Shown piece after piece: positions 1-64,000 of a DNA stretch of 64,000 bases. Every line of letters begins with the position of its first letter. The first letter of the stretch is position 1. A program made the position numbers and the translations under genes. This DNA is from a bacterium (GTDB taxonomy: Bacteria > Bacillota_I > Bacilli_A > Izemoplasmatales > Izemoplasmataceae): NCBI GenBank assembly GCA_018400875.1, contig JAGYLV010000002.1, positions 1-64,000 of the forward strand. Direction: 5' to 3'. The notes beneath the pieces were generated by a model that was given only the letters and a program-made list of their open reading frames with translations, ran no database searches and was not told the origin of the DNA.

Positions 1-2
1 GA

Positions 3-107
3 CCTCAACGAGCCTTCCCTTTTGATGAAACGTACACACGCATCGATGATGATTCACCTAACATCTTAGAAAATGGCTACGCCCTATTAAAAAAGAATCT
101 CGAATGA
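3..107 (+). CDS. 3' end of an unidentified protein (truncated by window start)
   Basis: An open plus-strand frame enters from the left edge and encodes about 34 residues ending ...GYALLKKNLE before a TGA stop, immediately followed by a strong intrinsic terminator. The residue mix looks like a genuine C-terminus, and the two other plus frames close within 70 bases or give unlikely peptides. Too little is present to name the family. It converges on the sugar-transport operon, so it is not part of that transcript. Confidence 0.5.
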   Translation, partial: PQRAFPFDETYTRIDDDSPNILENGYALLKKNLE

Positions 108-120
108 GATTCTTTTTTTT
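88..120. terminator. Bidirectional intrinsic terminator
   Basis: The arms AAAGAATCTC and GAGATTCTTT flank a GAAT loop, with an A-run on the left and a T-run on the right. It can therefore end both the plus-strand partial gene and the minus-strand malG transcript. It falls exactly between the two convergent stops. Confidence 0.85.
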
Positions 121-123
121 GGG

Positions 124-1182
124 TTATCCTTTGTTGGCGCCGGCGGTAATCCCTTCAATGAGAAATCGCTGGAACACAATATATAATACAGTGATTGGAA
201 CCGCGACTAAAATGGCAGCCGCTGAGAAGGCAGGGTAGTTAATCCTTGCTTGATCGTTGATAAACCGGAAAATCCCGACCGCGAGGGTCCATTTTTCTTC
301 GGTTTCAATGACGAAGGATGGCAAGATGTAATCCAGCCACGGCGCCATGAACTGCGTGACCGCAACAAATGAAATGATCGGCACCGATAGCGGCACGATG
401 ATGCGGAAGAATATTTGAAGCTTATTCGCCCCATCAATTTTCGCGGATTCATCCAGTTCTTTAGGCACCCCTTGTAAGTAGCCTTTAATCAGCCAGACAT
501 TAAAGGGGATGGCCCCCGCTGTGTAAATGATGACGAGTGCCAAGGGTTGATCGAGTAAGCCAAAGGTTTGGAAAAGCGTAAATATCGCGATGAGGCCTAA
601 GAAACTCGGGAACATCTGTAAGACTAAGATGGTTAAAAGCCCCGCGCGCTTTCCTTTAAATTTATAGCGGGCAAACACGTACGCGGTCCCGGTGACAAAA
701 AGTACCGAAAAGACCATGGTGAGCACAGCGACTTGCAGCGTGTTGATGTACCATGAGACAAATTCATTGGTTTCTTCACTGGTTCCGTACATCGCCGAAC
801 CTTCAAAGAGAAATTGGAAGGCTTTTAAGGATGGTTCATCCGGCCATATGGTGGAAGGAATCCCGGAGTTTGGGTTCAAACTCGTCCCGATGATATAGGC
901 CACCGGAATTAAAACGATGACGCCCAGTAAAACAAGTTCCGTATAAAGCAGCCCGGTCCCAAAAATGTTTTTGAGATTAAAGACGGATTTAACTTTCCCT
1001 TTATTGGAGGGGCGCATCGGAGGTTTGATTTTGAGGTAATAAATCAAGCCAAAGACGGGAATGAGTCCGATGAATCCGGAAAGCATTCCTTTATGGCCGA
1101 GTTTTTCGGCGATTTGATGCGTCAGTGATTGGTGCGTGAATAAGAGGATAAGAATGATAATCGTCCAAGCAAGCCAACCCAT
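124..1182 (-). CDS. malG: Maltose/maltodextrin-type ABC transporter permease, MalG family
   Basis: Inner-membrane permease half of a carbohydrate uptake-1 (CUT1) ABC importer, expected to pair with the MalF-like protein encoded just upstream. The C-terminal half carries the binding-protein-dependent transport domain with the ATPase-docking EAA loop (ELDESAKIDGANKLQ, about residues 240-255) and several membrane segments. At 352 residues it is longer than the usual 280: an extra N-terminal segment of about 70 residues adds one or two hydrophobic helices before the standard first helix. Its ATG overlaps the malF stop (TAATG), implying translational coupling. No ATPase gene lies nearby, so a shared MsmX-type ATPase is likely (inference). 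Sugar specificity rests on the surrounding glucan genes. Confidence 0.9.
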   Translation of the reverse strand: MGWLAWTIIILILLFTHQSLTHQIAEKLGHKGMLSGFIGLIPVFGLIYYLKIKPPMRPSNKGKVKSVFNLKNIFGTGLLYTELVLLGVIVLIPVAYIIGTSLNPNSGIPSTIWPDEPSLKAFQFLFEGSAMYGTSEETNEFVSWYINTLQVAVLTMVFSVLFVTGTAYVFARYKFKGKRAGLLTILVLQMFPSFLGLIAIFTLFQTFGLLDQPLALVIIYTAGAIPFNVWLIKGYLQGVPKELDESAKIDGANKLQIFFRIIVPLSVPIISFVAVTQFMAPWLDYILPSFVIETEEKWTLAVGIFRFINDQARINYPAFSAAAILVAVPITVLYIVFQRFLIEGITAGANKG

Positions 1183-3155
1183 TACATCTCCTCCTTAAAG
1201 GCGCGGGTGCGCGTAAAGTTCCACGCTGAAAGCGTCCCAATGATTAAGAATATGAGCAGTGAGAACACACTGGCCATGGAATACCACCGAACGTTCGCAT
1301 CGGTAGTCAGTTTATAGATCCAGCTGATGAGAATATCGGTTTGCCCCGCAAAGGCCGTGGTGAAATCGCCGCCGGGACCCCCTTGGGTGATGAAGTAAAT
1401 GACCCCGAAGTTATTGAAGTTTTGCGCAAAGGTCATGATAAGTAAGGGACTGGTTGCAAACAAGACAAGTGGCATCGTAATGAATCTAAACTGTTGAAGG
1501 CCCGTCGCTCCATCGATTTCCGCGGCTTCATACAAGGAGCGGTCGATGCTGGTCATAACCCCGGTCATGAGGGCCATAAAGAACGGGAATCCGAGCCAAA
1601 TATTCAGCGTGATGATAAATATCCTCACAAACCAAGGATTCGCCTCATTGGTGATCCATTGAATGTTATCTTCGCCAAAATAAAGAAGTCGTTGCAAGCC
1701 GGTGCCCGCATCTTGGTAACTCCGACCGAGCATCCCCCATTCGAATAAGCGGTCATAAACGCCGACCCGTTCGAGCATTTGATTGACCCATCCCCGGTCC
1801 CGAAACATGACGTTGAAGACCATCTGGGAGATGAGGGCGGGAATGGCCCACGGTAAAATGAGGAGTGATCTCCACGCTTTTCTAAACACAATGCGTTTAT
1901 TGGAAAGCACCACCGCTTGGATAAACCCACCGAAAAAGACGGTGAATGTGGACGCAAACGCCCAAATCAAGGTCCAGCTAAATACTTTAAAGAACTGCGA
2001 GCCAAAGGGCAGTCCCCCTTGTTCAGACAGGGAGAAAATGACCCGGAAGTTTTCAAATCCGACCCACGTAAAAAGGTTATTGGGCGGAATGTGTTGGGCA
2101 TCAAAGTTGGTGAATGCCACGAGCATCCCAAATAAAATTGGCATGATGGAGACAAACGTAATGACAAAGAGTGCAGGCGTCAAAACAATGTATTCAAACG
2201 CATTTTCATAGACGTCTTTGAAATACTTGATTTCATTGGGTTTTTGTTTGGTTTCATCGATGATTTTCGCGGTTTTATACGCGTCACGGACGTTCCAAAT
2301 ATAAACGCCAATAAAGTAAATCAAGAGTAAATTGGAAATGATACCGCGCAGTAAAAGTTGTTGGGAGAAGTTCCCTTGGAGTTCCACCCCACGGCGCGAA
2401 AAGCCCTCTGGGATGAAGAAACTTAAGTCATAATGCTCAGTTACCGTTCGTGATGGGGTCACCCCTAAGGTGATCACACCCCAAATCCCTTTGACAAAGA
2501 AGCCGCCATTTTCATGGAAACGATTGGTAAATACTTCATCGTAGCGGTTAAATAAGGCTTCATCGTACCGGAATAAAATTTGCACCAGCATTTTATTGTA
2601 ATCATCAGTCGTATAGTTATCGCGTCCGCCAAGTCCACCCACGAGTGTATCTTGGAACGCTTTAAAGCTGTCATAATCCAACAAGACTTCATAGCCGTCG
2701 GTGGCAAAATCTTCCAGCTCACCAATGCGTGTCATTTCGGCTGCTAAAAAGTCATACAGTTGGGCTTCAGTAAATTGAATTTGATTACTTTCAGGTTGAA
2801 CGGGACTGCCGTTTTCATCGGCAAAATACTGTAACTCAGCATTATACGTAAGTCCATTGAGTTCAGCGACGGTCTCTAATAACCGGGTGTCTTCGTATTG
2901 GTCGTCTAATAGATTGTAATAATAATCATTGACATACCCTTTAGATGTTTCCACCGTGATTGGATTCCCCGCCAATTGATCGTATAAACTAATCGGTTGG
3001 CCATAAGATCCTGTTCCTAGTTCAATGCCGATGAGTAAGGCAAAAAAACTGAAGAAAAAGAGTCCTTTCAGCCATTGCTTATTAAGAAGTTGTCCGGTTC
3101 CCCAGACCAGGGATGATGCCAGTGTTTTAAGCATCACAACAGGGTTAAATTTCAT
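1182..3155 (-). CDS. malF: Maltose/maltodextrin-type ABC transporter permease, MalF family, with large extracytoplasmic insertion
   Basis: Partner permease of the CUT1 importer. The EAA motif (SLYEAAEIDGATGLQ) lies near residue 550, and the last 330 residues hold the transport-permease domain. A first membrane helix at about residues 30-48 is followed by about 210 hydrophilic, acidic residues before the next helix. This resembles the periplasmic P2 loop of E. coli MalF, which contacts the binding protein. At 657 residues it is well above the 290-450 typical of Gram-positive homologs. It lies downstream of malE behind a hairpin and upstream of malG with a 1-base overlap. The family assignment is firm; the role of the insertion is inferred by analogy. 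Confidence 0.9.
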   Translation of the reverse strand: MKFNPVVMLKTLASSLVWGTGQLLNKQWLKGLFFFSFFALLIGIELGTGSYGQPISLYDQLAGNPITVETSKGYVNDYYYNLLDDQYEDTRLLETVAELNGLTYNAELQYFADENGSPVQPESNQIQFTEAQLYDFLAAEMTRIGELEDFATDGYEVLLDYDSFKAFQDTLVGGLGGRDNYTTDDYNKMLVQILFRYDEALFNRYDEVFTNRFHENGGFFVKGIWGVITLGVTPSRTVTEHYDLSFFIPEGFSRRGVELQGNFSQQLLLRGIISNLLLIYFIGVYIWNVRDAYKTAKIIDETKQKPNEIKYFKDVYENAFEYIVLTPALFVITFVSIMPILFGMLVAFTNFDAQHIPPNNLFTWVGFENFRVIFSLSEQGGLPFGSQFFKVFSWTLIWAFASTFTVFFGGFIQAVVLSNKRIVFRKAWRSLLILPWAIPALISQMVFNVMFRDRGWVNQMLERVGVYDRLFEWGMLGRSYQDAGTGLQRLLYFGEDNIQWITNEANPWFVRIFIITLNIWLGFPFFMALMTGVMTSIDRSLYEAAEIDGATGLQQFRFITMPLVLFATSPLLIMTFAQNFNNFGVIYFITQGGPGGDFTTAFAGQTDILISWIYKLTTDANVRWYSMASVFSLLIFLIIGTLSAWNFTRTRAFKEEM

Positions 3156-3172
3156 CGTGTCACGTCCTTAAT

Positions 3173-3207
3173 ATGTAAAGAAAAGGCCATGATTTTCATG
3201 GCCTTTA
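3173..3207 (-). terminator. Intercistronic hairpin between malE and malF (partial terminator or mRNA stabiliser)
   Basis: The 11-bp arms AAAGGCCATGA and TCATGGCCTTT surround a 3-nt loop, followed on the minus strand by TTTTCTTT. It lies right after the malE stop and before the malF ribosome-binding site. Such hairpins commonly make binding-protein mRNA more abundant than permease mRNA. That role is inference; the structure is directly visible. Confidence 0.7.
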
Positions 3208-3219
3208 CCTTTATCTTTG

Positions 3220-4578
3220 TTAGTTACCTATTCCAGATTGGGCGGTAAAGCCGTTTTCAGCGGTTTCAGCCGCATCTGCGGGAGAAACAATGCCGTTCCA
3301 TGCATTGGTATACATACTACCGGCATTTGACCAGAAGAATCCCATTTCAGGAATAATCGGCATCGGTTGAGAGTAATTCAACTGATTGGAAATCCCTGCT
3401 AAGTTCTCATCATCAGCCACACCCGGGACGACACTAACGTCTTTAAGGGCAGGTAAGACAAGTTTTTGTTCGTAAAGAATTTCTAAACCATCCACCGACG
3501 TCATGAATTCCAAGAGGCGGAACGCCGCATCCGGATTCGGAGACTGACGGTATACCGATGCCATAATGACACCGGAGAATGAGGTTGGACGTTCACCGCG
3601 GATGGTGGGCACTAAATCCACGCCATAATCCACTTCGGCATTTTCATACCGATCAATGGACCAAGGGCCGTCAATGATGTAAGGAATTTTTCCTTCTTCA
3701 AAGAGCGTCCGGTTGGCTTCACCGTCTAGATCTGCCGCTTGCAAGTTACCAAGGGCGGGACGCACTTCTTGGTTAAAGAACGTGAGCGCATCAATCATTT
3801 CTTGCGAACCTAGATTCGATGATGTCGCGTCAAGGCCATCCGGGCCAAAGAGCTCAAAACCGAATGAAGTCGCTAAGAAGTGCATGTCATACGCATTCCC
3901 GACATCTAGGCCAATGATGGGATTACCATCTAAGAAAGCCGCCATGTCTGGATCCGATGCTTGGGCTAAGATATCTTCGAAACGCTCAGGCGGGGTGCTG
4001 GATCCTGTAAGTTCTTCGAGGAGCGCTTTGTTATAGAATAAGGCGACAGATTCCCCAATGAGCGGTGCGCCAAAGAGGGTTCCTTCACTGGCAGGATCGT
4101 CACAGTCTTCAATTTCATTATTGGAGAAATCGTAGCAGGCCGAAGCCGTTTGCCACGCGGAATCAATCATCCGGGTGCGTAAATCTTCGGCAAATGAACC
4201 TTCAATCGACGCTAAAAGTCCGGATTGTAAGGCCGCCCCAATATGGTCATGGGGATAAAGAACCACGTCCGCCGCTTGGGTAGACCCTGAATAAAGCTCT
4301 AAACGTTGACGGGTATCGACGTTACCCACTTCGGTAAAGTTAAGAGTAATGTCTGGGTTTTGTTCTTCAAACGCTTCTTTAATGGCTAAGAAATAATCTT
4401 CATCATCGGTCCAAACACGAAGTTCAACCGTTTCACTAAAGTCTTGATCAAAGTTGTAAACCACACCTTCACTGGCCCGGTTCACACAGGCTTCTTCACC
4501 GTCTCCACAGCCCGCCAGTAAAAGTGTGACGGAGAGTGTTGCGATGAAAAAGATACTTAAAAATCCTAATTTTTTCAT
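3220..4578 (-). CDS. malE: Maltodextrin-type extracellular solute-binding lipoprotein (MalE family)
   Basis: Substrate-binding component of the CUT1 importer, a family 1 extracellular solute-binding protein. It begins MKKLGFLSIFF with a lipoprotein signal peptide ending in the lipobox LLAGC, so the mature Cys should be diacylated and held at the outer face of the membrane. The ORF track starts 13 codons earlier, but this ATG has a perfect AGGAGG 8-9 bases upstream and starts the signal peptide, so I place the start at 4578. Resulting length is 452 residues, normal for the family. It begins one base after the stop of the starch-binding protein, so the two are translationally linked. Substrate is inferred as alpha-1,4-glucan oligomers from context. 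Confidence 0.9.
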   Translation of the reverse strand: MKKLGFLSIFFIATLSVTLLLAGCGDGEEACVNRASEGVVYNFDQDFSETVELRVWTDDEDYFLAIKEAFEEQNPDITLNFTEVGNVDTRQRLELYSGSTQAADVVLYPHDHIGAALQSGLLASIEGSFAEDLRTRMIDSAWQTASACYDFSNNEIEDCDDPASEGTLFGAPLIGESVALFYNKALLEELTGSSTPPERFEDILAQASDPDMAAFLDGNPIIGLDVGNAYDMHFLATSFGFELFGPDGLDATSSNLGSQEMIDALTFFNQEVRPALGNLQAADLDGEANRTLFEEGKIPYIIDGPWSIDRYENAEVDYGVDLVPTIRGERPTSFSGVIMASVYRQSPNPDAAFRLLEFMTSVDGLEILYEQKLVLPALKDVSVVPGVADDENLAGISNQLNYSQPMPIIPEMGFFWSNAGSMYTNAWNGIVSPADAAETAENGFTAQSGIGN

Positions 4579-4579
4579 A

Positions 4580-6142
4580 TTATTGGTCCTCCTTGCGACG
4601 AAGTGCAATGTAGGCACCGGCTAAGAGCGGTAAACCTGCAAAGAGTGTGATCGGTAATACGGTGTCGGCGGCCGTCGCGTCATCGGCACACGGATCCACC
4701 ACCGTTACAGTAATCATTTGTTCGGCCACATTGCCAAAGCGGTCATGGGCTTCTAAAACGATTTCATACACACCGGCTTCACGGGTGGATAAGTACCCTT
4801 CACCCTCTTTAACACGGGCATTGTAAAGGGGTAAGTTTTCACCATAGAAGTTCTCAGTCGCGCGGAACGTGGGGAGTGAGTAACGATCCCCAAGTTCTAA
4901 TTCAACATCGGTGGCCCCAATAATCGTAATGGTAGGCGCATCCGATGGCACGGCGAAATCAAATTCAGCTGGTAAATCCTCTTCGTTCTTTTGATACGTC
5001 ATCGTGTACGTTTCAGATTTATCTAAATCTTCATCGAAAATAAGCATGAATTCAGCCACAGATTCAGTCCCTTTTTCATAGGAAATGTTGGCGATATCCA
5101 CCGCATTCCCTGCCGAATCAACCACGTTGAACCACGACGCATCAAAGATATCGTTTAAGACACTGTCGACTTCTTCTGCCACTTGCACAGGTTTATTGAA
5201 GTTTAAGAGAAGTGAACGTTGATCTTCGAGTTGACCTACTTCAACTTCAAACGCATTGGCGACCGCATCAAATTCTTCGAATGTATCATAGAAATCAGGA
5301 GCTAACCCAACATAAAAGAGGGTCCGGTAGCCCGATCCTTTAAGGTCGGTCACATCAACGAAAAGATCTTCTTCATATTGTTTTTCCCAGGCATCCGTCC
5401 GAACGATAAAGCCGATTTCATCGGAAGCGTCTTCGCCAATGGAGAAGAAGGCAATCCGGTACATTTCCTCGCCTACAGTCCCTCCATCCACATCTAACGG
5501 AGCTCTAAAGGGAACACCAGTTCCAGTTTCGTCAACCATTTCATGGGAACCACCAGTTCCAGTTTCCCAGGTCCAAAGGTTCCATCCTTCATAACTTTCA
5601 GCGGGATCGTAATAGACAACAGCTAATGTGCCATAGCCATCGCGCATCGGGCCATGAACGGGATCTTCGTAGATGACTTCATTCATCCCTTCATAGACAA
5701 AGACGTGTTTGACACCGTTTTCATCGAATCCAACAAATTCACCGTCTTGCTTCAAAATTATTTCTTTATCGGCGATTTTACTAGAATCAGATGGATCAAT
5801 TAGACCATCACGGTCATTGAAGTTGTCCCCCCACGCATCGCTATACCGTAAGATGAGTCCGATGGCGTCGCCGGCATCATCATCGATATAAATTTCAAAA
5901 TATCCACCGAATTCATCGGTGCCTTCTAAGGCGACTGGCGCTTGGGAGCCATTGGTCCCGGTATTCCAAGTCCAGATGTTCCGGCCTTCATAGTCGCCGT
6001 CCCAACGATGATAGTGGACGATGACTTTACGATCAGTGGGCGCTTCTCCATCTTCATGTCCATCGGCTAAGACTGGACTTAAAGTTGAAAATAACCCCAT
6101 AATGAACGCAAAGACCACAAAGAATTGCAGTACTTTTTTCAT
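4580..6142 (-). CDS. Secreted or surface-anchored alpha-glucan-binding protein with two CBM41-like pullulanase-associated domains
   Basis: Exported protein of about 520 residues with no visible catalytic domain. A signal peptide (MKKVLQFFVVFAF..., cleavage probably after VLA) is followed by two homologous modules at about residues 38-140 and 170-280. Each contains the WNTGT/WETGT signature of pullulanase-associated (CBM41) starch-binding domains. An Ig-like or DUF5011-like region follows, then a C-terminal hydrophobic helix ending RRKEDQ. LPITL just before that helix resembles a degenerate LPxTG site. I start at the ATG at 6142 (AGGAGG six bases upstream) rather than the TTG one codon earlier. 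As first gene of the malEFG operon it probably captures starch, glycogen or pullulan fragments at the cell surface. Confidence 0.8.
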   Translation of the reverse strand: MKKVLQFFVVFAFIMGLFSTLSPVLADGHEDGEAPTDRKVIVHYHRWDGDYEGRNIWTWNTGTNGSQAPVALEGTDEFGGYFEIYIDDDAGDAIGLILRYSDAWGDNFNDRDGLIDPSDSSKIADKEIILKQDGEFVGFDENGVKHVFVYEGMNEVIYEDPVHGPMRDGYGTLAVVYYDPAESYEGWNLWTWETGTGGSHEMVDETGTGVPFRAPLDVDGGTVGEEMYRIAFFSIGEDASDEIGFIVRTDAWEKQYEEDLFVDVTDLKGSGYRTLFYVGLAPDFYDTFEEFDAVANAFEVEVGQLEDQRSLLLNFNKPVQVAEEVDSVLNDIFDASWFNVVDSAGNAVDIANISYEKGTESVAEFMLIFDEDLDKSETYTMTYQKNEEDLPAEFDFAVPSDAPTITIIGATDVELELGDRYSLPTFRATENFYGENLPLYNARVKEGEGYLSTREAGVYEIVLEAHDRFGNVAEQMITVTVVDPCADDATAADTVLPITLFAGLPLLAGAYIALRRKEDQ

Positions 6143-6191
6143 CAAATTCCTCCTATATTTTCACTATGGAATAGAGTTTATATCCACCTTA

Positions 6192-6220
6192 AATATATCA
6201 AAGTAGCCCCAAAATGTAAA
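6192..6220 (-). promoter_or_regulatory. Promoter of the glucan-binding protein / malEFG operon
   Basis: On the minus strand TTTACA, a 17-bp spacer and TATATT form a sigma-A-like promoter 50 bases before the first start codon. The -35 hexamer is part of the operator listed next, which implies repression by occlusion. Confidence 0.65.
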
Positions 6221-6230
6221 CGTTTTTACA
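6215..6230. promoter_or_regulatory. cre / LacI-family operator overlapping the -35
   Basis: TGTAAACGTTTTTACA is a near-dyad matching the cre consensus TGWAARCGNTTNCA at 13 of 14 positions. It covers the -35 of the malEFG promoter. CcpA or a MalR-type repressor is the likely ligand; no regulator gene is in the window. Confidence 0.7.
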
Positions 6231-6256
6231 TGATTTGACATACAATTGCATAAATA

Positions 6257-6270
6257 TGGAAACGGTTACA
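6257..6270. promoter_or_regulatory. Second cre / LacI-family operator, upstream
   Basis: TGGAAACGGTTACA matches the cre consensus at 13 of 14 positions. Its centre is 41 bp from the first operator, about four helical turns, so both could be bound on the same DNA face. Confidence 0.65.
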
Positions 6271-6300
6271 TATGAACCGCTTTTAAGCACTGAACTCCAT

Positions 6301-6330
6301 AAAAAAAAGACGCCAATTTTTGGCGTCTTA
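6301..6330 (-). terminator. Intrinsic terminator after the DUF1189 gene
   Basis: On the minus strand AAGACGCCAA and TTGGCGTCTT form a stem followed by a run of T. It separates the ktrA-amylase-DUF1189 transcript from the promoter of the malEFG operon. Confidence 0.85.
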
Positions 6331-6342
6331 TGAATTGTGTGA

Positions 6343-7161
6343 CTATACCTTGATTTCAGGGTCTTTTCGCCGGTATAAAACATAAACGAAAAACGGCGTG
6401 AGAAAGTTATAAACCAAACTCGAAAAGGCACTGAGTCCGAATAACCCAATAATCAGATTGATAACGCCGGGGACGGTGGAAGCTAAGATAAAGAGTTTCA
6501 CCATATTGGGATATCTTGGTAAATCATAAATCGTCAGTTTAAATAGCATCGCAAATCCCGCGAGAGTAAATAATAAAACGGTGTTGGTCAGAATGTACCC
6601 ACCGACAAAAATGAATGTTAAAGGGAGCGCTAAAAACGGTCTTAAAGACGGATAAAACCCGTCAAAAAGCAGCGTATATGCCGTGTCGGGATCTTCTTGA
6701 TTGAGATCGGAAAACGGCGTGTAATCAAATCCCCGGTAATCCATACGAAGCGTCGCATCCGCGAGTCTTAACTCTGCGGTTTGTTTGCGCATGATAAGTT
6801 CATAGCTTTCAGCCGTCATGGTTTCTGATGCATTTATCACCACGCGTATGGGTTGATCGTTGACTGAAAAACTCGCTTCATAGATGGTGTCGTCTTCACA
6901 GATGAGTTCTTCATTGACGATTTCACAGGGTTCAGGAAGACCGGCAAGCCCCGCCGCATCCGTGAGCTGAATGCCTAAAAGAGTTTGAATGCTGGAATCG
7001 AGTTGGTAAATGGAATAGGTTAAAGGAATAAACATAATTAAATTGAGTAAGAAAAAATAAAAGAGAAACTTTCTTAAGGGCCATTTAAATAGTAAAAAGC
7101 TATCGGCGCTAAACGTGAGCCCTTTTTTAAAGATGGTTCCCAAGGACCTATTCATTCGCAT
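6343..7161 (-). CDS. DUF1189-family membrane protein (YvdJ-like, maltodextrin-associated)
   Basis: 272-residue membrane protein with one N-terminal hydrophobic helix (about residues 30-50), an extracytoplasmic region of about 120 residues and three or four C-terminal helices. Layout and opening segment match the DUF1189 family. In Bacillus subtilis its member YvdJ is encoded in the maltodextrin (mdx) operon; biochemical function is unknown. The start overlaps the amylase stop by 14 bases, so it is translationally coupled. A strong terminator follows. Two Met codons (residues 1 and 3) are both possible starts. Position between an amylase and a maltodextrin importer supports the family call. 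Confidence 0.65.
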   Translation of the reverse strand: MRMNRSLGTIFKKGLTFSADSFLLFKWPLRKFLFYFFLLNLIMFIPLTYSIYQLDSSIQTLLGIQLTDAAGLAGLPEPCEIVNEELICEDDTIYEASFSVNDQPIRVVINASETMTAESYELIMRKQTAELRLADATLRMDYRGFDYTPFSDLNQEDPDTAYTLLFDGFYPSLRPFLALPLTFIFVGGYILTNTVLLFTLAGFAMLFKLTIYDLPRYPNMVKLFILASTVPGVINLIIGLFGLSAFSSLVYNFLTPFFVYVLYRRKDPEIKV

Positions 7162-8731
7162 CGATCCTTAAGATAACAGTACTTCTTGCGGGGACCGCTT
7201 CTTCAAGGGTACCGTATATCACTTCATAGGAACTTTCTAAATGAATCACTTGAGATTCTTCAGACACATTGTGTAAAACCAAGAGGGTGTCTGATTCAAA
7301 CGACCGGTAAAACCCTTGAAGCCCCGGATGGTTATCTTCAAACGCCTTTATGTCCCCGTATTTGAGGGCAGGTTCAGCCCGTCTTAAATGAAGCATGGCT
7401 TTATACGTATTAAATAACGAATCGGGATCACTCATCTGCGCGGCTACCGAAGGGGTGGAGGCATTGGGCGTGTCGACATACGCATAATCATCAAATGTCC
7501 AGGTGGTGAGGCGCTCATCGTCCCATAAAAACGGCGTTCTAACGGTCGCATCCCACATCGGTGGAGCCCCCGCTTTCGCCCCGCTCATGCCCAGTTCATC
7601 CCCGTAATAAATAAACGGATTCCCCGGCACTGAAAGTAGCATCTCCGCGGCCAGTTTTAACCCTTCTAAATCATCCCCAATATTTGGATACCCCGGTTCT
7701 GAAGGACCGGCTAAACGGTTTTGATCGTGATTTCTCAGGAACGGGCTTTGCACCGCCGTCGCATTTTCAGCGAGCGCATTTTCATGCCATTTGATCACGT
7801 CTTCGACATAAGACCGGGAAAAGCCTTGTGTGACGGCATTGACTACAGCGTTTCCATAATCAAAGTGAAATACCGAATCCATGGATCTCAAAAAAGGTTG
7901 ATAAATCGACGCATTATCCCATACTTCACCGACGATGAAGGCATCTTCGTCGTGATTTTTCATTTGAAAGGTGAAATATTCCAGTTGAAATAAACTCTCA
8001 TCCAGGCTCGAAGTCCCGGCCGGGAGTTCATTCACACTAAATAAGTGAATGGCCGCGTCAATCCGGAAACCATCCACCCCTTTATCCAGCCAATAGGTGC
8101 CGATATCCACAATTTCTTGAACAACTTCCGGGTTGGACCAATTGAGATCGGGCATATACCCGCCAAACACCCCGGCATAATAGGTGTCTTCACCGGCCGC
8201 ATGCCACATCGTTTGACCCCACGCTCCCGTTTGACCAACGCGGTCATCGGAGGCAGGTATGCGGCGATAATAATCTTGATAATCCGGGTCTCCAGCCAAG
8301 AACGCTTCGAACCAAGGATGCGTATCCGATGAATGATTGATCACAAAATCAATGATCACATCGATGCCTTTTTCATCGGCCGCGCTTAAGAAAGACTCAA
8401 AGTCTTCGAGCGTCCCATAATCGGCATGCACGTCATAATAATCATCCACATCGTACCCATGATAAGAAGGACTCGGATGAATGGGCATCAACCAAAGCGC
8501 TTCAATGCCTAAATCCACAAAGTAATCGAGCGATTGTTCAAGGCCAATAAAATCACCGATGCCATCATTATTGCCATCGGCGAAGCTCCTGACAAAGACT
8601 TGATAGTAATTTTGGATGCGCGGATCACCGACCGGCACGACTTCTTCGGGGGGCGTTTCTGGGCCGGTTTCACAGGCCCCGAGTAAAAGGACCGATAAGA
8701 TAGTTAATATTAAAAGGATGGGTTTTTTCAT
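7148..8731 (-). CDS. Lipoprotein alpha-amylase, GH13 family
   Basis: Cell-surface glycoside hydrolase that should cleave alpha-1,4 bonds of starch or maltodextrin. All four GH13 regions are visible in order: DFVINH, GFRIDAA (nucleophile Asp), GEVW (acid/base Glu) and RNHDQ (transition-state Asp). The signal peptide ends in the lipobox LLGAC, so the enzyme should be tethered by lipid. The ORF track starts four codons earlier at an ATG overlapping the upstream stop. I prefer the internal ATG at 8731, which has GAGG six bases upstream and begins MKKPILL. About 527 residues is normal for oligosaccharide-acting GH13 enzymes. Exact product spectrum (alpha-amylase, neopullulanase or maltogenic) cannot be decided from motifs alone. 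Confidence 0.9.
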   Translation of the reverse strand: MKKPILLILTILSVLLLGACETGPETPPEEVVPVGDPRIQNYYQVFVRSFADGNNDGIGDFIGLEQSLDYFVDLGIEALWLMPIHPSPSYHGYDVDDYYDVHADYGTLEDFESFLSAADEKGIDVIIDFVINHSSDTHPWFEAFLAGDPDYQDYYRRIPASDDRVGQTGAWGQTMWHAAGEDTYYAGVFGGYMPDLNWSNPEVVQEIVDIGTYWLDKGVDGFRIDAAIHLFSVNELPAGTSSLDESLFQLEYFTFQMKNHDEDAFIVGEVWDNASIYQPFLRSMDSVFHFDYGNAVVNAVTQGFSRSYVEDVIKWHENALAENATAVQSPFLRNHDQNRLAGPSEPGYPNIGDDLEGLKLAAEMLLSVPGNPFIYYGDELGMSGAKAGAPPMWDATVRTPFLWDDERLTTWTFDDYAYVDTPNASTPSVAAQMSDPDSLFNTYKAMLHLRRAEPALKYGDIKAFEDNHPGLQGFYRSFESDTLLVLHNVSEESQVIHLESSYEVIYGTLEEAVPARSTVILRIDANE

Positions 8732-8739
8732 GAGCTGCC

Positions 8740-9234
8740 TCATTTCACAAATCGGTGCGTTTTTAACGGTTGACCGATGACAGATTTTAAGGTAAGGGTG
8801 GCTTCATTTTCACTCACTTCTAAAAGGCCGTAGCTTTCAGGGAACGAACTTCTTGAATGGGACACAGCCCCCGGGTTGATGAGCCAGCCCCCCTGCACTT
8901 CACTGATGCGCGCGGCATGCGTGTGACCGTGGAAAAGCAAATCGGCTTGATGCGCTTTTAATAACCGGTAAAGCCCGTGATCGCTCCGGTTAACGTGTTC
9001 ATGGTGACCGTGCGTAAAAACGATTCTAAACGCTTCGGTATCTAAGACATGCTTCGCTTCGCCTGGATCTAAATAGGCGTTGCCGTGAATCAAGATATCG
9101 AGTTGAGCCTGGGTTTCTTTAGAGACCTCTAAATCGCCTAAAGATACCACCATATCAACGGTTTCTATTTCTAAAACACGCTTTAAGCGGTCTTCATATC
9201 CGTGGACGTCACTGATGATAAGCAGAGATTTCAT
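8740..9234 (-). CDS. YfcE/MJ0936-family metallophosphoesterase
   Basis: Cytosolic calcineurin-like phosphodiesterase of 164 residues. Metal ligands are visible in order: ISDVHG at the N-terminus, a reduced GDL segment, HGNAY, THGHHEH, and FHGHTH with INPGA. In many Firmicutes a yfcE/ysnB-like gene lies directly after rdgB, as here, supporting the assignment. Physiological substrate is unknown; family members hydrolyse model phosphodiesters. It overlaps rdgB by ATGA upstream and the amylase reading frame downstream. Confidence 0.85.
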   Translation of the reverse strand: MKSLLIISDVHGYEDRLKRVLEIETVDMVVSLGDLEVSKETQAQLDILIHGNAYLDPGEAKHVLDTEAFRIVFTHGHHEHVNRSDHGLYRLLKAHQADLLFHGHTHAARISEVQGGWLINPGAVSHSRSSFPESYGLLEVSENEATLTLKSVIGQPLKTHRFVK

Positions 9235-9815
9235 AGATGCGTTTTTAAATGCTCAATCAGTTTGAGGGCCGCCCGGTGACGATGGGAAATCTTTGATTTT
9301 TCAGCCGTTCCCATTTCAGCGAACGTTTCCGCATACCCGATGGGAATAAAAATCGGATCATACCCATGGCCGGTTGTCCCGGCTTCTACCGTATGAATAT
9401 ACCCCGGACACTCACCTTTAAATAACGTGATTTCACCGCTCGGGTCTTTCAGGGCAATGACCGCCACAAAATAGGCAAGTCGGTCAGTGACATTTTCCAT
9501 CAGTTTGAGGACTTTTTGGTTATTCGCATGCGCATCATCCAGCCCAGAAAAACGTCTAGAATAAATGCCCGGGGCTCCGTTTAAAGCCTCAATCACCAAG
9601 CCCGAATCTTCGGCAAATAAAAACTGATTCTCAATGGGGATTTGGGTGACTTTTTGAATGGCATTGGCTTCAAATGTCTCCCCCTCTTCTAGCAAAAGCC
9701 CTTTAAAACTGGAATCTAAGGGTTCCAGTTTTAAAGGGAGTGATTTAAAAAGGTGTTGGTACTCGGCATATTTATGCCGGTTGTATGAGATGAGGGTGAT
9801 GGCTTTATTTTTCAT
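9231..9815 (-). CDS. rdgB: Non-canonical purine NTP pyrophosphatase (RdgB/HAM1 family)
   Basis: House-cleaning enzyme that hydrolyses dITP, ITP and XTP to monophosphate plus PPi, keeping deaminated purines out of DNA and RNA. Family marks are the N-terminal SYNRHKYAEY (usually SxNxxKxxE), FAEDSGL, GAPGIYSRRFSG and the C-terminal GHGYDPIF and KSKISHRHRA. The 194-residue length is typical. It overlaps the ktrA stop by 11 bases and the phosphodiesterase start by 4. PPi produced could be used by the two pyrophosphatases in this window. Confidence 0.95.
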   Translation of the reverse strand: MKNKAITLISYNRHKYAEYQHLFKSLPLKLEPLDSSFKGLLLEEGETFEANAIQKVTQIPIENQFLFAEDSGLVIEALNGAPGIYSRRFSGLDDAHANNQKVLKLMENVTDRLAYFVAVIALKDPSGEITLFKGECPGYIHTVEAGTTGHGYDPIFIPIGYAETFAEMGTAEKSKISHRHRAALKLIEHLKTHL

Positions 9816-10515
9816 CTTTTTCGGTCTGGCACCACGATTTAATAAAGGTTTTCATTTCTTCGTTCGAGCCAAATAACCAAAGGACCGCTTCTAAGTTAAT
9901 GTTGACATCTTCACTGGGTAAATAGACCGAATGGTCCTGTTGAATGGCAATTAAATCCACATTCGCATCCATTTCCGAGCGGATTTTTTGGCGAAGGGTG
10001 GTGGCGTTGATGTGCGAGACTTCCTGACCGGACATTTCTTGGGCACACATGGGGACGGCGAAGAATGAATGTTGATCGCCTAGATCGTAGTAATCCACGA
10101 CTTTGGGTCCGGTCGCCAAACGGCTCGCGACGTTACGGCCCGTGACTTTTTCTGGGAAGACCGTATCGGTCACCCCAATTTTTTGGAGGACTTTTTCGTG
10201 ATAATCGTTTTGGACTTTCACGGTAAGTTTGGCCACTCCAAGTTCGAGTAAAATGAGCGACGTCATAATTGAACTTTGAATGTCATCGCCGATGGCCACG
10301 ATGACGTGGCTGATCGAGGTGATGCCCACTTCTTTTAAGGATTCTTTATCGGTTGAATCCACCGTGGCGGCGTGGGTGACTTTTTTGGATATCCGTTGAA
10401 TGCGTTCGGGGTCTTTATCCAGGACTAAGATATCGTGGTCTTGTTCGAGCAGTTCATTGACCACGCTCTCGCCGAAGCGTCCGAGACCGATGACCGCAAA
10501 TGATTTTTTTGCCAT
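9805..10515 (-). CDS. ktrA: K+ uptake regulatory subunit, KtrA/TrkA type (RCK domains)
   Basis: Peripheral gating subunit of a Ktr/Trk potassium transporter. It has an N-terminal Rossmann RCK_N domain with GLGRFGESV and a VLDKDPERI beta-strand acid for nucleotide (ATP/ADP or NAD) binding, and a TrkA_C-like region in the last 90 residues. Length (236) is close to B. subtilis KtrA (222). No membrane subunit (KtrB) is adjacent, so it must be encoded elsewhere. It heads the operon that continues with rdgB, yfcE and amylase, a mixed grouping of housekeeping and carbohydrate genes. Confidence 0.88.
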   Translation of the reverse strand: MAKKSFAVIGLGRFGESVVNELLEQDHDILVLDKDPERIQRISKKVTHAATVDSTDKESLKEVGITSISHVIVAIGDDIQSSIMTSLILLELGVAKLTVKVQNDYHEKVLQKIGVTDTVFPEKVTGRNVASRLATGPKVVDYYDLGDQHSFFAVPMCAQEMSGQEVSHINATTLRQKIRSEMDANVDLIAIQQDHSVYLPSEDVNINLEAVLWLFGSNEEMKTFIKSWCQTEKDEK

Positions 10516-10553
10516 AATTTTTCCTCTTTAAAAAGGTGACATCTAGCGGTCAA

Positions 10554-10583
10554 ATTATATCACACGCGCGCTTTGAATGTCTA
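10554..10583 (-). promoter_or_regulatory. Probable ktrA promoter
   Basis: Minus-strand TATAAT at 10559-10554 lies 38 bases before the ktrA ATG, with TAGACA 18 bp upstream as a fair -35. It is the only good promoter for the ktrA-rdgB-yfcE-amylase-DUF1189 chain. Confidence 0.5.
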
Positions 10584-10600
10584 TGAAGCCTCCCGCATGA

Positions 10601-10606
10601 TACAAT
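10601..10606 (+). promoter_or_regulatory. -10 element of the CPBP protease gene, implying a leaderless mRNA
   Basis: TACAAT ends only six bases before the ATG, and no purine-rich ribosome-binding site precedes the start. A transcript from this element would begin at or within a base or two of the start codon. Confidence 0.4.
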
Positions 10607-10612
10607 AATCGT

Positions 10613-11350
10613 ATGAAAAAAATCATCCGTGAAGAAGTGTTTCAAGCCCTAGGTATCTACTTACTTGCTACCGTTTTATTGATTTCGGTGCAAGCGTGGA
10701 TTCAATTGAGTTATCCCGCCTGGTGGGACGGTGGAGCCGGTGAAGGGCAGTTGCTCACCTTTTTAAATTTGGGCTGGTACTTACTCATTACTGCCGTGTT
10801 TATCCTCGTTTTTAACCCCGCTCTTAAAAAAGAATGGGCGGCCTTTTATAAGGATGGTAAACGGACGGCGTGGGCGTGGATTTTACAAGGCGTCATTGTC
10901 ATGTATTTCATTCAAATTGGCCTCGGACTCATCCTCAACGCCACGGGGCTTTTTGAAGTCAGTGAAAACCAAGCCTTATTGGTGGGGTTTTTGGAAATGA
11001 ATGTGGCCACGCAGCTTGCGGTGGCGGCGTTTGGTATCTTTTTAGCGCCTTTTACGGAAGAATTTTTATTCCGCCGGAGCCTGTTTGGGTATCTCCAAAA
11101 AAAAGGGCCGCTCGCCGCGGCCGTTATTATCACGAGTATTCTATTTGGGTTTTTGCATGCGGTGACGGAACTGACGAATATCCGGGTGATTATCCCGTAT
11201 GTCGTGATCGGAATCGTCTTGCAGCTTTATTACATTCGCTCGGGGAGTCTATTCGTCACCATTGGGATGCATGCGATTTATAATGCGATCAGCATCGGAC
11301 TGATCATCTTAGTCAATGCCATCCAGTTTATCCCGGATATGCCGGTTTAA
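10613..11350 (+). CDS. CPBP-family intramembrane metalloprotease (CAAX protease/bacteriocin-processing type)
   Basis: Polytopic membrane protein of 245 residues with the Abi/CAAX (PF02517) signatures: EEFLFRR near residue 150 (motif 1, EExxxR), FGFLHA near 180 (motif 2, FxxxH) and GMHAIYN near 220 (motif 3, HxxxN/B). These residues ligate zinc in the active members. Bacterial homologs act in bacteriocin self-immunity, protein secretion or membrane proteolysis; no target is suggested here. It is divergent from ktrA and converges on the ankyrin gene with a 4-base stop overlap. No Shine-Dalgarno sequence precedes its ATG. Confidence 0.85.
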   Translation: MKKIIREEVFQALGIYLLATVLLISVQAWIQLSYPAWWDGGAGEGQLLTFLNLGWYLLITAVFILVFNPALKKEWAAFYKDGKRTAWAWILQGVIVMYFIQIGLGLILNATGLFEVSENQALLVGFLEMNVATQLAVAAFGIFLAPFTEEFLFRRSLFGYLQKKGPLAAAVIITSILFGFLHAVTELTNIRVIIPYVVIGIVLQLYYIRSGSLFVTIGMHAIYNAISIGLIILVNAIQFIPDMPV

Positions 11351-12489
11351 TTCAGATAATTTTTTAACGCGGGATGTTTATCTACGTACGTTTTTTCAAG
11401 CGGCGTGAGATCTTTAAGTAATCGATGGGATTTAAGCACGTCTAGAAGCGATGATTGTTTGTATAGTAAGCTCATCATGACCAGTGATAAGCCATGCGTC
11501 TGAAAAGCATCAGTAGGGTGGCCCGCTTCAATGAGGGCATTCACCAGATACGCCTCTTGACGAATCACCGCATAAAATAACGCACTTTTCCCGTACGTAT
11601 CATAAAGCGGGTCAAAGGTGTGTTTTTTCATCAGCACCATGGCCCGGTCAATCTCACCCGTCCGGATCGCGTGATGAAGCGGTGTTTTCAGCCGGTAGGC
11701 GATGACACTTTGGTGTCTGGGAAACGCCTCAAATAGTGTTGTCAGTTCCTGATCTGCCAGCCGGGTGGCCGTTTTAATTGGGCTTTCTTCAAAATGATCT
11801 TTTAAGCTTGGCTCCAAGCCTAAATCAAGCAACCGCTCAACCATTGAAATGTGGCGTTTAAACGTCGCCAGATGGAGGGGACTTTGGTGGTGAATATTGA
11901 GCGTATACGGCGATACTCCGGCTTCTAAAATCACGTCCAGTAAACGCACCTCACCCAGTGTGGCCGCCTCGTGGACGAGAGAATGGTGTTGGTCATTGAG
12001 ATGATGCACCCAAGCCCCCGCGTCAATGAACCGGTTTAAAATGGAGCGTTTGCGGCCTCTTAAAGCGTAGAATAAAACACTATCGCCCATCGCATCTAAG
12101 GCATTTAAGGACGCGCCAGAATCTAATAGTAGATCAATGATTTCATGCGCGCCTTTCGCCGCCGCCAGCATCAACGGGGTTTGTTTATGATGATTGGACA
12201 TCCGCACATCGGCGCCCGCCTTTAATAACTTTTGAACGCTGGTGACATCACCGATGCGGGCCGCGATATGTAATGGGGTTTCGTTTTGATAATTCGTTTG
12301 ATTAACGCCTAATCCCTCGTTTAATAGAAAGTCCAACGTTTTAAAGCTTTGCGCTTTGACCGCATAAAAAAGCAGCGTTTGTTCACGGGTGTCTATGCCG
12401 GTTAACGCGTGGTCTTCGGATAAGATTTTGAGCGCCTCAACATCATTGTTTTTGGTCGCTTTGATCAAGCTTGTGGCTAAGGGCTGCAC
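11347..12489 (-). CDS. Ankyrin-repeat protein
   Basis: Cytosolic protein of 380 residues composed almost wholly of ankyrin repeats, about ten units of 30-33 residues. The clearest read ETPLHIAARIGDV and QTPLMLAAAKGAHE with the TPLH/TPLM and GA(D/S) landmarks. There is no signal peptide, membrane helix or catalytic domain. Ankyrin repeats mediate protein-protein contact, so the partner and role are unknown. The start is a GTG with AGAAGGTGATG upstream. It stands alone, downstream of the HU terminator, and converges with the CPBP gene. Confidence 0.85.
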   Translation of the reverse strand: MQPLATSLIKATKNNDVEALKILSEDHALTGIDTREQTLLFYAVKAQSFKTLDFLLNEGLGVNQTNYQNETPLHIAARIGDVTSVQKLLKAGADVRMSNHHKQTPLMLAAAKGAHEIIDLLLDSGASLNALDAMGDSVLFYALRGRKRSILNRFIDAGAWVHHLNDQHHSLVHEAATLGEVRLLDVILEAGVSPYTLNIHHQSPLHLATFKRHISMVERLLDLGLEPSLKDHFEESPIKTATRLADQELTTLFEAFPRHQSVIAYRLKTPLHHAIRTGEIDRAMVLMKKHTFDPLYDTYGKSALFYAVIRQEAYLVNALIEAGHPTDAFQTHGLSLVMMSLLYKQSSLLDVLKSHRLLKDLTPLEKTYVDKHPALKNYLN

Positions 12490-12523
12490 GTCATCACCTT
12501 CTAAAAAAAGGGTAGCACAAAGA

Positions 12524-12555
12524 CAAAAAAAATACCACCAGAGGTGGTATTTTTA
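12524..12555 (-). terminator. Intrinsic terminator of hup
   Basis: AAAAATACCACC and GGTGGTATTTTTTTT enclose a 3-nt loop on the minus strand, ten bases after the HU stop codon. Confidence 0.9.
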
Positions 12556-12565
12556 CTTGAAGTAA

Positions 12566-12844
12566 TTATCTTACAGCATCCTTGAGTACTTTTCCAGCTT
12601 TGAAAGCAGGAGATTTTTGTGCAGGAATTTGAATGGATGCGCCAGTTCTTGGGTTATGACCCGTACGAGCTTGGCGTGCTCTCACTTCAAAAGTTCCAAA
12701 GCCTGTAAGTACGACTTTATCCCCTTTGACGAGTGATTCTTTGACACCATCCAATACTGCATCTAATGCAGCTTGTGCATCTTTCTTGGTGAGACCCGCA
12801 CGATCCGCAACCAATGCAACTAATTCGGTTTTATTCATGGACAT
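12566..12844 (-). CDS. hup: DNA-binding protein HU
   Basis: Nucleoid-associated DNA-bending protein, 92 residues, the standard family length. It starts MNKTELVALVADRAGLTKKDAQ, and the beta-arm contains the family signature FGTFEVRARQARTGHNPRTG with the arm-tip IPA (about residues 60-76). The strong AGGAGGGC ribosome-binding site, its own promoter and a strong terminator all fit a highly expressed single-gene unit. In Bacillus the homolog hbs lies near der, as here, but gpsA which normally separates them is absent. Confidence 0.97.
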   Translation of the reverse strand: MSMNKTELVALVADRAGLTKKDAQAALDAVLDGVKESLVKGDKVVLTGFGTFEVRARQARTGHNPRTGASIQIPAQKSPAFKAGKVLKDAVR

Positions 12845-12870
12845 GCCCTCCTTTTTTAAAATCTAAAGAT

Positions 12871-12899
12871 ATTATATCAATAAACACAAATTGATGCAA
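12871..12899 (-). promoter_or_regulatory. hup promoter
   Basis: TTGCAT, a 17-bp spacer and TATAAT lie on the minus strand, 27 bases ahead of the start codon. Confidence 0.75.
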
Positions 12900-12903
12900 C
12901 TTA

Positions 12904-12923
12904 TTTCGCTTACTTAAGCGAAA
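12904..12923. promoter_or_regulatory. 20-bp inverted repeat just upstream of the hup -35
   Basis: TTTCGCTTA and TAAGCGAAA are 9-bp perfect arms around a 2-base centre, 4 bp upstream of the -35. There is no T-run after it on the minus strand, so it is more like a regulator site than a der terminator. The binding factor is unknown. Confidence 0.5.
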
Positions 12924-12957
12924 ATGCGTCTATTTTTGTATTTTTACTGTAAAAATA

Positions 12958-14259
12958 TTAAAGATTTTTCTCTCTTAAGAGGAAATGCACCGGCGTTCCA
13001 GATAGGTCAAACGCCTCTCTGAGGCGGTTTTTTAGGTATCTCTCATACGAAAAATGCAGATAGTCTGGGGAATTGACAAAGAGAATGAACGTTGGGGGTT
13101 TAACGCTTGCTTGCGTGACATACGACACATTAAAGGTGCCACCTTGGAACCGTTTGGGTGGGGTGAAGGCCAGGGCGTCATTGAAGACATCGTTTAAAAC
13201 TGAGGTGGAGACTTTCCGTGTATAGTTTTTAAAGACGGTGGATAAGCTTTCAAAAATGGTATGAATCCGTTTATTCTCTTTGGCGGAAACAAACACCATG
13301 GGCGCGTAGGCTAAAAACTGAAATGAGGCTTCAATTTCTTCTTGAAACCGGCTCATGGTCATCGTATCTTTAGCGACAGCGTCCCACTTATTGACGACAA
13401 TGATGCTGGCTTTACCCGCTTCGTGGGCATACCCGGCAATCCGCTTATCTTGTTCGACGATGCCTTCGGCCGCATCCAATACAATGAGACACACGTCGCT
13501 TTGATCGATGGCTTTTAAGGCTCTTAAGACGGAATACTTCTCTGAATCTTCATAGACTTTACCTTTTTTACGCATCCCAGCCGTATCAATGATGACGTAT
13601 TCTTGATCGTCTTTTTTAAAGAGGGTATCCACCGCATCGCGTGTGGTCCCAGAAATATCCGAGACAATGACGCGCTTTTCCCCTAAAATCGCATTCACGA
13701 GGGAGGATTTTCCCACATTGGGCCGTCCAATGACCGCCATTTTTAAGGTCGCTTCCGTGTATGCAACTGGGATATCTTCGGTTTCTTCGAAAATGCGTTC
13801 GAGTAAATCCCCAATGCCAAGCCCATGAATCGTTGAGATAGGGTGGGGGTCACCGAGTCCTAAACTGTAAAATTCATACAGCGTATCATGCGCGCCACTG
13901 TCGAGTTTATTGACGATGGTATAGACTTGTTTTTTCACCCGGTAAAGTTGCTTGGCGATGTCCATATCTAAATCGGTGAGGCCACTTTTACCATCCACGA
14001 CGAAAAGAATCACATCGGCTTCATCCATGGCAATTTCCGCTTGCATGCGGATTTCATTTAAAAAAGGGGCGTCATTAAAATCAATGCCGCCCGTGTCAAT
14101 GAGTTGGTACGTATGCGAAAGCCACGTCGCTTTCGCAATGATGCGGTCTCGGGTAAGCCCGGGGGTATCATCGGTGATGGACTTGCGTTCGCCCACCAAC
14201 CGGTTGAATAAAGAACTTTTCCCCACGTTGGGCCGGCCGACAATGGCCACTGTGATCAA
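12958..14259 (-). CDS. der: Ribosome-assembly GTPase Der (EngA)
   Basis: Essential tandem GTPase that acts in late 50S subunit maturation. Two G domains are visible: [12 protein letters not shown] with DTGG and NKLD in the first 165 residues, and [12 protein letters not shown] with DTAG and NKWD from about residue 175. A C-terminal KH-like domain follows, ending HFLLREKNL. Length 433 is standard. It is the last gene of the cmk-rpsA-der run, nine bases after rpsA, the same order as in Bacillus. Confidence 0.97.
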
Positions 14260-14268
14260 ATGAGACTC

Positions 14269-15636
14269 CTATTTTTTTAAACTGGCAAATTTCTCTGCGA
14301 ATAGTTCCCCAAGCGTTTGGGCTTGGTCTTCTTGGTTTTCAGTTTTCATATATTTTTTGTATTCTTCACGAATGGCTTGTTGTTCACGTTTGATTTTAGA
14401 AATCACCATTTGCCATGCACGCGGATTGAATTTTAAGACGACCGCTTCGATGACATCGCCTTCTTTGAGGGCATCTTGGACGCGTTCCACACGGTTTTCT
14501 TGAATTTCACCAATCGGTAAAAAGGCATTGATGCCTTGGATTTCCACCAACGCCCCATTGGTTTGTAAGGCTTTGACTTCACCGGAGACTTTATCGCCAA
14601 TCTTAGCTTTAACGTCGTCCCAAGGGTTATATTCTAAGTGTTTTTTTGAAAGGGCCATTCGGCGTTTTTTGGGATCAATGGAGATGATTTGCGATTCAAT
14701 CGCATCGCCCACTTCCACATCACCGGCTAAGTTATAGTTGGGGTCCCATGAATAATCATATTTATTAATCATGCCAACCACATCTGGGGCCACTTCGACT
14801 AGAAAGCCAAATTGCATTTTTTTGACGACTTTCCCGGTGATTTTTTCGCCCACTTTATGAACGTCGGCAAATTCTTCCCATGGGGTTTTTTGCAGGGCTT
14901 TCATCGATAAGCCGCGTTTATCGCCATCGGCATCAATGACTTTGACTTTAACTTTTTGGCCTTCTTTTAACATATCGGATACTTTGGCGACTTTATGGTG
15001 CGAAAGCTGAGAAATATGGACGAGTCCTTCGGCATGGTTAAACCGGACAAAGGCCCCAAAATCAAGAATCTTCACAACGGTGCCTTCTAAGACATCGCCT
15101 AAGTTGATGCTTTCAAGTTCTTTTTGCTTCGCGATTTTATCGGCTTCTTTTTCAACAATTTTATGAGAAACCACGACTTTGTCACGGCGAATCTCAATGA
15201 CTTTTACAAGTAAGGTTTGACCTTCATACGCGGATAAATCATCGATGAATGTGGTGGAGATTTCACTGGCCGGCATGAAGCAATCATACCCATCATAATC
15301 GGCGGAGAGTCCACCTTTATTGACGCCTTTGATTTTGACTTCAAACGCCCCGTCTTGAACGAATTTTTCTTGCAGTTGATCAAATGCCTCTGCCACTTCG
15401 ATATCAATGCGCGAAAGTAACAAATATTCATCGGTTTTTTTGCGAACGATGGCCTCAACGGGATCGCCTTTTTTGAAAAGCTCACTCGCTTTGGCGATGG
15501 GTTTTTTGGTCATTTGGTCTAAGTTCATTGTGCCTTCGATGGGATAGCCTTCAATGGCCACAATGATTTCGGTGTCTTTGACTTCATAGACGGTGCCGGT
15601 AATTTTAGCGCCTTCTTTGACTTGGTTGATTTCCAT
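14269..15636 (-). CDS. rpsA: S1 RNA-binding domain protein (30S ribosomal protein S1 homolog, YpfD type)
   Basis: RNA-binding protein of 455 residues with several S1 OB-fold repeats. They begin about residues 8, 100, 185 (KILDFGAFVRFNHAEGLVHISQLS, the most canonical), 270 and 355. In Bacillus the homolog YpfD is a shorter S1-like protein, whereas in Gram-negatives S1 has six repeats and anchors mRNA on the 30S subunit. The position directly after cmk is conserved across bacteria. Three bases separate it from cmk. Whether it is a stable ribosome component is uncertain. Confidence 0.9.
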   Translation of the reverse strand: MEINQVKEGAKITGTVYEVKDTEIIVAIEGYPIEGTMNLDQMTKKPIAKASELFKKGDPVEAIVRKKTDEYLLLSRIDIEVAEAFDQLQEKFVQDGAFEVKIKGVNKGGLSADYDGYDCFMPASEISTTFIDDLSAYEGQTLLVKVIEIRRDKVVVSHKIVEKEADKIAKQKELESINLGDVLEGTVVKILDFGAFVRFNHAEGLVHISQLSHHKVAKVSDMLKEGQKVKVKVIDADGDKRGLSMKALQKTPWEEFADVHKVGEKITGKVVKKMQFGFLVEVAPDVVGMINKYDYSWDPNYNLAGDVEVGDAIESQIISIDPKKRRMALSKKHLEYNPWDDVKAKIGDKVSGEVKALQTNGALVEIQGINAFLPIGEIQENRVERVQDALKEGDVIEAVVLKFNPRAWQMVISKIKREQQAIREEYKKYMKTENQEDQAQTLGELFAEKFASLKK

Positions 15637-15638
15637 AT

Positions 15639-16289
15639 TTATCCTTCTTTCACCATGCTGTATAGTTTTTCTACGAGCGCTGCAATTGAATAATCTTTGG
15701 TGTCAATTTCAATCGCATCTGACGCTTTTTTAAGCGGATTATGCATTCGGTTCGAATCATAATCATCGCGGGTTTTAATATCATTCACGAGCTGTTCTAG
15801 GGAAACGGATTCACCACTTTTGAGCATGTCTTTCATCCGGCGCTTTGCCCGGGTCACGGGATCGGCGGTCAAGAAAAACTTAAACGGTGCATCGGGTAAG
15901 ACGACGGTGCCAATGTCACGCCCATCCATCACCACGTCATGTTTTTCTGCGATGGCTTGCTGGCGGTTGACCAAGGCTTCCCGCACATATTTGTGTGAGG
16001 CCACCAATGAAACATGCTGCGACGTCAGGGGGGAGCGGATTTTCTTTTCGATGTTCACGTTGTCTAAGATGAGTTCACCGTCTTGGAAATAAAAATCGGT
16101 CGAGTCAATGAAATCAAACGCGGCTTCATCGGCGAGATCGATTCCTAATTCTAAGGCTTTGACAGTGACGGCCCGGTACATGGCTCCTGTGTCGAGATGC
16201 ATGATGTTGAGTCGCTTCGCTAAGGCCTTAGCAATGGTGGATTTTCCAGCACCTGCGGGGCCATCAATCGCGATTTGTATCGGGGGCAT
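15639..16289 (-). CDS. cmk: Cytidylate kinase
   Basis: Phosphorylates CMP and dCMP with ATP for nucleotide salvage and for recycling CMP released in lipid synthesis. Visible features are the P-loop DGPAGAGKST at residues 9-18, LDTGAMYRAVT, the CMP-binding DGRDIGTVV near residue 120 and a LID region with RAKRR. The 216-residue length is normal. First gene of the cmk-rpsA-der operon, with a clear promoter and GAGGTG ribosome-binding site. Confidence 0.96.
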   Translation of the reverse strand: MPPIQIAIDGPAGAGKSTIAKALAKRLNIMHLDTGAMYRAVTVKALELGIDLADEAAFDFIDSTDFYFQDGELILDNVNIEKKIRSPLTSQHVSLVASHKYVREALVNRQQAIAEKHDVVMDGRDIGTVVLPDAPFKFFLTADPVTRAKRRMKDMLKSGESVSLEQLVNDIKTRDDYDSNRMHNPLKKASDAIEIDTKDYSIAALVEKLYSMVKEG

Positions 16290-16318
16290 TTTTTCACCTC
16301 TTTAAACGTACCTATTAT

Positions 16319-16347
16319 ATCATATAGAAAGCCCTAAGGCTTGTCAA
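16319..16347 (-). promoter_or_regulatory. cmk-rpsA-der promoter
   Basis: On the minus strand TTGACA, 17 bp and TATGAT form a near-consensus promoter. GCCCTA and TAGGGC arms flank the -35, which may be chance. Confidence 0.7.
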
Positions 16348-16371
16348 ATAGGGCCAAAAACCCACTTTTTA

Positions 16372-16401
16372 TTGAACCCTTAATGGTTAGCATGCTACAC
16401 T
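16372..16401 (+). promoter_or_regulatory. Probable hppA promoter
   Basis: TTGAAC, 18 bp and TACACT with an upstream TGC (extended -10) precede the start by about 30 bases. A strong CGGAGG lies just before the ATG. Confidence 0.5.
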
Positions 16402-16430
16402 AAATTATCTTAAACTTTACGGAGGCACAC

Positions 16431-18455
16431 ATGGAATCGTGGATTTTTCTCACCTTGATTTTTGGCGTCATGGCACTCCTTTATGCGGTCGTATTATTTC
16501 GCAAGATTAAAAAAGTACAAAAAGGCGATGCCCGCGTGGAAGAAATTTCCGGTTACATTCGCGAAGGCGCGATGGCATTTTTAAGAAGAGAATATACCAT
16601 ATTGGCTGCCTTTGTCCTTATTCTCAGTATGGTCTTAGCCTTAGCCATCAATTTAGGCACCGCGGTGACCTTTGTGTTCGGGGCCACCTTATCGGCAACG
16701 GCAGGCTATTTAGGGATGCGGGGCGCCGTGGCGAGTAATTCCCGTGTGGCAACATCCGCCCGGGATGAAGGGATGAATAAAGCCTTAGATATTGCGTTTT
16801 CCGGCGGTGCGGTCATGGGGATGGCGGTGGTCGGCTTAGGGTTACTCGGCGTCATCGTCAGTTACATCGTTGGGATTTATCTGTTTGATATTGGGTTAGA
16901 AGCGATGATTGGCGTGATTACAGGCTTTGGACTGGGCGCTTCTTCCATCGCGCTGTTTTCCAGAGTCGGCGGCGGAATTTACACCAAAGCCGCCGATGTA
17001 GGGGCCGATTTAGTCGGTAAAATTGAAGCGGGGATCCCCGAAGATGACCCAAGGAATCCCGCGGTGATTGCCGATAACGTGGGCGACAACGTCGGCGATG
17101 TGGCCGGGATGGGCGCGGACCTGTTTGAAAGTTATGTCGGTTCGATCATCGCAGCCATGACACTCGGCGTCGTGGGATTCACTGAATTTCAATACGAAAA
17201 AGTATTATTTCCACTTTTACTTGCGGCCGTCGGGATTTTAGCCGCCATCATCGGTACGATGACGGTGAGAACCAAACAAGCCGACATGCCGCATAAAGTT
17301 TTAAAACAAGGGACGTATGTCGCGGGGGCGGTGTTTTTTATCTTTACCGCGGTCATTACCTGGTATTACGTCGAACAAGGTATCTTTGAGGATTATGGCA
17401 TCTTCTTTGCCATCATCGCGGGACTGGGGGTTGGATTGTTCATTGGATTTGTCACAGAGATGTATACGTCCAGTGATTTCCAACGCGTCAAAGACATTGC
17501 CAGACAATCCCAAACCGGGCATGCGACCAACATCATTGGCGGGCTTTCCATCGGTATGCAATCCACAGCGGTTCCCATCATCGCGATTGGCTTGGTCATT
17601 TTAGTCGCCTTTGAACTGGCGGGCCTTTATGGCATCGCCCTCAGTGCGGTCGGCATGCTCGCGACCACGGGGATGACCATTGCCATCGATGCGTATGGAC
17701 CGATTGCCGATAACGCGGGCGGCATCGCGGAAATGTGTGGAATGGATCCCAAAGTCCGGGAGATCACCGATAAACTCGACAGTGTGGGAAATACCACGGC
17801 CGCAATCGGTAAAGGCTTTGCCATCGGATCGGCGGCGCTCACCAGTTTGGCCCTTTTCAGTGCTTTTGTCAGCGCGGCGGGATTAACTTCGATTGATCTG
17901 ACGATTCCGAAAGTCATGGTCGGCATCTTAATTGGCGCGATGCTTCCGTTTTTATTCAGTTCGCTCACAATGTCATCGGTGGGACGAGCCGCCAACAAAA
18001 TGATTGATGAAGTCCGTCGCCAATTTAAAGTGATGCCTGGCATTATGGATGGTACGGAAAAACCCGATTACGCCGAATGCGTGGATATTTCCACCAAAGC
18101 GGCACTCAAAGAAATGATTTTACCTGGAGTTTTAGCTGTTTTAGCCCCACTCACCGTCGGCTTCTTACTCGGCGCTGAAAGCCTGGGGGGATTACTCGGG
18201 GGTGCCTTAGCCAGTGGCATCGCCATGGCCATTTTTATGGCCAATGCAGGCGGGGCGTGGGATAACGCGAAAAAATTCATCGAAGAAGGCAATGAAGGCG
18301 GGAAATCGTCCGAAGCGCATAAAGCGTCCGTCACCGGAGATACCGTCGGGGATCCATTTAAAGATACTTCCGGGCCATCGATCAACATTCTCATTAAACT
18401 AATGAGTATCGTATCACTTGTCTTTGCGGCTCTATTCGGCACTGGTTTATTTTAA
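16431..18455 (+). CDS. hppA: K+-stimulated membrane-bound pyrophosphatase (H+- or Na+-translocating)
   Basis: Integral membrane enzyme that couples PPi hydrolysis to cation export. It has 674 residues and about 16 membrane helices. The catalytic loop shows [21 protein letters not shown] and the acidic [16 protein letters not shown] near residues 190-225, with a matching set [16 protein letters not shown] near the C-terminus. [10 protein letters not shown] near residue 455 has Ala where K+-independent enzymes have Lys, marking the K+-dependent subfamily. Whether Na+ or H+ is pumped cannot be settled by eye. A monocistronic gene divergent from cmk. The genome also encodes soluble pyrophosphatase (ppa) 41 kb away. 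Confidence 0.95.
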
Positions 18456-18467
18456 AAAAGTACAATT

Positions 18468-18506
18468 AAAAAGCGCGCGACCTTAGGTCGTGCGCTTATT
18501 TTTTTA
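18468..18506. terminator. Bidirectional terminator between hppA and rluB
   Basis: AAGCGCGCGACC and GGTCGTGCGCTT flank TTA, with a T-run on the plus side and an A-run on the other. It serves the two convergent genes and reaches the rluB stop codon. Confidence 0.88.
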
Positions 18507-19211
18507 AAGTTGATGTAAGGTTTTACGTTCATGGGGTTTTAAATCGCGGTACTGGCCTTTTTTTAACCCTTCTAAGGTTAAAGGACCCAGCTGCACGCGT
18601 TTAAGTCGTGTCACTTCGTGGCCAAACTCTGAAAGCATCCGCTTAATTTGATTGTTTTTGCCTTCTTTTAATGTGAGCTGACACGTCGTTTTTTCACTCG
18701 TCGGATTGACTTTGACATGGGAGACTTGAACGGGCTTTAGTTTAACTTTATCTAAAATCATCCCTTTTTCAAAGATGTGCGAGGTCTTGCGTCTGAGGAC
18801 GCCGGTAAATGACACTTCATAGACTTTTTCGATTTCTTTATTCGGTTGCGTCAGATGATTGGCAAGGTCGCCTTCATTGGTAATGAGGAGCAGCCCTGAG
18901 GTGTCATAATCCAACCGGCCAACCGGGTAGAGTCGCCGTTTATCGTGGATGAAATCTAAAACGGTGGGGCGGTCTTTATCATCGGAGGTGGTCGACACGC
19001 ACCCTTCCGGTTTATAAAAGACATACGTGATGGGTTCTTCTTTGGATAAAGCTTTTCCATCGACCACGATATCATCGCTCGGGGAGGCTTTCGTCCCTAA
19101 GGTTGTGACGATTTGCCCGTTGACAGACACTTTGCCTTCGGTGATTAAACTTTCGGCTTTGCGGCGAGAAGTGATGCCGCTTTGGGCGATGATTTTTTGT
19201 AAGCGATCCAT
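18504..19211 (-). CDS. rluB: rRNA pseudouridine synthase, RluB/RsuA family
   Basis: Converts a uridine in rRNA to pseudouridine. An N-terminal S4 RNA-binding domain (MDRLQKIIAQSGITSRRKAE..., residues 1-60) is followed by the catalytic domain with GRLDYDTSGLLL carrying the catalytic Asp near residue 100 and NQIKRML near 190. Length 235 fits the 23S RluB or 16S RsuA branch; RluB is the usual Firmicutes member. Its start overlaps the preceding corC-like stop as TAATG, so the two genes are co-translated. Confidence 0.9.
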   Translation of the reverse strand: MDRLQKIIAQSGITSRRKAESLITEGKVSVNGQIVTTLGTKASPSDDIVVDGKALSKEEPITYVFYKPEGCVSTTSDDKDRPTVLDFIHDKRRLYPVGRLDYDTSGLLLITNEGDLANHLTQPNKEIEKVYEVSFTGVLRRKTSHIFEKGMILDKVKLKPVQVSHVKVNPTSEKTTCQLTLKEGKNNQIKRMLSEFGHEVTRLKRVQLGPLTLEGLKKGQYRDLKPHERKTLHQL

Positions 19212-20515
19212 TAGGACTCCTTCGGTTTTTCCTCAGTTTCTATGGTTAGTAAGACCGTTTTAATCCGCCGCTCTTCGATTTTCTTAATGACAAACTTGAG
19301 TTTGAATACGGTATCCGGGACGTCGTGATCATAACTGGCTTTGGCGTGCTGGTAAGTCACCACCGTGCCTTCTTCGACAATGTCTTCAAATTGATTGTAA
19401 ATGTAAGACCCCACGGATTCATCGGGGTTTTCAGGTTCGCCCAGTTCCAACTCATCAAATAAATCATGCATCGAAATATCGGCGTTGAGTAAATAATCGT
19501 TCGCACTTTCCCGTTGGATGAAATCCGGTTCAATGTCATCGTGCTCATCGTAGATTTCACCCACCAGTTCTTCTAAGGCATCTTCCATCGTGACAATGCC
19601 GCTGGTGCCCCCGTATTCATCGGTGACGACAGCTAAATGCATGTTTTCGCGTTGCAACGTTTCAATGAGCGTATCCACTCGCATCGCTTTCGGGACAAAG
19701 ATGGGTTTTTTGAGTAAGGCTCTCAGATCAAAGGGAGCGCCGGTGATCAGCATGGTGAAAAAATCACGCTCATTGAGAATCCCAATGACGTTATCACGGG
19801 TTTCTGAAAAGACCGGCATCCGGGAAAATTGGTGTTCAAAGAACACCGCTTTAATCGTCTCCACATCATCGGTTTCATCGAGGGCAATCATATCGACGCG
19901 TGGAGTCATGATTTCTTTGACTTTTTTGTCTCTTAAATCAAGCACACTTTGGAGCATTTCCGCTTCATCTTCATCGATGGAACCTTCTTCTTCCATCGTA
20001 TCAATGATGGTTTCCAGTTCATCTTCGGTGACCGTGATGGTCACGGTGTGATTGTCTTTGATCATCAACCGCTTAATCCCGATAAAGACGGCCGTGATGG
20101 GTCTTAAAAGTTTGATGATGAAATACATAATCCCGCTGATTTTTAAGGCGATGGCATCGGAATAAACTTTACCGTAACTTTTGGGGATGATTTCCCCAAA
20201 GATTAAAATGACCGTTGTCATGATGAAGGTATTGAGCGTCGCACTCACCGCATCCGACGTATTAAAAAGCGTCACGATGACGCCTAAAGAGACGGAGGCT
20301 ATGGCGATATTGGCCAGATTGTTTCCGACTAAAATGGTCGAAAGGGTAAGGTCAAAGTGGTCATGGACCCAGAGGGCTTTCTTACTCCCGGGTTTTTTCT
20401 CATCGATGGCATGTTTCAAACGAATTGGGTTAATTGATGAAAAAACAGTTTCACTCATAGAAAAAAAGGAACTTAAAATTAAGAGTCCGATGAGTATGAT
20501 TATCGATGGCAGCAT
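19211..20515 (-). CDS. Hemolysin-family CNNM/CorC membrane protein (DUF21-CBS-CorC_HlyC)
   Basis: Membrane protein of 434 residues. DUF21 transmembrane domain occupies about residues 1-150 with SMSETVFSS and KSYGKVYSD motifs. A CBS-domain pair follows at about 195-335, including the conserved MTPRVDM at its start and DEYGGTSGIVTMEDALEELVGEI near 290. A CorC/HlyC transporter-associated domain ends the protein. Family members export Mg2+ or Na+ or confer resistance; the historic name hemolysin (TlyC) is usually misleading. It is the first gene of a pair with rluB. Confidence 0.9.
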   Translation of the reverse strand: MLPSIIILIGLLILSSFFSMSETVFSSINPIRLKHAIDEKKPGSKKALWVHDHFDLTLSTILVGNNLANIAIASVSLGVIVTLFNTSDAVSATLNTFIMTTVILIFGEIIPKSYGKVYSDAIALKISGIMYFIIKLLRPITAVFIGIKRLMIKDNHTVTITVTEDELETIIDTMEEEGSIDEDEAEMLQSVLDLRDKKVKEIMTPRVDMIALDETDDVETIKAVFFEHQFSRMPVFSETRDNVIGILNERDFFTMLITGAPFDLRALLKKPIFVPKAMRVDTLIETLQRENMHLAVVTDEYGGTSGIVTMEDALEELVGEIYDEHDDIEPDFIQRESANDYLLNADISMHDLFDELELGEPENPDESVGSYIYNQFEDIVEEGTVVTYQHAKASYDHDVPDTVFKLKFVIKKIEERRIKTVLLTIETEEKPKES

Positions 20516-20565
20516 AAATTCACCGCCTCGTGAGGGTCAGAAAGGTCCAAGAAACACTCACTCCT

Positions 20566-21123
20566 TTAGGCTTTCGCCATGTATTTACCGGTTGAGGTAT
20601 TAATCCAAATTTTATCGTTTTCGTTCACAAACAAAGGCACTTGTAAGAGATAGCCCGTTTCCACGGTCGCATCTTTGGTCGCATTGTTGACGGTGTTGCC
20701 TTTGACGCCGGGCACGGTTTCACTCACAGTCAACGCGACTTTTTCGGGTAAGTCAACGCCGATGATTTCATCTTTATAGCGTTTGATTGATACCATCATG
20801 GTCTCAATCAAGAAGTTTTTTTCGTAATTGATGCGTTCAATGGGAATTTCGATTTGATCGTAAGTTTCCGTATTCATGAAGACATACGCCGGGCCGTTGG
20901 CATAAAGAAACTGCATTTCTTGTTTGTCGATCATCGCGGTTTGCACTTTTTCTCCGGCGCGCCACGTTTTCTCGATGACAGCTCCGGTTCTTAAATTACG
21001 CAGTTTGGAACGGACAAAGGCACTGCCTTTTCCAGGTTTGACATGTTGAAACTCCATGATGGAAAAGATATTCCCATCGTGTTCAATGGTCAAACCGGTT
21101 TTAAAATCATTACTGGTTGTCAT
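20566..21123 (-). CDS. efp: Translation elongation factor P
   Basis: Rescues ribosomes stalled on polyproline. 185 residues, three OB-like domains. The N-terminal domain shows the loop [15 protein letters not shown] at about residues 29-43, where PGKG carries the Lys (near residue 32) that receives modification in bacteria. Bacillus-type efp uses a different modification from E. coli beta-lysine; no modification gene is adjacent. The C-terminal signature region reads [21 protein letters not shown] good promoter and AAGGAG lie upstream. Confidence 0.96.
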
Positions 21124-21152
21124 TGGGACTCCTTCTTGGGTTCAATAAAACT

Positions 21153-21181
21153 ATTATAAAGAAACGACCTTCTTTTGTCTA
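21153..21181 (-). promoter_or_regulatory. efp promoter
   Basis: Minus-strand TAGACA, 17 bp and TATAAT lie 30 bases upstream of the start. Confidence 0.65.
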
Positions 21182-21183
21182 TA

Positions 21184-22170
21184 TTAAAGACGGTACCAAG
21201 CATCCCCTTCAAAGGCGTTGAAGCCCACATAAAGAGCGTCTGCTTGAAAGGTTAATGTGTAGGCCGTCCCGCTTTTTTCCAAGGTCACCGTGTGAACATG
21301 GTCCGCGGTTTGATCCATCTTGACGATGCGCATATCCTCAATCAATGTTCTTAAGGTTTTAAAGGGTTTTTCAACCGCTGTGTCCCCTTCGTCTAACCGG
21401 ATGACTTCAAACGCTTTAAATACCAAAATACCTGCATCGGTTTTTTGCGTTTTCATTGCCCCATTGGATGGGTGCGTCGCGGTCACCTTCACGGATTTAA
21501 ACGTCACAGCCGCGGTCCGGTCTTTAAGCCGTTTGAGTCCGGTGAGTTTTGTCCCAGAAAATTCTAACGTATCCCAGGTCACTTCGGCGTAATAGCGGTA
21601 TTTCTTTGAAAACCGTTCATGAACGGAAAGCTCTTCATGGGCCGTGGTTTCTTCCACGACCAATTTTTCTGGGGTAAAATAAATTCGGTACGGATACGCG
21701 GTTCCCGTAAGCCCTTCGGCTTTGAAGATCTGGATCAATCCATCGATCACGGGTTTAGGAAACCGCGCCCGCGCTAAGAAAAACCGTGTATCTAACCCTT
21801 CAATGAAAATGAACTGGGGTTGAATGCGCACCTTTTGAATCGCTTTGAACTCAATGGTTTTAAAACTTTTTTCATCGTCCAAGCCAAGCCCGTCGCGGCA
21901 AATAAAAAGCCGTTTGGGTTTTAAATGACGCGTCAGCCAAACATCGATGACGCCCATAAGCCCTGCCGTACTTATGAGCCCTAGCAAAATGCCAGTCGTT
22001 TGACCCACTAAAAGCCATACGGGAATCAAGGCGGTAAATAATAAACCGAAAACCATGCGACGTTCGTGGTGATAAATGACCGATGATACGGTAAACGCAT
22101 CATCCAGTGTGGTTTTATGACGCCATTCAAAGGCATCTTTTAAAGGAAGGGTCGTTTCAATCTTTGCCAT
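21184..22170 (-). CDS. Hypothetical membrane protein with PH-like soluble domain
   Basis: I do not recognise this 328-residue protein. Two adjacent hydrophobic helices lie at about residues 38-80, leaving a large, beta-rich cytosolic part with many alternating hydrophobic strands. The arrangement (short N-term, helical hairpin, then a pleckstrin-like strand region) resembles bacterial YcxB/bPH-type proteins, but I see no diagnostic motif. The ORF track starts 19 codons earlier; I prefer ATG (MAKIETTLP) at 22170, since the longer version would overlap the divergent rhodanese gene and its promoter. It lies alone downstream of that promoter region. Confidence 0.55.
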   Translation of the reverse strand: MAKIETTLPLKDAFEWRHKTTLDDAFTVSSVIYHHERRMVFGLLFTALIPVWLLVGQTTGILLGLISTAGLMGVIDVWLTRHLKPKRLFICRDGLGLDDEKSFKTIEFKAIQKVRIQPQFIFIEGLDTRFFLARARFPKPVIDGLIQIFKAEGLTGTAYPYRIYFTPEKLVVEETTAHEELSVHERFSKKYRYYAEVTWDTLEFSGTKLTGLKRLKDRTAAVTFKSVKVTATHPSNGAMKTQKTDAGILVFKAFEVIRLDEGDTAVEKPFKTLRTLIEDMRIVKMDQTADHVHTVTLEKSGTAYTLTFQADALYVGFNAFEGDAWYRL

Positions 22171-22191
22171 AACATCTCGCTTTAAATACGA

Positions 22192-22197
22192 TATAAT
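22192..22197 (+). promoter_or_regulatory. -10 element of the rhodanese-like gene
   Basis: TATAAT lies 16 bases before the ATG, with GGGAGG between them as ribosome-binding site. It gives a very short 5' leader. Confidence 0.5.
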
Positions 22198-22213
22198 TAA
22201 ATGGGAGGTTTCT

Positions 22214-22585
22214 ATGGAAATATTCATTACCTACATCATCCCCATTATTTTAGGGGTGACCATTGGACTTGTTTTGATGGCACTTAAAGACTATTATACC
22301 GCAAAAATTACAGGCTTAGACACCGAAACCTTTCAAGAAGGCATGCGGAAAGCCCAACTGATTGACGTCCGGCCGAAAAAGGCCTATGAACAAGGAAAAA
22401 TCAAAGGCGCCCGACATTTCTCTGTGGCGCAATTGACCCATAAAAATCAAACCAAAGTACGGAAAGATTTACCGGTTTATTTGTATCATTCATCAAAATT
22501 CAAGGTCAAAAGAGCCGCCCGGCGCATCGCACTCGCCGGCTATCAAGACGTCTATTACTTAAACAATCCTTATATAAACGAATAA
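22214..22585 (+). CDS. Membrane-anchored rhodanese-like protein lacking the catalytic Cys
   Basis: 123 residues: one N-terminal membrane helix (about residues 3-23), then a rhodanese fold with LIDVRPKKAYEQGKIKGARHF near residue 49. At the active-site loop, where rhodaneses have C-x5-R (e.g. CxSGxRS), this protein reads YLYHSSKFKVKRA, with His or Ser in place of Cys. It is therefore unlikely to transfer sulfur and may be a binding module. The overall plan resembles B. subtilis YqhL, which does keep Cys. Single gene with its own promoter and terminator. Confidence 0.75.
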   Translation: MEIFITYIIPIILGVTIGLVLMALKDYYTAKITGLDTETFQEGMRKAQLIDVRPKKAYEQGKIKGARHFSVAQLTHKNQTKVRKDLPVYLYHSSKFKVKRAARRIALAGYQDVYYLNNPYINE

Positions 22586-22610
22586 AACGGGCTTAATCGC
22601 CCGTTTTTTC
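22583..22610. terminator. Terminator overlapping the 3' end of the adjacent minus-strand gene
   Basis: AAAACGGGC and GCCCGTTTT flank TTAATC, with a T-run on the plus side. The same stem spans the last codons of the minus-strand hypothetical gene and could end its transcript too. Confidence 0.8.
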
Positions 22611-22958
22611 ATGCATTTCGATGGTGGTAAATGTGATTTCTTGTAAGAGCCCTTCAGCCGTTTCTAAGCGAATCCAGAGGCCATCATCCAACCGTTTAAT
22701 GTCAAAATCATGGATGTAAAAAAGCGTGTCATTGAAATGCGCTTTTTTAAAACTGAAACTTTGCACCCCATGACAGATGACGATCACGCGGGTATCACGC
22801 CGAAACCGGGGATTATGGGTTTTTTTCAGCGTCAGATCAAGCGTGATCTGATCGCCTTCTAAATAGACGGCATTCACGACGCCGTCATAAAAGACCGGGA
22901 CATCCCCGATGCGTTTCATCAGTGCGGTTTCTTGAAGAATCTGAACGTGGTATTTCAT
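22593..22958 (-). CDS. Hypothetical protein
   Basis: 121-residue, soluble, beta-rich protein that I cannot assign. It has no signal peptide, membrane helix or recognisable motif; notable are the paired strand-like segments VFYDGVVNAVYLEGDQITLDL and RVIVICHGVQ. It begins one base before the stop of the old yellow enzyme gene, so the two are likely one transcript and translationally coupled. Function unknown. Confidence 0.6.
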   Translation of the reverse strand: MKYHVQILQETALMKRIGDVPVFYDGVVNAVYLEGDQITLDLTLKKTHNPRFRRDTRVIVICHGVQSFSFKKAHFNDTLFYIHDFDIKRLDDGLWIRLETAEGLLQEITFTTIEMHEKTGD

Positions 22959-22959
22959 C

Positions 22960-24066
22960 TCAATCGTCCTTTAAGATAAACCGTCCACCTTCGGCCAAGA
23001 TTTTTTGCCAACGGTGCAGGCGTTCAAACATTAAATCAGGGACTAAATCACTGGTGATCACCGTGTTAATGGGTTCTTTGGACGCGAGTTTATCGCCCCA
23101 TAAAGGATCGGCAATCAGCGTCATCCCCGTCGCCACACATTGATACCCAGATGCGAGGGCTTTTTCAACGTCTTCGAGATCGTTAATACCCCCCACGCCA
23201 ATCAAAGGAATGTCATCGTTTAAGACATCACTTAAGCGTTCAATGATGGGGGTCGTATTGGCAGGGTCTCTGAGCGAGGATTGGAGGTAATGCCCGGTGG
23301 AAAGATGTAAATAATCCACTTTGAGTGCGTTCAATTGTCTGATTAAATAGCGCGTGTCCGCAAGGGTAATCCCTGGCGTTTCCCGTTCTTCCGGGGACAG
23401 GCGGTACCCGAGTAAAAAGGGTTTTGTGGCTTCTTTTTGAATGCGTTCTTGCGCGGCTTTCACGAGCTCCACAATGAAGCGACTACGATTTTCGATCGAT
23501 CCGCCGTATTCATCGGTGCGCTGGTTACTTTGCGGGGAAAAGAATTGCTGCAATAAATACGTATTCGCCCCATGCAGTTCAACGCCATCATAGCCCGCTT
23601 GAATCGCCCGGGATATGGCGTCTAAAAAGTCTTCTTGAGTTTGTCTGACTTCATCTAAAGTCATGGCTCTGGGGGTGACGGTAAAATTCCGGTCTGCTTG
23701 AATCGCTGAAGGCGCTACGATATCATTCGGATCCGCAAATAAACTCGCATCGGCCATCCGGCCTCCATGATGCAGTTGCATGACGGCTTTAGCACCCCCC
23801 GCTTGAATTTTTTCTGCGAGGGTTTTGAGTCCAGGAATAAAACGGTCATCTTCAATGCTGATTTGTCTGGGAAAGGCGTGGGCACTTTTAGACACAGCCA
23901 CGGCGGCGGTAATGAGCATTCCTACCGTTTGACCGCGGGCTTCATAGTACGTGTATTCTTGATCGGATACGGTGTAATCTGGATTGGAACTGTACGTGGT
24001 CATGGGCGCCATCACGAGGCGATTTTTGAGGGTGACGGGTCCGATTTTCGTCGGCGTATTATACAT
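22960..24066 (-). CDS. NADH:flavin oxidoreductase, old yellow enzyme family
   Basis: FMN-dependent TIM-barrel reductase of electron-poor alkenes or 2-enoates. Features: NRLVMAPMTTYSS near residue 18 (FMN-binding start), QLHHGGR near 100, HGANTYLLQQFFSPQSNQRTDEYGGS with the family signature near 170, and a C-terminal GVGGIND and TGMTLIADP. 368 residues from the ATG at 24066; the ORF-track ATG three codons earlier lies only one base from AAGGAGG, so the internal Met is favoured. An extended TGCTATAAT promoter precedes it. Physiological substrate unknown. Confidence 0.9.
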   Translation of the reverse strand: MYNTPTKIGPVTLKNRLVMAPMTTYSSNPDYTVSDQEYTYYEARGQTVGMLITAAVAVSKSAHAFPRQISIEDDRFIPGLKTLAEKIQAGGAKAVMQLHHGGRMADASLFADPNDIVAPSAIQADRNFTVTPRAMTLDEVRQTQEDFLDAISRAIQAGYDGVELHGANTYLLQQFFSPQSNQRTDEYGGSIENRSRFIVELVKAAQERIQKEATKPFLLGYRLSPEERETPGITLADTRYLIRQLNALKVDYLHLSTGHYLQSSLRDPANTTPIIERLSDVLNDDIPLIGVGGINDLEDVEKALASGYQCVATGMTLIADPLWGDKLASKEPINTVITSDLVPDLMFERLHRWQKILAEGGRFILKDD

Positions 24067-24112
24067 AGATGTCATGCCTCCTTATCCGCATTATAGCACT
24101 CTTAAATACGGC

Positions 24113-24988
24113 TTAATGGGTGGACGCTTTATTGTTTATGTCAGCGATAATTTGACGCGCGAGTGTATCTGGAGATTGGTTTAGGGCATCCATCCAAGCC
24201 ACGGGGAATTGGCGGGTAAAATAGGTCCGTTGCTTTTTAATATATTGATGCGTGTGAACTTTGATTTGTTGGATGACTTCTGCTTTTGAGAGGATGCCCG
24301 CAAAATACGCCTTCCACTCTTTATAGCCAATGGCTTCGGCGGCGGTGGGAGACATCCCTGCATTCATGACCCGCTGAACTTCTTCTTCCAGACCTGCTTC
24401 AATCATCCGGTCAATGCGGATGTCGGTTCTTTTTTTGAGCTCTGGAAGTGCCACATCTAACCCATAAAGTGTATATGGATAGATGGGCTCATCAACCGGT
24501 GACCGGGCCTCTTTACTCACGTAGCGTTGATACCGGTTAATCAATCGTTTGTGATTATTGGGATGAACATTTTTTAGAAGGTCCGGAGCATTTTCACTTA
24601 ATGTCCTCCAGATGACTTCAGGTTCAGGAATCGCCTCGGTGAGCGGGGTTTTCGAAAACTTAAAATCATGCAGTAAAGCTTTCAAATAATAGCCCGAACC
24701 CCCCACTAAAAGAACAGTCTTTTGGGCCGCTTGGAGCTTTTCAATGATCGCCCGGGCTTCTTTTTGATACATGGTGACATCATAGGAGGTTTGGGCCGAG
24801 ACATGGTCAATGAAATGATGGGTGATACCGCCTTGTTCGTGTGGCATCACTTTCGCCGTGCCAATGTCCATGTCTTGATAAATTTGATACGCATCCACGG
24901 AAATAATGTCGGTGGACAATGCCTGAGCTAAAGCGATGCCTACCGCACTTTTACCGGACCCCGTGGCTCCGACAATCCCGATGATCAT
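24113..24988 (-). CDS. miaA: tRNA dimethylallyltransferase
   Basis: Transfers a dimethylallyl group to A37 of tRNAs reading UNN codons, giving i6A. P-loop GATGSGKSAVGIALA at residues 7-21, DAYQIYQDMDIGTAK with catalytic Asp, HHFIDH, GGSGYYLKALL, and the C-terminal QRTYFTRQF of the tRNA-binding part. 291 residues is slightly short of the usual 300-315. It overlaps mutL by ATGA and is the last gene of the mutS-mutL-miaA run, an order shared with Bacillus, where hfq follows. Here hfq is absent. Confidence 0.96.
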   Translation of the reverse strand: MIIGIVGATGSGKSAVGIALAQALSTDIISVDAYQIYQDMDIGTAKVMPHEQGGITHHFIDHVSAQTSYDVTMYQKEARAIIEKLQAAQKTVLLVGGSGYYLKALLHDFKFSKTPLTEAIPEPEVIWRTLSENAPDLLKNVHPNNHKRLINRYQRYVSKEARSPVDEPIYPYTLYGLDVALPELKKRTDIRIDRMIEAGLEEEVQRVMNAGMSPTAAEAIGYKEWKAYFAGILSKAEVIQQIKVHTHQYIKKQRTYFTRQFPVAWMDALNQSPDTLARQIIADINNKASTH

Positions 24989-26673
24989 GCCATACTTCTG
25001 CCAAACATATTTTCCAGCGACGCTTGCGTAAATTCAATCAAGGTCGGACGGCCGTGCGGACACTGAAACGGCTGCGCGCACTGAGCCAAATCTTTTAAGA
25101 GTGCGTCAACTTCACTCCGGGCAATTTTTTGATTGCCTTTGATCGAATGTTTGCACGATAAATCTTTGGCTATTTGATCGATTAAGACGCCACGCGTCAG
25201 ATTTTTTTCTTCAATCAAGTGTTCAATCATCGTGAGTGTATACGCATATTCTAAGCCCGGATGGAAATAATGCGGGATTTCATGGACCCATAACGCATGA
25301 TCGTCCAAAGTCACTTTCAAGCCAAAGGTTTCAAAGGTATCTAAGTGATCCACCAAATGGGCGGTTTCAATTTTTGAAAGTGGAATCTCTAAAGGCGTGA
25401 GTAAAGCGGTGGACTTTCCTAAATCTTCTTGCATGTGGGCGTAATATTTTTCATACCGAATGCGCTCGGCGGCCGCATGTTGATCCATCAAATACATCCC
25501 CGAAGCTCCTTGCATGACCAAATACGTGCCGTGCACTTGACCGACGTATTCTAAGATGGGGAAGGGTTTTGACCTTTCTTGCATCCCAGCGGTGGATTCT
25601 TCCACCGCAAGCGGCGGATTTTCATGCAGCGATTCAAACCTTAAAGCCTCTGGTTTAGATTGGGGGGCACTCATAAATGAAGCTGCTTTGGACGTCTTTT
25701 TAAGCTGGGTGCCAAGCCCTTCAGTGAGCGTGACTTTCAGTCTTTTTTCTTCGGCCAATTTGATTTCTTTTTTCTGCGGGTGGATGTTGACATCCACTAA
25801 GATCGGATCACACGTTAAAAAGACGACCGCAACTGGGTATTTCGCCTTGGGGATATACGGGGCATACGCCTCTTTAATGGCTGAGATCAGTGAACGGTTC
25901 CGGACACTGCGTCTATTGACGAATAGGTGCATCCGTTTGGACGACGACCGTTGTATCATGGGATCGGCGTACCAACCTTCAATGGTGTAATCGCGGTCAT
26001 TGAGGCTAAAGGGATGTAAACTTTGCATGATCGATGCCCCATACAAATCAAATAACACACGCTGAATATCCCCTTTGCCTTGGGTGCTTAAAAGCGTTTG
26101 ACCCTCATTCGAAAGCCGAAACGCAATCGCAGGATGGGCGATTGCGAGGTGAAACATTTGATCTAAAACCCCGGTGAGTTCTTGGGATGGACTTTTTAAG
26201 TATTTGAGCCGGGCGGGCGTTTGATAAAATAAATTTTTTGCGATGATTTGGGTGCCTTTGAACGCTTTTCCCTCACTTAGCTCCTGGGACGTTTCTTGCA
26301 CCTTCAGTACTTTCGAAGGCGCTTTGACAGGCGATGAGGCTATGGTGAGTTCAGCCACCGAAGCGAGTGAGGCGAGCGCTTCCCCGCGGAACCCCAAACT
26401 GAGCACGCGAAATAAATCGTCCGAACGGACGATTTTACTGGTCGCATGTCGTTTGATCGATAGCATTAAATCCGCTTCATCCATGCCATCACCGTTGTCG
26501 GTGATGCGGATTTCTTGCAGACCCGATTCCACTAAATCCACCGATATCTCACTGGCCTGCGCATCGATGCTATTTTCGACGAGTTCTTTGACCACACTTT
26601 CGATGTTTTCAACGACTTCACCGGCCGCGATTAAATTGGCCACCTCAGGGGTGAGTTGTTTGATCTGACCCAT
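24985..26673 (-). CDS. mutL: DNA mismatch repair endonuclease MutL
   Basis: GHKL ATPase that relays mismatch recognition. N-terminal ATPase motifs: AAGEVVENIESVVKELVENSIDA, DNGDGM, and GFRGEALASLASVAEL within the first 110 residues. The C-terminal domain retains the metal-dependent nicking-site motif DQHAAAERIRYE near residue 395, with CKHSIKGN and CPHGRPT downstream. These are the marks of MutL endonucleases found in organisms without MutH. Length 562 is slightly short of B. subtilis (627), due to a brief linker. Ten bases after mutS. Confidence 0.97.
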   Translation of the reverse strand: MGQIKQLTPEVANLIAAGEVVENIESVVKELVENSIDAQASEISVDLVESGLQEIRITDNGDGMDEADLMLSIKRHATSKIVRSDDLFRVLSLGFRGEALASLASVAELTIASSPVKAPSKVLKVQETSQELSEGKAFKGTQIIAKNLFYQTPARLKYLKSPSQELTGVLDQMFHLAIAHPAIAFRLSNEGQTLLSTQGKGDIQRVLFDLYGASIMQSLHPFSLNDRDYTIEGWYADPMIQRSSSKRMHLFVNRRSVRNRSLISAIKEAYAPYIPKAKYPVAVVFLTCDPILVDVNIHPQKKEIKLAEEKRLKVTLTEGLGTQLKKTSKAASFMSAPQSKPEALRFESLHENPPLAVEESTAGMQERSKPFPILEYVGQVHGTYLVMQGASGMYLMDQHAAAERIRYEKYYAHMQEDLGKSTALLTPLEIPLSKIETAHLVDHLDTFETFGLKVTLDDHALWVHEIPHYFHPGLEYAYTLTMIEHLIEEKNLTRGVLIDQIAKDLSCKHSIKGNQKIARSEVDALLKDLAQCAQPFQCPHGRPTLIEFTQASLENMFGRSMA

Positions 26674-26682
26674 AGGAGCTCC

Positions 26683-29202
26683 TTACGACTTTTTTTTCCA
26701 TTCATACAACCAATTAAGCGCATCAATCGGGCTTAAATCATCGAGATTCAACGCCTTAAAGGCCGCTTCTAGAGCCGATGAAGCCTGGACTTCTTCGGAA
26801 AAATCAAACAAGGTGGGGCTTTGGGTATGGGGCGCTTGCTCGAATGTTTTTAAGAGTTTTTCAGCCCGCCGGATAATGGTTTTGGGTAACCCGGCCATGG
26901 CCGCAACTTCAATCCCGAACGACTCATCGGTGGGGCCTTCTTTGACGAGGTGTGAAAAGGTCATGACCCCGTCTTTTTTCGTGGCCGAAACATGAATGTT
27001 TTTGAGCCTTGAAAGCGACGCTTCTAAGGCCGTGAGTTCATGATAATGGGTGGAAAAGATGAGTTTAGAATGAAGGGTTTCATGGACGTATTCTAAAAGA
27101 CTCCACGCTAAACTTAAACCGTCATAGGTGGACGTTCCACGGCCCATCTCATCGAATAAAATGAGCGATTGATCGGTCGCTTTATCTAAAGCTCTTTGCG
27201 CTTCTAACATTTCAACCATAAACGTCGATTGACCCCGAATCAGGTCGTCACTGGCCCCGATCCGTGTAAAGATCTGATCAAAGATAGGTAACTGAGCCCT
27301 TTCGGCGGGAACATACGACCCGATTTGGGCCATGATGATGGTGAGGGCCAGTTGACGCATGTAGGTCGATTTTCCTGCCATATTCGGCCCCGTTACCAAT
27401 AAGATATCGGTGGCGTCGTCCATGATGATATCGTTCTTGACAAAAATTTCTTCCGGTCGCAATGCTTTAATGACCGGATGAACACTGCCTGTAATATGGA
27501 TTACGCGATCATCGGTGAGGGTGGGTTTCGTAAGATTTAAGGTTTCAGAGACGTCGCAAAGCGCGAGATAAAAATCGACTTCGGCGATGATGGCGGCACT
27601 TTTTTGGAGCGCCGTCAAATAGCCTTCAGCGTCGGTAATCAATTGTTCAAATAATTCTTTTTCCAAACGAATCTGTTCATCCGCCGCTTGGAGAATCGCT
27701 TTTTCTTTTTCTTTGAGGGCGGGGGTAATGAACCGCTCTGCACTCACGAGGGTTTGTTTGCGGGTATATTCGGAGAACTGGTCCAGGATTTCCGATTGAC
27801 TCTTTGGCACTTCAATGTAATAACCAAAGACGGAATTCATCCCTATTTTAAGTTTTTTGATGCCTGTTTTTTCGCGTTCTTCCGTGGCTAAACTATCTAA
27901 AAATTCATCGCCTCCTAAAATCAAGGCCCGGACATCATCAAGCGCTTGAGAGACGCCAGGTGAAAATACGCCCCCATCTGAGAGGCTCATGGGCACATCT
28001 TCATTTAAGTCCCGTTCGAGTCGATTTTGAAATGCTTCCAGATCGGGTAACGCCTCGAATAAACGGATCGCGGGTTCAATCTCTAAGGTTTGAAGACTCG
28101 TCTTTAACACCGGTAGCGCGCGCATGGAATCTCTTAACTGAGTAAAATCACGCGGCTTAATGGTCCGGTTGGAAAGTTTCGTTAAGATTCGCTCGATGTC
28201 ATAAATCGACCCGAAGGCATCTTTGAGAGCCGATCGAGTCATGAATTCACGGTTTAACGTATCAATCATTAAGTAGCGTGATTCTAAGCGGGTTTTATCT
28301 TTCAATGGACGCATGAGTTGGCGTTTTAAAAAGCGCGCGCCTAACGCCGTTTGGGTTTGATTGAGTAAGGCAAATAAGGAGCCATGTTCGGTTTGGAATC
28401 GTTCATTTTTTAACAGTTCTAAATGTCTGAGTGTGGTCCCATCCAGATACATCGCATCATCATGAGCCAAGTTTTGACACGGCTTGATGTAGAGCAAGGC
28501 GTGTTTTTGTGTGTCATAGACATAACTGACCAAACGGTGGACGTTTTTCTTTTCTAAATCGGTGGGGAGTGCGTCACTGAGACGGTCAATCCAGGGTATT
28601 TCTAACGGTTTACCCGCATACGAAACCAAAATGTTTAAGCGTTTAAACGCCGCGTGTAAAGCCGAGGCTTCGAAGCCTTTGGGTAAAATCACTTCTTTGA
28701 CGTCTTTGGCAGTCAGTTCAGTGGTTAAAGTTTGGATGTTGAGCCAAATTTTTTCGGAGAATAATTCGCCTGTGAGCGCGTTGAGATACGCCACGACATA
28801 ATAATGATCACTCGGCGTAATACTAGCAAGGTGGACATCCCCGCGCGCCGTCTCATCCAGGTGCGTCCCCGGCGTTAAAATCCGGATGACTTCACGCTTG
28901 ACCAATTTTTGGCCTGTGGCCGCTTCGACTTGTTCGGCGATGGCGACTTTAAACCCTTGATCGATCAACCGTTTGATATAACTTTCGGCGCTATGATAGG
29001 GCACCCCGCACATCGGGATGCGTGCCGCTTGCCCGCCGTCTCGGCCGGTGAGTTGGATGTCTAAAGCTTTGGAAGCGACCAGCGCGTCTTGGAAAAACAT
29101 TTCATAAAAGTCACCCAGACGAAAAAACAAAATCGCGTCCGGTTGGGACGCTTTGATCGAAAGATATTGTTGCATCATCGGGGTGTAGGTGGCTTCGGAC
29201 AT
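26683..29202 (-). CDS. mutS: DNA mismatch recognition protein MutS
   Basis: Recognises mismatches and small loops. The mismatch-probing F-x-E motif is seen in FFRLGDFYEMFFQDA at residues 25-40. The C-terminal ABC-type ATPase has GPNMAGKSTYMRQ (Walker A) near residue 605, the signature segment around RGQSTFMVEM, Walker B ILFDEMGRGTSTYDG, and STHYHEL. 839 residues is standard for MutS1. It lies between ymcA and mutL in conserved Bacillus order (cotE missing). The start has only a weak AAGGA ahead of it. Confidence 0.97.
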   Translation of the reverse strand: MSEATYTPMMQQYLSIKASQPDAILFFRLGDFYEMFFQDALVASKALDIQLTGRDGGQAARIPMCGVPYHSAESYIKRLIDQGFKVAIAEQVEAATGQKLVKREVIRILTPGTHLDETARGDVHLASITPSDHYYVVAYLNALTGELFSEKIWLNIQTLTTELTAKDVKEVILPKGFEASALHAAFKRLNILVSYAGKPLEIPWIDRLSDALPTDLEKKNVHRLVSYVYDTQKHALLYIKPCQNLAHDDAMYLDGTTLRHLELLKNERFQTEHGSLFALLNQTQTALGARFLKRQLMRPLKDKTRLESRYLMIDTLNREFMTRSALKDAFGSIYDIERILTKLSNRTIKPRDFTQLRDSMRALPVLKTSLQTLEIEPAIRLFEALPDLEAFQNRLERDLNEDVPMSLSDGGVFSPGVSQALDDVRALILGGDEFLDSLATEEREKTGIKKLKIGMNSVFGYYIEVPKSQSEILDQFSEYTRKQTLVSAERFITPALKEKEKAILQAADEQIRLEKELFEQLITDAEGYLTALQKSAAIIAEVDFYLALCDVSETLNLTKPTLTDDRVIHITGSVHPVIKALRPEEIFVKNDIIMDDATDILLVTGPNMAGKSTYMRQLALTIIMAQIGSYVPAERAQLPIFDQIFTRIGASDDLIRGQSTFMVEMLEAQRALDKATDQSLILFDEMGRGTSTYDGLSLAWSLLEYVHETLHSKLIFSTHYHELTALEASLSRLKNIHVSATKKDGVMTFSHLVKEGPTDESFGIEVAAMAGLPKTIIRRAEKLLKTFEQAPHTQSPTLFDFSEEVQASSALEAAFKALNLDDLSPIDALNWLYEWKKKS

Positions 29203-29216
29203 CGTTTTTCCTTTTT

Positions 29217-29564
29217 TTATGCTTCCTCATCCAGTTTAGGATGTAAAGCGGCGTTGATTTGGGACTCAATTTCACCCATGGTCCATTGCAAGTCATAGTT
29301 CAACTCTTCAATAAGATCGAGGTATTCTTCGATGAATGGATTGGATTTAAGGGCCTCTAACTTGGCGTCATAAGCCGCTTTCTTTTCTGGAAACCCGGGG
29401 GTTTTATTCGCCTGGGCGCGGACCATGATTTGTTGGGCCACTTTAAGGTCTTCATAGGCCTGTAACAATGTGGGATGGCGCTCAATCTCAGTTTCTAAGG
29501 CTCTAAAGCGTTCAACTCTTGGGTCATGTTTAAATGCGTCAATGAGTTTTTGTTTCGGATTCAT
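29217..29564 (-). CDS. ymcA: YlbF/YmcA-family protein (RicA-like)
   Basis: 115-residue, all-helical, soluble protein of the Com_YlbF (DUF964) family. The position right before mutS is that of B. subtilis ymcA (ricA), whose product forms a complex with YlbF and YaaT and influences RNase Y maturation, competence and biofilm formation. RNase Y itself is encoded 540 bases upstream here. The protein has no cysteine and lacks a C-terminal tail where Bacillus RicA carries cluster-binding Cys residues, so it cannot bind Fe-S in the same manner. It overlaps the NUDIX gene by 4 bases. Confidence 0.75.
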   Translation of the reverse strand: MNPKQKLIDAFKHDPRVERFRALETEIERHPTLLQAYEDLKVAQQIMVRAQANKTPGFPEKKAAYDAKLEALKSNPFIEEYLDLIEELNYDLQWTMGEIESQINAALHPKLDEEA

Positions 29565-30067
29565 TGGGGCTCACCTTTCGCAAAGTAATCGGGCGCGTCC
29601 AATAACGCTTCATAATCCCAAAAGGATTGGGTCTTTATTTTACCTTGAATCTCCCTCAGTGACCACCAATCTGTGGATAAAACCTCATCGGACAAGGTAA
29701 ATGGCTCAGGGGCTTTTTGCGTTTCGTAAATATAGGCAAACGTCTTGTAGGGGCCTCTGTGCGTAGGGATGATTTTTTTCAGTATGATATCCGAAGGGGA
29801 TAAAAGAATACCGAGTTCTTCCTGGGTTTCCCGGAGGGTCGTGGTTTCAGGGGTTTCACCGGTGGTCACAAGCCCCGTGGTAAACGCCCACATGTAAGGA
29901 TTTAGATCATCGGCTTTCCCGCGTTTTTGAACCAACCACTTCCCGTTATAAATCCACCAAAGATGCACCACGCGAAAATAACACGGGGAGCCCTTTAATT
30001 CCGGCCGTGCAATGGTTTGGTGGGTGGGGTGATTCAATGCATCAAAACAGTCAACAAATTCCATCAT
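29561..30067 (-). CDS. NUDIX hydrolase
   Basis: 168-residue NUDIX-fold pyrophosphohydrolase. The NUDIX box reads GLVTTGETPETTTLRETQEELGI at about residues 66-88, matching GX5EX7REUXEEXGU. Resembles isopentenyl-diphosphate isomerase-like or YfcD-like members (KGSPCYFRVVHLWWIYNGKWLVQKR), so nucleotide-sugar, capped or diphosphate substrates are all possible. It sits between the rny terminator and ymcA, and overlaps ymcA. Confidence 0.88.
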   Translation of the reverse strand: MMEFVDCFDALNHPTHQTIARPELKGSPCYFRVVHLWWIYNGKWLVQKRGKADDLNPYMWAFTTGLVTTGETPETTTLRETQEELGILLSPSDIILKKIIPTHRGPYKTFAYIYETQKAPEPFTLSDEVLSTDWWSLREIQGKIKTQSFWDYEALLDAPDYFAKGEPQ

Positions 30068-30069
30068 CT

Positions 30070-30100
30070 AAAGAGAAAGCCTCCCACGTGGAAGGCTTAA
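30070..30100 (-). terminator. Intrinsic terminator of rny
   Basis: Minus-strand AAGCCTTCC, ACGT loop and GGGAGGCTT are followed by the T-rich TTCTCTTT, right after the rny stop. Confidence 0.8.
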
Positions 30101-30103
30101 AAA

Positions 30104-31672
30104 TTATTTGGCAATATCTTGCGCGCGGGTTTCTCTAATCACGGTCACTTTGATCGTGCCGGGGTACGAGAGTTGTTCTTCGATTTGCGTTTTAATATCG
30201 CGGGCGAGTTTGTGGGATAAAGCATCATCCACTTCATCGGGTTTCACCATGACGCGCACTTCACGTCCCGCTTGAATGGCGTAAGCTTGGGCCACGCCTT
30301 TTTGATCGTTGGCAATGCTTTCGAGTTGTTCAAGGCGTTTGATGTAAGAATCAAGTGATTCACTGCGTGCGCCCGGGCGCGCGGCACTTAAAGCATCCGA
30401 TGCGGCCACTAAGACCCCAATGATGGTCTCCGCTTCGACATCCCCATGGTGGGAATGAATCGCATCTAAAACCGCTTTAGGTTCTTTATACCGGCCGGCT
30501 AAATTAAACCCAATCTCGACGTGTGAGCCTTCCATTTCATGATCGACGGCTTTTCCGATGTCATGGAACAATCCGGCCCGGCGGGCCAAGGTCTCATCCT
30601 CACCCAGTTCGGCAGCCATTTTACCGGTTAAAAAGGCACATTCAATGCTGTGTTTCAAGACGTTTTGACCGTAACTCGTACGGAAGTGTAAACGACCTAA
30701 CAGTTTGACTAAGTCGGGATGGACACGGCCAATCCCCACTTCAAAGATGGCTTCTTCGCCTTTGTCTCGCATGAAGCGATCCACTTCTTCACGGTTCTTT
30801 TCAACCACTTCTTCAATACGGCCCGGATGAATCCGGCCGTCACTGACTAAGGTTTCGATACTCCGTTTGGCAATTTCGCGGCGAATCGGATCAAAGCCAC
30901 TTAATACGACGGCTTCCGGTGTATCATCAATGATTAGATCAACCCCGGTGAGGGCTTCAATGGCCCGGATGTTTCGACCTTCGCGGCCGATAATCCGACC
31001 TTTCATGTCGTCGCTGGGGAGTGTGACAACGGATACGGTGCTTTCACTCGTCACATCTTGGGCGTATTTTTGCATGGCGCCCACCATGATTTGTTTAGCC
31101 TTTTTATCGGCTTCATCTTTGGCGATTTCTTCTTGCTCTTTGATGTATTGGGCAATTTCTGTGGCCATGTCAGCTTCAACGCGGTTTAAAATCATCTGAC
31201 GCGCGTCTTCGACTGAGGTTTGGGCGATGGTTTCTAGTTTCTTGTTTTCTTCTTCAATCAGTTGTTCGAGCTTACTGTGTTGTTCTTCCAATTGTTGTTT
31301 GCGATCTTCAAGCGCTTCTTCTTTACGATCGATATTAGATTCACGTTTGTCTAAATTAGACGCACGATTTTCGAGCGTTTGTTCACGGTTTAAGAGCTTA
31401 TCTTCAGACGCTTGCAATTCTGCTTTGCGTTCTTTGACCATTTGGTCATGCTCTTGGCGAAGTGTGTGAAGTTCTTGCTTGGTTTCAAGAATCGTTTGTT
31501 TCTTTTTTTGTTCCGCGATTTTGGAAGCTTCATCGGTGATTTTTTTGGCTTCTTCTTTCGCGTTATTAAAACCTTTTTCAACAATGATGGCGCGTAGCAC
31601 AATCCCGGCTACGACACCCAGAACGAGGGCAAGTAAACTGAACAGACCAATCAATAGGGCAGATTCTCCCAT
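30104..31672 (-). CDS. rny: Ribonuclease Y
   Basis: Membrane-tethered endoribonuclease that begins mRNA turnover in Firmicutes. One N-terminal membrane helix (residues 5-28), then a long coiled coil rich in Glu/Lys/Gln (residues 30-200), a KH domain ([21 protein letters not shown], about 220), and an HD domain with [11 protein letters not shown] near residue 370 for metal binding. 522 residues is the standard length. Its neighbours recA and pgsA match the Bacillus order, though ymdB downstream is missing. Confidence 0.97.
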
Positions 31673-31777
31673 ATTAACCTCCGTTCAAAATGTGGTTTAT
31701 TTAAAGCATTACGTGCATAAATTTGCTTGGCAATAGTATACATGAAAGCCCTTTAAAAAACAAACCCAAATGGCGAA

Positions 31778-31804
31778 AAAAAAGAAACCCAATGGGTTTC
31801 TTTT
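31778..31804 (-). terminator. Intrinsic terminator of recA
   Basis: AAAGAAACCC and GGGTTTCTTTTTTTT form a stem-loop on the minus strand, beginning at the recA stop codon. Confidence 0.85.
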
Positions 31805-32810
31805 AGGCGCTTACTTCGGCGTCTGGGGTTCTTAATTTTCCTTCAATTTCAGCCAATATATCCGGATGTTCGTCTAAATAACTTTTGGCATTTTCACGGC
31901 CTTGGCCAATTTTTTCTCCGTTGTAAGAGAACCATGAGCCACTTTTTTCAACGAGATCTTTTTCTAAGGCTAAATCAATGATTTCACCCGTATGGGAAAT
32001 CCCTTTTCCGTAAATAATGTCCACTTCCACCTTTTTAAACGGGGGAGCAACTTTATTTTTGACCACTTTAATTTTGGTTTTATTCCCGACAATTTCATCG
32101 CCTTGTTTGAGCTGTTCAGACCGGCGAATTTCTAAGCGAACACTGGAATAAAATTTGAGGGCACGTCCCCCCGGAGTGGTTTCAGGATTGCCAAATAAAA
32201 TGCCCACTTTTTCTCGAATTTGATTAATAAAAATCGCAATCGTCGAACTTTTAGAGATCGCGCCGGAAAGCTTGCGCATCGCTTGAGACATGAGGCGGGC
32301 TTGCAAGCCGACGTGGGAACTTCCCATGTCACCGCGGATTTCGGCTTCTGGGACTAACGCCGCCACACTGTCGATAACTAAAATGTCGATCGCATTACTG
32401 CGGATGAGCGCTTCGGCGATTTCTAAGGCTTGTTCCCCGGTGTCGGGTTGGGAAATGACCAAGTTATCGGTATCGACGCCTAAATTTTTGGCGTATTTAG
32501 GATCTAAGGCATGCTCCGCATCAATGAATGCAGCGTAGCCCCCTTTTTTTTGCGCTTCCGCAATCGCATGCAACGCAAATGTGGTTTTCCCGGATGATTC
32601 AGGGCCGTAGATTTCTACGATGCGTCCTTTGGGATACCCACCGATGCCTAAGGCAAGATCTAATGCAATCGAGCCACTGGGGATGGCTTCAATGTTCCGG
32701 TCGGTGGCGTCGCTTCCCAGCAACATTACCGATCCTTTTCCGTGCGCTTTTTCAATATCTTTCATGGTTGCATCAAGGGCTTTTTGCCGGGATGCATTTT
32801 CTTTAGTCAT
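31803..32810 (-). CDS. recA: Recombinase RecA
   Basis: Forms ATP-dependent filaments on ssDNA for homologous recombination, repair and transformation. Walker [10 protein letters not shown] at about residue 70, the conserved [10 protein letters not shown] (L1/L2 region) and [20 protein letters not shown] near 210-230. C-terminus is short and moderately acidic, total 335 residues. AGGAGG precedes the ATG. I see no Bacillus-type LexA/DinR box (GAAC-N4-GTTC) in the upstream 100 bases, so SOS control is not evident. cinA, which normally precedes recA, is absent. Confidence 0.98.
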
Positions 32811-32853
32811 AACGCCTCCTCATTCAAACTATACAACGACGTTTAAATTTTAC

Positions 32854-33381
32854 TTACTGAAATATTTGACGGTTTTTAACGAAATATTCAATGCCTGAAA
32901 CCACGGTTAAAACCACGGCGACATAATACAAGATAAGTCCGATATCTACGATGGTGATAAAGATTAAAGTCATCGCCACTAAGGTCACAAACGTTTTAGC
33001 TTTGCCCAGCTGACCGGCGGCAATCACGATGCCTTTTTGCACCGCAAGTAACCGAACCCCCGTTACCATAAATTCACGGGCCACAATTAAAAATACACTC
33101 CAAAGCGGTACCAGCGTCATCTCTTGTAAGATGAGAAGCGCGAGTAACACTAAAAGTTTATCCGCCAGTGGATCTAAAAACTTACCCACGGTCGTCACCA
33201 TGTCGTATTTACGCGCAATGAAGCCATCTAAAAAGTCCGTAAACGATGCAAACACAAAGGTTCCCACAAATAAATATGTCCAAAGATTGAGGGCTTCAGG
33301 CTCAGGATTTAAAAGGTAAAACACCAGCAATAACGGTAATAATAAGACACGTATCGCGGTGAGTGTATTCGGAATATTCAT
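32854..33381 (-). CDS. pgsA: CDP-diacylglycerol-glycerol-3-phosphate 3-phosphatidyltransferase
   Basis: Commits CDP-diacylglycerol to phosphatidylglycerol synthesis at the membrane. The CDP-alcohol phosphotransferase motif D-G-x2-A-R-x8-G-x3-D-x3-D is complete in DGFIARKYDMVTTVGKFLDPLADK at about residues 50-73. Four to five membrane helices, 175 residues, typical of PgsA. It precedes recA as in Bacillus but with its own gap of 43 bases, so coupling to recA is not certain. Confidence 0.93.
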   Translation of the reverse strand: MNIPNTLTAIRVLLLPLLLVFYLLNPEPEALNLWTYLFVGTFVFASFTDFLDGFIARKYDMVTTVGKFLDPLADKLLVLLALLILQEMTLVPLWSVFLIVAREFMVTGVRLLAVQKGIVIAAGQLGKAKTFVTLVAMTLIFITIVDIGLILYYVAVVLTVVSGIEYFVKNRQIFQ

Positions 33382-33432
33382 AAAAAAACTCCTTTAAAAT
33401 AGTGTATCACAGACGTCCCATTCTAAGGTGAT

Positions 33433-34611
33433 TTAACGGACCGCATTTCCAGAGACTTTAAGGCGTAAATTGACCCGGTCGGAAAGGGAAATTAATAAAA
33501 AGGCAAGGCCAAACATCCCGGCGGAAAAATAAAAGACTAAAAGTGGATTGATTTCATATAAAAACCCACTGATTAAAGGCCCTAGTACCATCCCGATGGA
33601 AAAAAACATTTGTCTGACGCCCATCAGTGATGCGTAGGTTTTGGGCGTCGCAGAGAGGGAAATGTAATGCTTTTCTAAGGGTTCAAACATCGCCTTCATC
33701 ACCATGTATATTAAAAAGATTGTATATAACCCCAGCATCAGCGGTTGAATTTGAAAGGTTAAGACGATGAGTAATGCACTGGCCAGTTGTAAGTACCGCA
33801 TGATCAGCATGTCTTTTTTGAATTTGGCCACCCAAGGAACGATGACGAAATTGGTGAATATACCCACCACGCCTGTAACTAATACGAACGTGCCTAGCTG
33901 GGCGGGGGTATAGCCCGAATCAATGATATATACATCTAAATATTTGGATAAATTCGTCGCCGCGATGGTCGCTAAAGCGAGTCCAATGAGAAATACAAGT
34001 AACGATCTATCTAAACGTAAAGCAGTCTTAAATTGATCGGTGAGTTTGGCCCCGTTAATATGTTTCCCGGAAAACTCTTTATACGTGAGTGCGACATATC
34101 CGGCATAAAGGGCATTGGCTCCGGCTTGGATGTAAAAGACTTCGCGGATAAAAAGATTTCCCAAAAGGCCGCCAACTTGGTAGCCAAAGGTCGTCCCCAG
34201 CGCTAAAAGTGCCGCGGTAATCGCGATGTTTTTCACCCGGTCTTCAGCGGGGGAATGATAAATCGTATAGGCGAGCAAAAGGGTGATTGAAGCACTGACT
34301 GAAAAGCCGGCTAAAAAGCGAAACGCTGTCATAATATAAGGATTGACACTGGTCCCAAACCCCACTTGCGCGATGCTGTAAAATAACAACCCAAAAACAA
34401 TCAGAGGGCGGTTTTTATACCGGTCACCTAATACGCCCCAAAATAAACTTCCGACCACGATGCCTAAAGACATAAACGAAAAAAAGAATCCAAACATGCG
34501 TGGATTCAATGCCAAGTCATTCACATACGTCGGAGTAATGGGATGCCCCAAGTTATGCAAGGTGCCTTGGATGAGGTAATACGAAAAAATGAGATAAAGC
34601 GTCTTTTTCAT
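33433..34611 (-). CDS. Major facilitator superfamily transporter
   Basis: 392-residue protein with 12 predicted membrane helices. The loop between helices 2 and 3 has GVLGDRYKNRPLIVFG, the MFS motif A. Substrate cannot be inferred; drug exporters and sugar or metabolite carriers share this layout. Its ATG overlaps the yebC stop by ATGA. A weak TT-rich region follows, but I see no strong terminator before pgsA. Confidence 0.8.
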   Translation of the reverse strand: MKKTLYLIFSYYLIQGTLHNLGHPITPTYVNDLALNPRMFGFFFSFMSLGIVVGSLFWGVLGDRYKNRPLIVFGLLFYSIAQVGFGTSVNPYIMTAFRFLAGFSVSASITLLLAYTIYHSPAEDRVKNIAITAALLALGTTFGYQVGGLLGNLFIREVFYIQAGANALYAGYVALTYKEFSGKHINGAKLTDQFKTALRLDRSLLVFLIGLALATIAATNLSKYLDVYIIDSGYTPAQLGTFVLVTGVVGIFTNFVIVPWVAKFKKDMLIMRYLQLASALLIVLTFQIQPLMLGLYTIFLIYMVMKAMFEPLEKHYISLSATPKTYASLMGVRQMFFSIGMVLGPLISGFLYEINPLLVFYFSAGMFGLAFLLISLSDRVNLRLKVSGNAVR

Positions 34612-35330
34612 TCGGCGTCCAATTCTACGTTGTGATACACGTGGGATACATCATCCACATCATCGAGCATGGCGAGCAATTTTTCGAATGTGGTTTTGGC
34701 TTCACCGTCAAGCGTTAAGGTTTCCATCGCAAACCAGCCTTGGTCTTGATGGGAAATGGTTAAAGCTTCATCGGTTTTTAATACGTCTAAGATGGCGTCT
34801 AAATCATACCCTTTAGCGGTGATTAAACTGCCTGGGTCTGCTTCTTCAATGTCGATCACTTCGACGTCATTTTCTAAAAGTAACTCGAGTAAATCTTCGG
34901 CCGATTTACCTTCAACCGCGACGTGCGATAAATGGTCATATCCATGTTCAACTGACCCGGAAACGCCCAGTTTCGATTGCGTTTTCGTGAAGCAATTACG
35001 CACCTCTGAAATCGTCCGGTTCACATTATCGGTCATCGCATCAACTAAAAGACTTGACCCACCGGGGCCAAACCCTTCGTAGCGAACGGCCAAATAATCT
35101 TCCCCCGCCGATTGGGTGGCTTTGTCGATATTACGTTTGATGACGTCGGTGGGCACTTGCTCACTTTTCGCTTTTTCCATCAATTTCTTAAGGGCTTGAT
35201 TGGTCTCAGGATTGGTGCCACCGTTTTTGGCAGCCATGTAAATTTCTTTGCCGTAACGCGAATAGAGTTTCGCTTTTTGGAGGTTGGTTTTGGCCATCGC
35301 CTCTTTACGGACTTCAAATTTACGACCCAT
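34608..35330 (-). CDS. yebC: YebC/PmpR-family DNA-binding or translation-associated protein
   Basis: 240-residue cytosolic protein, standard family length. Family features: MGRKFEVRKEAMAKT at the N-terminus (usually MAGHSKWxNI), NPETNQALKKLMEKAKSEQVP, GFGPGGSSLLVDAMTDNVNRTISEVR near residue 95, and the acidic C-terminal domain. The N-terminus is of the YeeN/YebC-II type. Long annotated as a transcription regulator; recent work links the family to ribosomes at proline-rich stretches. It begins three bases after cvfB stops. Confidence 0.93.
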   Translation of the reverse strand: MGRKFEVRKEAMAKTNLQKAKLYSRYGKEIYMAAKNGGTNPETNQALKKLMEKAKSEQVPTDVIKRNIDKATQSAGEDYLAVRYEGFGPGGSSLLVDAMTDNVNRTISEVRNCFTKTQSKLGVSGSVEHGYDHLSHVAVEGKSAEDLLELLLENDVEVIDIEEADPGSLITAKGYDLDAILDVLKTDEALTISHQDQGWFAMETLTLDGEAKTTFEKLLAMLDDVDDVSHVYHNVELDAE

Positions 35331-35332
35331 GG

Positions 35333-36190
35333 TTATTCCTCTTCTCTCAGTGTGGTTTGGTGGGGAGCGAGACGCACTTTACGCTCTTTGTAAAGTGTTC
35401 CTAAAGCACGTTTAAACGCGGCTTTTGACATGTGAAATTCTTTAAAAATGGCGTCGGCATTGCTTTTATCGCCATAGGGAATCGATCCTTGCTTTTTTAA
35501 AACATCCAAAATCCGGTCGGCATCACTTTCTAAGGCCAATTCTTTTTGGGGCGTCAATGTGCCATTGTATTTCAGCCGGCTCACCATGTGAGTAATGGTA
35601 ATCTCCAAGGTTTCACCGATGCGGTGTTGTTTACGGGTATGTTTGTAGTAAACGTATATTTCAAACCCATCTTTGGTGAAACACACTAAGCCTTCGGGGC
35701 CTAAATTAAACACATACGCCTGGACCGTAAGTCCTACCTCAAGCTCACCTTGAGGTTCTAACGTTTTAGACAGTTGGAAGCGAGCGGGAATCTTGGCGAC
35801 CATTTGGGACTTTCCCGGTTTTAAATGGGCAAACACTGTATCTCCTTTTTGGGGCCACTCTTCTTTCAAGTGAGGAAGGTCGTCTTTCGATAACAACATG
35901 TCTTTTTTCAGACCGATGTTGACAAATACTCCGAGTCCAAATTTTTGTTCCACCACTTCCACCCACGCACAGTCATACGCGGTGATGGTCGGGACATGGG
36001 TCGTGGCGACCACGGATTTGGACTGATCAAAATATAAAAACGCATCCACCGTTTCATTTTCATGAAGCGGATGTTTGGCGAGTGATTGATTTAAAAAAAT
36101 GGCGCCATCGTCATTTTCCAACTGGTAGCCATCGGATTCTACGCTGATGACGCGCATGGTATTCATTTGAGCGACTTTGAGTCCTGGCAT
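35333..36190 (-). CDS. cvfB: CvfB-family S1-like RNA-binding protein
   Basis: 285 residues, matching the CvfB family (B. subtilis YitL): three S1-like OB domains followed by a winged-helix C-terminal domain (AFKRALGTLYKERKV near residue 260). Conserved marks are FGLGVFVNIGLKKDMLLSKDDLP near residue 85 and GLVCFTKDGFEIYVYYKHTRKQ near 185. In Staphylococcus the protein affects virulence-gene expression; here a general RNA-binding role is more likely. First gene of a cvfB-yebC-MFS run and divergent from rpsT. Confidence 0.88.
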   Translation of the reverse strand: MPGLKVAQMNTMRVISVESDGYQLENDDGAIFLNQSLAKHPLHENETVDAFLYFDQSKSVVATTHVPTITAYDCAWVEVVEQKFGLGVFVNIGLKKDMLLSKDDLPHLKEEWPQKGDTVFAHLKPGKSQMVAKIPARFQLSKTLEPQGELEVGLTVQAYVFNLGPEGLVCFTKDGFEIYVYYKHTRKQHRIGETLEITITHMVSRLKYNGTLTPQKELALESDADRILDVLKKQGSIPYGDKSNADAIFKEFHMSKAAFKRALGTLYKERKVRLAPHQTTLREEE

Positions 36191-36254
36191 ATCTATGCAC
36201 CTCGTTAAAGTATTATAACAAAAGAGATTAAATCACGCACCGCTTATATTTGGG

Positions 36255-36283
36255 TTGCTTTTAGCATGCGCCTTTGGTACAAT
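36255..36283 (+). promoter_or_regulatory. rpsT promoter
   Basis: TTGCTT, a 17-bp spacer and TACAAT lie 33 bases ahead of the rpsT start. Confidence 0.7.
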
Positions 36284-36315
36284 GATTTCGCATATTGATT
36301 GAAGGAGGAAGCTCT

Positions 36316-36594
36316 GTGGCAAATATCAAACAACAAGCGAAACGGATCGGTCAAGACGCCAAACGTCGTCAGGCCAATGTGATTTTCAAATCCAGTTTAA
36401 AAACGGCCATCAAAAAAGTGGAAGCTGCTGCGTCAAATCAAGACGTTGAAGCCGCCAAAGCCCCACTATCTACGGCGTTCAAAAAACTCGATAAAGCAGT
36501 ATCTAAAGGCATTCATCATAAAAATTACGTCAATCGTACCAAAGCGCGTTTACAAAAACTTGTCAACGACATCAATTCAAGTCCTGCCGCTTAA
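36316..36594 (+). CDS. rpsT: 30S ribosomal protein S20
   Basis: Primary 16S rRNA-binding protein of the small subunit. About 92 residues from a GTG start reading MANIKQQAKRIGQDAKRR, the expected S20 opening. AAGGAGG lies seven bases upstream. The ORF track starts at a TTG seven codons earlier, which would place the ribosome-binding site inside the gene, so I reject that start. The protein is Lys/Ala-rich and all-helical as in the family. Divergent from cvfB and convergent with holA, a position shared with Bacillus. Its own terminator begins inside the last codons. Confidence 0.95.
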   Translation: MANIKQQAKRIGQDAKRRQANVIFKSSLKTAIKKVEAAASNQDVEAAKAPLSTAFKKLDKAVSKGIHHKNYVNRTKARLQKLVNDINSSPAA

Positions 36595-36615
36595 ACAGTG
36601 GTTCGGACTTTTTTT
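36579..36615 (+). terminator. rpsT terminator, left arm inside the coding 3' end
   Basis: AAGTCC...GCT pairs with AGTGGTTCGGACTT (some G-U pairs) and is followed by eight T. The left arm uses the last five codons and the stop of rpsT. Confidence 0.7.
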
Positions 36616-37568
36616 TATACCCCAAGCACAAATAATTCGAGCGCTAAGGTTTTATCCATCAGACCTGTTTTAATCTTGAGATCATACTCTTCTAATTGCT
36701 TGAGACTTTTTTCCACATGGGATCTGGGATATTGACGCGCGTTTTTCATCATGTAATAGGCCCGCCCACTTTTCACATTCAAATACTGTTGGATGGCATC
36801 TTGATTCATGCCTTCGGCCAGCAAACTTTGGGTGAGAACCATCTCCCGGAATTTATTGATAAAGGCACTGAGAATTCTCAGTGGGTCTTCTTTGGCTGCG
36901 AGCATTTGGCGAATGCGTTTAAACGCGGCTTCTTTTTCGTTCGCAAACAACAAATTCATAATATCAAATACGTTATCTTCCATTTGAATGGTGATTAAAT
37001 GGTCTAAGGTTTCATCATCCACATGGGTTTTCCCCGCCGCATAAAGCAATAACTTCTGCAGTTCATGATAGGCCGTTTCAGGGTCGTGGGTAATGCGTTC
37101 CATTAACAGCTTTTTCCCATCGGACGATAGCGTGAGCTGAGCTTTTGATAATTGCCGTTCGACCCAGGCATTTAAATCTTGGGGTTTTTTACTCGGCGCG
37201 CTGATGATTTCGGCGTGTTCATAAAAAGCTTTCATTTCTTTATTTTTAAGCAGCGTCGCATGCGGCACTTGAAAAATTAAGAGTACCGGCGACTCACTGG
37301 TGGAAGTAATAAATTTAAAATGGGTACTTTCAGTCATCTGCGCTTTGGCTTTGGCATCGGCAAAAAAATGCGCATTTTTGATGACCACACATTTTTGATC
37401 AGCCATGAAAGGAATGGTGAGGGCATCTTGCAGCGCGGTGTCTAAATCGACTTCATCTAAATCGTAAACGCTTTGATTAAACGCATCGATCTCGGCACTT
37501 TTAATGAGCTGATTGGTTTTATTTTTAATGAAGAAAAAATCAGGGCCATGCAGGATATAAATCGTCAT
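36615..37568 (-). CDS. holA: DNA polymerase III delta subunit
   Basis: Clamp-loader subunit that opens the beta clamp. The ORF track begins 41 codons upstream inside comEC, but GGGGAGG and an ATG at 37568 (MTIYILHGPDFFFIKN) give the true start. Result: 317 residues, near the usual 330-345. The N-terminal DNA_pol3_delta domain shows HGPDxFxIK and VVIKNA; middle domain ERITHDPETAYHELQKLLLYA; C-terminal collar domain. The gene follows comEC as in B. subtilis (yqeN), which supports the call. Confidence 0.92.
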   Translation of the reverse strand: MTIYILHGPDFFFIKNKTNQLIKSAEIDAFNQSVYDLDEVDLDTALQDALTIPFMADQKCVVIKNAHFFADAKAKAQMTESTHFKFITSTSESPVLLIFQVPHATLLKNKEMKAFYEHAEIISAPSKKPQDLNAWVERQLSKAQLTLSSDGKKLLMERITHDPETAYHELQKLLLYAAGKTHVDDETLDHLITIQMEDNVFDIMNLLFANEKEAAFKRIRQMLAAKEDPLRILSAFINKFREMVLTQSLLAEGMNQDAIQQYLNVKSGRAYYMMKNARQYPRSHVEKSLKQLEEYDLKIKTGLMDKTLALELFVLGV

Positions 37569-37596
37569 AAAAACCTCCCCATTAGTGTAGCATATT

Positions 37597-39681
37597 TTAA
37601 GGCCAAAACGCAGGGAGAGAAAGCGTCCACTTAGGTCCGATAATAAAACGTGTCGTCCCATGTACATCGGTTCTAAAAATCTCGATGTCACGGCTTTCTA
37701 AGCGGTCAATGACCTCGTCACTCGGAAAATCAAAGCGGTTGGCATGCGGCAAATTAATCAACGCAATATCCGGATTCACGTGGTCTAAAAAAACATCACT
37801 GGTCGAGCTTTTGGACCCGTGGTGTGAGACTTTTAAAAAATCGATGGCAGGCACCGGGCGTTCAACGAAGTCGGCCTCTCTTAAGGCTTCGATGTCGCCG
37901 GTAAATAAACCGCTCCACCCTTTTCGCTCAAGGGTTACCACCACGGATTGTTCGTTTTTTGACGGATAAGAGCGGGCGGGCAAGTCAAAGGTCAACAAGG
38001 CGTCCCCACACGCTAATGCCTCTGGGATGTTTTCCGGGGTAATGTGATCATCCCACGTGAAATAAGGATCATTCATCAAGGCTTCTATCCCATCGGCGTG
38101 ATCGGCATCATCATGCGTCGTAATGAGGACCTGAAAATGATTAATCCCATGATTTTTGAGATGCGTTTTGAGCGCTTCACTGGTCATTTCTGTCCCCCCA
38201 TCAATTAAGATATTACAGCGGTTGAACGGGGCTTGATATAAAAAACTATCTCCGTCCACATCGAGCACCGATAGGACGGGGTAAAACGCCAGGCTAGACA
38301 CGATAAACCCGGCCGCAATCAACACACTAGAGCCCGTGATTAAGCGATACATTGACCCTTTTGAAGTGATTAAAATGATCACCCATCCGGCGTAGTAAAA
38401 AAGCGCAAAGACGCCAAATGTAAAGGGCACACTCACCGGGATATACACCCACTCATACGCCCAAAGCAACATCGTTTCAAACCCCATGAAAAGTGGATCA
38501 ACGATGACTTCTAAGGCTGGGATAAAAAACGTAATATAAGAAAGCGGAAGTAAATAAAACCCTAAGACGATGACCGCGATGATGTTTAAAAAGATACTGC
38601 TTAAGTTCACACTCCCACTCATCATCATAATCAGCGGAAGCGTAGTCATAAACGCATAGATAGAAACACGCACTGGGGCCCCCTTTAATAAAAGGGTGGG
38701 CGCCATGAGTAGTAAGATTAAAGTCACCGAATAACTGAGTAAAAACGCCGGTTGGTAAACGACATTGGGCGTGATTAATACACTGCCTATAATGAGCAAC
38801 CCCAGTCCATCAAGCGGGGTTAACGTTCCTTTAAAACGCCGGTTTAACTGAATGAAGCCATAGAGTAAACTCGCCCGCATGAGTGAAACTGAAAAATCCG
38901 TCAAAACAAGATAAATCCCTAAAATCCCGCTGATGATCAATAGCCTCAAATCACGTGGGATTTTTTTGAGTATAAGCTCTAATGCCAAAGCTAAAAGCCC
39001 GACATGAAGGCCCGAAACCGCAAAGATATGGGCAATGCCAAGGGCTCGAATTGGGGTGATTAAATCCTCATCAAAACCGTCCGTAGACCCCAGAAAAAAA
39101 GCCGTCATGTAGGGTTTTAATGTGCTGAATTCACGGTCGATGTAGGCTTGCACTTTTTCGGGTAAACGGATATTTGGCGCTTTATAATCGGTGACGTCTA
39201 CGGTCTTCGCATACAATGTCCCGCGGATATTTTGACTTTTCAAATACTTGGATTGATCGAATCCTCCAATCAAACTAGAGGCATTTTCAGGCAGTAACTG
39301 AAAGGTTGCACGTACGGTACTGCCCGGGTTTAAAGGGGCGGTCCCCACATATAAATAAAACGTGCCTTCTGACGTTTTGAGGGTGTGCTTGGTGTCTTCC
39401 ACATGAATGATGGTGCCTTCTTTCGGCACGGTGATGGGACGCATCTCTAACACGCCCCAGTGTACAACTAAAAGTACACTGAGCACGAAGCCCCATCTCA
39501 ACAATCGTTTATCCAGGCGAACCAGCCACATTCCAATGATTGGTAAAAGTCCCCATAAAAAAAGGTGCGTTAAAGCAAGCCGGACGATAAAAAGCGTCAC
39601 CCCTAATGCAATGTAATCACCACTACGGGGTAATGAGCGTTTCAATGTTTGCAAGCGTCTGCGCTCCAATTCCTGGGACAT
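37597..39681 (-). CDS. comEC: DNA internalization channel protein ComEC/Rec2
   Basis: Polytopic membrane protein thought to carry ssDNA across the membrane during transformation. N-terminal helices and an OB-like DUF4131 region (residues 20-190), a competence domain with HIFAVSGLHVGLLALALE near residue 225, then a metallo-beta-lactamase-like domain with TTHDDADHADGIEAL near 530 and SHHGSKSSTSD near 640. The ORF track adds 76 codons that overlap comEA; I start at ATG 39681 (MSQELERRR), though TTG at 39654 with GGAG upstream is also possible. Length about 694 residues. It overlaps comEA by about 59 bases. Confidence 0.92.
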   Translation of the reverse strand: MSQELERRRLQTLKRSLPRSGDYIALGVTLFIVRLALTHLFLWGLLPIIGMWLVRLDKRLLRWGFVLSVLLVVHWGVLEMRPITVPKEGTIIHVEDTKHTLKTSEGTFYLYVGTAPLNPGSTVRATFQLLPENASSLIGGFDQSKYLKSQNIRGTLYAKTVDVTDYKAPNIRLPEKVQAYIDREFSTLKPYMTAFFLGSTDGFDEDLITPIRALGIAHIFAVSGLHVGLLALALELILKKIPRDLRLLIISGILGIYLVLTDFSVSLMRASLLYGFIQLNRRFKGTLTPLDGLGLLIIGSVLITPNVVYQPAFLLSYSVTLILLLMAPTLLLKGAPVRVSIYAFMTTLPLIMMMSGSVNLSSIFLNIIAVIVLGFYLLPLSYITFFIPALEVIVDPLFMGFETMLLWAYEWVYIPVSVPFTFGVFALFYYAGWVIILITSKGSMYRLITGSSVLIAAGFIVSSLAFYPVLSVLDVDGDSFLYQAPFNRCNILIDGGTEMTSEALKTHLKNHGINHFQVLITTHDDADHADGIEALMNDPYFTWDDHITPENIPEALACGDALLTFDLPARSYPSKNEQSVVVTLERKGWSGLFTGDIEALREADFVERPVPAIDFLKVSHHGSKSSTSDVFLDHVNPDIALINLPHANRFDFPSDEVIDRLESRDIEIFRTDVHGTTRFIIGPKWTLSLPAFWP

Positions 39682-40141
39682 CGAGAAGATCTTCGATGGT
39701 TTTAAATGGGCGTTCACTGCGGGCTTGTATGATCGCTTCGGCCGTGGCGGGTCCAATACCTGGAAGGGTTTCGAGTTCACTGGCCGTCGCGTGATTAATC
39801 GATATTTTCCCGTCATCGTTGGATAAGTGTTCATTTTTTGAAGGAATGAGGATGAGCCAGCCATCGTAGACGGTTTGGGTTTGATTGAGCGTGGATATAT
39901 CGGCTTCATCCGTCAGTCCGCCCGCCCGGTGAATCACGTCAAATAAGCGGCTACTATCGGCCACCTTATAAATGCCGGGGGTATTGACTTCCCCGCGTAA
40001 TTCCACATACACAAAAGCCTGAGCGGGCGGCGAATTAAGCACCGGCTCTTCAGAAGGGGAAGTGAAACGGTCAAATCTCAGACCAATGACCACCAACCAA
40101 CACGCCCCGGCAATGATGAGTGGCCACTTCTTTTTCAGCAT
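39623..40141 (-). CDS. comEA: Competence DNA-receptor protein ComEA
   Basis: Membrane-anchored DNA-binding protein for transformation. One N-terminal membrane helix (MLKKKWPLIIAGACWLVV), an SLBB domain (YVELRGEVNTPGIYKV, residues 45-105), and a C-terminal double helix-hairpin-helix domain (INHATASELETLPGIGPATA and LLDVPGIGAQTL). The ATG at 40141 is preferred over an ATG six codons upstream because AAGGAG lies 9 bases before it. That ribosome-binding site is part of the 3' arm of a perfect hairpin (see next feature). About 172 residues, family-typical. Confidence 0.95.
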   Translation of the reverse strand: MLKKKWPLIIAGACWLVVIGLRFDRFTSPSEEPVLNSPPAQAFVYVELRGEVNTPGIYKVADSSRLFDVIHRAGGLTDEADISTLNQTQTVYDGWLILIPSKNEHLSNDDGKISINHATASELETLPGIGPATAEAIIQARSERPFKTIEDLLDVPGIGAQTLANIETLITP

Positions 40142-40187
40142 AAAAAAACACTCCTTCATGCAAACGATACACGCTTAGGAGTGTTTT
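40142..40187 (-). terminator. Terminator/attenuator hairpin that includes the comEA ribosome-binding site
   Basis: On the minus strand AAAACACTCCT and AGGAGTGTTTT are perfect 11-base arms around a 21-nt loop, directly followed by TTT and the comEA ATG. It starts at the yqeM stop codon. It can act as an intrinsic terminator after yqeM. When not terminating, it buries the AAGGAG of comEA. Confidence 0.75.
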
Positions 40188-40854
40188 ACTTTTTTAAAAT
40201 ATAGATGGTTCGCTCGGCCCAATGAACCCTATCCAATACATTAAAAGGATGAAGTAATGTTTCAATGGTGGAGGAATCAAAGCTTCGTTGATTGAGCGTA
40301 GTCACGGTATCTTGGCGTTTTAAGCGATGTCTGAAACTACACGGATAAGGGCCTTTAGAAATGCGCCATGTTAAGGTTTCATCATGCCAGCTTAAGGTTT
40401 CTTGATAGCCGATCATCGTGTCAATGTAATCACAATTTAAGGTGTCGAAAAAGACCATGCCTCCGGGCGCTAATGCTTCATGCATATGCGTGAAAACTTG
40501 GGCAAATTGATCCAAGGTTTCTAAATGATTGATCACATCAAAGCCCATCACGATATGATCCATCTTAAAAGGAATCGGGTCTAAAATATTATGCGGCGCC
40601 ACATCGATGTGACACTTTGCGGCTTTCGCATTGGTCTGCGCTAGGCTTAAAAAATCCGGGCTAATATCTGTGGCTAATACCTCAAAACCTTTTTGTGCGA
40701 GTTCAATCCCAATAAAGGCGGGACCACACCCCATCTCTAAGAACTTCCCATCCCGGAGATGCGTTTGAATGATGTCTAAATAAAACTGTTTTAAATCGTG
40801 GTCGTAATGTTGCGCATAAAAGTCATAAAAAAGCGCATACGGGTCATGATTCAT
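40186..40854 (-). CDS. yqeM: SAM-dependent methyltransferase, YqeM type
   Basis: Class I methyltransferase of about 222 residues. SAM-binding motif I FLEMGCGPAFIGIELA at residue 40, motif II ATDISPDFLS, and a DVINHLET segment near residue 105. Position between rsfS and comEA matches B. subtilis yqeM. The ORF-track start lies 19 codons upstream in rsfS; I choose ATG 40854 (MNHDPYALFYDFYAQHYD), which gives the family N-terminus and an 11-base overlap with rsfS. Methyl acceptor unknown. Confidence 0.85.
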   Translation of the reverse strand: MNHDPYALFYDFYAQHYDHDLKQFYLDIIQTHLRDGKFLEMGCGPAFIGIELAQKGFEVLATDISPDFLSLAQTNAKAAKCHIDVAPHNILDPIPFKMDHIVMGFDVINHLETLDQFAQVFTHMHEALAPGGMVFFDTLNCDYIDTMIGYQETLSWHDETLTWRISKGPYPCSFRHRLKRQDTVTTLNQRSFDSSTIETLLHPFNVLDRVHWAERTIYILKK

Positions 40855-41182
40855 CAGCGACCGTCCAGTGCGGTAAGTCGAACCACAATTTTTCCAAATG
40901 GTAATACTCACGTTCTTCTTTTAAGAACACATGGACAATAGTATCCCCGCACGTCACCAACACCCAATCGGAATTATCGGCCCCTTCGACGTGGTTGGTC
41001 ATAGAAGATTCTACGGGTAAGTCTTTAAGCCGTTTCATCGTCGCTTGGAGTTGCCGCTGGTTGGTGGCGGTCGCAATCACGATGTAATCGTGAAACGGGT
41101 TGGATGTTTTCACATCATAGACGATGCGATCGACCGTTTTCATGTCGCTTAATGTGGTTAATACAGGATCAAGTTGACTCAT
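40844..41182 (-). CDS. rsfS: Ribosomal silencing factor RsfS
   Basis: Binds L14 on the 50S subunit and blocks joining with 30S when nutrients fall. 112 residues, DUF143 fold. Conserved features are DYIVIATATNQRQL near residue 31, GADNSDWVLVTCGDTIVHVFLKEEREYYHLEKLW near 65-98. It overlaps yqeK by ATGA and yqeM by 11 bases. Confidence 0.95.
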   Translation of the reverse strand: MSQLDPVLTTLSDMKTVDRIVYDVKTSNPFHDYIVIATATNQRQLQATMKRLKDLPVESSMTNHVEGADNSDWVLVTCGDTIVHVFLKEEREYYHLEKLWFDLPHWTVADES

Positions 41183-41733
41183 TCAGCCATCCTTTCTTTA
41201 AGGTAATGCGTGTACGTTTCTAAGCTATAAGCGTTGAGGCGGTCATGCTCGATGTCGTATTCGTATAAATGCGCAAGCATTAACCGAAACGCTTTCTCAA
41301 AATCCGTTTCGGCGATACTTCTTAACTGCGCGGCTTCCTCGTATGGACGCGACGGCTCAATTTTATCGGCGAGCATAAGAATTTTCTCTTCGAGGCTCAT
41401 CTGGGCCCGGCCCGTCGTGTGATATTTTATCGCATCGACCAGCGACTTGGAAAGCCCGTCGTCTTCGGCGAGTAAACTTGCAGAATACCCATGCATCATG
41501 AATTCAGGGAGGCTTTTCCAGTTCGCCTTTTGATGGGCATCAAACACATCGAAATGAAACGCAAGGGGGTCATATTTGGTGAGATCGTGATAATACGCGG
41601 CGGCTTCTAACCCCGCGGGGTCTAAGCCTTTTAGCCTCGCCCAGTGCATGGCTAAATCCCTGACACCTTCCACGTGGGGAATGCGCTCAGGAATCGCTTG
41701 ATACACCTTATAAAAACGTTCTTTAATCGTCAT
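41179..41733 (-). CDS. yqeK: HD-domain phosphohydrolase YqeK (diadenosine tetraphosphatase type)
   Basis: 184 residues, HD superfamily. HVEGVRDLAMHWA at residue 19 and YYHDLTKYDP near 48 supply the metal-binding His and His-Asp, with MMHGYSAS and the downstream Asp near 120. Members in Bacillus and Staphylococcus hydrolyse Ap4A symmetrically. In most Firmicutes yqeK follows nadD; here nadD is absent and yqeK directly follows yqeH. ATGA overlaps on both sides. Confidence 0.9.
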   Translation of the reverse strand: MTIKERFYKVYQAIPERIPHVEGVRDLAMHWARLKGLDPAGLEAAAYYHDLTKYDPLAFHFDVFDAHQKANWKSLPEFMMHGYSASLLAEDDGLSKSLVDAIKYHTTGRAQMSLEEKILMLADKIEPSRPYEEAAQLRSIAETDFEKAFRLMLAHLYEYDIEHDRLNAYSLETYTHYLKERMAE

Positions 41734-42821
41734 CCGATGACTCCTTGGTGAAAGACTAAGTGGACCGGTTTATAGGATGCAATCGTGACTTTTTTTACGC
41801 CTTGGAAGCGAATAAACCCTAAGCCTGGGAGAAAACAACTGATACTCTCTTTATGGAGATCGGTCGTTTCAATGCTTAAAGGCACGGACGGATCGGTGCT
41901 CGCAGGTGGATTCAAGAGATGCCCGACTTTAGCGTGATAAAAAACCTCAGGCTCTTGATCTAATCTCGCATGAACGGTCAATGGATTGGCAAAATATGTC
42001 ACCACCGATCCCGTGGGTTCTTCATCAAAATAAAAATATGCCAGGCCACCAATGAAAAAGGCCCGGTGAGACACCGTTTGAAATACGACCGGTTTGATTT
42101 CTTTGAAAGGCATGATTCGTCTTAAAGAATCCCCGCTTAAATAGTACCGATAAGACCCTTTAGAGGCCATGCCTGGAGTGTCATAAAGCGTATGAGCCCC
42201 GAGTCTAAACGGGATGAGGCCTTGGGTAATGTTGGATTCAAAGGAGGTAGTGATCGGATTTTTCACGTCAGACTGAGCGGCTAAAATCGCGTTTAACACC
42301 GAACTTTTTCCCACATTCGATACGCCGACAAGGGTCACATCTTGACCGAGAGATAACGTCTCCATAGCCTCAATCAAGGCATCGATTTCGGTTTTTTTAA
42401 CGGCCGAGACTAACTGGATGGCATCGACTCTCAACCCGTAATCGGCCGCCATGGTTAAGTACGCTTGTTCCAGTTTCTCACGGGATAAACTTTTCGGTAA
42501 GATGTCGATTTTATTCACAACAAGCAGCGTGCGTTTATGCACAGAAAGCGCGTTGAAATGCGCATGCATCGACCCGTAAAAATCGAGTGCATCGGCCACC
42601 AACAAAATGATGCCGGGTCTTTTTTCCACGGTGTCTAACGTTTCTAAAATGACTGACTCGGACACAAAACTCGGTTTAATTTGACCGTAATGGCGAATTT
42701 TATAGCACCGCTCACAATAAATGGGAACGTCTTTTTGATAAGATTTGGGGGTGTAAAAAGGCGCATCAGGATCGGCATTTTGCAGCGGACCTCCGCACCC
42801 GATGCATCGCCACTCAGCCAC
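41730..42821 (-). CDS. yqeH: Circularly permuted ribosome-assembly GTPase YqeH
   Basis: 30S-assembly GTPase with permuted motif order. A treble-clef zinc finger comes first (CIGCGG and CERCYKIRHYG, residues 6-45), then G4 VVNKIDILPKS near 108, G1 GVSNVGKSSVLNA near 165 and G3 DTPGM near 215. A C-terminal RNA-binding region follows. 363 residues, the family length. Overlaps yqeG by 8 bases and yqeK by 4, matching the Bacillus order except for missing aroE, yhbY and nadD between yqeH and yqeK. Confidence 0.96.
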   Translation of the reverse strand: MAEWRCIGCGGPLQNADPDAPFYTPKSYQKDVPIYCERCYKIRHYGQIKPSFVSESVILETLDTVEKRPGIILLVADALDFYGSMHAHFNALSVHKRTLLVVNKIDILPKSLSREKLEQAYLTMAADYGLRVDAIQLVSAVKKTEIDALIEAMETLSLGQDVTLVGVSNVGKSSVLNAILAAQSDVKNPITTSFESNITQGLIPFRLGAHTLYDTPGMASKGSYRYYLSGDSLRRIMPFKEIKPVVFQTVSHRAFFIGGLAYFYFDEEPTGSVVTYFANPLTVHARLDQEPEVFYHAKVGHLLNPPASTDPSVPLSIETTDLHKESISCFLPGLGFIRFQGVKKVTIASYKPVHLVFHQGVIG

Positions 42822-43371
42822 GGTGAATCTCCTCTAAGGGCACCCGGAGCTCAGGATGTTTGGCAATCACTTTTTGTTTCATGTCTGATTCGAGTTTTCT
42901 TAAAATCTTGGTGTACCACTTCTCACTTTTGCGTTTGATGGGATTCACTAATATCGTCGGCATACCCACTTTCGAGGCTCCGTACAAATCGGTCATGAAT
43001 TGATCGCCCACCATCATGGTTTTAAAGGCGGGTAACCCTAAGGCTTTTAACGCTTTTTTATACCCTCTTTTGAGCGGTTTATTGGCGGCCATAATCACCG
43101 GAACCCCGCATCCTTCCGCGAAGGTTTTTACATCACGGTGATGATTATTCGTCAGCATCATCGTGACCATACCTAAATCATTTAAAGTTTTAAATAACTG
43201 CTCATGCCACGGCTTGACCGCACGGTCATCATAAGGAATCAGAGTATTATCCACATCAAAAACCACGCCTTGAATGCCGGCTTTTTTCAGCGCGTCAAAG
43301 TCAATGGCTTGGACGGTTTTGACCACAGCGTGGGGGATGAATTTATGGGTAGGTAATAGACGTGAAATCAT
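42814..43371 (-). CDS. yqeG: HAD-superfamily phosphatase YqeG
   Basis: 185-residue HAD IIIA phosphatase. Motif I FDVDNTLIPYDD near residue 37 (nucleophile and acid Asp), motif II MLTNNHHRD near 75, motif III Lys in KPLKRG near 100 and motif IV VGDQFMTDLYGASKVGMPTILV near 123. Homologous to mitochondrial phosphatidylglycerophosphatase GEP4, so PGP phosphatase is a possible activity. It overlaps its neighbours on both sides. Confidence 0.92.
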   Translation of the reverse strand: MISRLLPTHKFIPHAVVKTVQAIDFDALKKAGIQGVVFDVDNTLIPYDDRAVKPWHEQLFKTLNDLGMVTMMLTNNHHRDVKTFAEGCGVPVIMAANKPLKRGYKKALKALGLPAFKTMMVGDQFMTDLYGASKVGMPTILVNPIKRKSEKWYTKILRKLESDMKQKVIAKHPELRVPLEEIHRG

Positions 43372-43963
43372 AACTTCCTTTCAAAAACGACCGGTGCACC
43401 GATTTTAAAGCCGCCTGATCGGCCCGGTAAGAGGGATATAGCTTCGTGAGGAGTTGATAAAAACGCGCTTGATGATTCGGTTCATTGAGATGCGTGATTT
43501 CATGCGCGTAAATGGCCTCAATGAAAGGTTTAGGATAATGCACCAACATTTGGTTGAAGCGAATGATTTTTCGGTTCGGGTGGCAACTGCCAAATTTTGA
43601 TTGATACGGTTTCACCGAATACGTGACTTCGCTTAAATCAATCGCCGATTGCGTCTTTTCATAGAGGGCATGCAAACGCCAAATTTCTTGCATGAGTAAG
43701 GCCTTGACATCCACCGATTCCCAGGCCTGCCAGGACCCAAATAAGTGCCCCTGTGGACGGTTTAAGTACGCCTGATAATCAAAGGGGACCGGCAATTTTA
43801 ATAAAGACTCAAAATCATGGGTAATCATCTCTTTTAAGGCGCGTAGACTCATCGTTTTTGGCCCGTGGACGATAAAGCGGTGAGCACTTTTACGCCGGAC
43901 ACTCAACCGAGTGGTTTTGATTTGTTTGAGTTCAATGGTGTAGTCTTGGTGCTCAAAAATCAT
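43343..43963 (-). CDS. YgjP/SprT-like zinc metallopeptidase family protein (DUF45)
   Basis: 206 residues of the DUF45 (M48-related) family. The zinc-binding helix reads YAHEITHLNEPNHQARFY near residue 165, giving HExxH and a third His. SVRRKSAHRFIVHGP near residue 20 and SKFGSCHPNRKIIRFNQMLVHYP near 130 are the family conserved segments. Biological substrate unknown. It overlaps mtnN by ATGA and yqeG by 29 bases, so it belongs to the same dense chain. Confidence 0.85.
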   Translation of the reverse strand: MIFEHQDYTIELKQIKTTRLSVRRKSAHRFIVHGPKTMSLRALKEMITHDFESLLKLPVPFDYQAYLNRPQGHLFGSWQAWESVDVKALLMQEIWRLHALYEKTQSAIDLSEVTYSVKPYQSKFGSCHPNRKIIRFNQMLVHYPKPFIEAIYAHEITHLNEPNHQARFYQLLTKLYPSYRADQAALKSVHRSFLKGSYDFTSITYP

Positions 43964-44625
43964 GCGAAGACCACGTCGATGAGTTGGGCAAATGGCGTCA
44001 TGACTTTGTCTAAAAAGAGATTGAAATCATCCACTTGTGAATCGCTGCCCACTTCATCGCTGATGGCTTTGAGTCCGACAAACGGAATGCCGTGTTCATC
44101 CGCCACTAAGGCAATGGCGGCCGCTTCCATTTCGGCGGCTTTAATGCCTTTGACCCGGTCTAAGATGGGGTAGATGGTATTTAAGTCTGTGACGAATTGA
44201 TCGCCCGTGATTACATGCGCTTTCTCTAAAGGGATATTGAGACTCTCGGCCGCGTGTAAAAATGCGTCGATGTAGGTTTTATCGCATTTGAATACGGGTG
44301 GCTTAGCGGGGTATTGACCCCTCACATAGCCAAATGCGGTTACATCCACATCGTGGAATAACACTTTTCTTGCCACAATTAGATCGCCTTTTTTAGCATT
44401 GACGCCGCCGGCGACCCCGATATTTAAGATCACATCTGGTTTGCCTTTGACAATTAAACGTTCGGTGGCGATGGCCGCAAGGGGTTTTCCCACCCCGCTG
44501 ATGATCACTTTGAAAGACTCATCATCCGATATATAAAAAGGATCTTCATAGAGAAAAGACCCCTTGTAGTGGCGTTTAAACACGTCAAATTCACTTTCTA
44601 GTGCAAACACGAGCCCTTTAATCAT
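43960..44625 (-). CDS. mtnN: 5'-methylthioadenosine/S-adenosylhomocysteine nucleosidase
   Basis: Hydrolyses MTA and SAH to adenine and the thioribose product, relieving product inhibition of methyltransferases, several of which lie nearby. 221 residues; VILNIGVAGGVNAKKGDLIVARKV near residue 80, FVTDLNT near 150, EMEAAAIALVA near 173 (catalytic Glu), and AISDEVGSDS with the catalytic Asp near 197. GAGG precedes the ATG. The greA-mtnN adjacency echoes Bacillus (greA...yrrT-mtnN). Confidence 0.94.
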   Translation of the reverse strand: MIKGLVFALESEFDVFKRHYKGSFLYEDPFYISDDESFKVIISGVGKPLAAIATERLIVKGKPDVILNIGVAGGVNAKKGDLIVARKVLFHDVDVTAFGYVRGQYPAKPPVFKCDKTYIDAFLHAAESLNIPLEKAHVITGDQFVTDLNTIYPILDRVKGIKAAEMEAAAIALVADEHGIPFVGLKAISDEVGSDSQVDDFNLFLDKVMTPFAQLIDVVFA

Positions 44626-44637
44626 CGCGTGACCTCA

Positions 44638-44667
44638 TTGAAAAAAAGAATGACTCGCATTCTTTTT
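44638..44667 (-). terminator. Intrinsic terminator of greA
   Basis: Minus-strand AAAAAAGAATG and CATTCTTTTTTT enclose CGAGT, just after the greA stop. Confidence 0.85.
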
Positions 44668-45138
44668 TTAATAAACTTTTTCAATCGTGACGTGCACTTC
44701 CTTATTGGAATGTGTTTTGACGACTTTCGAATCGCCCTCTTTAGCGCCAATGATGGCCCTTCCGATGGGGGATTCATTGGAGATCATATTTTGAAACGGA
44801 TTGGCCTCTAAGGAGCCGACAATGGTGTAATCAACGGGTTCTTCATCATCCAGTTTTAAACTCACCTTACGGCCAATGTGGATGGCTTTTCCGCGTTTCG
44901 TATTTTTGATCAAGGTATAATTCTTTAAAATGTTTTCAATTTCTTTAATGCGGCCTTCAATGCGTGCTTGTTCTTCTCTGGCCGCATCGTAATCAGCATT
45001 TTCAGAGAGGTCGCCTTGGGCTCTGGCTTCTTTGAGCGCTTCTAAGTTTTGATCACGCTCCACGGTTTTGAGCTGATCGAGTTCTTCGGTTAAGGCATCG
45101 AGCCCCGCTTGCGTTAATTGATATTTATTATTTTCCAT
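44668..45138 (-). CDS. greA: Transcription elongation factor GreA
   Basis: Stimulates RNA polymerase to cleave backtracked transcripts. N-terminal coiled coil with tip residues in DLSENADYDAAREEQA (catalytic acidic pair Asp/Glu about residues 43-46), then an FKBP-like C-terminal domain with SPIGRAIIGAKEGD. 156 residues, standard. A TATAAT and AAGGAG lie upstream, so it is probably expressed alone. Confidence 0.97.
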   Translation of the reverse strand: MENNKYQLTQAGLDALTEELDQLKTVERDQNLEALKEARAQGDLSENADYDAAREEQARIEGRIKEIENILKNYTLIKNTKRGKAIHIGRKVSLKLDDEEPVDYTIVGSLEANPFQNMISNESPIGRAIIGAKEGDSKVVKTHSNKEVHVTIEKVY

Positions 45139-45183
45139 GAATACTCCTTTTGATATTATTATAATCGATTTGAGCCAAAAGCA

Positions 45184-45756
45184 CTACGCAAATGGCTTGG
45201 AAACGGGCGTAATGACGGCAATGCCATCGCCTAAGGGCAGTGTTTCGACATGCCACTTAGATTCAGCTAACAGCCATGTCATGAAGGCGTCGTGCTTCGC
45301 TTCAAGCGTTTCTCTTGAGGCGGAGTGGGGGGCATTTTTAATGCGTGATAAGTGAATGTTGTCAATCAGCATGAACCCCATAGGATTTAAGACGGGGAAA
45401 AACCGTTCGACTAACGCTTGTTGCTGTGCCTTGGATGCATCCAGTAAAATGCCATCATACGTTTTAACGGGGTAAAACCGATGGGCATTTTCATGATAAA
45501 CATGAATTTGCGACGATAGACCGAGTGACCCAAAGAGTTGAAAGGCTTTTTGGGCAGCATCGGCATTTTTTTCCACCGTGTCGATTTTCATCATCGGCCG
45601 CTTTAAAGCCAGCCACGCCGAGGTTTCACCGAATCCGGTCCCAATTTCTAAAAACGTTTGAACGTGATGACGCTCACACAGCGTTTTTAAATGGGCTCGA
45701 ACGTCATCTTTGAGCGGCGTCGCATAAAACGCATGATCAGTCGTGGGGGTGTCCAT
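45184..45756 (-). CDS. trmR: Class I O-methyltransferase, TrmR/YrrM type
   Basis: 190-residue SAM methyltransferase. Motif I FLEIGTGFGETSAWLA near residue 35, TVEKNADAAQ near 60, GILLDASKAQQQ near 103, and LIDNIHLSR near 128. In B. subtilis the homolog YrrM (TrmR) methylates 5-hydroxyuridine in tRNA, and lies between yrrL and greA; here it lies between yrzB and greA. The start overlaps yrzB by 20 bases. Confidence 0.85.
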   Translation of the reverse strand: MDTPTTDHAFYATPLKDDVRAHLKTLCERHHVQTFLEIGTGFGETSAWLALKRPMMKIDTVEKNADAAQKAFQLFGSLGLSSQIHVYHENAHRFYPVKTYDGILLDASKAQQQALVERFFPVLNPMGFMLIDNIHLSRIKNAPHSASRETLEAKHDAFMTWLLAESKWHVETLPLGDGIAVITPVSKPFA

Positions 45757-46039
45757 CGTCTTCTAAAAACGTATTAAGCACTTCTTCAATCATGTCAAAT
45801 TCTTCGTCGGTTTCAATGGCGGATAATTGACCGCCATCTTTTTCTTCTTCATTGAATGAAGCGGCAAATACTTCATCTGAATCGCCGGGTTCTTTATAGA
45901 CCACATAGGATTTATTCAGTTCATCGGAGTGAAACGTGAGGACAATTTCAAAGAGTTGGGTATCCCCATTTTCATCGATGACTTCGAGTCTTTTTTCTTC
46001 GGGAATGTCAAATTCAAACGGAACGTCGAAATCTTTCAT
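45737..46039 (-). CDS. yrzB: DUF1292 protein (YrzB)
   Basis: Small, very acidic cytosolic protein of 100 residues. VIDENGDTQLFEIVLTFHSDELNKSYVVY (residues 19-47) and an acidic tail are the DUF1292 pattern. Function unknown across bacteria, but it is nearly always placed after ruvX, as here. Overlaps ruvX by 4 bases. Confidence 0.88.
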   Translation of the reverse strand: MKDFDVPFEFDIPEEKRLEVIDENGDTQLFEIVLTFHSDELNKSYVVYKEPGDSDEVFAASFNEEEKDGGQLSAIETDEEFDMIEEVLNTFLEDDGHPHD

Positions 46040-46458
46040 ACAGATCCTTTCGATGCGAGATAATCTTGCAATAATATGGCGGCAGAATATTGATCAATTT
46101 CTGCGGCTTGTTGCTTTTTAGATAGGCCTTGCGCTTCCATGAAGTGCGCAGCCATTTTGGTGGTGAAACGCTCATCAAATAATACCACAGGTATTGCTAT
46201 TTTTTGGCCCATCATTTTCTTTAATCGTTTGGCTTGCTTGGCCTGGGTTTTGATTTCCCCGGCTAAGGTTATGGGATAACCGATGACGAGTTCTTCGACT
46301 TTTTCTTGTTGGATAAGTTCGATGATTTCATCCGTGAGAGTGTCATAGACCAAAGTTTTAAAATGGATGTTTTTGAGGCCTCTAGCAAGTTTTCCGGTTG
46401 GATCAGACACCGCCACCCCACACGATTTAGTGCCTAAATCAAGCGCCATGACTTTCAA
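46036..46458 (-). CDS. ruvX: YqgF/RuvX-family RNase H-fold nuclease
   Basis: 140 residues; the N-terminal MKVMALDLGTKSCGVAVSDP carries the first catalytic Asp. LVIGYPITLAGE near residue 58 and LFDERFTTKMA near 94 are the other motifs, with the last Asp in AEIDQYSA near 123. Annotated as Holliday-junction resolvase; evidence in E. coli supports 16S rRNA 5' processing. Overlaps alaS by ATGA, the same order as Bacillus (alaS-yrzL-yrrK), but yrzL (IreB) is missing. Confidence 0.93.
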   Translation of the reverse strand: MKVMALDLGTKSCGVAVSDPTGKLARGLKNIHFKTLVYDTLTDEIIELIQQEKVEELVIGYPITLAGEIKTQAKQAKRLKKMMGQKIAIPVVLFDERFTTKMAAHFMEAQGLSKKQQAAEIDQYSAAILLQDYLASKGSV

Positions 46459-49058
46459 TAGAGTCGCTCCTTAAGGGCCTTGATGATGGCCTCTTTTTGG
46501 GTGATGTCTTTAGCGCCTGCTTGGGCAAATTGGGGATTTCCACCGCCGCCACCCCCGGCCATTTGAGCCATTTCTTTGGTGAGATTTCCCGCGTGGACAT
46601 CTTGTTCGTTGGTTTTAATGACAATCATCAATTTATCCGTCACATTAAGAGCGGCCACGGTGCCTTCTAACCGGGCAAAGAGTTCATCCACCAAGGCTTT
46701 AAAAGCATTGGCATCAAGCCCCTCACTGGCCAATACTAAACGCTTGCCCGAGGCTTCTTTTAAATAGCCATCCAAATCGCTCACTGCAGCTTCGGCACGT
46801 TTGGCTTTGAGTGTTTTTTCAAAGGTTTTAAGTTCACGTTGTAAATGTTCGGTATGGGCTCTCAGATTAATGATGTCTTGGTAGGAGTTTTCAAGCTTTG
46901 GCCGTTTCGGCCATGCGGGGGTGAGCCCGTATTCCAGGCCTTCGTTTTTGAGGGCGACGGCTTTGTCTTCCAGTGTCTTTAAGGCGTCTAAATAGCCTTT
47001 GATGTAGTGATCATAGCGGCTAAACGCATCTTTGACTAGCCCCATAATCCGGTAAATCCCGGACCCTTTTGATTCGATACTGACCAGGGCATATCCGCCG
47101 ATATTCTTGGTATTAGCCACGTGGGTTCCCCCGCATAAATCTAGGGTAACCCCCATATCCACCATCCGCACATCCCCAGTGTATTTCTCTCCAAACTCCG
47201 CGGTGGCACCGCGGGATTTTGCTTCTTCAAGTGAGGTAACGGTTGTTTTGACGGGGTGGGCGTCTTGAATATTTTGATTGGTGTTTTTTTCAATGGCTAA
47301 AAGCGTTTCGTCGCTCAGTAATTGGTCGCTCGAAAAATCAAAACGCATGTGATCTTTTGAGACAAACGAGCCTTGCTGAGACACGTGCTCTCCGACCAAT
47401 TCACGCAGTTGATGATACACCAAGTGGGTCACCGAGTGGTGTTTTTCGGTGAGCCTTCTTACCGCCTCATCGACGTTTAAAGTCACGGAATCCCCCAACG
47501 CGCCATCAAAGCCTTCAATCACATGAAGGTGTTGCCCGTTGGGAAGTTTCACCACGTCTAAGACTTCATAGGTGTCGTGATGATGCGTGATGATGCCTTG
47601 GTCGGAGACTTGCCCACCGCTTTCAGCGTAAAACGGGGTCTTTTCGGTCACGATGCCTTCTTCGGTGATGAGTTTCACGGTGGATGTGACTTCCAGAGTG
47701 TCATAGCCGACAAATAAAGAGGGGGTTTTAAATTGCATGAGGCGCTCATCTTGCGCGCGCATACTGGCGGTTTCACTGCGGGCCGAACGAGCCCGTTCTT
47801 TTTGCGCATTAAGCGCCACGTGGAAGCCTTCAATATCGACTGTTTTACCTTCGGCTTCCACCATTTCTTGGGTAAGTTCCACGGGGAATCCATAGGTATC
47901 ATATAGTTTAAACGCCGCTTCCCCTGAAAGGACGTCCTTAGTTGTTTGCAGCATTTCTTTGAGCCGCTTTTCACCGGCGTTTAAGGTTTCTAAAAATTTG
48001 ATCTCTTCGCGTTTGATGATGTGTTCAACGCGGGCTTGCTGGTCTTTTAAATACGGATAGCTCGGTTCCATAACCGCGACAACGGTTTTGACCAACGTAT
48101 GTAAAAACGGGGCCTCAAAGCCTAGGCTTTTGCCGTGTTTGACGGCTCTGCGTACGAGCCTTCTTAACACATAGCCTCTTCCTTCATTGGAAAGTTGAGC
48201 CCCATCGGCCAGCGCAAAGACGACACTCCTTACGTGATCGGCGATGACTTTATAAGCCATTTGGCCCGTATATGGAATTTTCGACACCCCAACCACTTTT
48301 TCGATGATCGGCATGAAGCGATCGGTTTCAAAGTTGGTGGGCACGTCTTGAAGAATGGACGCCATCCGCTCTAACCCCATTCCCGTATCAATGTTTTTAT
48401 GGGGGAGTTCTAAGTAATCTTCACGGTCGACGCCTTTTTTGGCGTTGTACTGAGAAAATACGATGTTCCAAATTTCAATGTAGCGGTCGTTTTCAATGTC
48501 TTTTTCAATCATTGATGGGTCGGTTTTTCCGTACGCATCCCCGCGGTCATAAAAAATCTCGGTGGAAGGGCCACTGGGCCCTTCCCCAATTTCCCAGAAA
48601 TTATAGTCCGTGGCGATGATGTGATCTTTGGCCACCCCGAGGGATTCCCACAAGGCCCGAGATTCATGATCGGTGGGATAGACCGTAAAATAGAGGCGGT
48701 CTAAGTCAAATCCGTAATAATCTTTAGACGTTAAGAGTTCAAAAGCCCAAGGAATCACGTCATCGCGGAAATAATCGCCGATCGAAAAATTTCCCAACAT
48801 TTCAAAAAACGTATGATGGCGGGCGGTCTTCCCGACTTGGTCAATGTCATTGGTGCGGATGCATTTTTGGGCATTGACCAGCCGTTTATTAGACGGTATT
48901 TCGGTGCCTTCAAAGTAGCCTTTTAGGGGGGCCACCCCGGCATTGATCCACAGTAAACTTGGGTCATTCACAGGAATTAAAGAGGCGCTGGGTTCCACAC
49001 TATGGCCTTTGGCTTTAAAAAAATCCAGCCAAATTTGTTTAATCGTGTCGGTTTTCAT
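46455..49058 (-). CDS. alaS: Alanyl-tRNA synthetase
   Basis: Charges tRNA-Ala. 867 residues from ATG 49058, which has GGAGG five bases upstream; the ORF-track TTG start four codons earlier would overlap that site. Class II catalytic core (KQIWLDFFKAKGH, MLGNFSIGDYF near 90), editing domain with HHSVTHLVYHQLRE near 555 (HxxxH) and CGGTHVANT near 660, C-Ala domain with GGGGGGNPQFAQAG near residue 845. It is controlled by a T-box leader. Followed by ruvX, yrzB and trmR in one overlapping transcript. Confidence 0.97.
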   Translation of the reverse strand: MKTDTIKQIWLDFFKAKGHSVEPSASLIPVNDPSLLWINAGVAPLKGYFEGTEIPSNKRLVNAQKCIRTNDIDQVGKTARHHTFFEMLGNFSIGDYFRDDVIPWAFELLTSKDYYGFDLDRLYFTVYPTDHESRALWESLGVAKDHIIATDYNFWEIGEGPSGPSTEIFYDRGDAYGKTDPSMIEKDIENDRYIEIWNIVFSQYNAKKGVDREDYLELPHKNIDTGMGLERMASILQDVPTNFETDRFMPIIEKVVGVSKIPYTGQMAYKVIADHVRSVVFALADGAQLSNEGRGYVLRRLVRRAVKHGKSLGFEAPFLHTLVKTVVAVMEPSYPYLKDQQARVEHIIKREEIKFLETLNAGEKRLKEMLQTTKDVLSGEAAFKLYDTYGFPVELTQEMVEAEGKTVDIEGFHVALNAQKERARSARSETASMRAQDERLMQFKTPSLFVGYDTLEVTSTVKLITEEGIVTEKTPFYAESGGQVSDQGIITHHHDTYEVLDVVKLPNGQHLHVIEGFDGALGDSVTLNVDEAVRRLTEKHHSVTHLVYHQLRELVGEHVSQQGSFVSKDHMRFDFSSDQLLSDETLLAIEKNTNQNIQDAHPVKTTVTSLEEAKSRGATAEFGEKYTGDVRMVDMGVTLDLCGGTHVANTKNIGGYALVSIESKGSGIYRIMGLVKDAFSRYDHYIKGYLDALKTLEDKAVALKNEGLEYGLTPAWPKRPKLENSYQDIINLRAHTEHLQRELKTFEKTLKAKRAEAAVSDLDGYLKEASGKRLVLASEGLDANAFKALVDELFARLEGTVAALNVTDKLMIVIKTNEQDVHAGNLTKEMAQMAGGGGGGNPQFAQAGAKDITQKEAIIKALKERLY

Positions 49059-49071
49059 TGAATCCTCCAAA

Positions 49072-49290
49072 AAAAAATCGTCCTAAAAAAATCGATTAGG
49101 ACGTGGGATACGCGGTACCACCTAGATTCTGAACCCATGGTTCAGCACTCAAGACGTCTGTAACATAGACGGTAGACGAATCATCTTAAATCAAAAGGAG
49201 CAAATCTTTAAGGCGGGGGTTTGAATTTCACCGTCATCAAACTCGCTTGGCACACCGCTTAAGTTAAAGATTTATGGCTTTTGAATGATT
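49072..49290 (-). promoter_or_regulatory. T-box riboswitch (tRNA-Ala) upstream of alaS
   Basis: The minus strand holds the T-box core AGGTGGTACCGCG (49123-49111), followed by a terminator CGTCCTAATCGATTTTTTTAGGACG and a T-run ending just before the ribosome-binding site. Stem I is closed by AAATCTTTAA/TTAAAGATTT and carries AGCGAG and ACGGTGAAA distal elements. A GCC (Ala) triplet sits next to the 3' strand of the basal helix, as expected for a specifier. Stem I is unusually short (about 72 nt). Confidence 0.85.
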
Positions 49291-49296
49291 GGGTTT

Positions 49297-49324
49297 ATTA
49301 TATCAAGTTTGGGGCGTTTTTCAA
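49297..49324 (-). promoter_or_regulatory. alaS promoter
   Basis: Minus-strand TTGAAA, a 16-bp spacer and TATAAT. The -35 reaches into the last codons and stop of guaC. Confidence 0.65.
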
Positions 49325-50403
49325 CGGCTGACAAAAACATCGTTGAACTGTCGGGCCGTCCGGACAAACGTCGTGCATTTGGATAAATCTTTGAGCGTGG
49401 GAGCGCCCACATACGTACACGTTGAGCGAATGCCACCTAAAATATCTTTGACGGTCGGATGCACATCTCCGCGGTAAGTGACTTCCACGGTTCTGCCTTC
49501 AGAAGAGCGGTACTCCGCCACTTCACCATAGTGTTTTTCCATCGCGGTGTCGGAAGACATTCCGTAAAATTCAACGGTTTTTTTCACTTCAGTTTTCCAA
49601 TTAGACGCTTCAGCGTCCCAGTCTCCTGTGAATACATTCGTTTCTTTCACCGTGCCGCCGCCTTGATCGTGACCGGCAAACATTCCCCCGAGCATGACAA
49701 AATCAGCCCCCGCACCAAACGCTTTGGCCACATCACCGGGGCACGTACATCCGCCATCTGAAATAATGTGAGCCCCCAGTCCGTGGGCGGCATCGGCGCA
49801 TTCGATGATCGCCGAAAGTTGGGGATAGCCCACACCGGTTTGAATGCGCGTGGTACACACACTCCCTGGGCCGATGCCGACTTTGACAATGTCTGCGCCT
49901 CTTAAAATCAGTTCTTGAGTCATATCGGCGGTCACGACATTACCTGCAATGATCGTATGTGTGGGGTACGCCGCACGGACGCGCGCCACGAAATCTCCAA
50001 AGTGTTCAGAATACCCATTGGCTACGTCAATGCAAATGGTCTCAAAGGATGGAGTTTCCGCTAAAATCGTTTTTAAATTGGCAAAGTCTTGCTCATTGGT
50101 CCCCGTGGAAATTGCCATATGATTGGCATCAATTTTTCCAGGAAAGGCTTTGATGTCGGCCGGTTTAATGCTTTTGACTAGGCAGGTAAAAAGCCCGTGT
50201 TCACTCAAGGCTTCGGCCATTTTTAAAGTCCCGACCCCGTCCATGTTGGCGGCCATAATCGGGACGCCTTCATAGGTTTTTTTCGAATGTTTGAAATGAT
50301 ACGTGCGGGTGAGATTCACATCCCGGCGCGATTTTAAGGTCGAGCGTTTGGGACGAAATAAAACATCCGCAAAATCTAATTTTAAATCTGCTTCAATGCG
50401 CAT
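49321..50403 (-). CDS. guaC: GMP reductase
   Basis: NADPH-dependent deamination of GMP to IMP, balancing purine pools. 360-residue TIM barrel without the CBS insert of IMP dehydrogenase. Catalytic Cys in [18 protein letters not shown] near residue 180, [15 protein letters not shown] near 218, [11 protein letters not shown] near 240. The opening [18 protein letters not shown] is typical of GuaC. It lies 11 bases downstream of the recD2 stop and upstream of the alaS promoter. Confidence 0.94.
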
Positions 50404-50414
50404 ATAAATCCCTC

Positions 50415-52621
50415 TTAATCTAAAAAGTCGTATGGGCTGAGCGTTTTGGGAGTTGCTTGCATTTTTTCACTGAGTAACGTCGTGCGTTCGGGGTGGTGAA
50501 TCGTGGCGGCCGCTTCAAATAAAGATAAGTCTCCCGTGATGACGCACGCATCAATGGCTCTGGTGAGGGCGGTATATATGAGAGGCTGGGTCAGCATATG
50601 CCTAAAGGCCTTGAAAACCGGTAAGATAACCACGGGATATCCACTGCCTTGGGATTTATGGACACTCATCGCATAGGCCAAGCGGAGTTCATCCAGTTTT
50701 CCCGAATCATAAGCGACGGTTTTTTCATCAAAATCGACCGTCAAATGATCAGAGGCAATCTCCGTGATGATGCCTTGATCGCCGTTCATCACATCATGGT
50801 CGTAATCATTCACCAATTGATGCACTTTATCGCCCCGTTTGAAGCTCCGGTTTTTGAGGGTTTTAAAGGGGGCTGGATTAAACTGTTTTTGGATGAACTG
50901 GTTCACTTCATCGATGCCGATTTTTCCCGCGTAAACTGGGATAATCACCGAGATATCATGAAGCGCATATCCTTCATCCAAATAATATTGTAACATGCGC
51001 GAAAGACGATCATAAAAGTCGCTTTCAGCTAAGGGTTTCAAGACGAGATCTGAAGGCATTTGAAATGCCGATAAGTCAACGGTATTTAGACGAATCATTT
51101 GGGCGAGTTGAATGATTTTAGACCCCGCCGCTTGCCGGTGAATGGTGGTTAAGTTCGTCCGGTTGAGATCGGTTTTGAGTAAATCTTTAAACACTTGACC
51201 TGGGGACACACTGGGGAGCTGGGCATCATCGCCTACGATGATCAAACGGACATCTTTTAACGCTTTTAACAGCGTAAAAAAGAGCACGGTATCGACCATC
51301 GATATCTCATCGATGATGATCACTTTTTGAGTGACTTTTTCGGGTGGGGTAAACATGTCTTGGCGAATCTTTAAAAACCGGTGGAAGGTCGCCGCTTTAA
51401 ATCCGGTGGCTTCTTCGATCCGTTTGGCCGCTTTTCCTGTGGGGGCAATGAGCACAATATCATCCGCTTCAAACATGTCTTTAAAGGCCGCAATAATGCC
51501 TTTAATGATGGTGGTTTTCCCCGTTCCAGGCCCCCCCGAAATCATATAAACCGAATGTGAAAGCGCCCCTTTAATGGCCGTGATTTGTTCAGCAGTTAAA
51601 GCGATAGCATTCGCTTCTTGGTAGATTTCCAAGCGTTCTTCAAGCCTTTGAGGCGGCTCAACGTCGACGTTCGATAACTGTTTGAGTTTTTCCGAAATAA
51701 AAGTCTCGGCCTCCAAAAAGATGGGCCGGGTGATGCCTGCAAAGGCTCATCCCGGCGATTCATGCCCCCTTTGAATGACCCAGTTAAGGTGCGTTTCTAA
51801 GGTGTCTTCATCCCAATAGAGTTGCGTCCGCGCGCAACCGTTCAGCGATCTGTGAAAGCAATGTGTGCGGATCAATGTGTCAATATGACCGCGGCGGAAC
51901 GTAACCTGTTCAAAGGTGACAATAAACAACGCTTCAATGTCTTTTTATCGGCTTTTTCTACCCCATTTTAGCCGCGATGATATCACGGCGCGTTCAAAGC
52001 CCACGCCCCTGCGCGTCTTGAATCCAAGCGATACAGTTTTTTCATAACTTGGTCTAAAGCACGATCGCCGTACACTTGAATTAATGATTTGACCATGTAA
52101 CCCGTCAGACCGTATTTAAATAGGCCACACGGATATGTTCAAACTGGGCGTGTTCTTCCAACATCTCCCGGTAAATTCGCTTTCACTTTAGGGATTTTCA
52201 GCGGGATTAACACATCAGGGTTTTCCCGGATTTGGGATAAGGCATCCTCTCCGAGTCGTCCATGATGACTTCGACCGTCGTCCGGCCCAATGCCTTTAAA
52301 TAAATCACTGGATAAGTAATCAATCATCCCTTCTTTGGTGGGGACGGTCTTTGATGTAATGCGTGAACTGAAATTGCGGGCCGAACTTCCGGATGCGTTT
52401 CCACAGTTCCAGTCAGGGTGGCGTGTTCCCCTTTTGCGGATCGATGATGGCTCCGGTTGCGGTAATGACGGGCGTATCCATAGAAAAAGAGGCAGGATTT
52501 GACTGCTTGCGCCTCAATTTTAAGCACACTGAATCCCGTCTCTTCGTTATGAAATGTAATGGTTTTAATGATGCCATCCAAGGCGGCGGTTTCTGAGAAG
52601 GTTTTTTTTCACGTTCACCAT
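50415..52621 (-). pseudogene. recD2: RecD2-type 5'-3' DNA helicase, N-terminal half broken by multiple frameshifts
   Basis: SF1B helicase of the RecD2 type. The intact part (50415-51716, 433 codons) has Walker A MISGGPGTGKTTIIKG, IIDEISMVDT, GDDAQLPSV and the C-terminal YAMSVHKSQGSGYP. Upstream, RecD2-like segments recur in changing frames: DGIIKTITFHNEETGFSVLK, EHATLTGTVETHPE, YLSSDLFKGIGP, LGEDALSQIRENPDVL, KIPKVKANLP and YWDEDTLETHLNW. Joined up they would make a full-length protein of about 735 residues. At least eight small indels are needed, several at homopolymers. A TGC-TATAAT lies at the 5' edge; the true start is unresolved. Sequence error is more likely than real decay because the gene next door is hit in the same stretch. 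Confidence 0.85.
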
Positions 52622-52628
52622 TATAGCA
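52620..52628 (-). promoter_or_regulatory. Extended -10 promoter element for recD2
   Basis: Minus-strand TGCTATAAT matches an extended -10; no good -35 is visible. It may be affected by base errors in this stretch. Confidence 0.4.
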
Positions 52629-52636
52629 TGAAACCA

Positions 52637-52662
52637 TAAAAGAACCGCCAGTGGCGGTTCAA
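52637..52662 (-). terminator. Intrinsic terminator of pepP
   Basis: GAACCGCCA and TGGCGGTTC form a near-loopless long stem followed by TTTT on the minus strand, ten bases after the deduced pepP stop at 52672. Confidence 0.75.
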
Positions 52663-52671
52663 AACAATTTC

Positions 52672-53900
52672 TCAATGGCGGATGGGTGCTTTTTCAATGG
52701 CGGCTGAGAGGTTTTCAACCGTCTTTCGTCACAGGGGATATTATCTTCAATCCGGACGCCGACCCCTTGACATAAAGCCCCGGTTCAATGGTGAGGACCA
52801 TACCCAGTTTAAAGGGTTCGGTGTAAACCCCCGTCATGGACATCAAGGCCTAGGAAGTGTCCCACAGAATGATAATAGACCTCGCCAATCGCATCGGCTG
52901 AATCGATCATTTTTAAGGCCACCGCTTTTTTCGCAAGGAGCGTTTGGGCTTCTTGGTTGAGGACTTTCCAGGTGAGGCCGGGTTTGACCATGGTAACCAG
53001 TTTCTTTTGCACGTCTAAGACGGCTTCATAGACGTCTTTCGCAAATCCTTGGTAGGTCCCATTGATGGGATACGTTCTTGAGATATCGGCATTATACCGG
53101 CCATGTTTCGCCCCTAAATCAAATAAAATTAAATCGCCTTGGACAGGGGCATCGTTGTTCACATAGTGAAGGACCGTGGCATTTTCTCCAGCCGCAGCAA
53201 TCGTATCAAAGGCAGAACCACTACTTCCCAGTAAAGTGGTTTCATGCATAAAATCGGCGACCAACTCATATTCATAGGCACGTTTGGGGATTCCTTGAAT
53301 GATTCGTTTTAACCCTTGATGCGTATAAAAAATGGCTTTTTTAATCGCCTCAATTTCGTCGTCGGATTTAATCATCCGGAGGCGCGCTAAAATACGGTTG
53401 GCATTTTGAATGGTCAACTCTGGATAATTTTTTACGATTGGTGCAAAGGTCTCTAAAGGGCGAGGAGTACTTTCTTTGGATTCGTGATAAAGATCTAGCC
53501 AAAGCTCAACCGGCGGTTCCCCATAAGGCGACCGCGCAAAATTCATGAGTTGATTAAACTGCGTGTCAAATTGCGCGAGGGAATAGACTTCACTGTCTTT
53601 GAACCCACCCACAGATAAAGCAGCATCTTTTGAGAATTTAGGCCCCTCCCATTTGAGGGAAAACGGCGTATCCGGTTCTAAAAAGAGCATCGTTTTTTCA
53701 CTGGATTCAGTTTTGAGTAACAGTAAGCGGGCATTCGGGGCGTCAATGCCCGTCAAGTAGTAAAAATTATGATCGACATGAAAATCATGATACGAATCCA
53801 GGGATCGGTGGAGGGCTTTACCGGCATCTAATAGCATTAATGCCCCTGGATTTAACGCCTCAAAAACATTTTTTCTCGCTTGGATGGCATGGTTTTTCAT
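52672..53900 (-). CDS. pepP: Xaa-Pro aminopeptidase (M24B), last 60 codons frameshifted
   Basis: Metallopeptidase removing an N-terminal residue before proline. 364 codons are open in the ORF track (52809-53903) but they stop soon after HSVGHFLGLDVHDGG, which should continue. The continuation is visible in other frames: VYTEPFKLGMVLTIEPGLYVKG, then GVRIEDNIPC and ENLSAAIEKAPIRH before TGA at 52672. Two to three indels restore a protein of about 410 residues. Metal ligands LFDLGAKHGRYNADISRTYP and HFLGLDVHD are present. The second ATG at 53900 has GGAG six bases upstream. Confidence 0.88.
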
Positions 53901-53909
53901 CATAAACTC

Positions 53910-54188
53910 CTACGTGGTAAATAAGATGGATATATTATTAAATAGCGTAAAGAAAACGAGTAACAAAACACCCGCAAGGGGAAAAAGCGCGTAATGCTTT
54001 TTACTGCTGTGAAACATGAGAATCCCGATGGGTAAGCCAATGGGGGGAAAAAGAAAGCTTATGAACCCAAGAAATAACAGGCCAGTGTAAATCAAAATAT
54101 ATTGCATCAATATGATTGGCCAAGGTCGGATTTTCGATTGTTTTGGCGTCGGTTTAAACCAACGCGTATCAAATCGTGTTTTATCCAC
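53910..54188 (-). CDS. Small hypothetical membrane protein
   Basis: 92 residues with two to three hydrophobic segments (about 25-55 and 68-90) and a basic N-terminus. Start is GTG with GGGGG upstream. No family recognised. It lies six bases upstream of pepP ribosome-binding region on the same strand, so the two are probably co-transcribed. Nothing indicates a function. Confidence 0.55.
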   Translation of the reverse strand: MDKTRFDTRWFKPTPKQSKIRPWPIILMQYILIYTGLLFLGFISFLFPPIGLPIGILMFHSSKKHYALFPLAGVLLLVFFTLFNNISILFTT

Positions 54189-54247
54189 CGGCGCCCCCTA
54201 ACAATTGGATTATTACGTATTGTACCACACGAATAGGCCTCAAAGGG

Positions 54248-54284
54248 TATAAAAAAAGCTTCAACCTGAGAGGTTGAAGCTTAA
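54248..54284 (-). terminator. Intrinsic terminator of gapA
   Basis: Minus-strand AAGCTTCAACCT and AGGTTGAAGCTT are 12-base arms followed by seven T, directly after the gapA stop. Confidence 0.9.
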
Positions 54285-54293
54285 GAAAATGGA

Positions 54294-55304
54294 TTATTTT
54301 AAATTTCCGAAATAGGCGAGGGTTCTCACCATTTGTGAGACATAGCTCATTTCGTTGTCATACCAGGAAAGGACTTTGTACAGTTTTTTCCCGTCGACTT
54401 CTAATACACTGGTCATTTGACCATCAAACCATGAGCCATACGTGATACCAATCGTATCCGAAGAGACCAGTGGGACTTCGGTATATCCTAACGTTTCACT
54501 GGATGCGGCTTTCATCGCGGCATTGATGGATTCCACTGAAGCGTCTTTTTCCAGTTCCACCACGAGATCGACAATGGAACCTGTTACGGTTGGCACGCGG
54601 AGTGCCATCCCATCAAGTTTTCCATTTAATTTGGGGAGTACTTTACCCACGGCGACTGCAGCACCGGTGGACGTTGGGACAATGTTTGCCGAAGCGGTCC
54701 GTCCACGGCGGGCATGAATGCCTTTCGGGTGAGGACCATCAAGCGTGGCTTGATCGTTCGTAAATGAGTGAACGGTGGTCATGTAGCCTTTGACTAAACC
54801 GAAAGTATCATCTAGGACTTTGGCGACTGGTGCCAAGCAGTTCGTGGTGCATGAAGCGCCTGAAATGATCGTGTCAGAAGCCTCTAAAACATCATGGTTG
54901 ACGTTGAATACGACCGTTTTTAAATCGCCCGTTGCCGGCGCACTGATGATAACTTTGCGCGCGCCCGCTAAGATATGCTTATTAGCTTTTTCTCGGGTCG
55001 TAAAGAACCCGGTACTCTCGACGACCACGTCGACACCAAGGTCACTCCAAGGTAAATTTTCAGGATCACGTTCAGCGAAGATAGGAATTTGTTTCCCTTG
55101 AACGGTAATCGATCCTTCTTTGAAACTGATTTCTCCGTGCAAGAAACGACCTTGCGCTGTATCGTATTCGAGTAAGTAAGCAAGACTTTCTGCATCCGTT
55201 AAATCGTTGATCGCGACAATTTCAAATTGAGCATCTTCAAACATTCTACGGAAGGCTAACCGGCCGATGCGACCGAACCCATTAATTGCGACTTTTAATG
55301 CCAT
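54294..55304 (-). CDS. gapA: Glyceraldehyde-3-phosphate dehydrogenase, type I
   Basis: Glycolytic NAD-dependent oxidation of glyceraldehyde 3-phosphate. 336 residues; NAD-binding [14 protein letters not shown] at the N-terminus, catalytic [15 protein letters not shown] near residue 150 (Cys), HSFTNDQ, and [13 protein letters not shown] at the C-terminus. The acidic residue (Asp, in AINDLTD) at the NAD ribose contact suggests NAD over NADP. Own promoter and strong terminator: a highly expressed single gene. Confidence 0.97.
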
Positions 55305-55340
55305 TTTATTCCTCCTAAAAGTTTTAACATCACAAAGAGT

Positions 55341-55369
55341 ATTATACCTTTAAACCCATCTTTCTTCAA
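55341..55369 (-). promoter_or_regulatory. gapA promoter
   Basis: TTGAAG, 17 bp and TATAAT on the minus strand, 37 bases before the start codon, with AGGAGG following. Confidence 0.8.
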
Positions 55370-55394
55370 GTTATGTAACGCTTTTCAAGGCATT

Positions 55395-55424
55395 AAAAAA
55401 CTCATCCTAGTGGGATGAGTTTTT
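55395..55424 (-). terminator. spx terminator, left arm inside the last spx codons
   Basis: AAAAACTCATCC and GGATGAGTTTTTT enclose CACTA, which contains the spx stop codon TAG. The last four spx codons form the left arm. Confidence 0.85.
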
Positions 55425-55871
55425 GACAATGTCTTGCTCTTCAAAGTATTGTTCTAAGGCCGTGAGGTAATCGCCTTCTTCACCTTGTTGCGTGTTGGTG
55501 TACATAATGATTTCACGCAAACGTTTGGGAATGAAGGTGCGAATTTCATCTTCGTTGTAACCCACTTGCATCTTGTTGTTTTCAATGATGATAGGACGTC
55601 TTAACACACTCGGGTTTTCGATGATGAATTCAACCAGATCGTTCATTGACATCTCTTCGATGTCAATATTCATGTCTTGGAAAATCTTAGACCGCGTTGA
55701 AATGATATCTTCAAAGCCGTTTTCCGTGTTTTTGAGCATCATTAAGATGTCTTCACGGGAGAGTTGGATGTTGAAGATGTTTTTTTCTTTGTACTCGATG
55801 TGGTGTTCTTCAAACCACTTCTTGGCTTTCCGGCACGAGGAACAACTCGGTGTTGTGTAGATATGAATCAT
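55407..55871 (-). CDS. spx: Spx-family RNA polymerase-binding regulator (ArsC fold)
   Basis: Thiol-stress regulator that binds the RNA polymerase alpha C-terminal domain. 154 residues, slightly over Bacillus Spx (131). The redox switch CSSC is at residues 9-12 (Bacillus CxxC at 10-13). The RRPIIIENNKMQVGYNEDEIR segment near residue 92-112 is the Spx/ArsC-like RPI motif. A basic Lys/Arg pair follows. The C-terminus is longer and acidic, a possible degradation or regulatory tail. AAGGAGG precedes the ATG. Confidence 0.9.
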   Translation of the reverse strand: MIHIYTTPSCSSCRKAKKWFEEHHIEYKEKNIFNIQLSREDILMMLKNTENGFEDIISTRSKIFQDMNIDIEEMSMNDLVEFIIENPSVLRRPIIIENNKMQVGYNEDEIRTFIPKRLREIIMYTNTQQGEEGDYLTALEQYFEEQDIVKNSSH

Positions 55872-56024
55872 GTGTTACCCTCCTTCAAAAACTGATGGCT
55901 GATACGCTATGAAAATCTATGGTTCGTGCTTGCTTAATATAACACAGTTTAGAAAAATTATAAATAAGCAAAAGTCGATATGCAATGTGAAAGGGTTTCC
56001 ATTCCGAGTTAAGCGGGTGAATCA

Positions 56025-56033
56025 TGCTATAAT
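56025..56033 (+). promoter_or_regulatory. pepF extended -10 promoter
   Basis: TGCTATAAT, an extended -10 without a clear -35, lies 31 bases before the pepF start. Confidence 0.55.
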
Positions 56034-56064
56034 AAGCGATAACTTAGCGAATATGAGGTGTTTT

Positions 56065-57834
56065 ATGAAATGGAATCTTGAATATTTATACCCGAGTGTC
56101 GGAGCCTGGGAAAACGCGTATCAATCGGTGAACGACATCGTGGAAAAGATCCCATCCTATCAAGGAAAACTAGGCGATTTTGAAGCGTTTAAAACCTATT
56201 ACACGACGCAACGTGACTTATCGGTTGAGCTTTACCGGCTGTATCAATACGCAGCTCTAAAAAGTGACCTCAATAAAAAAGACGTTGAAAATGCCTCAAG
56301 GGTTCAAAAAATGGGCGCGTTCGTGGCCAAACTCTCCCAAGTCAGTGCCTTTGAACGGCCTGAAGTCTTGAGTTTGGGTGAAGCCAAAGTCATGAGCTTT
56401 ATTGATAAAGATGAAAGCCTGGCCGAATACCGTTTCCCGATGCAACAACTGTTTCATGGTAAAGACCATGTCTTGTCGCCTTCTGAAGAAGGATTACTCG
56501 CTAATTTCAGTGAGCTCAACAATTCCGGAAGTTCCATCTATACGAGCATAACCATCGCCGACCGTGAACCGGTAGAAGTGACTCTTAAAAGTGGTGAAAC
56601 CATTACCGTCACTTCCGGTAACTACCGCTCACACCTCACCGATCTCAAAGATCCGGATGATCGAGAAACCGTTTTTGCGGCCTATTTTAAATACTACGTA
56701 GATCGTAAAAATGCTTACGCCAGTATTTATAAAACCGTGCTCGATGCCGATGTAGCGTCGATGAAATCACGGAAATACGCCTCCAGTTTAGAGATGTATT
56801 TACACGGGAAAAACATTGATCCCAGCGTGTTTCATAACATCGTCGCCGTGGCCAAAGAAAACACCGACTTACTCAAACGGTATTACGCCATTCGCACGAA
56901 AGCCTTAGGGCTTAAAAAACACCGGACCTTTGACCGGTTCCAGCCACTGGCGGAAAGTACGTCTAAATACACCTATGATGAAGCAAAAGCCCTATTCTTT
57001 AAAGCGGTGGATCACCTCAGTGATGACTTCAAAGATAAAGCGAAAGATGCCTTAAAAGATGGCTTTGTCGATGTTTACGAACAACCAGGTAAACGCACCG
57101 GGGCTTATTCTTGGAGTGCGATTAACCTGCATCCTTACATCCTTCTCAACTACGATGAAACCCTTGATTCAGTCTTTACCTTAGCCCATGAGGCAGGGCA
57201 TTCGATGCATTCACTCTACGCCGCCGACACCCAACCTCCCGCCATTCAAAACTACACCATCTTTGTGGCGGAAATTGCCTCAACCTTTAACGAACATCTA
57301 CTGCTGGATTATTTCATACAAAATAATCCCGGAAGCGTGGATGATAAAATTGCCCTCTTACAACAGTCTATCGATGACATCATGGGGACGTTTTACCGTC
57401 AAGTCCTCTTTGCGGCCTATGAATTTGAGGCCCATCAAAAGGCTGAAAACGGCGAAGCCATCACCCATGAATCCTTATCGCAAATCATGATTGATTTGTA
57501 TGACCACTTCTACGGGATTGACCTGAACGAAGAGCCTGGGTCTAAATACGAGTGGGCGTATATTCCCCATCTCCACCACACGCCCTATTACGTGTATCAA
57601 TACGCCACGAGTTTTGCGGCCAGTTTAAAACTGTATGAGATGGTGAAAAAAGATCCTGCAAATATTGCCTTACACAAACAACTCTTAGAATCAGGCGGCA
57701 GCGATTGGCCCCTCAATCAAACCAAAGCCAGTGGCATTGATCTCACCACCAAAGAACCTTTCTTAGCCGTCGTGAAACGTCTTTCTTCACTGCTGGATGA
57801 ATTAGAACTTGCACTTGCCGCCAAAAATCAATAA
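56065..57834 (+). CDS. pepF: Oligoendopeptidase F (M3 family)
   Basis: Cytosolic zinc endopeptidase for short peptides. 589 residues from the ATG at 56065 (MKWNLEYLYPS), which has GAGG six bases upstream; the ORF-track start 52 codons earlier runs through the promoter region and is rejected. Zinc motif LAHEAGHSMHSLY (HExxH) near residue 375 with the third ligand Glu in FVAEIASTFNE. The PepF/M3B domain ends with YEWAYIPHLHHTPYYVYQYATSF. Divergent from spx. Confidence 0.95.
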   Translation: MKWNLEYLYPSVGAWENAYQSVNDIVEKIPSYQGKLGDFEAFKTYYTTQRDLSVELYRLYQYAALKSDLNKKDVENASRVQKMGAFVAKLSQVSAFERPEVLSLGEAKVMSFIDKDESLAEYRFPMQQLFHGKDHVLSPSEEGLLANFSELNNSGSSIYTSITIADREPVEVTLKSGETITVTSGNYRSHLTDLKDPDDRETVFAAYFKYYVDRKNAYASIYKTVLDADVASMKSRKYASSLEMYLHGKNIDPSVFHNIVAVAKENTDLLKRYYAIRTKALGLKKHRTFDRFQPLAESTSKYTYDEAKALFFKAVDHLSDDFKDKAKDALKDGFVDVYEQPGKRTGAYSWSAINLHPYILLNYDETLDSVFTLAHEAGHSMHSLYAADTQPPAIQNYTIFVAEIASTFNEHLLLDYFIQNNPGSVDDKIALLQQSIDDIMGTFYRQVLFAAYEFEAHQKAENGEAITHESLSQIMIDLYDHFYGIDLNEEPGSKYEWAYIPHLHHTPYYVYQYATSFAASLKLYEMVKKDPANIALHKQLLESGGSDWPLNQTKASGIDLTTKEPFLAVVKRLSSLLDELELALAAKNQ

Positions 57835-57837
57835 AAT
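57809..57837 (+). promoter_or_regulatory. trpS promoter
   Basis: TTGCAC, 17 bp and TAAAAT lie across the pepF 3' end and just before the T-box leader. Confidence 0.5.
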
Positions 57838-57845
57838 AAACCCAA

Positions 57846-58045
57846 CAAAGCACACGTGAAGTAATTCAACCCTTCTGGAAAAAAGCGAGTTTAGGACGGG
57901 TGAAACCTAGACCCAGATGTTGAATGAATGGGACGTGTGAAGACTTTGTCGCGGGCAATCGCGTTAACAGGCTTTAAGTAAAAACCAAGGTGGTACCGCG
58001 CACGCATGCGCCCTTCGCTTTATTTGCGACGGGCGTTTTTTATTG
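57846..58045 (+). promoter_or_regulatory. T-box riboswitch (tRNA-Trp) upstream of trpS
   Basis: AGGTGGTACCGCG at 57988-58000 is the T-box core. Stem I is closed by CACACGT/ACGTGTG and ATTCAAC/GTTGAAT. Between these, GAA-TGG-G supplies the specifier codon TGG (57929-57931) for Trp in the specifier loop. AGCGAG and ACGGGTGAAA distal elements are present. The competing terminator GCGCCC...GGGCGTTTTTT ends just before the ribosome-binding site. Uncharged tRNA-Trp should permit read-through. Confidence 0.92.
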
Positions 58046-58058
58046 GAGAGGAGTCCCT

Positions 58059-59057
58059 ATGAAAACCATCGTTTCAGGCATTCAACCGACCGGTGAACTC
58101 AATATCGGAACGTATTTAGGTAGCATTAAAAATTTCGTTGCCTTACAAAAATCCCATCCGGATCACCACTTCTTTTTGTTCATCGCCGATACCCATGCGA
58201 TCACCGTCCCCCAAGACCCTACTAAACTGAGAGCAGCGATCAAGTCACTCGCCGCCATGTATGTGGCGTGTGGGATTCATTTAGACCAAACGTCTTTGTT
58301 TGTGCAATCGGAAATCACCGCCCATCAAGAGATGGATGTATTACTGCAGTCGTTTGCTTACATGGGTGAACTCGAGCGGATGACACAATTTAAAGATAAA
58401 GCGCAAAAACAAGTTGAAGGCATCCGGGCGAGTTTATTTACCTACCCCGTGTTAATGGCCGGTGATATATTGCTGTATGATGCTGAGTTTGTCCCTGTGG
58501 GGGACGATCAAAAACAACACTTAGAACTCACCCGGACGATCGCGGAGCGGGTCAATCACCAATACGGGGAGTTTTTCACGGTGCCGAAACCGCTCTTCCC
58601 TGAGCTCACCGCGCGTGTGATGTCTTTGCAAAATCCGGACCAAAAAATGTCAAAATCCGATCCCAATGTTAAAAGCAAAATCTTACTTTCTGATCCGGAA
58701 AATATCATTAAAAAAAGGATCCGTTCGGCCGTCACCGACAGTGAAGGGACGGTCCGATATGATCCTGAAAATAAAAAGGGCTTGAGTAATTTATTACGCA
58801 TGTATGCGGCGTTAGAAGAAACCAGTGTGGACAACATGGTTGAGCGCTACAAAGGCGTCAACTACCAAACCTTCAAAGACGATTTAGGCACGAAAATTGC
58901 GGCCCACTTAGCGCCGATTCAAGCACGCTATCACGCCCTCATGCAATCGCAAGAACTCACTGACATATTAGATGATGGGAAAAAACGTGCGGAAGCGTTG
59001 GCCATAAAAAAAGTCCAACGTTTCAAAAAGAAACTTGGACTGGGCTTTAAACGTTAA
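58059..59057 (+). CDS. trpS: Tryptophanyl-tRNA synthetase
   Basis: Class I synthetase charging tRNA-Trp. The T-box leader supports the name and the start: ATG at 58059 (MKTIVSGIQPTGELNIG) preceded by AGAGGAG. The ORF track adds 23 codons that are T-box sequence. PTGELNIGTYLGS is the HIGH-type region, and KMSKSDPN near residue 195 is the KMSKS loop. 332 residues is standard. Its Lys-rich last codons (KKVQRFKKKLG) coincide with the terminator of the convergent ptsH gene. Confidence 0.96.
   Translation: MKTIVSGIQPTGELNIGTYLGSIKNFVALQKSHPDHHFFLFIADTHAITVPQDPTKLRAAIKSLAAMYVACGIHLDQTSLFVQSEITAHQEMDVLLQSFAYMGELERMTQFKDKAQKQVEGIRASLFTYPVLMAGDILLYDAEFVPVGDDQKQHLELTRTIAERVNHQYGEFFTVPKPLFPELTARVMSLQNPDQKMSKSDPNVKSKILLSDPENIIKKRIRSAVTDSEGTVRYDPENKKGLSNLLRMYAALEETSVDNMVERYKGVNYQTFKDDLGTKIAAHLAPIQARYHALMQSQELTDILDDGKKRAEALAIKKVQRFKKKLGLGFKR
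59004..59041 (-). terminator. ptsH terminator embedded in the trpS coding 3' end
   Basis: Minus-strand AGTCCAAGTTTC and GAAACGTTGGACT form a stem with one bulge and a T5 loop, followed by seven T. It lies wholly within the last 18 codons of trpS, just past the ptsH stop. Confidence 0.8.
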
Positions 59058-59317
59058 GCTTCGGCGTTGATTTCGCTGATGGCATACGAAATGGCTTCTA
59101 AGACTTTCGCCGCATCGTCTCCTTCAACTTCCACGCGCACCAAAGACCCCTTCGGAATCCCCAGTGAGAGTAACCCCATGATTGATTTTAAATCAATGGT
59201 GGTGTCATCGTAAGTGAGTCGAATGGAATTATCAAATTCATTCGCTTTGGCCACGAGAAGAGTGGCAGGACGTGCATGTAACCCAGCATCGTGGGTAATG
59301 ACAAAATCTTTGTGCAT
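59054..59317 (-). CDS. ptsH: Phosphocarrier protein HPr
   Basis: Phosphotransferase carrier and carbon-catabolite signal. 87 residues; catalytic His in DAGLHARPA near residue 15, regulatory Ser in KSIMGLLSLGIPKG near residue 46. The Ser site means HprK kinase/CcpA control is possible, which agrees with the cre sites ahead of the glucan operon. ptsI is not adjacent; the gene stands alone with a terminator inside trpS. Confidence 0.95.
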   Translation of the reverse strand: MHKDFVITHDAGLHARPATLLVAKANEFDNSIRLTYDDTTIDLKSIMGLLSLGIPKGSLVRVEVEGDDAAKVLEAISYAISEINAEA

Positions 59318-59476
59318 GACGAACGCTCCTTATCTGCAAAGGTTTTCAAAAAACCACCACTCAGTTTCTCATAACTCTTGTTATAATGAATATGTGGAAC
59401 GCTTGAATGGCTAATTTAACGCTATTTTAGCATGATTCAAAGAAAAATAAAACCTTTTCAATCTAGGAGGAAATGC

Positions 59477-59902
59477 ATGCACATTATCGAGGCGGACTCA
59501 AAGGAAGAAATTCTCGATCATTTTTCAATTCGGGGGCGCGTATTCATCATCGAACAAAACGTTCCCTGGGAAGAAGAGTATGATCACAACGATTACACCG
59601 CAACACTATTTAATGCGTACGATGGAGAAAAAATCGTCGGTGCAGCACGGTTATATGCGGGGAAAATTGGCCGCATTGCCGTCTTAGAAGAACACCGCGG
59701 GCAAGGGTTAGGCCGGAAGTTAGTGGAACGCTGTGAAGCGGAAGCCATCAAGCAAGGGTTTAACAAAGTGAAACTCGCCGCCCAGCTTGAAAGTATCGTC
59801 TTTTATGAAAAACTCGGGTATGAAATTTACGGCGACATTTTCTTAGACGCCGGCATCCCGCACCGCAATATGAAGAAACTGTTAGAGACCCCCGATGCGT
59901 AA
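59477..59902 (+). CDS. GNAT-family N-acetyltransferase (ElaA/YjcF-like)
   Basis: About 141 residues from ATG 59477 (MHIIEADSKEE), with TAGGAGG six bases upstream; the ORF-track start 15 codons earlier is before that site. Acetyl-CoA-binding IGRIAVLEEHRGQGLGRKLVE near residue 68 holds the Q/RxxGxG/A loop. The N-terminal FSIRGRVFIIEQNVPWEEEYD is like YjcF-type enzymes. Acceptor unknown. The last codons overlap ppa by 8 bases, so they are translated together. Confidence 0.88.
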   Translation: MHIIEADSKEEILDHFSIRGRVFIIEQNVPWEEEYDHNDYTATLFNAYDGEKIVGAARLYAGKIGRIAVLEEHRGQGLGRKLVERCEAEAIKQGFNKVKLAAQLESIVFYEKLGYEIYGDIFLDAGIPHRNMKKLLETPDA

Positions 59903-60383
59903 AATTGTCGAAGCCATCATTGAAATCCCCATGGGGACTAAAAACAAATATGAAATTGACAAAGCCAAAGGGCGCATCAAGCTTGATCGTGTTCTTTATT
60001 CTGAAATGACGTATCCCGCCGAATATGGCTACATTGAGAATACCCTGGCCGAAGATAATGACCCCTTAGACATTTTAGTCTTAGCCAGCACGAAAACATT
60101 CCCCGGCTGCATCGTAGATGCAAGGGTCATTGGCTATTTAGATATGATCGATAACGATGAAAAAGATCATAAAATCATCGCCGTCATGGATAAGGATCCT
60201 CGCTTTGAAGACATCGATGAAATCAAAGATGTGAACAAACATACCATAAGAGAAATCCGCCACTTCTTCCAGACGTATAAAGATCTCCAGCAAAACAAAA
60301 AAGTCGAAGTATATGACTTTCATTCTAAGGAAGAAGCGTTACAATTAATTGAGGATTCACTCAATCGATATCAAAGGAGCTGA
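59895..60383 (+). CDS. ppa: Inorganic pyrophosphatase, soluble type I
   Basis: Mg-dependent hydrolysis of PPi to two phosphates. 162 residues; EIPMGTKNKYEIDKAKGRIKLDR near residue 10, YPAEYGYI near 40, EDNDPLDILVLA near 52 (catalytic Asp triad), and KIIAVMDKDPRFEDIDEI near 94. A complete family I enzyme despite the presence of a membrane pyrophosphatase elsewhere in the window. Translationally coupled to the GNAT gene. Confidence 0.96.
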   Translation: MRKIVEAIIEIPMGTKNKYEIDKAKGRIKLDRVLYSEMTYPAEYGYIENTLAEDNDPLDILVLASTKTFPGCIVDARVIGYLDMIDNDEKDHKIIAVMDKDPRFEDIDEIKDVNKHTIREIRHFFQTYKDLQQNKKVEVYDFHSKEEALQLIEDSLNRYQRS

Positions 60384-60388
60384 CAACA

Positions 60389-60775
60389 TTGGCAACCCAC
60401 ATTCAAATTGCTTACAATGGCCAAAATGAAGGCACACTTCATGCGACCGAAAACGTCTCTGTAGGAGCGATCGGTCTAAAACCCTATGACATGGTCTTAG
60501 GCGGCTTAGGCGCTTGCCTCAACTACACCTTTCAAGACGTCTTAGACAAAATGCGCACCGAAGTCGGGAGTGTAGATTATGACATCACCGGCATCAAACG
60601 CGACGAAGTCCCCACCATCTTAAAAGAAGTCATCGTCAACGTCACGGTGACCGGCGTTGATGAAAGTAAACAAAAAAAGGTCGAAAAAGCCTGGCTTAAA
60701 GCTACCGAATACTGCAGTATGTATGAAACCTTATCGCGCGTCGCCACCATGAAACCAACTTTAACATTCAAATAA
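60389..60775 (+). CDS. OsmC/Ohr-family protein
   Basis: 128-residue OsmC-like protein of the YhfA branch. Two Cys, in GACLNYTF near residue 36 and ATEYCSMY near 110, match the reactive thiols used for peroxide reduction in the family. TTG start nine bases after AGGAG, five bases after the ppa stop, so a GNAT-ppa-osmC operon. Substrate (organic hydroperoxide or acyl) unknown. Confidence 0.85.
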   Translation: MATHIQIAYNGQNEGTLHATENVSVGAIGLKPYDMVLGGLGACLNYTFQDVLDKMRTEVGSVDYDITGIKRDEVPTILKEVIVNVTVTGVDESKQKKVEKAWLKATEYCSMYETLSRVATMKPTLTFK

Positions 60776-60776
60776 T

Positions 60777-60813
60777 CAAAGAGTAGACACTTTAAAAGTG
60801 CCTACTCTTTTTT
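60777..60813 (+). terminator. Intrinsic terminator of the ppa-osmC operon
   Basis: AAAGAGTAG-ACACTTT and AAAGTGC-CTACTCTTT form a long stem followed by a T-run directly after osmC. Confidence 0.9.
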
Positions 60814-60865
60814 ATTCCGACTAAGACCACCAACCTTAGACTTTCATTAATGTCTCAATTCAAAC

Positions 60866-60905
60866 GAATAAAAAAGGCTTGATTATAAAGAATCAAGCCT
60901 ATACT
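60866..60905 (-). terminator. Terminator downstream of tRNA-Gly
   Basis: Minus-strand AGGCTTGATT and AATCAAGCCT followed by six T, eight bases past the tRNA 3' end. Confidence 0.85.
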
Positions 60906-60912
60906 TTTTAGT

Positions 60913-60986
60913 TGGAGCAGGTGAGGGGAATCGAACCCCCGCTATCAGCTTGGAAGGCTGATGTTCTACCGTTAAACTACACCTGC
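60913..60986 (-). tRNA. trnG: tRNA-Gly (anticodon TCC), CCA encoded
   Basis: The minus strand folds as a complete cloverleaf of 74 bases: acceptor GCAGGTG/CACCTGC, D-arm with GGTAGA, anticodon loop CTTCCAA (TCC, reading GGA/GGG), T-loop GGGTTCGATTCCC, and an encoded 3' CCA. Discriminator base is T. Single tRNA with its own terminator. No group I or other intron. Confidence 0.97.
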
Positions 60987-61040
60987 ATGGCGTTAAGCTT
61001 GATTATTCTATCACGAAAAAATGATTAAATCAAGCCAGTT

Positions 61041-61967
61041 TTAGCCGGTTGATATTCGTTCAATGACGCGCATTTTTGCGCTTTTTGACCGGGGATTTAA
61101 TGTGGTTTCTTCGGCATTTGGAATGACCGGTTTACGGGTGATGATTTTAAACGGGGCGACGGTATCTGGCATGGTCGGTAAGCCCGGTGGATGATACACC
61201 GTGGCGGCTTCTTTAAACACGGTTTTAACAATGCGATCTTCCAAGGAATGAAAACTGATGACGACACAGCGTCCCCCAACTGATAGATGATCTAAAACAT
61301 CTTTCAAGGTGCGCTCTAAGACCCCTAATTCATCGTTCACCGCAATTCTTAAGGCTTGAAAGGTTTGTTTGGCGGGATGGCCTTTTTGGGATTTCTTTTT
61401 AGCCGGTAAGGCACTTTTAATAATATCGACGAGTTGAAATGTCGTTTCTATCGGCGCTTCTTCGCGCGCTTTGACGATGGCCTTGACGATGGGTCTGGCA
61501 AATGATTCTTCCCCGTACATAAATAAGATATGGAGTAAATCACGGGGCTCATAGGTATTCACGATGGTCTTAGCGGTCAAGTCACTCGATGGATTCATCC
61601 GCATATCTAAAGGCCCATCTAAGCGGTAAGAAAACCCCCGGTCCGCTTCATCAAAATGAAACGATGAAACCCCGAGGTCAAATAATACCCCGTCCACCGA
61701 CGCAATCTCTAACGTTTTTAAGTGTGTGGTAAACGCCGAAAAATTATCGTGAAAAAGATGCACGGCATTGGTGGTACTATCAAGCACTTTTTTAGCTCGG
61801 GTGATAGCAGCGGCGTCTTGATCAAAACCGATGAATGTGCCACCTTTAAGTTGCTTAAAAATCGCACTCGCATGGCCAGCGCCACCGAGCGTCATATCGA
61901 CCATGGTTTTTTCAGGGGATAGATTTAAAGCGTCAATGGCTTCTTGAAATAAAACCGGGACGTGCAT
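61041..61967 (-). CDS. rsmH: 16S rRNA m4C1402 methyltransferase
   Basis: 308-residue SAM methyltransferase (MraW) acting on C1402. MVDMTLGGAGHASAIFKQLK near residue 20 (SAM loop), FDLGVSSFHFDEADRGFSYRLDGPLDMRM near 97, FQALRIAVNDELGVLE near 215, and VISFHSLEDRIVK near 250. Usually followed by ftsL and pbp genes in the dcw cluster. Here it is alone, followed only by a tRNA, which suggests that the division/cell-wall cluster has been dissolved or lost. Confidence 0.96.
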   Translation of the reverse strand: MHVPVLFQEAIDALNLSPEKTMVDMTLGGAGHASAIFKQLKGGTFIGFDQDAAAITRAKKVLDSTTNAVHLFHDNFSAFTTHLKTLEIASVDGVLFDLGVSSFHFDEADRGFSYRLDGPLDMRMNPSSDLTAKTIVNTYEPRDLLHILFMYGEESFARPIVKAIVKAREEAPIETTFQLVDIIKSALPAKKKSQKGHPAKQTFQALRIAVNDELGVLERTLKDVLDHLSVGGRCVVISFHSLEDRIVKTVFKEAATVYHPPGLPTMPDTVAPFKIITRKPVIPNAEETTLNPRSKSAKMRVIERISTG

Positions 61968-61980
61968 ATAAACTCCTGGT

Positions 61981-62012
61981 AAAGAAAAAACGCTTCACGC
62001 GTTTTTCTTTTG
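61981..62012 (-). terminator. Intrinsic terminator of the yceD-rpmF operon
   Basis: Minus-strand AAGAAAAACGC, GTGAA loop and GCGTTTTTTCTTT just past the rpmF stop. Confidence 0.8.
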
Positions 62013-62014
62013 GG

Positions 62015-62221
62015 TTATTCGCTTGCGATTTCTGCACTTTCTTCTTTGGGTGCTTTCACAAGTTTTCCATTGTAGAACCCGCATGACGGACATACACGGT
62101 GAGAGAGTTTCATATCTCCACAGTTTTCACACACAGCCATACCAGGGGCGGTCAGCTTGAAATGCGTCCGGCGTTTTCTTTTGCGAGTCTTGGAAGTTCT
62201 CCGTTGAGGAACAACTGCCAT
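62015..62221 (-). CDS. rpmF: 50S ribosomal protein L32
   Basis: 68 residues, zinc-type L32. Basic N-terminus [20 protein letters not shown], zinc ribbon CENCG and CPSCG near residues 31-47, and an acidic tail of about 16 residues longer than usual (about 57-60). Zinc-binding form retained. Directly after yceD, the conserved arrangement in most bacteria. Confidence 0.97.
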
Positions 62222-62231
62222 AAACGCCTCC

Positions 62232-62678
62232 TTATTTGTATTTTTCTAAATCTTGCAAGCCGGGATGGCCCTTGGGTTTAGAGGGTTCATCAAAGTCTAA
62301 ATCTTCAGCTTCAGGATGGACAACTTTGAGGGGTTTTTCCAAGTAAATATTAGACCACACAATTGGGTATAAGTCAACTGTGTTTTGTTCAATTAAACGG
62401 CTATCTTCACCGACAAAATGACTGAAGACTTCTTCGACTTCGATAAAAAGCGGCACTTCGACTGGTTTCAACGTTTTACTGCAGGCCATGGTAAGCGTCA
62501 CTGAAATCGTTAAATCAAAGATGAAATCAGGGTCATGAAAGGAATATTCCCCGTCTATTTTTGCGGGCGACACGGCTAAGATATCATCGTTGCCCGTGAG
62601 CAGTGAACTGTAATCGACCGTCTCAGAAAATGTGAGTCCTTGGTGCGCGAGTTTAAGTAGTTGTTCACTTGACCATTT
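62232..62678 (-). CDS. yceD: DUF177 protein YceD (23S rRNA accumulation protein)
   Basis: 148 residues from ATG 62678 ([12 protein letters not shown]), seven bases after GAGGAG; the ORF track extends 13 codons upstream. DUF177 marks are [18 protein letters not shown] near residue 68 and the acidic [20 protein letters not shown] near 105. Family members are always upstream of rpmF and are linked to 23S rRNA accumulation. Function otherwise unknown. Confidence 0.9.
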
Positions 62679-62723
62679 CATCATCTCACTCCTCATTTTA
62701 GAAAGGGGCCAATGCATAACTTA

Positions 62724-62736
62724 ATCATAGTATAAT
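62724..62736. promoter_or_regulatory. Overlapping divergent -10 elements for tmcAL and yceD-rpmF
   Basis: Plus-strand TATAAT (62731-62736) faces minus-strand TATACT/TATGAT in the same 13 bases. Both genes must share or compete for RNA polymerase here. Confidence 0.45.
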
Positions 62737-62753
62737 GCTAGCGAGGTGTAAAG

Positions 62754-63896
62754 ATGAAAGCACTTGGACTCATCACCGAATATAATCCCATGCATTTTGG
62801 GCATACCTATCATATCCGGCAAAGTCAAGCTCTCATAAAGCCCGATGTGACGGTCGCCGTGATGAGCGGATCGGTCGTTCAACGGGGTGATTTTGCGATG
62901 CACTCCAAATTCAAACGGACGGAAACAGCCCTTCACAATGGCGTTGACTTAGTTATTGAAATCCCGAGCTTCTTTGTCTTGCAAGCGGCGGATTATTTTG
63001 CCGAAGCCGGGGTTTATTTACTCGACCAACTGGGGGTTAATCATCTGGTGTTTGGCTCAGAAAGCGGCGAGATTAAAGACCTCAAAGCGCTCCAAGCCCT
63101 GCAAGAAAGCCCGGACTATGAATTGGCTTTAAAAGAAGCCCTCGATGACGGCATGTCCTATCCCGATGCGGCCTTTCAAGCCACGCAAAAATCTCGCGTT
63201 AATGCGGCTTTAACCCCCAACAACATTTTAGGGGTGTCTTATTTAAAAGCGATCAAGAAACTGGGTTCACCCATGCACGCGGATACCATTAAACGAGAAA
63301 AAAGAACCTATTATGACGCATTAAAAACATTTCAAAAGATTCAAAGTGCCACGGCTATAAGGACTGAACTTAAACAAGGAAAAAGTGTCGCGCGCTACGT
63401 CCCTGAGCCCTTAGCCTCAGAGATTGATCAACTCAAGCGGGTGGAACTAGACGATTTTTATGAGGCCTTCATATACCGCTTAAAAATGATTGATGCGGAA
63501 GCGTTTAAAGACCAATTCGGATTTTACGAAGGATTAGAAAACCGGTTTTTAAAAGTTAAAACGGCTCCTTCGATGCTCGAGTTTTTAGAACGCGTTAAAA
63601 CCCCACGTTACACCTACGCCCATTTAGGGCGAGCCATGATGCACTTTCTATTGCATACACCCGAAACATTTAGTACCTATAAAACGCCGCCTTACATCCG
63701 AATTCTCGGCATGAACGATCGCGGCCAAACTTATTTGAATCAAATCAAAAAAACAACCAATTTACCGTTTTACACTTCCGCCAAAGCCGGTCAACACCCC
63801 TTGCTTGATTTTGAACTAAAAATCAGTCAATTAATTGAATCAAAAACCAAAGAAAACTTGGCTGAACAAGAAATAACGCCGCCGATTCGCGTTTGA
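62754..63896 (+). CDS. tmcAL: tRNA(Met) cytidine acetate ligase TmcAL
   Basis: Forms ac4C34 on elongator tRNA-Met using acetate and ATP. 380 residues. Nucleotidyltransferase HxGH-like TEYNPMHFGHTYHIRQS near residue 8, SGSVVQRGDFAMHSKFKRTE near 39, LVFGSESGEI near 100, and NNILGVSYLKAI near 165. Divergent from yceD-rpmF, the order seen in many Firmicutes (ylbM-ylbN-rpmF). GAGGTG precedes the ATG. Confidence 0.94.
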   Translation: MKALGLITEYNPMHFGHTYHIRQSQALIKPDVTVAVMSGSVVQRGDFAMHSKFKRTETALHNGVDLVIEIPSFFVLQAADYFAEAGVYLLDQLGVNHLVFGSESGEIKDLKALQALQESPDYELALKEALDDGMSYPDAAFQATQKSRVNAALTPNNILGVSYLKAIKKLGSPMHADTIKREKRTYYDALKTFQKIQSATAIRTELKQGKSVARYVPEPLASEIDQLKRVELDDFYEAFIYRLKMIDAEAFKDQFGFYEGLENRFLKVKTAPSMLEFLERVKTPRYTYAHLGRAMMHFLLHTPETFSTYKTPPYIRILGMNDRGQTYLNQIKKTTNLPFYTSAKAGQHPLLDFELKISQLIESKTKENLAEQEITPPIRV

Positions 63897-63921
63897 AAGT
63901 CACACGTAAAACCTCTATAAT
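63893..63921 (+). promoter_or_regulatory. Promoter of the right-edge gene
   Basis: TTGAAA, 17 bp and TATAAT. The -35 overlaps the tmcAL stop. Confidence 0.75.
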
Positions 63922-63947
63922 AAACCTTAAGAAAGTGTGGTGAACCC

Positions 63948-64000
63948 ATGGGCGCAAAAACCGACATTAAAGAAGCCATCGAATCGATCATTGATCCATC
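63948..64000 (+). CDS. 5' end of an unidentified protein (cut by window end)
   Basis: ATG at 63948 opens MGAKTDIKEAIESIIDPS and runs off the right edge. A good promoter lies 27 bases upstream. The ribosome-binding site is weak (GTGGTG). Too short to name. Confidence 0.5.
   Translation, partial: MGAKTDIKEAIESIIDP

Follow-up and report, generated by a model that had tools for sequence, protein, structure and literature searches.

How can DNA-uptake genes be expressed when the first of them lies directly behind a hairpin that resembles a transcription terminator and buries its ribosome-binding site? The window, the whole 64-kb stretch of DNA analyzed here, is part of a 0.66-Mb incomplete genome and carries on its minus strand, in this order, genes for a YqeH-like GTPase, an HD-domain protein in the YqeK position, RsfS, a YqeM-like methyltransferase, ComEA, ComEC, and HolA. 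The comEA gene (39623-40141, start codon ATG at 40139-40141) encodes a protein with HHH and SLBB domains that matches TIGR00426 above the cut-off. An in-frame upstream ATG at 40159 (MKECFFM...) sits inside the hairpin; because of the Shine-Dalgarno spacing, the ATG at 40141 is favored as the start.

The hairpin described in the initial annotation is real. It consists of 11 perfect base pairs around a 21-nt loop (40156-40176), with the 5' arm AAAACACTCCT at 40177-40187 and the 3' arm AGGAGTGTTTT, which contains the Shine-Dalgarno sequence, at 40145-40155; seven T (40142-40148) follow the GC part of the stem and abut the comEA ATG. As had been stated, it begins at the yqeM stop: the TAA (40188-40186) shares two bases with the start of the 5' arm. 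The placement of AAGGAG in the 3' arm was correct for AGGAG (40155-40151), while the two preceding A belong to the loop. Read 5' to 3' on the minus strand from 40191 to 40139, the junction is AAGTAA-AACACTCCTAAGCGTG-TATCGT-TTGCAT-GA-AGGAG-TG-TTTTTTT-ATG. The GC-containing stem CACTCCT/AGGAGTG, with T7 following at once, has the sequence of an intrinsic terminator. For the coding-strand RNA, the folding energy is -24.4 kcal/mol (z = -2.87, matched by none of 200 shuffles), with an inner stem added within the loop; the plus strand folds less well (z = -2.1). In the junction's own read-through RNA, the fold leaves the Shine-Dalgarno sequence unpaired at 0.02, so that it is paired as in ribosome-binding-site hairpins of the sigG and IS10 type. 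Counting perfect inverted repeats over the whole window (arms of at least 11, loops of 3-30) gave 9, compared with 0-2 in 8 dinucleotide shuffles; the yqeM-comEA hairpin is the sole long-loop repeat among them. Loop lengths in the remaining eight are 3-8 nt, and several of these are ordinary terminator-like structures. A terminator scan restricted to 3-8 nt loops does not list the yqeM-comEA hairpin.

The initial annotation had proposed that conservation of the pairing be examined in related genomes, and there the pairing holds. We gathered comEA upstream regions from the order (n = 45), excluding the f2 genomes, which have multi-repeat ComEA proteins. Most relatives differ in sequence and share the same plan of a stem, a Shine-Dalgarno sequence in the 3' arm, a T-run, and the ATG, with T-richness accompanying the hairpin; this shared plan, together with the fold, supports both the terminator-like appearance and the burial of the comEA Shine-Dalgarno sequence. 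The two arms co-vary through compensatory changes, and native pairs form duplexes of -13.3 kcal/mol on average versus -8.3 +/- 0.43 kcal/mol when arms are exchanged among genomes. None of 10,000 arm-swap permutations matched the native pairing energy, a figure that is not a formal probability, as related genomes are non-independent. Taken as sequence comparisons, these data argue strongly that the pairing is under selection.

The hairpin also follows its genomic context. Of 31 genomes with the end of a co-directional gene no more than 70 nt away, 29 have it, as opposed to 3 of 14 without such a gene (Fisher p = 2e-6). The two exceptions among the 31 are L040, where a shorter, tight-looped hairpin (AATGTTCCT/AGGAGCATT) was overlooked by the automatic measure, and L074, where a separate terminator-like repeat lies 5' of the promoter; in L059, as in L074, such a repeat upstream of the promoter replaces the hairpin plan. 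Upstream stop codons lie 39-60 nt before the comEA start in most relatives, and in the window the 5' arm starts within the yqeM stop codon, as would suit translational coupling, in which ribosomes finishing at that stop melt the 5' arm and comEA translation follows that of yqeM. Yet the upstream gene changes among lineages (yqeM or a shorter ORF) and the architecture stays, the T-run gives the structure the look of a terminator as well, and the promoter motif described below supplies comEA with a start of its own; we consider coupling quite improbable.

This motif, first seen in an alignment by eye and then recovered by unsupervised search, runs through the hairpin. A two-block EM search of the 45 comEA upstream regions returned aaAAGnAa and nGTATnAT, with 84% of the weight at a spacing of 22-23 nt (start to start) and a log-likelihood of 261 versus 51-61 on shuffled input. 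It can be summarized as AAGNAA, 16-17 nt, and (G)TATNAT, with some 6 nt between its end and the Shine-Dalgarno sequence. In the window, the -35-like hexamer AAGTAA (40186-40191) overlaps the yqeM stop, the anti-Shine-Dalgarno 5' arm occupies the -35/spacer region, and, after a 16-nt spacer, the -10-like hexamer TATCGT (40164-40169) lies inside the hairpin loop. This site scores 17.1 bits, the third highest value in the 64 kb, and it alone among the top three precedes a Shine-Dalgarno sequence and a start; a sigma-70 consensus scan of the region found 24 sites against 21.7 expected and none at the yqeM-comEA junction. The -10 hexamer overlaps an apical loop in 37 of the 42 hairpins compared, so that a start just past the loop would transcribe the 3' arm alone. 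In four genomes (L074, L080, L082, and L083), three of which belong to family f3, the best placement of the motif stays below 7 bits. The -10 hexamer is off consensus in the window's genus (TATCGT, and TATGGT in two relatives), and the comEA promoter there may therefore be weak.

A model trained on comEA alone also finds the motif in front of recA. At a threshold of at least 9 bits, 26 of 30 genomes (87%) carry it there versus 6 of 221 control genes (2.7%), and at 13 bits or more the values are 73% of the 30 genomes versus 0% of the 221 control gene starts. The site in the window (32828-32855, minus strand) reads AAGTAA (32855-32850), 16 nt, and TATAGT (32833-32828), with no strong hairpin. 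The strict pattern AAGNAAN{16,17}KTATYATN{4,8}GAGGNG has 22 matches in 49 genomes versus 1 in the reversed control, and the genes behind them are comEA, recA, a small gene preceding hpf, and several encoding predicted secreted proteins. In the whole 1.88 Mb of a single-contig relative (G046), comEA and cinA account for two of three exact-pattern matches; as altered patterns give 0-3 matches, this result is weak by itself. Scanning the whole AT-rich genome of G046 with the PWM gave no better result than column-shuffled controls did, because the motif itself is AT-rich. The motif is thus common to comEA, recA, cinA (in one genome), and the gene in the comFC position discussed below. Since it persists without the hairpin, at recA and at comEA genes lacking an upstream gene, it behaves like a promoter at the DNA level rather than an RNA feature. 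We infer that it is a promoter with a start near 40157, as placed by comparison; the distance from -10 to +1 predicts a start within 40155-40159 and, with it, a leader of about 16 nt that would begin at the Shine-Dalgarno arm.

These findings bear directly on the switch proposed in the initial annotation, according to which comEA would be transcribed by read-through from yqeM, with an RNA or protein bound to the loop opening both the terminator and the Shine-Dalgarno sequence. The stem, the T-run, and the buried Shine-Dalgarno sequence are all conserved, as such a mechanism would have it. The conserved loop sequence, however, belongs to a two-part motif of fixed spacing, which is also seen without a hairpin at recA and at comEA genes lacking an upstream gene, and an Rfam search of the window at the gathering threshold returned one tRNA only and no riboswitch or known cis-regulatory RNA family. 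A binding site in the loop is not supported, and neither is a need for read-through to transcribe comEA-comEC-holA, since the promoter-like motif conserved in the loop has a predicted start of its own. The initial annotation had itself named a start within 40142-40180 as evidence against its switch; the predicted start at about 40157 falls in that interval, and the hairpin therefore makes more sense as a shield of comEA from transcription upstream than as a switch acting after initiation. We regard the switch as very improbable. The symmetric placement of the inverted repeat about the -10 box could also suggest that a DNA-binding regulator uses it as a dyad operator. An operator would keep its sequence, whereas the arms vary widely among genomes with only the pairing kept, which makes this reading extremely improbable.

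The main rival is that the yqeM operon simply ends in a plain terminator, which overlaps the comEA promoter through genome compactness, with burial of the Shine-Dalgarno sequence as a by-product of no regulatory value. That the hairpin depends on whether a gene lies close upstream fits this explanation, as do L059 and L074, with their separate terminator-like repeats. A near upstream gene is also found at recA in 29 of 30 genomes, but there the hairpin is weak and the T-run absent, so that a hairpin is not placed at every junction. Median Shine-Dalgarno pairing is -7.6 at recA, with 3.0 T per last 10 nt, compared with -17.1 and 6.7 at comEA; 12 of 29 recA sites pass a loose cut-off of -9.5, and the contrast is therefore one of degree. 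Furthermore, the Shine-Dalgarno sequence serves as the 3' arm not only at comEA but also at the gene in the comFC position, where the medians are -21.5 and 5.8. This gene encodes a cysteine-pair protein of 122-131 aa with no Pfam or NCBIfam match, and its position before hpf is what we take, from B. subtilis, to be that of comFC. Among these small proteins (L181-L197), the motif and a strong Shine-Dalgarno hairpin are seen in most genomes. Weighing both sides, we find the plain terminator unlikely.

From the comparisons above, we consider it reasonably probable that the short region between yqeM and comEA insulates the uptake genes and keeps them locked, with the comEA promoter and an intrinsic terminator occupying a single piece of DNA. 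In this scenario, polymerase arriving from yqeK-rsfS-yqeM would transcribe both arms and tend to terminate at the T-run, and any RNA reading through from yqeM would have its comEA Shine-Dalgarno sequence paired, blocking translation of what leaks through. A start at the loop promoter (~40157) would instead yield an RNA with the 3' arm only, without a terminator and with a free Shine-Dalgarno sequence. The products of comEA-comEC-holA would then be made only while the competence promoter is active; the uptake genes would be closed to upstream transcription at two levels, and recA, needed for repair, would be left open. The loop is long for a terminator, which counts against this model. Folding the read-through RNA and the RNA started at the loop side by side was non-discriminating, the Shine-Dalgarno sequence being freed alike in genomes with and without the hairpin.

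Which factor might read this promoter? A gene for a SigH-like sigma factor is present in all members of the genus and in 84 of 90 genomes of the order, within the neighborhood rlmB-sigma-rpmG-secE-nusG (rpmG assigned by position), which we take to be that of sigH in B. subtilis. The best NCBIfam matches of the factor are SigH models, with scores below the cut-offs. In Lactobacillus sakei, comEA is driven by SigH (PMC3364868), as are competence genes in Listeria, with the consensus RMAGGRWWW-N11/12-RRMGAAW (PMC4754846). The motif here, AAAAGNAA...GTATNAT, does not match that consensus: its -35-like AAGNAA is similar to RMAGGRWWW, but the spacing and the -10 TATNAT are different, with no SigH-type GAAT, and the link to SigH is therefore only a lead. 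The sigma factor encoded between rlmB and rpmG-secE-nusG is the likely candidate for the reader. In G000, G002, and G003, the -10 hexamer is TATNGT at both comEA and recA, compared with TATNAT in most relatives. This parallel G at the fifth base hints at one shared factor, although the three species are closely related, and co-evolution of the shift with the sigma factor is possible.

A PilB/ComGA-type ATPase (PF00437) is absent from all four genus genomes (G000-G003) and above the cut-off in 31 of 49 family genomes; as PilB was not found in the genus, DNA uptake may be reduced or degenerate there. The pilB upstream region shows no clear motif, and pilB seems to lie inside an operon. DprA (PF02481) had no match in 49 genomes (our own and 48 of the family), the same search being positive in 11 of 14 control genomes, and it is therefore unusable as a test; the competence-type genes occur without a DprA match in these 49 genomes. 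Three predicted secreted families share the promoter-like motif: PGGKNYL... (L132, L135, L136, L139, L144, and L147), RRFWGW... (L130, L141, L149, and L150), and a family of 423-427 aa (L133, L134, L138, and L148). At the secreted-protein gene L150, a hairpin pairs with the Shine-Dalgarno sequence as well. These families are possible surface parts of the regulon.

The underlying principle is known from other systems. The transposase of IS10 and IS50 is reportedly protected from external promoters, as described by Davis, Simons, and Kleckner in 1985: transcripts from outside fold and bury the ribosome site, and transcripts starting inside do not. The logic is the same, but those are mobile elements and not chromosomal DNA-uptake genes. 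In the phage T4 genes e, soc, and 49, with their early and late transcripts, the promoter lies within the hairpin and the RNA is translatable only if started inside; these are phage late promoters, and we know of no role for a terminator T-run at the T4 genes. In B. subtilis sigG (spoIIIG), a large leader hairpin was proposed to block translation of RNA reading through from the upstream operon, and RNA that starts at the promoter of sigG itself is unable to form it (PMC5942855). The likeness lies in a hairpin that blocks read-through and would be absent from own-promoter RNA, with the start position here predicted by motif comparison; sigG, however, is a sporulation gene, whereas here a T-run closes the stem ahead of the start codon, the loop holds the -10 box, and the arrangement recurs at competence genes across the order. 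The SigH/ComX regulons of L. sakei (PMC3364868), Listeria (PMC4754846), Staphylococcus aureus (PMC3486894), and streptococci share the sigma locus and a target set of comEA, comF-type, and recombination genes, but here the -10 TATNAT and spacing diverge from RRMGAAW at N11-12, no DprA was found in 49 genomes, and the sigma assignment is a candidate one. What appears from these comparisons to be new is that the hairpin is fused with a terminator and has the -10 box in its loop, a combination that occurs at two uptake loci and in more than one family. We found in the open-access literature no description of such an architecture for competence genes and none of a competence regulon for uncultured Tenericutes.

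If our reading is correct, one short DNA stretch serves as terminator for the preceding gene, as comEA promoter, and as a lock on the ribosome site, and DNA uptake is tied strictly to its own promoter in these compact genomes. A wider proposal, which we advance tentatively and as somewhat short of probable, is that all across a Tenericutes order the standard lock of uptake genes is a promoter in the loop of a Shine-Dalgarno-burying terminator, that a SigH-like competence sigma factor reads this promoter at a sequence that has diverged, and that the genes so controlled form the lineage's first defined competence regulon. For a competence regulon of uncultured Tenericutes, the analysis would supply a specific promoter sequence together with a list of genes, and a testable link to SigH. 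Judging from the predicted architecture, it is probably the firing of the promoter in the loop alone that turns on DNA uptake, and not leakage from the preceding gene.
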